DNA of 11,941 nt. It comes from Candidatus Delongbacteria bacterium. Its GTDB lineage: Bacteria; UBA4055. The stretch lies in the NCBI GenBank assembly GCA_016937995.1, contig JAFGVM010000099.1:1-11941 (forward strand), written 5' to 3'. The notes under the pieces were generated by a model. The model ran no database searches, was not told where the DNA came from, and saw only the letters and a program-made list of their open reading frames with translations. Shown here piece after piece: positions 1-11,941 of the stretch. The translations under genes were made by a program, and so were the position numbers. The first letter of the stretch is position 1. Each line of letters starts with the position of its first letter.

Positions 1-74
1 GAAGCCCAGCCGGGTTTTCCGTTGGCTTTGCGGTGCTTGTATGCATTATCGTGCCCGAAATAGTGTGTTTTCAT
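1..74 (-). CDS. 5' end of a probable class I SAM-dependent methyltransferase (partial, runs off left edge)
   Basis: A minus-strand frame opens with ATG at 72-74 and stays open to the window edge, giving about 24 residues. They include YKHRKANGKPGW, which resembles the N-terminal tail before the SAM-binding domain in some bacterial methyltransferases. The glycine-rich SAM loop would lie outside the window, so the family cannot be confirmed. An AAGGGA-like purine stretch lies around 12 nt upstream, a rather long spacing. The gene follows the deiminase-like gene on the same strand after 51 bp and may share its transcript. These bases look more GC-rich than the rest of the window. A different function, or a spurious frame, remains possible. 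Confidence 0.45.
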   Translation of the reverse strand, partial: MKTHYFGHDNAYKHRKANGKPGWA

Positions 75-125
75 TTCTTATTTATCCCTTATATACAACA
101 AATCGCTTGCCGCAATTTCGAATCA

Positions 126-1100
126 TCACTTTATGCTTCCTTTTGTTAAATATGGCAATGTTCTTGATATACAGTGCAAAACACTATTCGATTCGACTAT
201 CTTTCTTGAATCTATGCCCACAACTTTATATCCATAATTTTCCAGTATCTCTTTTATGAATCTGTCTTCCTCAATTTTGTATTCAGGCACGAGAATATAA
301 CTGTTTAAAATAATGCTGTTCACATAATTAGGCATAGTGTTTATATCACCATATTTTATGCTTTTCAATCCAGGAATAAAATGGATCCTGTGTCCTAAAT
401 TTTTCAAAATAGAAACTGTCTTGTCAATCGCAGATATCTGGACAGAGTCTGTCGGATATTGCGAAACTATCCATGTTTTATTTTTCAGAGGCATGAGGAA
501 GGTGTCAAGATCTTTTGTAAAGTCTCCCGGAAGAGAAGGCACGAAATAAACATCCTGAGAGAATAATTGAATAAGTATATCCTTAATTTCAACCTCTCTG
601 TTTTTATCAATTATATCTTCAGAAACAAGCACAACATCATCCATAACTGCTATTGCCGCACTGTTAAAATCGAAATCAAGATGAATTTCTTTTAACCCTT
701 CCTTTTCAACGATCCATTTTCCGAATTTTTCTATTTTTTTGAACGAACAATCATAATTCTCATGATTCCTGAGGTAGTTATAAGTTATACCAAAAAACTC
801 AGAACCGTTTGTGCTTTCAGCGAAGATCGGAAATCCAGATGTAGTGATTGAAGTGCCTGAATATTTATTGATAATCTTCACATTTTCGAGAGAAATTCTT
901 TTCTTCTGAAATTCCTTAAAAAGAACATTTTCATCATCCGTTTTTACAAATATCTCAACAGGCACTAGGGCATTTACGGCATCAACTATTTCGGCAATAG
1001 CTTTTCCGTACCCGAAACGAGTATTAAAAAAAGTATTCTCAAAGCTCAGGTATAATTTTGAGACTTTCTCATATTCCGGGATTAATCTTAATTTATTCAT
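126..1100 (-). CDS. Agmatine deiminase / peptidylarginine deiminase (PAD_porph) family protein with degenerate active site
   Basis: The 324-residue protein follows the agmatine deiminase fold from end to end. IPEYEKVSKLYLSF (7-20) matches the family's PAEWEPHEAVWLAWP opening. GFPIF (89-93) matches the GPIFV strand. PNYVNSIILNSYILVPEY (257-274) and VVGIDSRKIVESNSVLHC (293-310) match the C-terminal part with the nucleophile Cys310. Key positions differ: the RD of RDYGP is replaced around ITTS (85-88), EGGN by a FDFNS stretch (143-147), and the GHVD histidine by Asp197 in KDLD (196-199). Asp199 and Cys310 remain. The length is slightly shorter than typical enzymes (about 340-370). The usual hydrolysis of agmatine or arginine is therefore doubtful, and a pseudoenzyme or altered substrate is more likely. 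The protein has no signal peptide. No clear Shine-Dalgarno sequence precedes the start. The next gene upstream on the strand is the C39-like peptidase, 165 bp away. Confidence 0.7.
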   Translation of the reverse strand: MNKLRLIPEYEKVSKLYLSFENTFFNTRFGYGKAIAEIVDAVNALVPVEIFVKTDDENVLFKEFQKKRISLENVKIINKYSGTSITTSGFPIFAESTNGSEFFGITYNYLRNHENYDCSFKKIEKFGKWIVEKEGLKEIHLDFDFNSAAIAVMDDVVLVSEDIIDKNREVEIKDILIQLFSQDVYFVPSLPGDFTKDLDTFLMPLKNKTWIVSQYPTDSVQISAIDKTVSILKNLGHRIHFIPGLKSIKYGDINTMPNYVNSIILNSYILVPEYKIEEDRFIKEILENYGYKVVGIDSRKIVESNSVLHCISRTLPYLTKGSIK

Positions 1101-1265
1101 TTTTTTATATTTGAAATTATTGACAATTAATACTTTTATTATCCATTTGAATTCGTGTGTGTTTTGAGACGAGATAAATTATCTTTAATTATCTACATCA
1201 CTTCTGTATCTGAATAAGCATTTAGACAACTTGAATTTATCCTAACCTGTAAATCCTAATTTTTT
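1101..1265. other. Intergenic region with a 13-bp palindrome upstream of the deiminase-like gene
   Basis: No gene is visible in this stretch. A perfect odd palindrome, AGATAAATTATCT, lies at 1172-1184, about 70 bp upstream of the deiminase-like start, and could be an operator. A TTAGGAT motif occurs twice on the minus strand just after the C39-like stop. I found no convincing terminator or -35/-10 pair. The spacing alone suggests that the deiminase-like gene may have its own promoter. Confidence 0.3.
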
Positions 1266-1790
1266 CTAATCCATATGAACGATCCCGCTAGATTCATACT
1301 TTGCCTTTTTGCCATAAACAGCTATTCCGTAATGTTTAAGTATTTTCTGATCTTCTTTGGCATGCCATCTGTCCTTCAGTTCCTGAAATTTAAGCCAGGT
1401 ATGTTTGAATGAATAAGGGTCTTCAAAGATTATTTTTTCTTTATCATATCCGATAGCTATTACCCAGTGACCATGATCATAATTATTTTTATAATCAACA
1501 GGATCCTTGCTCCATGCCTGTAACAATATTATCACAGGAATATTGATATGAATGTAATTTTTCAGATCTTCTATCGACATCCTTCTTTGATCGTATTGAA
1601 GATTATATCTTTTGAGAACAGTCAGAATATCTTTTGAAAGAGTGCCAATTTCTTCATTTGTGTTGGCGTGTTTTATCAGTATATCCTCGCTCAGTTCGAT
1701 ACCATAATATACTAGAATAGACTGGAGGGCTTGTGCTCCGCAGTCGTAATCGTAGGTTTGTCTGAGTTTAGGTAGATCGAGTGTCTTCAT
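1266..1790 (-). CDS. Free-standing C39-like (papain-fold) cysteine peptidase domain protein
   Basis: The 174-residue protein is close to the size of a single peptidase C39 domain, the module that clips double-glycine leaders in bacteriocin ABC exporters and also occurs alone. The visible catalytic set is Gln11 in LRQTYDYDCGAQAL, nucleophile Cys17, His108 in HGHWVIAIGYD and Asp124 in FEDP. All expected residues are present, so it is plausibly active. There is no signal peptide, no membrane segment and no fused ABC transporter, so it probably acts in the cytoplasm. AAGGA lies about 10 nt before the start. It follows the HExxH gene by 29 bp in the same operon. Its substrate is unknown, and I found no double-glycine precursor peptide nearby. 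Confidence 0.78.
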   Translation of the reverse strand: MKTLDLPKLRQTYDYDCGAQALQSILVYYGIELSEDILIKHANTNEEIGTLSKDILTVLKRYNLQYDQRRMSIEDLKNYIHINIPVIILLQAWSKDPVDYKNNYDHGHWVIAIGYDKEKIIFEDPYSFKHTWLKFQELKDRWHAKEDQKILKHYGIAVYGKKAKYESSGIVHMD

Positions 1791-1819
1791 ATAATTTAAT
1801 TCCTTTTAATTTTTCGATA

Positions 1820-2902
1820 TTATTTACTTGCTGTAGTTTTTTTTACGAACTCGATCCATTTCACATAAAACATATTCTCTCCGCATACTACCTTCACAGG
1901 TCCTTTTATCATATTATCCACACCATCCTGATTTATTTTCAGGAAATGCTTATGTAAATATTCATTACCTCTTTTAAGGATATTCATAGGGTCAAAACCA
2001 GCAAATGAAACATTCTCTAACTTTTCAATATTGTCAGAACTATTAAAATTATTAAACTCTTTATCTATATTTTCTTCCCATTCTGCTATACAATTTATAA
2101 CATCTTCAGAGATTAAGTATTCCTTTTTTGCAGGAACAATCACGATATTAAGTTTGTTTAGAATAAAATCACTTAAATACAGATCTGAGTTTTGAAATTC
2201 TATTTTCCATTCAGGTATCAGATCATCAGCAATCATGCATAAGACCATCCCCTGAAAATATGAACTTCTTCTGATAGCTAGATTAGACGGGGAGATATCA
2301 GTGAAACCATTCAAGAATTCTACTAACATACTATCTTTATCCTGAGACATCTGCTTTAAAGCCTGAAATTCAACGAATACTGCATTACCTTCGAATGTTT
2401 CTATGGCTTTTTCATATTCAATAAACTCGCTTAATATTTTTTCTCTTTCAGCTCTGACATTGAAAAATTCCTTAAGTAACTCTAGCTTTTGTGTTTTGTT
2501 TACTTCTATAGCTGAATTATACAGCAGTTTTCTTTCAAGAGATCGAAGGTTAATGTTTTCCAGCTCTATAGGATAATCTATCCCGAGTATTTCATTTGCA
2601 TGTCTTTTTTCACCATACTGCCCCTGAAAGCAATGGAACATTTCGTGAACTATACCTGATGTGATTTTTTCATCACTCTTGTATTCAGCTGACATTGACA
2701 TATTCCATATTGCAATAGCCTCATTTCCCAGTTTAATTGCAGAATTACCCATAAACCTCTCATCGATCTCACCGACATAACCATCCATATAATAATTCTT
2801 CTCATCATACAAAGCGAATTTGAATTTCCTGAATTCAGGCCAGAGAGCACTAAAGTCTAAAGAGTTAATGAGGATATCAATTTCTTTTATGATTTTATCC
2901 AT
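1820..2902 (-). CDS. Putative gluzincin-like zinc metallopeptidase (HExxH), uncharacterised family
   Basis: This 360-residue protein carries HEMFH at 86-90 (His86, Glu87 and His90 as putative zinc ligands and base), followed by CFQGQY. ETFEGNAVFVEF (168-179) offers Glu171 as a third ligand in the gluzincin pattern. The two motifs are separated by a predicted helical stretch (RSLERKLLYNSA, about 120-131, and RAEREKILSEFIEYEKA, 150-166). No signal peptide or transmembrane segment is seen, so a cytoplasmic location is expected. The ATG directly abuts the TAA of osmC, and its Shine-Dalgarno GGGAG is formed by the last osmC codons, so translation is probably coupled. I recognise the general HEMFHxFQ type but no named family. 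Activity and substrate are inference from the motif. Confidence 0.68.
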   Translation of the reverse strand: MDKIIKEIDILINSLDFSALWPEFRKFKFALYDEKNYYMDGYVGEIDERFMGNSAIKLGNEAIAIWNMSMSAEYKSDEKITSGIVHEMFHCFQGQYGEKRHANEILGIDYPIELENINLRSLERKLLYNSAIEVNKTQKLELLKEFFNVRAEREKILSEFIEYEKAIETFEGNAVFVEFQALKQMSQDKDSMLVEFLNGFTDISPSNLAIRRSSYFQGMVLCMIADDLIPEWKIEFQNSDLYLSDFILNKLNIVIVPAKKEYLISEDVINCIAEWEENIDKEFNNFNSSDNIEKLENVSFAGFDPMNILKRGNEYLHKHFLKINQDGVDNMIKGPVKVVCGENMFYVKWIEFVKKTTASK

Positions 2903-3316
2903 TTACTCTCCCTTATACTTCAGCTCAACAATTCGATTCACTTCTTTGCTCAGACTGGCCGAAACGGGACATGTGTCAACAACATGCTGCAGTGCTCTTT
3001 TCTGCCTGTCAGTATAATCATTATGCGGAAAAGTTATAGTCATCCTGACCTCTGCAACTCTTCTGGGATTTGCAGACATGATCTTTTCTGTCTCTGCAAC
3101 AGTTCCGTCAATATTAAATCCCTGTGTCTGAGCAGCTATACCCATAATTGTCATGATACAAGCTGGCAAAGAAACTGCGAACAGATCCGTAGGTGAAAAG
3201 GCTTCTCCTTTCCCCTGATTGTCTGGTGGTGCATCTGTTATAAGTTTTAAACCTGAAAGGTGATGAATAGATTCGGTTCTTAAATTGCCTGTGTAAGTTG
3301 TAGTCATTTTACTCAT
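2903..3316 (-). CDS. OsmC/Ohr-family protein (thiol peroxidase-like)
   Basis: The 137-residue protein matches the OsmC family length and layout. GEAFSPTDLFAVSLPACIM (37-55) contains the first redox cysteine, Cys53. VDTCPVSASL (113-122) contains the second, Cys116. Family members reduce organic or fatty-acid hydroperoxides through this cysteine pair in the cytoplasm. The sequence looks more like the general OsmC/YhfA-type branch than classical Ohr, so the substrate is uncertain. ATG at 3316 is chosen because AAGGAG lies 10 nt upstream. An alternative ATG at 3307 (residue 4) lacks a well-spaced site. The gene heads a tight operon with the HExxH and C39-like genes. The four-helix-bundle cassette lies immediately upstream, so that cassette may have separated osmC from its original promoter or supplied a new one. 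Confidence 0.9.
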   Translation of the reverse strand: MSKMTTTYTGNLRTESIHHLSGLKLITDAPPDNQGKGEAFSPTDLFAVSLPACIMTIMGIAAQTQGFNIDGTVAETEKIMSANPRRVAEVRMTITFPHNDYTDRQKRALQHVVDTCPVSASLSKEVNRIVELKYKGE

Positions 3317-3339
3317 GTTTTACTAGCTCCTTAAATTGT

Positions 3340-3372
3340 TGGGTATGAGGTATGAAGTATGAGTTATGAGGT
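3340..3372. repeat. Left heptamer array, inverted relative to the array at 3766-3805
   Basis: It reads as TGG followed by tandem variants of a 7-bp unit: GTATGAG, GTATGAA, GTATGAG and TTATGAG, then GT. It ends one base before the four-helix-bundle stop codon. It is an inverted, imperfect counterpart of the right array. The outer TGGGTATGA and the inner TTATGAGGT boundary sequences are the best-matching parts. Confidence 0.85.
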
Positions 3373-3373
3373 G

Positions 3374-3727
3374 TTATTTAACTCGCTTTTTCTGTTTCAT
3401 GGTTAATATAGAAGATGAGAGCATTTTTCTTAGTTGTTGTAATTCTTTATTTACAGCTTCGTATTTTGATTTTGTAATATAATCCGTTCTATGCAATAAT
3501 ATTAGCCAGTATTCCGTTTCACCGGCTTCTTTTTGAGAAATGGCTAGTTTATGAATGAAGTCAGCATCACTTTCAGCATGCCTACTTTCTTTTATGTTTG
3601 CACCAATTGATGTTCCACTTCTTAATATTTGCTTTGATAACACAAACTCTTTCTTATCATATATCAGATATTTGTATAATTCAACAATATTAACAGCAAA
3701 ATCCAAACTTTTATCTTCAATAACCAT
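3374..3727 (-). CDS. Four-helix-bundle protein of the 23S rRNA intervening-sequence (S23/IVP) family
   Basis: The 117-residue protein is full length for this family. It shows the hallmark block SKQILRSGTSIGANIKESRH (31-50) followed by DFIHKLAISQKEAGETEYWL (56-75). Relatives are encoded within intervening sequences of 23S rRNA in Leptospira and Coxiella, or stand alone in many Bacteroidota genomes. They pack as four-helix bundles and form oligomers. The DGR accessory protein Avd has the same fold. The biochemical role is unknown, and basic surfaces suggest nucleic-acid binding. AGGAT lies about 7 nt before the start. The gene is tightly bounded by inverted heptamer arrays: one starts 1 bp past the stop and the other lies 38 bp before the start. 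It is a small cassette between DUF3010 and osmC. No reverse transcriptase or rRNA is present in the window. Confidence 0.92.
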   Translation of the reverse strand: MVIEDKSLDFAVNIVELYKYLIYDKKEFVLSKQILRSGTSIGANIKESRHAESDADFIHKLAISQKEAGETEYWLILLHRTDYITKSKYEAVNKELQQLRKMLSSSILTMKQKKRVK

Positions 3728-3765
3728 ATTTTATCCTATACTTTATCTTTTAATCTTTTGACTTT

Positions 3766-3805
3766 ACCTCATACCTCATAACTCATAACTCATACTTCAT
3801 ACCCA
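3766..3805. repeat. Right heptamer array flanking the four-helix-bundle gene
   Basis: On the minus strand it reads TGG, then GTATGAA, GTATGAG, TTATGAG, TTATGAG and GTATGAG, then GT. This is one unit longer than the left array and in opposite orientation to it. A minus-strand transcript of the cassette could pair both arrays into a long stem enclosing the ORF. One isolated related copy (AGGTATGAAG, minus strand) occurs outside at 3851-3860. Confidence 0.85.
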
Positions 3806-3807
3806 GA

Positions 3808-3839
3808 GAAGTCCTAGACTTCGATAAACTCAGTCTGAC
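3808..3839. repeat. Dispersed palindromic repeat (copy related to the one near 11753)
   Basis: GAAGTC-CTA-GACTTC at 3808-3822 is a perfect 6-bp-arm hairpin. It runs into GATAAACTCAGTCTGAC. The minus strand reads CTGAGTTTATCGAAG, which matches CTGAGTTTATCAAAG downstream of leuD with one change. It is non-coding and intergenic. Confidence 0.6.
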
Positions 3840-3860
3840 TTTTATCTTCACTTCATACCT

Positions 3861-3881
3861 GAAGAAATCTATGATTTCTTC
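3861..3881. repeat. Hairpin repeat overlapping the 3' end of the DUF3010-like gene
   Basis: GAAGAAATC (3861-3869) and GATTTCTTC (3873-3881) are perfect 9-bp arms around a 3-nt loop. The hairpin contains the TAG stop of the DUF3010-like gene at 3869-3871 and its last three sense codons. It lacks a U-tract, so it is not a typical intrinsic terminator, but it could protect the mRNA 3' end. Confidence 0.65.
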
Positions 3882-4288
3882 GACAAGTAATACGCCAGTT
3901 CAGCTGCCGAAACCTGATAACCGAACTTAGGAGTGAAAGGTAATTCATTCTTTTTTATGAAAGCTCTCAACGATTGAGGTGTTATAAAATCGATCTTCTG
4001 ATCAGGATATATTTGGATAAATCCTTCAAGTTTAAACGAGATTGGAGAAACTCTAAATTTTGCTTTAACACTTTTATTTCTGGTTAATATTCCGATCTTA
4101 TCGAACTGCATATTCTTGAAATACGAATGAACAATGTTCATAAATTCATGAACTTCTTCAGTACTTTCATCATCCCCCAGTTCTAACTTTTTCATATCCC
4201 CTGTAATGTCTGTCATAGCTCCGTCTTTTTCTTCTATTGCAAAAAAAACAGTAACATTAGCTTTGATCTCAATACCGAGTGTTTTCAT
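3869..4288 (-). CDS. DUF3010-like protein, probable RNase H/RuvC-like fold
   Basis: The 139-residue protein begins MKTLGIEIKANVTVFFAI, the strand-turn-strand opening of DUF3010 proteins (MxxxGIELKG...). It also carries LELGDDESTEEVHEF (35-49), SFKLEGFIQI (84-93) and DFITPQSLRAFIKKNELP (100-117), in the same order and spacing as the family. Length is as expected. The family has no established function. The opening with an acidic residue suggests a RuvC/RNase H-like topology, which I infer rather than see. There is no signal peptide. CGGAG lies 7 nt before the start. The gene follows mlaF by 155 bp, and that gap holds a mini-ORF and an inverted repeat. The C-terminal SKKS and stop codon fall inside a hairpin repeat, so the native C-terminus may have been modified. 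Confidence 0.62.
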   Translation of the reverse strand: MKTLGIEIKANVTVFFAIEEKDGAMTDITGDMKKLELGDDESTEEVHEFMNIVHSYFKNMQFDKIGILTRNKSVKAKFRVSPISFKLEGFIQIYPDQKIDFITPQSLRAFIKKNELPFTPKFGYQVSAAELAYYLSKKS

Positions 4289-4305
4289 ATATTAACTCCG
4301 TTATT

Positions 4306-4381
4306 TTAGTGATTATTGGTTAGTTTTGATCTTCGTACTTTTAGTCAGTAATTCGATCCTGATCATAGCCAAAATCACTAA
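4306..4381. repeat. Inverted repeat enclosing most of the mini-ORF, directly upstream of the DUF3010-like gene
   Basis: TTAGTGATTATTGG (4306-4319) and CCAAAATCACTAA (4369-4381) are complementary over 13 pairs with one bulged base, separated by 49 nt. In the minus-strand transcript the stem ends 5 nt before the CGGAG ribosome-binding site of the DUF3010-like gene. The stem could therefore influence its translation. Confidence 0.6.
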
Positions 4382-4393
4382 TATTCTTTTCAT
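4313..4393 (-). CDS. Possible 26-residue leader peptide or small protein
   Basis: A short frame, MKRILVILAMIRIEL followed by a basic, polar tail, lies between mlaF and the DUF3010-like gene. It has a good Shine-Dalgarno (CGGAG, about 7 nt before ATG). This start context resembles that of the DUF3010-like gene itself: CGGAGTAAATAATGAAAA against CGGAGTTAATATATGAAAA. Codons 4-9 form one arm of the inverted repeat, and the stop lies in the other arm. It could be a regulatory leader peptide, a small hydrophobic protein, the remnant of a truncated signal-peptide gene, or a duplicated start region. No family is recognisable, so confidence is low. Confidence 0.35.
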   Translation of the reverse strand: MKRILVILAMIRIELLTKSTKIKTNQ

Positions 4394-4443
4394 TATTTAC
4401 TCCGTTTACTGTTCAAAAGTGATATATGTTGTATTTTTGTAGT

Positions 4444-5190
4444 CTAAGAAATGAATTGTTGTATAACTAGATCATCTGCAGCTTCAATTTCAGGGATGTT
4501 TCCGTCAAAAATTATCCTGCCTTCGTGGAGCATGATTACTCTATCAGCTATCTTTCTAACCGATCTCATATCATGCGTGATCACAATAGAAGTAAGATTA
4601 TATTTTGAATTCATATCCAAAATAAGGTCATTAATAATATCTGAGATTACCGGATCAAGGCCTGTAGTAGGTTCATCATAAAGGAGAACTTCAGGAGACT
4701 GCATAATAGCTCTGGCCAGAGCAACTCTCTTTTTCATACCTCCGGAAAGTTCTGAAGTATGTAATTTCTCGATACCTTCCATACCAACAAGTGATAGTTT
4801 CTCGGATATCTCTCTTGTAATGTCCGCTTTTTTCATACTTGTGTGCTCAAGCAATGGCAAAGCAAGATTCTCTTCCACGTTCATTGAGTCAAATAATGCC
4901 CCGGACTGGAACAGCATAGCAACTTTCTTTCTTAGAGAGTAAATATCACTGTGTTTAAGATCGGATATATTTTTCCCGTTGTAAATAACTTTACCTTTGT
5001 TAGGTTCGAGCAAACCGTTCAAATGCTTGATAAGGACAGATTTCCCTATTCCAGACCTACCAATAACACATAGAATTTCACCTTCATAAATATCAAAGCT
5101 GACATCTTTCAGGACATCCTTACTCCCGAAGGACTTTGAAAGATCTTTAATGGTAAATATTATCTTTTTATCTTGTTTCATATAAATCAT
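4444..5190 (-). CDS. mlaF: Mla-type ABC transporter ATP-binding protein (MlaF/Ttg2A/Mkl family)
   Basis: This is the ATPase of a phospholipid-transport ABC complex that works with the MlaE permease at the inner membrane. The 248 residues contain Walker A GRSGIGKS (44-51), Q-loop Gln95 in MLFQSGALFDSMNVEENL, signature LSGGM (148-152), Walker B VLLYDE (168-173) and switch His206. The QSGALFDSMNV stretch and the SGGMKKRVALARAI form are typical of the Mla/Mkl subgroup. The start is 4 bp after the mlaE stop, so the two are co-translated. A second in-frame ATG (residue 4, at 5181) is an equally possible start because neither has a strong Shine-Dalgarno. No substrate-binding MlaD (MCE) gene follows, which is unusual. 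Confidence 0.93.
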   Translation of the reverse strand: MIYMKQDKKIIFTIKDLSKSFGSKDVLKDVSFDIYEGEILCVIGRSGIGKSVLIKHLNGLLEPNKGKVIYNGKNISDLKHSDIYSLRKKVAMLFQSGALFDSMNVEENLALPLLEHTSMKKADITREISEKLSLVGMEGIEKLHTSELSGGMKKRVALARAIMQSPEVLLYDEPTTGLDPVISDIINDLILDMNSKYNLTSIVITHDMRSVRKIADRVIMLHEGRIIFDGNIPEIEAADDLVIQQFIS

Positions 5191-5194
5191 CTAT

Positions 5195-5962
5195 CTACAA
5201 CATCGTTAATGCAATTACAAGGTCGGCGATAAGAATAAGTACAGATGATAACACAAATGCTTTCACAGTTGCCTTTCCGACTCCTTCTGCACCGCCTTTT
5301 GCCTCGAAACCAACAAAACAACCTACTGTGGAAATGATCCCGCCAAATACTGCTGTTTTTACGAGTCCTATAGTAATATCCATCATATCAAAGAAATTTT
5401 GTATCTCATTAAAGAATTCATGAAAATTCAGATCAAAGAACAGATAAGAAATTAAAAAGCCTCCCATCACACCAATGAAATTTGCAAAGACCACCGCAAT
5501 AGGCAACATGATTAATGCTGCTATAAATCTCGGTACAGCCAAAAATTCTATCGGCTCGATCGCCATTGATTTTAAGGCGTCGATCTGCTCAGTAACCTTC
5601 ATTGTACCCATTTCTGCTGCTATAGAAGCACCATATCTGCCTGCCATGATCACACCTGTAAGCACAGGACCTAATTCCATGACCATCATTTTATAAACAG
5701 ACACACCTAAATATGTCAAAGGAACTAAATTTACCATTTGAGCACCTGTCTGGTAAGCCGTTACCGTACCGGTGAAAAAAGCCACACTTACAATAAGGAT
5801 AATAGATTTCACACCTACTTCATAAGCCTGATTAAAAAACAGGTCCCTTCTTTTGAGAACCGTAAAACTTTTAATGCAAATATCTTTTGTCAGATCAATG
5901 TATTTACCTGATTCAACAAAGAAACCTATAAAAAAACCACCTATTATCTCAAAAATTTTCAT
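5195..5962 (-). CDS. mlaE: Mla-type ABC transporter permease (MlaE/YrbE family)
   Basis: This is the membrane subunit of the Mla/MCE phospholipid transporter, which maintains outer-membrane lipid asymmetry or moves lipids between membranes. The 255 residues match the family length. The signature ELGPVLTGVIMAGRYGASIA (96-115), continuing EMGTMKVTEQIDAL, is the conserved cytoplasmic coupling segment. Hydrophobic spans appear near 50-70, 146-176, 198-217 and 233-255. GFEAKGGAEGVGKATVKAF (218-236) is also typical. It is the first gene of the minus-strand block, divergent from leuC across 307 bp. A purine-rich AAGAAAG before ATG serves as a weak ribosome site. Pairing with mlaF supports the role, and the MCE partner must be encoded elsewhere. 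Confidence 0.93.
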   Translation of the reverse strand: MKIFEIIGGFFIGFFVESGKYIDLTKDICIKSFTVLKRRDLFFNQAYEVGVKSIILIVSVAFFTGTVTAYQTGAQMVNLVPLTYLGVSVYKMMVMELGPVLTGVIMAGRYGASIAAEMGTMKVTEQIDALKSMAIEPIEFLAVPRFIAALIMLPIAVVFANFIGVMGGFLISYLFFDLNFHEFFNEIQNFFDMMDITIGLVKTAVFGGIISTVGCFVGFEAKGGAEGVGKATVKAFVLSSVLILIADLVIALTML

Positions 5963-6269
5963 TCTTTCTTTTGTTCATTAATTTACAATCGGTAAAATCT
6001 ATAGGTAATTTATATAAAAATCAAGGTAATAAAATTGGTAATTGGGCTTATTTGCAGTGTTAAATTTATTTAGTTTTATACATTATCCATCTGATCTTAT
6101 TAAGTAATACATGAATTAATTTCCAATAATATTCAAAGATAAAACTTGCGTGTAACAAATTATTTTCTTATGTTCATAACTTAAAGTAAAGAGAGAAGCA
6201 CGAAGTCAAACTACATATTTTTAAGTTAAAGAAAAGAAAAAAATAATAAAATAATTTTAGGAGATCCCA
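5963..6269. other. Divergent AT-rich intergenic region between mlaE and leuC
   Basis: This 307-bp region contains no gene I can support. It must hold both divergent promoters. On the plus strand a weak sigma70-like pair is listed separately. On the minus strand TTGATT and TAGATT with 17-nt spacing near 6000-6030 is a possible but poor mlaE promoter. AACTTAAA (6178-6185) and TTTAAGTT (6220-6227) are 8-bp inverted repeats in the leuC leader. No T-box, leader peptide with leucine codons or known riboswitch is recognisable. Confidence 0.5.
6146..6174 (+). promoter_or_regulatory. Candidate sigma70-like promoter for the leuC operon
   Basis: TTGCGT at 6146-6151 and TATGTT at 6169-6174 are separated by 17 nt, matching the -35 and -10 hexamers only in part (about four of six at -10). 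Transcription would start near 6181, giving a leader of about 90 nt. No Bacteroidota-type TAnnTTTG element was found nearby, so this is tentative. Confidence 0.25.
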
Positions 6270-7532
6270 ATGGCTGGTCAAACAACCATTCAAAAAATTT
6301 TGTCAAAAAGAGTCGGCAAAGAACTGCAGATCGGCGAAATAGCTTTCGTTGAACCGGATTATATCCTTACTCATGATAATACAGCCGCTATAAAAAAGAA
6401 GCTGAAAACTTTCGGAGAAGGTGTAAAGGTAAAGTATCCTGAAAGACTTGTAGTAATAATCGATCATGTAGCGCCGGCCTCAAAAGAACAGGATGCAATC
6501 AATCATAAAGATATTAGGGAATTTGTAAAATACAACGAGATAAAGAATTTTACAGATGTAGGACACGGTATATGCCATCAGGTTTTACCTGAAATGGGTC
6601 TGGCAAGTCCTGGAAAGATCATTGTTGGCAGTGACAGTCATACTTGTACATATGGAGCTTTCGGAGCATTTTCAACAGGTATTGACAGAACAGAGGCTGC
6701 AGGTCTGTGGATCAGCGGTAAAACATGGTTCAAAGTCCCTAAGACTATAAAGATCAACCTTACAGGATCTTTCTCAAAAGGTGTCTACGCAAAAGATCTG
6801 ATCCTGAAAATAATCGGAGATATCGGAGCAGACGGTGCGAATTACAGATCAGTTGAATATGTCGGTGACGGAATTAAAAATCTGACAGTTTCTGAAAGAA
6901 TGACTATTGCTAACATGGCTATAGAAATGGGCGGTAAATGCGCTTTCTTCCCTGTTGACGATGTACTTAAAAATCATTTACTGGCAAATAACATCAGTGA
7001 ATGGGAAGCTTTTGAAGGTGACATTGATGCAGAATATGAAAGCATTTTAAATTATGATCTGAGTAAGATCAAACCTCAAGTTGCTTTCCCTCACGCAGTT
7101 GACAACACTAAAGATATTGACGCTTTTGAAGGTCCTGTAAAATTAAATCAGGGATTGATAGGTACTTGTACAAATGGCAGATTGGACGATCTTCAAATAG
7201 CAGCAAGTATCTTAAAAGGTAAAAAAATACATCCTGATATGAGACTGCTTGTTCTTCCTGCCTCAAGATCAATATATATGGATGCAATGAAAGACGGAAC
7301 TCTGGAGATCCTTATCGAAGCTGGTGCAACAATATTACCTCCGGGTTGCGGTCCGTGTCTGGGTGCACATCAGGGTGTAATGGCTCCGGGTGAAAGAACT
7401 ATTTCAACTGCAAACAGGAACTTTAAGGGCAGAATGGGAAGTAAAGAGGCTGAAATTTACCTTGCTTCACCTGCGACAGTTGCAGCAAGTGCCATAACCG
7501 GCATGATCTCAGACCCGAGAGAAGTATTATAA
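6270..7532 (+). CDS. leuC: Isopropylmalate/homoaconitate-type hydro-lyase, large subunit (archaeal-type LeuC family)
   Basis: This is the large catalytic subunit of an aconitase-superfamily dehydratase that isomerises a 2-hydroxyacid such as isopropylmalate through a [4Fe-4S] cluster. The 420 residues match the shorter two-subunit archaeal/bacterial LeuC2 type, not the roughly 465-residue E. coli type. Visible motifs are VGSDSHTCTYGAFGAFSTGI (119-138), GTCTNGR with Cys300, and PPGCGPCLGAH with Cys360 and Cys363, the three cluster ligands. AGGAG (6259-6263) lies 6 nt before ATG. Its small subunit is encoded 3.7 kb downstream after two unrelated genes. Substrate is not settled: isopropylmalate is the default, but homoaconitate or another 2-hydroxyacid is possible. 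No leuA or leuB is seen in the window. Confidence 0.9.
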   Translation: MAGQTTIQKILSKRVGKELQIGEIAFVEPDYILTHDNTAAIKKKLKTFGEGVKVKYPERLVVIIDHVAPASKEQDAINHKDIREFVKYNEIKNFTDVGHGICHQVLPEMGLASPGKIIVGSDSHTCTYGAFGAFSTGIDRTEAAGLWISGKTWFKVPKTIKINLTGSFSKGVYAKDLILKIIGDIGADGANYRSVEYVGDGIKNLTVSERMTIANMAIEMGGKCAFFPVDDVLKNHLLANNISEWEAFEGDIDAEYESILNYDLSKIKPQVAFPHAVDNTKDIDAFEGPVKLNQGLIGTCTNGRLDDLQIAASILKGKKIHPDMRLLVLPASRSIYMDAMKDGTLEILIEAGATILPPGCGPCLGAHQGVMAPGERTISTANRNFKGRMGSKEAEIYLASPATVAASAITGMISDPREVL

Positions 7533-7558
7533 TCGAGTATATTAAGTTTTAAGGAAGA

Positions 7559-10459
7559 ATGCGTAAATATATTTTCCATACAGATTTCCAGTATTCAGCC
7601 AGCAAAGATTGTTATCTTGTCTGGCTGGAGATCTTTGACGAAGAAAAGAACATCAATAAGTTCGGTACTAAAGAAGATATTTATGAACTGTTCTTTAAGA
7701 ACAGCATACCAACCTATGATACAATGAGCAGGGATTTCTATATCCCACATTACAATAATATCAGGTTGTTAGATTCTTACGACGAAGAACTTTACCCGGA
7801 TGTTAATGAAAAGTTCAATGATCTAACTTTTCTTAAAAAGTATGTTGATTGTGCTTTGGTCCCCTTTTATGACTATACCTACTTTGTCAAGCAGGTAAAG
7901 TTGATGCAAAATACTGATTATTCAATATCTAAATCCTTTAAATTTTATACCAAATTCAATTTATTTGTAAGGAAACTTATTGAAAAAAAATATTTTATTC
8001 CCGGTTTCTACAGAGACGATGAGGATGATTATGAATTCAGCTATTATCCGTATTTCACCAGACAGATAAAAGAAATGCTTAAAATATTCGTTGATAATAT
8101 TCCAATGATCTCTATACTTGATAATGGTAGGATTGAAGATAGAGTGGAATTCATAAATAACTTACTCCGTTCACAAATGAATTCAATTATTCAGTTCTTG
8201 CTTACTAAGGGTGATGCTTCAGAGTATGTTGACAGAATATTGAGATCGAGCAATCTGGCACATCTGGTAATTAAAAATGATAATGTTAAGATATGTGATT
8301 ATAATTTTGATGAGTGGAAGAACTGGGTATCAACGATAACATCAAACTACAAATTTGTATTGAATTTCAGTAATACCGGCGACCAATGCTGGAGAATAAA
8401 TTACGGACTGCTTAATGATGACAGTGTGATCTCTGCAAAAGATATCTACGAGGGAGATGAAAAATTGAAACGTTTCTTTGTTTCTGAATTGATCAGAGCA
8501 TCCCAGTTTACGCAGTATATAAAAGATTCATTGCTTTCTCCAAAGCCGGAATATGTTGACCTTACAGAACAGGAACTGCTTAAATTCTTAAAGTATGATT
8601 CTATTGATCTGAAAGAGAACAGAATTGTGATCCTCTATCCTAAATTTTATAAGGGAATTAAAAAATTAAGTGCAAAAGTAACTTTCCAGAGAAGAACATT
8701 ATCCTCCTTGTCTAAAGGTATCATGTCTAATCTCATTCTCGATTTTAGATGGAAGCTCTTTGCAGGTAAAAAAGAGATAGAAAAGCAAAGAATTGAAGAG
8801 CTTTTATCCCAAAACAGAGAGTTCGTAAAAATAGATGATGAATACATTGAACTTGATCTTCAATCTTTGAAAAGGATAATAAAAGAGCTGAAAAATGAAG
8901 AAGAAAGATTTGAGAACGGGATATCGTTCTTTGAGGCACTTAATTATGATATCTCCGATGATTTTGAAGTCGATAAGACACATTTACTTGAAAGTATAAT
9001 GAACAAAGAATCGTCTGACACCGTTTTTAAGATCGATTCAAACATTGAAGGATTTAACGGCAAATTAAGAAAATATCAGGAAGATGGAGTTTCATTTATA
9101 AAATTCCTTGATAATATGGGACTCGGTGTGATTTTGGCTGATGATATGGGACTTGGGAAGACGATCCAGATCATTGCTTTACTATTGCTTAAGAACCCTC
9201 AAAAACCTGTCCTGATAGTTACTCCAACTACATTGTTATACAACTGGGAGCTCGAGATCAAGAAGTTCTCACCTTCCTTAAAACCGTATCTTCATTACGG
9301 TGTGAATCGAAGAAAAGATATTAATAACATAATCAAGGATTATAATATTATTTTATGCAGCTACGGTGTTATAAAACGTGATCTTGATGTGTTCCTTAAA
9401 TATTCTTTTGACTCAATCATTATTGATGAGGCTCAATACATAAAGAACCCATTGAGCGATCAGGCTAAAGCCGTTAAAAAACTCGTAGGTGACAACAGAT
9501 TCGCTTTAACAGGAACACCTATAGAAAACAGGCTTATGGAACTTTGGTCTATCATGGATTTTGTTAATCCCGGTTTACTTTTAGATTCGAATAATTTCAT
9601 GACAAAGTATGAAATACCTATCATGAAAAACGATGATGAAATAAAGAAGAAGCAACTTTATGGAGTAATATCACCGTTTGTGCTGAGAAGAATGAAAACA
9701 GATAAGAATATCATCCAGGACCTTCCTGAAAAACAGGAAACAAAGATATACTTACCTCTTACCGATGAGCAGATATTACTATATGATCAGGAAATAAAAA
9801 ATGTAGAAAAAGAATTTACCACCGGTAGTAAGCTTAAGTCAAAAATGAATATGCTTGCAGTCATTACCAGATTAAAACAGATCTGTAATCATCCTGTAAA
9901 TTATTTAAAGGACAATTCAAACGATCTGTTCGGGAGATCATCAAAGCTTGATTCACTTAGACAAATGATAAAGACTATAGATCAGGAAGAAAGAAAAACA
10001 CTTGTCTTCACACAATTCGTAGAATCCGGTAAGATGATAAAGAAACATTTAGAAGAATCTCTTGGAAAAGATATACTTTTTTTTCATGGTAGTTTAAACT
10101 TGCAAAAAAGAAAGGAAATGATAGCAAAATTTGAAAATGACAATAATATACCTGCTATGGTGCTTTCATTAAGAGCAGGTGGATTGGGATTGAACCTGAC
10201 GGCTGCAAATTATGTTTTTCATTATGACAGATGGTGGAATCCGGCAGTTGAAAATCAGGCAGTTGATAGAGTTCACAGGATAGGTCAGACAAGAAATACA
10301 TTCGTGTATAAGTTCATTACAAAGGATACTCTTGAAGAAAGGATCGATGAACTGATAGAGTCAAAGATCAAACTTTCCGACGGGATAATTCCTAAAGGTG
10401 AAAGTATAATATCTGAACTGTCTGAAAAAGAATTTATGAAATTAATCAAAAGGATATAG
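7559..10459 (+). CDS. SNF2-family DNA helicase/translocase, YwqA-like, with DUF3670-type associated domain
   Basis: The 966-residue protein is a Swi2/Snf2 ATPase that would translocate on duplex DNA in the cytoplasm. Residues 1 to about 330 have no domain I recognise. About 335-465 resembles the bacterial SNF2-associated DUF3670 domain (ILYPKFYKG; LDFRWKLFAGKKEIE). The motor follows: ADDMGLGKT (527-535, Lys534), DEAQ box (623-626), ALTGTP (649-654), SLRAGGLGLNLTAA (from 870) and VHRIGQ (905-910). All catalytic motifs are intact. AAGGA lies about 4 nt before ATG, 26 bp after leuC. Bacillus YwqA is the nearest type I recognise, and it too is paired with a separate SWIM protein. The cellular role is unknown. 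DNA repair, replication or transcription remodelling are options. No nuclease or methylase partner suggests phage defence here. Confidence 0.93.
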   Translation: MRKYIFHTDFQYSASKDCYLVWLEIFDEEKNINKFGTKEDIYELFFKNSIPTYDTMSRDFYIPHYNNIRLLDSYDEELYPDVNEKFNDLTFLKKYVDCALVPFYDYTYFVKQVKLMQNTDYSISKSFKFYTKFNLFVRKLIEKKYFIPGFYRDDEDDYEFSYYPYFTRQIKEMLKIFVDNIPMISILDNGRIEDRVEFINNLLRSQMNSIIQFLLTKGDASEYVDRILRSSNLAHLVIKNDNVKICDYNFDEWKNWVSTITSNYKFVLNFSNTGDQCWRINYGLLNDDSVISAKDIYEGDEKLKRFFVSELIRASQFTQYIKDSLLSPKPEYVDLTEQELLKFLKYDSIDLKENRIVILYPKFYKGIKKLSAKVTFQRRTLSSLSKGIMSNLILDFRWKLFAGKKEIEKQRIEELLSQNREFVKIDDEYIELDLQSLKRIIKELKNEEERFENGISFFEALNYDISDDFEVDKTHLLESIMNKESSDTVFKIDSNIEGFNGKLRKYQEDGVSFIKFLDNMGLGVILADDMGLGKTIQIIALLLLKNPQKPVLIVTPTTLLYNWELEIKKFSPSLKPYLHYGVNRRKDINNIIKDYNIILCSYGVIKRDLDVFLKYSFDSIIIDEAQYIKNPLSDQAKAVKKLVGDNRFALTGTPIENRLMELWSIMDFVNPGLLLDSNNFMTKYEIPIMKNDDEIKKKQLYGVISPFVLRRMKTDKNIIQDLPEKQETKIYLPLTDEQILLYDQEIKNVEKEFTTGSKLKSKMNMLAVITRLKQICNHPVNYLKDNSNDLFGRSSKLDSLRQMIKTIDQEERKTLVFTQFVESGKMIKKHLEESLGKDILFFHGSLNLQKRKEMIAKFENDNNIPAMVLSLRAGGLGLNLTAANYVFHYDRWWNPAVENQAVDRVHRIGQTRNTFVYKFITKDTLEERIDELIESKIKLSDGIIPKGESIISELSEKEFMKLIKRI

Positions 10460-11259
10460 TGATTTTGGATTTTGATCAAGAAAACAACAGCGTTGACAAT
10501 CATTCACATATATGGTGGCATGATGCTATTTATCAAAAATTTTATGAGAACAGTAATATAACCAAGTTCAATCTTGGTAGAAAATTGTTCAATAAGAGAG
10601 CAATCACTTATTTTGAAATTGATGAAGCATGTGTAGAAGCTGTTGTGTTTGACGGGAAAAAGGGATATTATGAAGTTACAATAGAATTTAAACCTATTGC
10701 AGGTATTTTACGTGAAAAACTGATCGAACTTATTAAGGACAGAATGGATAATGTTCTTGATATAATAAATGGAAAATTTTCTAAAGAATTTTACGATGAG
10801 ATGAAGGATATTGGTATCGACATATTCCCTGGCTGGGCTAATTTTACATACAGATGTACATGTAAAAAATCAAAAAAATGTGACCATGTTGCAACAGTTC
10901 TTCACAGAATTATTAATGAGGTTACTTTCAATCCTATCCTGATCTTTGCATTAAGAGGTATCTCAATTGAAAATATTTATCAGATCATACTTGATGATGA
11001 AGATTTTGAGATGGAGGATATTGAACTTCCTGAAGAATTAACACCTGAATTCTATTCTGTAGGTAGTTCACCACACGATGAGACAGCTATCACTCCAAAT
11101 GAATACTACGGAACTGAAATTAATTTATCAATGCTGGATGATATAAAAGAATCTTATTTGAAATATTCTCAGGTTTACCACGGTAAGATCCGTGATGAAT
11201 TCTATGATATTTATAAAAACATTACGAAATACCTTAAAGTAAATATTAAAAAATTTTAA
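10459..11259 (+). CDS. SWIM zinc-finger protein (YwqB-like), partner of the SNF2 helicase
   Basis: The 266-residue protein carries a SWIM motif, CTCKKSKKCDHV, with zinc ligands Cys133, Cys135, Cys141 and His143 (CxCx5CxH). It is preceded by the usual DIFPGWANFTYR aromatic segment (121-132). SWIM domains mediate DNA or protein contacts and are often fused to, or encoded beside, bacterial SNF2 helicases. Here the motif is in a separate gene. The start is GTG at 10459-10461, sharing one base with the helicase TAG stop (TAGTG). AAAAGGA in the last helicase codons serves as ribosome site, so translation is probably coupled. The N-terminal 120 residues are typical of this family, while the C-terminal 90, rich in Asp and Glu, have no recognisable motif. 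leuD starts 11 bp downstream. Confidence 0.85.
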   Translation: MILDFDQENNSVDNHSHIWWHDAIYQKFYENSNITKFNLGRKLFNKRAITYFEIDEACVEAVVFDGKKGYYEVTIEFKPIAGILREKLIELIKDRMDNVLDIINGKFSKEFYDEMKDIGIDIFPGWANFTYRCTCKKSKKCDHVATVLHRIINEVTFNPILIFALRGISIENIYQIILDDEDFEMEDIELPEELTPEFYSVGSSPHDETAITPNEYYGTEINLSMLDDIKESYLKYSQVYHGKIRDEFYDIYKNITKYLKVNIKKF

Positions 11260-11270
11260 AGGAGTATTAA

Positions 11271-11747
11271 ATGGCTATTTTCTATTACGATCAGAATGAT
11301 ATTAACACTGATCTTCTTTTCCCTGGAAAATACACTTACGGTTCAACTGAACCTGACTTCATCAAGGAACATCTTTTTGAGGACCTTGATCCTGAATTTT
11401 CAAAGAAAGTTCAAGCAGGAGACATTGTTGTTGCAGGATCGAACTTTGGTTGTGGTTCGAGTAGAGAACATCCTGCTCTCGGAATGAAACTTGTCGGAGT
11501 TAAGGCTGTAATCGCAAAATCATTCTCAAGGATATTCTACAGAAGTGCGACTAATCAGGGATTACTTTTGCTTGAATTACCGGAGCTTGTTGATTTCTAT
11601 GAAGAGGGTATGGATGTAAAGGTTGATGCTTTAAAAGGAGAAGTTGAAGCTGGCGGTAAGGTGTTTAACTTTCCTCCACTTCCTACTGAAATGCAGAACA
11701 TCATAGATGACGGTGGATTGCTGGAACATCTGAAGAAAACGTATTAA
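11271..11747 (+). CDS. leuD: Isopropylmalate/homoaconitate-type hydro-lyase, small subunit (LeuD family)
   Basis: This is the small swivelling-domain subunit that completes the active site of the LeuC-type enzyme. The 158 residues are usual for the archaeal-type subunit and shorter than the roughly 200 of E. coli LeuD. Seen motifs are DQNDINTDLLFPGKY (7-21), DLDPEF (38-43), NFGCGSSREH (58-67) and AKSFSRIFYRSATNQGL. The substrate-recognition loop reads YTYG (21-24), where archaeal homoaconitase subunits have YLRT, so specificity is uncertain. AAAGGAG lies 6 nt before ATG. It is the last gene of the operon, followed by a repeat and an intrinsic terminator. It is separated from its partner leuC by the helicase and SWIM genes. 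Confidence 0.9.
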   Translation: MAIFYYDQNDINTDLLFPGKYTYGSTEPDFIKEHLFEDLDPEFSKKVQAGDIVVAGSNFGCGSSREHPALGMKLVGVKAVIAKSFSRIFYRSATNQGLLLLELPELVDFYEEGMDVKVDALKGEVEAGGKVFNFPPLPTEMQNIIDDGGLLEHLKKTY

Positions 11748-11752
11748 ATAAA

Positions 11753-11786
11753 TTCAGTCTGAGTTTATCAAAGACTAAGTCTGAAT
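11753..11786. repeat. Imperfect palindromic repeat downstream of leuD, related to 3808-3839
   Basis: The ends TTCAGTCTGAGT and ACTAAGTCTGAA pair at 10 of 12 positions. The interior CTGAGTTTATCAAAG is shared with the minus strand of the repeat at 3808-3839, apart from one base. It lies between the leuD stop and the terminator. Confidence 0.55.
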
Positions 11787-11800
11787 CGAATAACAATTAA

Positions 11801-11829
11801 AAAAGGTGATCAAAACTGATCACCTTTTT
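11801..11829 (+). terminator. Rho-independent terminator of the leuC-leuD operon
   Basis: AAAAGGTGATCA and TGATCACCTTTT form a perfect 12-bp stem around an AAAC loop and end in a T-run. The A-run on the left means it could also work on the minus strand. It marks the operon end. Confidence 0.9.
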
Positions 11830-11868
11830 CTTTTCCCTCCCCATTTTATAAGATACTATTTTAAGTTT

Positions 11869-11882
11869 GTATCAAATGATAC
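11869..11882. promoter_or_regulatory. Candidate operator GTATCAAATGATAC
   Basis: This perfect palindrome with 6-bp arms lies 34 bp before the start of the right-edge gene. The half-site GTATCA recurs at 11912-11917, between the Shine-Dalgarno and the start codon, and GATAC occurs at 11852-11856. The cluster suggests a repressor-binding region, which is inference. Confidence 0.35.
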
Positions 11883-11916
11883 CAAAGGTTAACTTTAATA
11901 AAAATCTGGAGGTATC

Positions 11917-11941
11917 ATGGAACGGAATTCGTTGGAAAGGC
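11917..11941 (+). CDS. 5' end of an unidentified gene (partial, runs off right edge)
   Basis: An ATG at 11917-11919 follows a strong Shine-Dalgarno GGAGG (11908-11912) and opens a frame MERNSLER that reaches the window edge. Only eight residues are visible, so no function can be given. It lies after the leu-operon terminator and therefore must have its own promoter in 11830-11907, where the GTATCA-type palindrome sits. Confidence 0.5.

Follow-up and report, generated by a model that had tools for sequence, protein, structure and literature searches.

The window, by which we mean the whole 11,941-nt stretch of DNA analysed here, harbors a short gene of the 23S_rRNA_IVP / four helix bundle protein family (IVP, or S23p) that is set between two tandem arrays of a 7-bp unit in opposite orientation. 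The gene, its arrays (the 5' and 3' arms, in the orientation of the gene) and its neighbours are as follows.

2903–3316, minus strand: OsmC-like gene, the downstream neighbour, on the same strand as the IVP gene (PF02566, E=2.7e-13)
3340–3372, plus strand: 3' arm, four heptamer units, inverted with respect to the 5' arm (TRF; 22-nt complement)
3374–3727, minus strand: IVP gene, 117 aa (PF05635; TIGR02436; PDB relative 2RLD)
3728–3764, minus strand: spacer between the 5' arm and the start codon (from the sequence)
3765–3805, minus strand: 5' arm, five units, GTATGAA, GTATGAG, TTATGAG, TTATGAG and GTATGAG (TRF; inverted partner at 3340–3381; shuffles)
3807–3868, no strand assigned: REP-like hairpin segment with a further single heptamer (TTCATACC), adjoining the 5' arm (a dispersed repeat of the host genome)
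3869–4288, minus strand: DUF3010 gene, the upstream neighbour, on the same strand as the IVP gene (PF11215, E=1.5e-24)

In profile searches the IVP gene matches PF05635 at E=2.8e-30 and 105.1 bits (curated cut-off 33.8) and TIGR02436 at E=9e-34 and 116 bits (curated cut-off 24), and the PDB relative of its protein, 2RLD, is found at E=1.7e-39. TRF reports period 7 at 3342–3372 (GGTATGA, 4.4 copies) and at 3765–3803 (TACCTCA on the plus strand, 5.6 copies), in opposite orientations, and no further strong period-7 array is present in the window. In the register of their outer ends, the inverted-repeat arms (3340–3381 and 3764–3805) are 42 nt long and 83% complementary; a perfect 22-nt complement (3349–3370 with 3782–3803) lies one heptamer out of this register, and TGGGTATGA is present at both outer ends of the cassette. 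The flanks score 24 for the inverted match and 14.5 and 23.5 for left and right period-7 content, values reached in 0 of 2000 dinucleotide shuffles of both flanks, which gave maxima of 14, 11 and 10.5, respectively. The initial annotation had described a gene bounded by opposite arrays of four and five units, with exactly matching outer ends, between DUF3010 and osmC; all of this is borne out, and the span that it gave, 3339–3805, is right to one base. The cassette is 467 bp long, and the ORF list and profile search revealed no mobility gene in it other than IVP, neither a transposase nor a reverse transcriptase. There is no Rfam match in the window and the cassette does not lie in a 23S rRNA gene, yet it has the complementary ends and the enclosed S23p ORF by which an intervening sequence (IVS) is recognised.

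The host genome (2.75 Mb) contains six PF05635 matches, including the copy in the window. One of these, L006 (G000 C40), lacks heptamers; it is an Avd-like gene that adjoins a reverse transcriptase. The five non-Avd copies, among them the window copy, have inverted heptamer sequence on both sides, weakest at L003 and L004, with differing units: GTATGAR in the window and L003, GTTGTGR in L001, GGGRTTA in L004 and AAGTMAG in L005. Four of these five copies contain stops in the gene. In the congener G012, a Candidatus Delongbacteria MAG, orthologous places carry ACTATRA-type arms, so that at two places both arms have changed jointly from one species to the other. A search for further copies in the host and related genomes, as had been proposed at the outset, thus returned the same architecture in the four other non-Avd host copies and in the congener, and relatives keep the arrays with the gene rather than carrying the gene without them. 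No genome was found to contain several identical, recent copies of the cassette. At the site itself, G012 has two IVPs and DUF3010 between an HD hydrolase gene and osmC, and in G009 the HD hydrolase gene and osmC directly adjoin; DUF3010 is absent beside osmC in other genera, and the window position therefore offers no clean empty-site comparison. The gene order in G012 C1 (L041/L033) is HD hydrolase, IVP, DUF3010, IVP, OsmC, with DUF3010 flanked by two IVP cassettes as if carried between them.

The association of the gene family with such arms was followed in a genome scan of 80 loci from Bacteroidota, Cyanobacteria, Neomarinimicrobiota and others, of which 77–79 were testable. With flanks of equal length, matched inverted arms accompany 61 of 77 IVP genes but only 13 of 372 control ORFs in the same loci (Fisher 5e-47, the loci being phylogenetically non-independent). 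Period-7 arrays are found in 72% of the 5' and 65% of the 3' IVP flanks at the scan loci, against 5% of random windows; they are also found in 21% of the intergenic gaps elsewhere in the same loci, indicating that these genomes are generally array-rich. Only period 7, and its multiple 14, is enriched in the IVP flanks, periods 4–6 and 8–13 being at background. The two flanks match at a score of at least 12 in inverted orientation at 64 of 79 loci and in direct orientation at 20 of 79, the inverted score exceeding the direct one in 63 loci and the reverse applying in 12. Near-duplicate loci (e.g. L047/L048 and L052/L054) were kept in the period-7, inverted/direct and 61/77 counts, whereas exact duplicates were removed for the arm-matching comparison and the G-U/A-C mismatch counts given below. 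In an independent plasmid set, covering Cyanobacteriota, Spirochaetota, Bacillota, Chloroflexota and Bacteroidota, nine of nine IVPs have arms; a phage IVP (L310) has no arrays. Twenty Flavobacteriaceae loci picked by profile score alone show mostly imperfect heptamers, weaker than those of the scan set, so array strength varies; C-rich 5' arms or direct arrays are seen in several copies from cyanobacteria. The family is present in 113 of 149 Flavobacteriaceae genomes, and close IVP pairs have dN/dS values of 0.02–0.24, as expected for a gene that is in use and under purifying selection.

The heptamer unit varies between loci and species, yet the two arms of one copy agree. Over 75 loci the arm fit is 20.4 within a copy and 10.7 between copies (p<1e-4), and among 11 copies at one orthologous site it is 12.5 within a copy and 9.05 between species (p=0.0023). 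In sister plasmids with 3+3 and 4+4 units both arms have changed together. The unique units share only a weak common pattern, approximately ARTKRTN, with an information of 4.5 against 3.8 in shuffles. A single fixed unit for all copies was considered and rejected, exact (AATKRTR)x3 being present in only 18 of 149 Flavobacteriaceae, and no TAACTGA arrays were found in IVP loci. Similar proteins tend to have similar units (Mantel r=-0.44, p=0.0005; below 55% identity, r=-0.15, p=0.04), a correlation for which common descent, and not recognition, may be responsible.

Occupied and empty versions of several sites can be compared. At the fadB-fadA junction of Flavobacteriaceae, 11 of 30 loci have an IVP gene with arms, 18 lack the gene (with gaps of 4–124 nt) and one (L280) has another ORF; L278 and L291 retain facing heptamer arms although the gene is absent. 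Most of the fadB-fadA IVPs form one cluster in the tree, and the site therefore shows mainly inheritance and loss. The ORF in L280, between GGCGCAA/TTGCGCC palindromes, is a RAYT-like gene that matches NF047646 at E=1.9e-14 but falls below the cut-off of that profile. On Nostoc plasmids, L314, L315 and L316 have an intact gene for a C-5 cytosine methyltransferase, whereas in L309, L317 and L318 a cassette with CAATTCG arms interrupts it; this interruption represents one event common to the three plasmids. Here the cassette has replaced about 250 bp of the methyltransferase gene, its outer boundaries falling at the arrays; a CAATTCG in the intact gene lies close to the left boundary and is collinear with the first unit, and L318 has one unit fewer in each arm. 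A helicase-methyltransferase junction is occupied in L307, where the array, which begins within the final codons of the gene upstream, provides the stop of that gene, and was compared with L319/L320. No target-site duplication is apparent in the empty-site comparisons (Nostoc methyltransferase and L307 junction); target sequence was instead replaced in two insertions, which fits recombination as well as transposition. Plasmid cassettes are often located between genes of defence operons, namely drmD|MmeI, helicase|methylase, DUF1156|Swt1-HEPN and hsdS|hsdR (L304, L305, L307, L308, L311 and L312).

Heptamer arrays are also found without the gene. Their density is 7.7 period-7 arrays per 100 kb in the host against 0.4 in the IVP-less relative G008, and in Flavobacteriaceae there are 8 in 332 kb of IVP-rich genomes against 1 in 282 kb of IVP-less ones, both comparisons resting on small samples with no phylogenetic correction. 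The dispersed host arrays are for the most part single. Their units fit the IVP arms of some unrelated genomes at least as well as they fit those of the host itself. Long heptamer arrays (e.g. GAAGTAA) stand at contig ends in the host assembly (G000 C31:1-123, C73 end, C15 end); arrays probably break assemblies and are hence under-counted. The REP-like hairpin (CTTCGATNNACTCAGNCTGACTTTT), found in the window at 3807–3868 and 11749–11773, has 10 genome copies at up to 3 mismatches, against 0 of a reversed control, and two copies, both perfect, are near GTATGAR arrays. A 29-nt direct repeat (3794–3822 and 3850–3878) is located at the hairpin segment beside the cassette.

Across these genomes, an IVP gene with inverted heptamer arms is a recurrent unit that is present or absent at given sites and has landed at least once inside a gene. 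The 467-bp unit is, in our assessment, rather probably a small mobile DNA element, in which one IVP gene is furnished with inverted 7-bp tandem arrays as ends. As part of this mobile-element reading, and with like confidence, the window cassette would be the intergenic form of the S23p-carrying intervening sequences of 23S rRNA. The arms would constitute the ends of the element at the DNA level, and the substrate of the IVP protein may be these arms or nucleic acid copied from them. Arrays without a gene could have arisen by decay, or could be copies on which the protein acts in trans in the way that RAYTs act on REPs. The free-standing, IVS-like cassette of the initial annotation is thereby retained as regards the link between gene and arms and the occupied and empty sites, but not as an exclusive home of the arrays, which also occur without the gene. 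Similarly, of the picture that it had set against itself, arrays that are widespread, unlinked to the gene and free of empty-site polymorphism, only the first part is found: gene-less arrays are widespread, but the link is seen and empty sites exist.

Among the closest known systems is the 23S rRNA IVS with an S23p ORF, as found in Coxiella and Leptospira, which is alike in protein family, complementary ends and a length of about 430–470 bp (PMC4990558). The Coxiella IVS has 28-bp inverted ends and three tandem heptamers (GACAGAT) just before the S23p start, the number of which varies between strains (PMC4990558). In contrast, the window cassette lies between protein genes rather than in rRNA and has its ends formed by an array on either side; arrays and gene are seen here as one unit in many genomes. 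In open-access text, no paper other than PMC4990558 was found to link IVP genes with heptamer arrays. It was proposed some time ago that IVSs are mobile elements (cited in PMC4990558), and a tie between IVP and fixed DNA ends would make this older proposal directly testable.

A kinship with rRNA insertions also invites an explanation at the level of RNA, which we regard as unlikely: the arms would pair in a polycistronic transcript, RNase III would cut the stem and the IVP segment would be released as in 23S rRNA IVSs, and hence be tolerated in operons. When the transcript is folded, as was suggested initially, the arms do form a long stem (MFE -105.6, z -4.55), although any inverted repeat gives a strong one, and a tandem period of 7 nt is unnecessary for it. 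Upstream neighbours are co-directional at 69 of 70 IVP loci, against a background of 289 of 348 (83%), with both neighbours co-directional in 63, and 89% of loci have a G-rich 5' arm, which leaves orientation to the transcript largely fixed, the C-rich 5' arms and direct arrays of several cyanobacterial copies being at odds with this. The orientation bias suggests that transcription plays a part or that only sense insertions are tolerated, and the latter could by itself yield such a bias. In Coxiella, RNase III cleaves the IVS where the first heptamer starts (PMC4990558). RNA pairing should, however, give an excess of G-U over A-C, whereas the arm mismatches over 99 loci comprise 84 G-U and 95 A-C, counts that are compatible with cutting by RNase III but lend it no weight; transcript processing as the reason for the arms, which the initial annotation had offered, has therefore gained no support so far.

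Less probable again is that the arrays are passive, IVP genes merely lying in array-rich, relaxed intergenic sequence in which slippage and inverted-repeat gene conversion keep the arms alike. Array-bearing genomes do hold many heptamer arrays away from IVP genes, and copy number shifts by single units. Against this stand the excess of matched arms over control ORFs from the same loci (61/77 against 13/372), the near absence of arrays in the sampled IVP-less relatives, and the heptamers within the Coxiella rRNA IVS. It is highly improbable that the arrays are a translation device, in which a 7-nt unit (7 = 1 mod 3) with stop/start overlaps (ATGA, GTGA) would allow translation to terminate and restart in each frame, whatever gene lies upstream: the upstream gene is co-directional and overlaps occur in 52% of 5' arm units against 30% of shuffled units, but the excess is non-significant with unique 5' units only (364 of 3000 shuffles as high) and the inverted 3' arm is left unexplained.

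In some respects the mobile element favoured here mirrors the RAYT/REP(IN) system (PMC3116915, PMC8266576), in which one small gene is likewise found between inverted repeats. Related gene-less repeats in the same genome may be a further parallel, heptamer arrays being dispersed in the host but with units that match its own IVP arms no more closely than do those of some other genomes. The RAYT-like gene of one Flavobacteriaceae genome occupies the fadB-fadA junction that IVP cassettes fill in others. The IVP cassette differs in having no HUH (Y1) transposase and in having tandem heptamers, not single palindromes, as ends, and it differs from TIR transposons and MITEs in showing no target-site duplication in the empty-site comparison. 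Intergenic tandem heptamers are known from Cyanobacteria and Bacteroidetes as TAACTGA (PMC4679880) and GGGAATC (PMC4692102) repeats, and a term search of both papers returned no mention of S23, 23S or four-helix proteins. For the TAACTGA repeats, which MacGregor reported from Beggiatoaceae, Cyanobacteria and Bacteroidetes, no mechanism of spread was evident (PMC4679880), and IVP cassettes are a candidate source of such dispersed repeats. A broader proposal, which is conceivable but to which we incline less than to its opposite, is that IVP genes and heptamer arrays represent a bacteria-wide class of minimal selfish elements parallel to RAYT/REP, in which a four-helix-bundle protein moves or maintains the arrays with no classical transposase and of which many unexplained heptamer repeats of Bacteroidota and Cyanobacteria are products.

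The IVP/S23p family is widespread, and we know of no function for it. Its members are known mainly from rRNA insertions, and the cassette appears to behave like a small, largely unrecognised mobile DNA element across many phyla. This raises the question of by what means an Avd-related four-helix bundle protein could support mobility. Avd of the diversity-generating retroelements belongs to the same Pfam family and is also a four-helix bundle (PMC10053308), but no reverse transcriptase is found among the ORFs adjoining the window IVP gene, nor is there a template or variable repeat. Elsewhere in the host genome, the Avd-like gene of L006 is directly followed by a reverse transcriptase with a YMDD motif, likely a diversity-generating retroelement.
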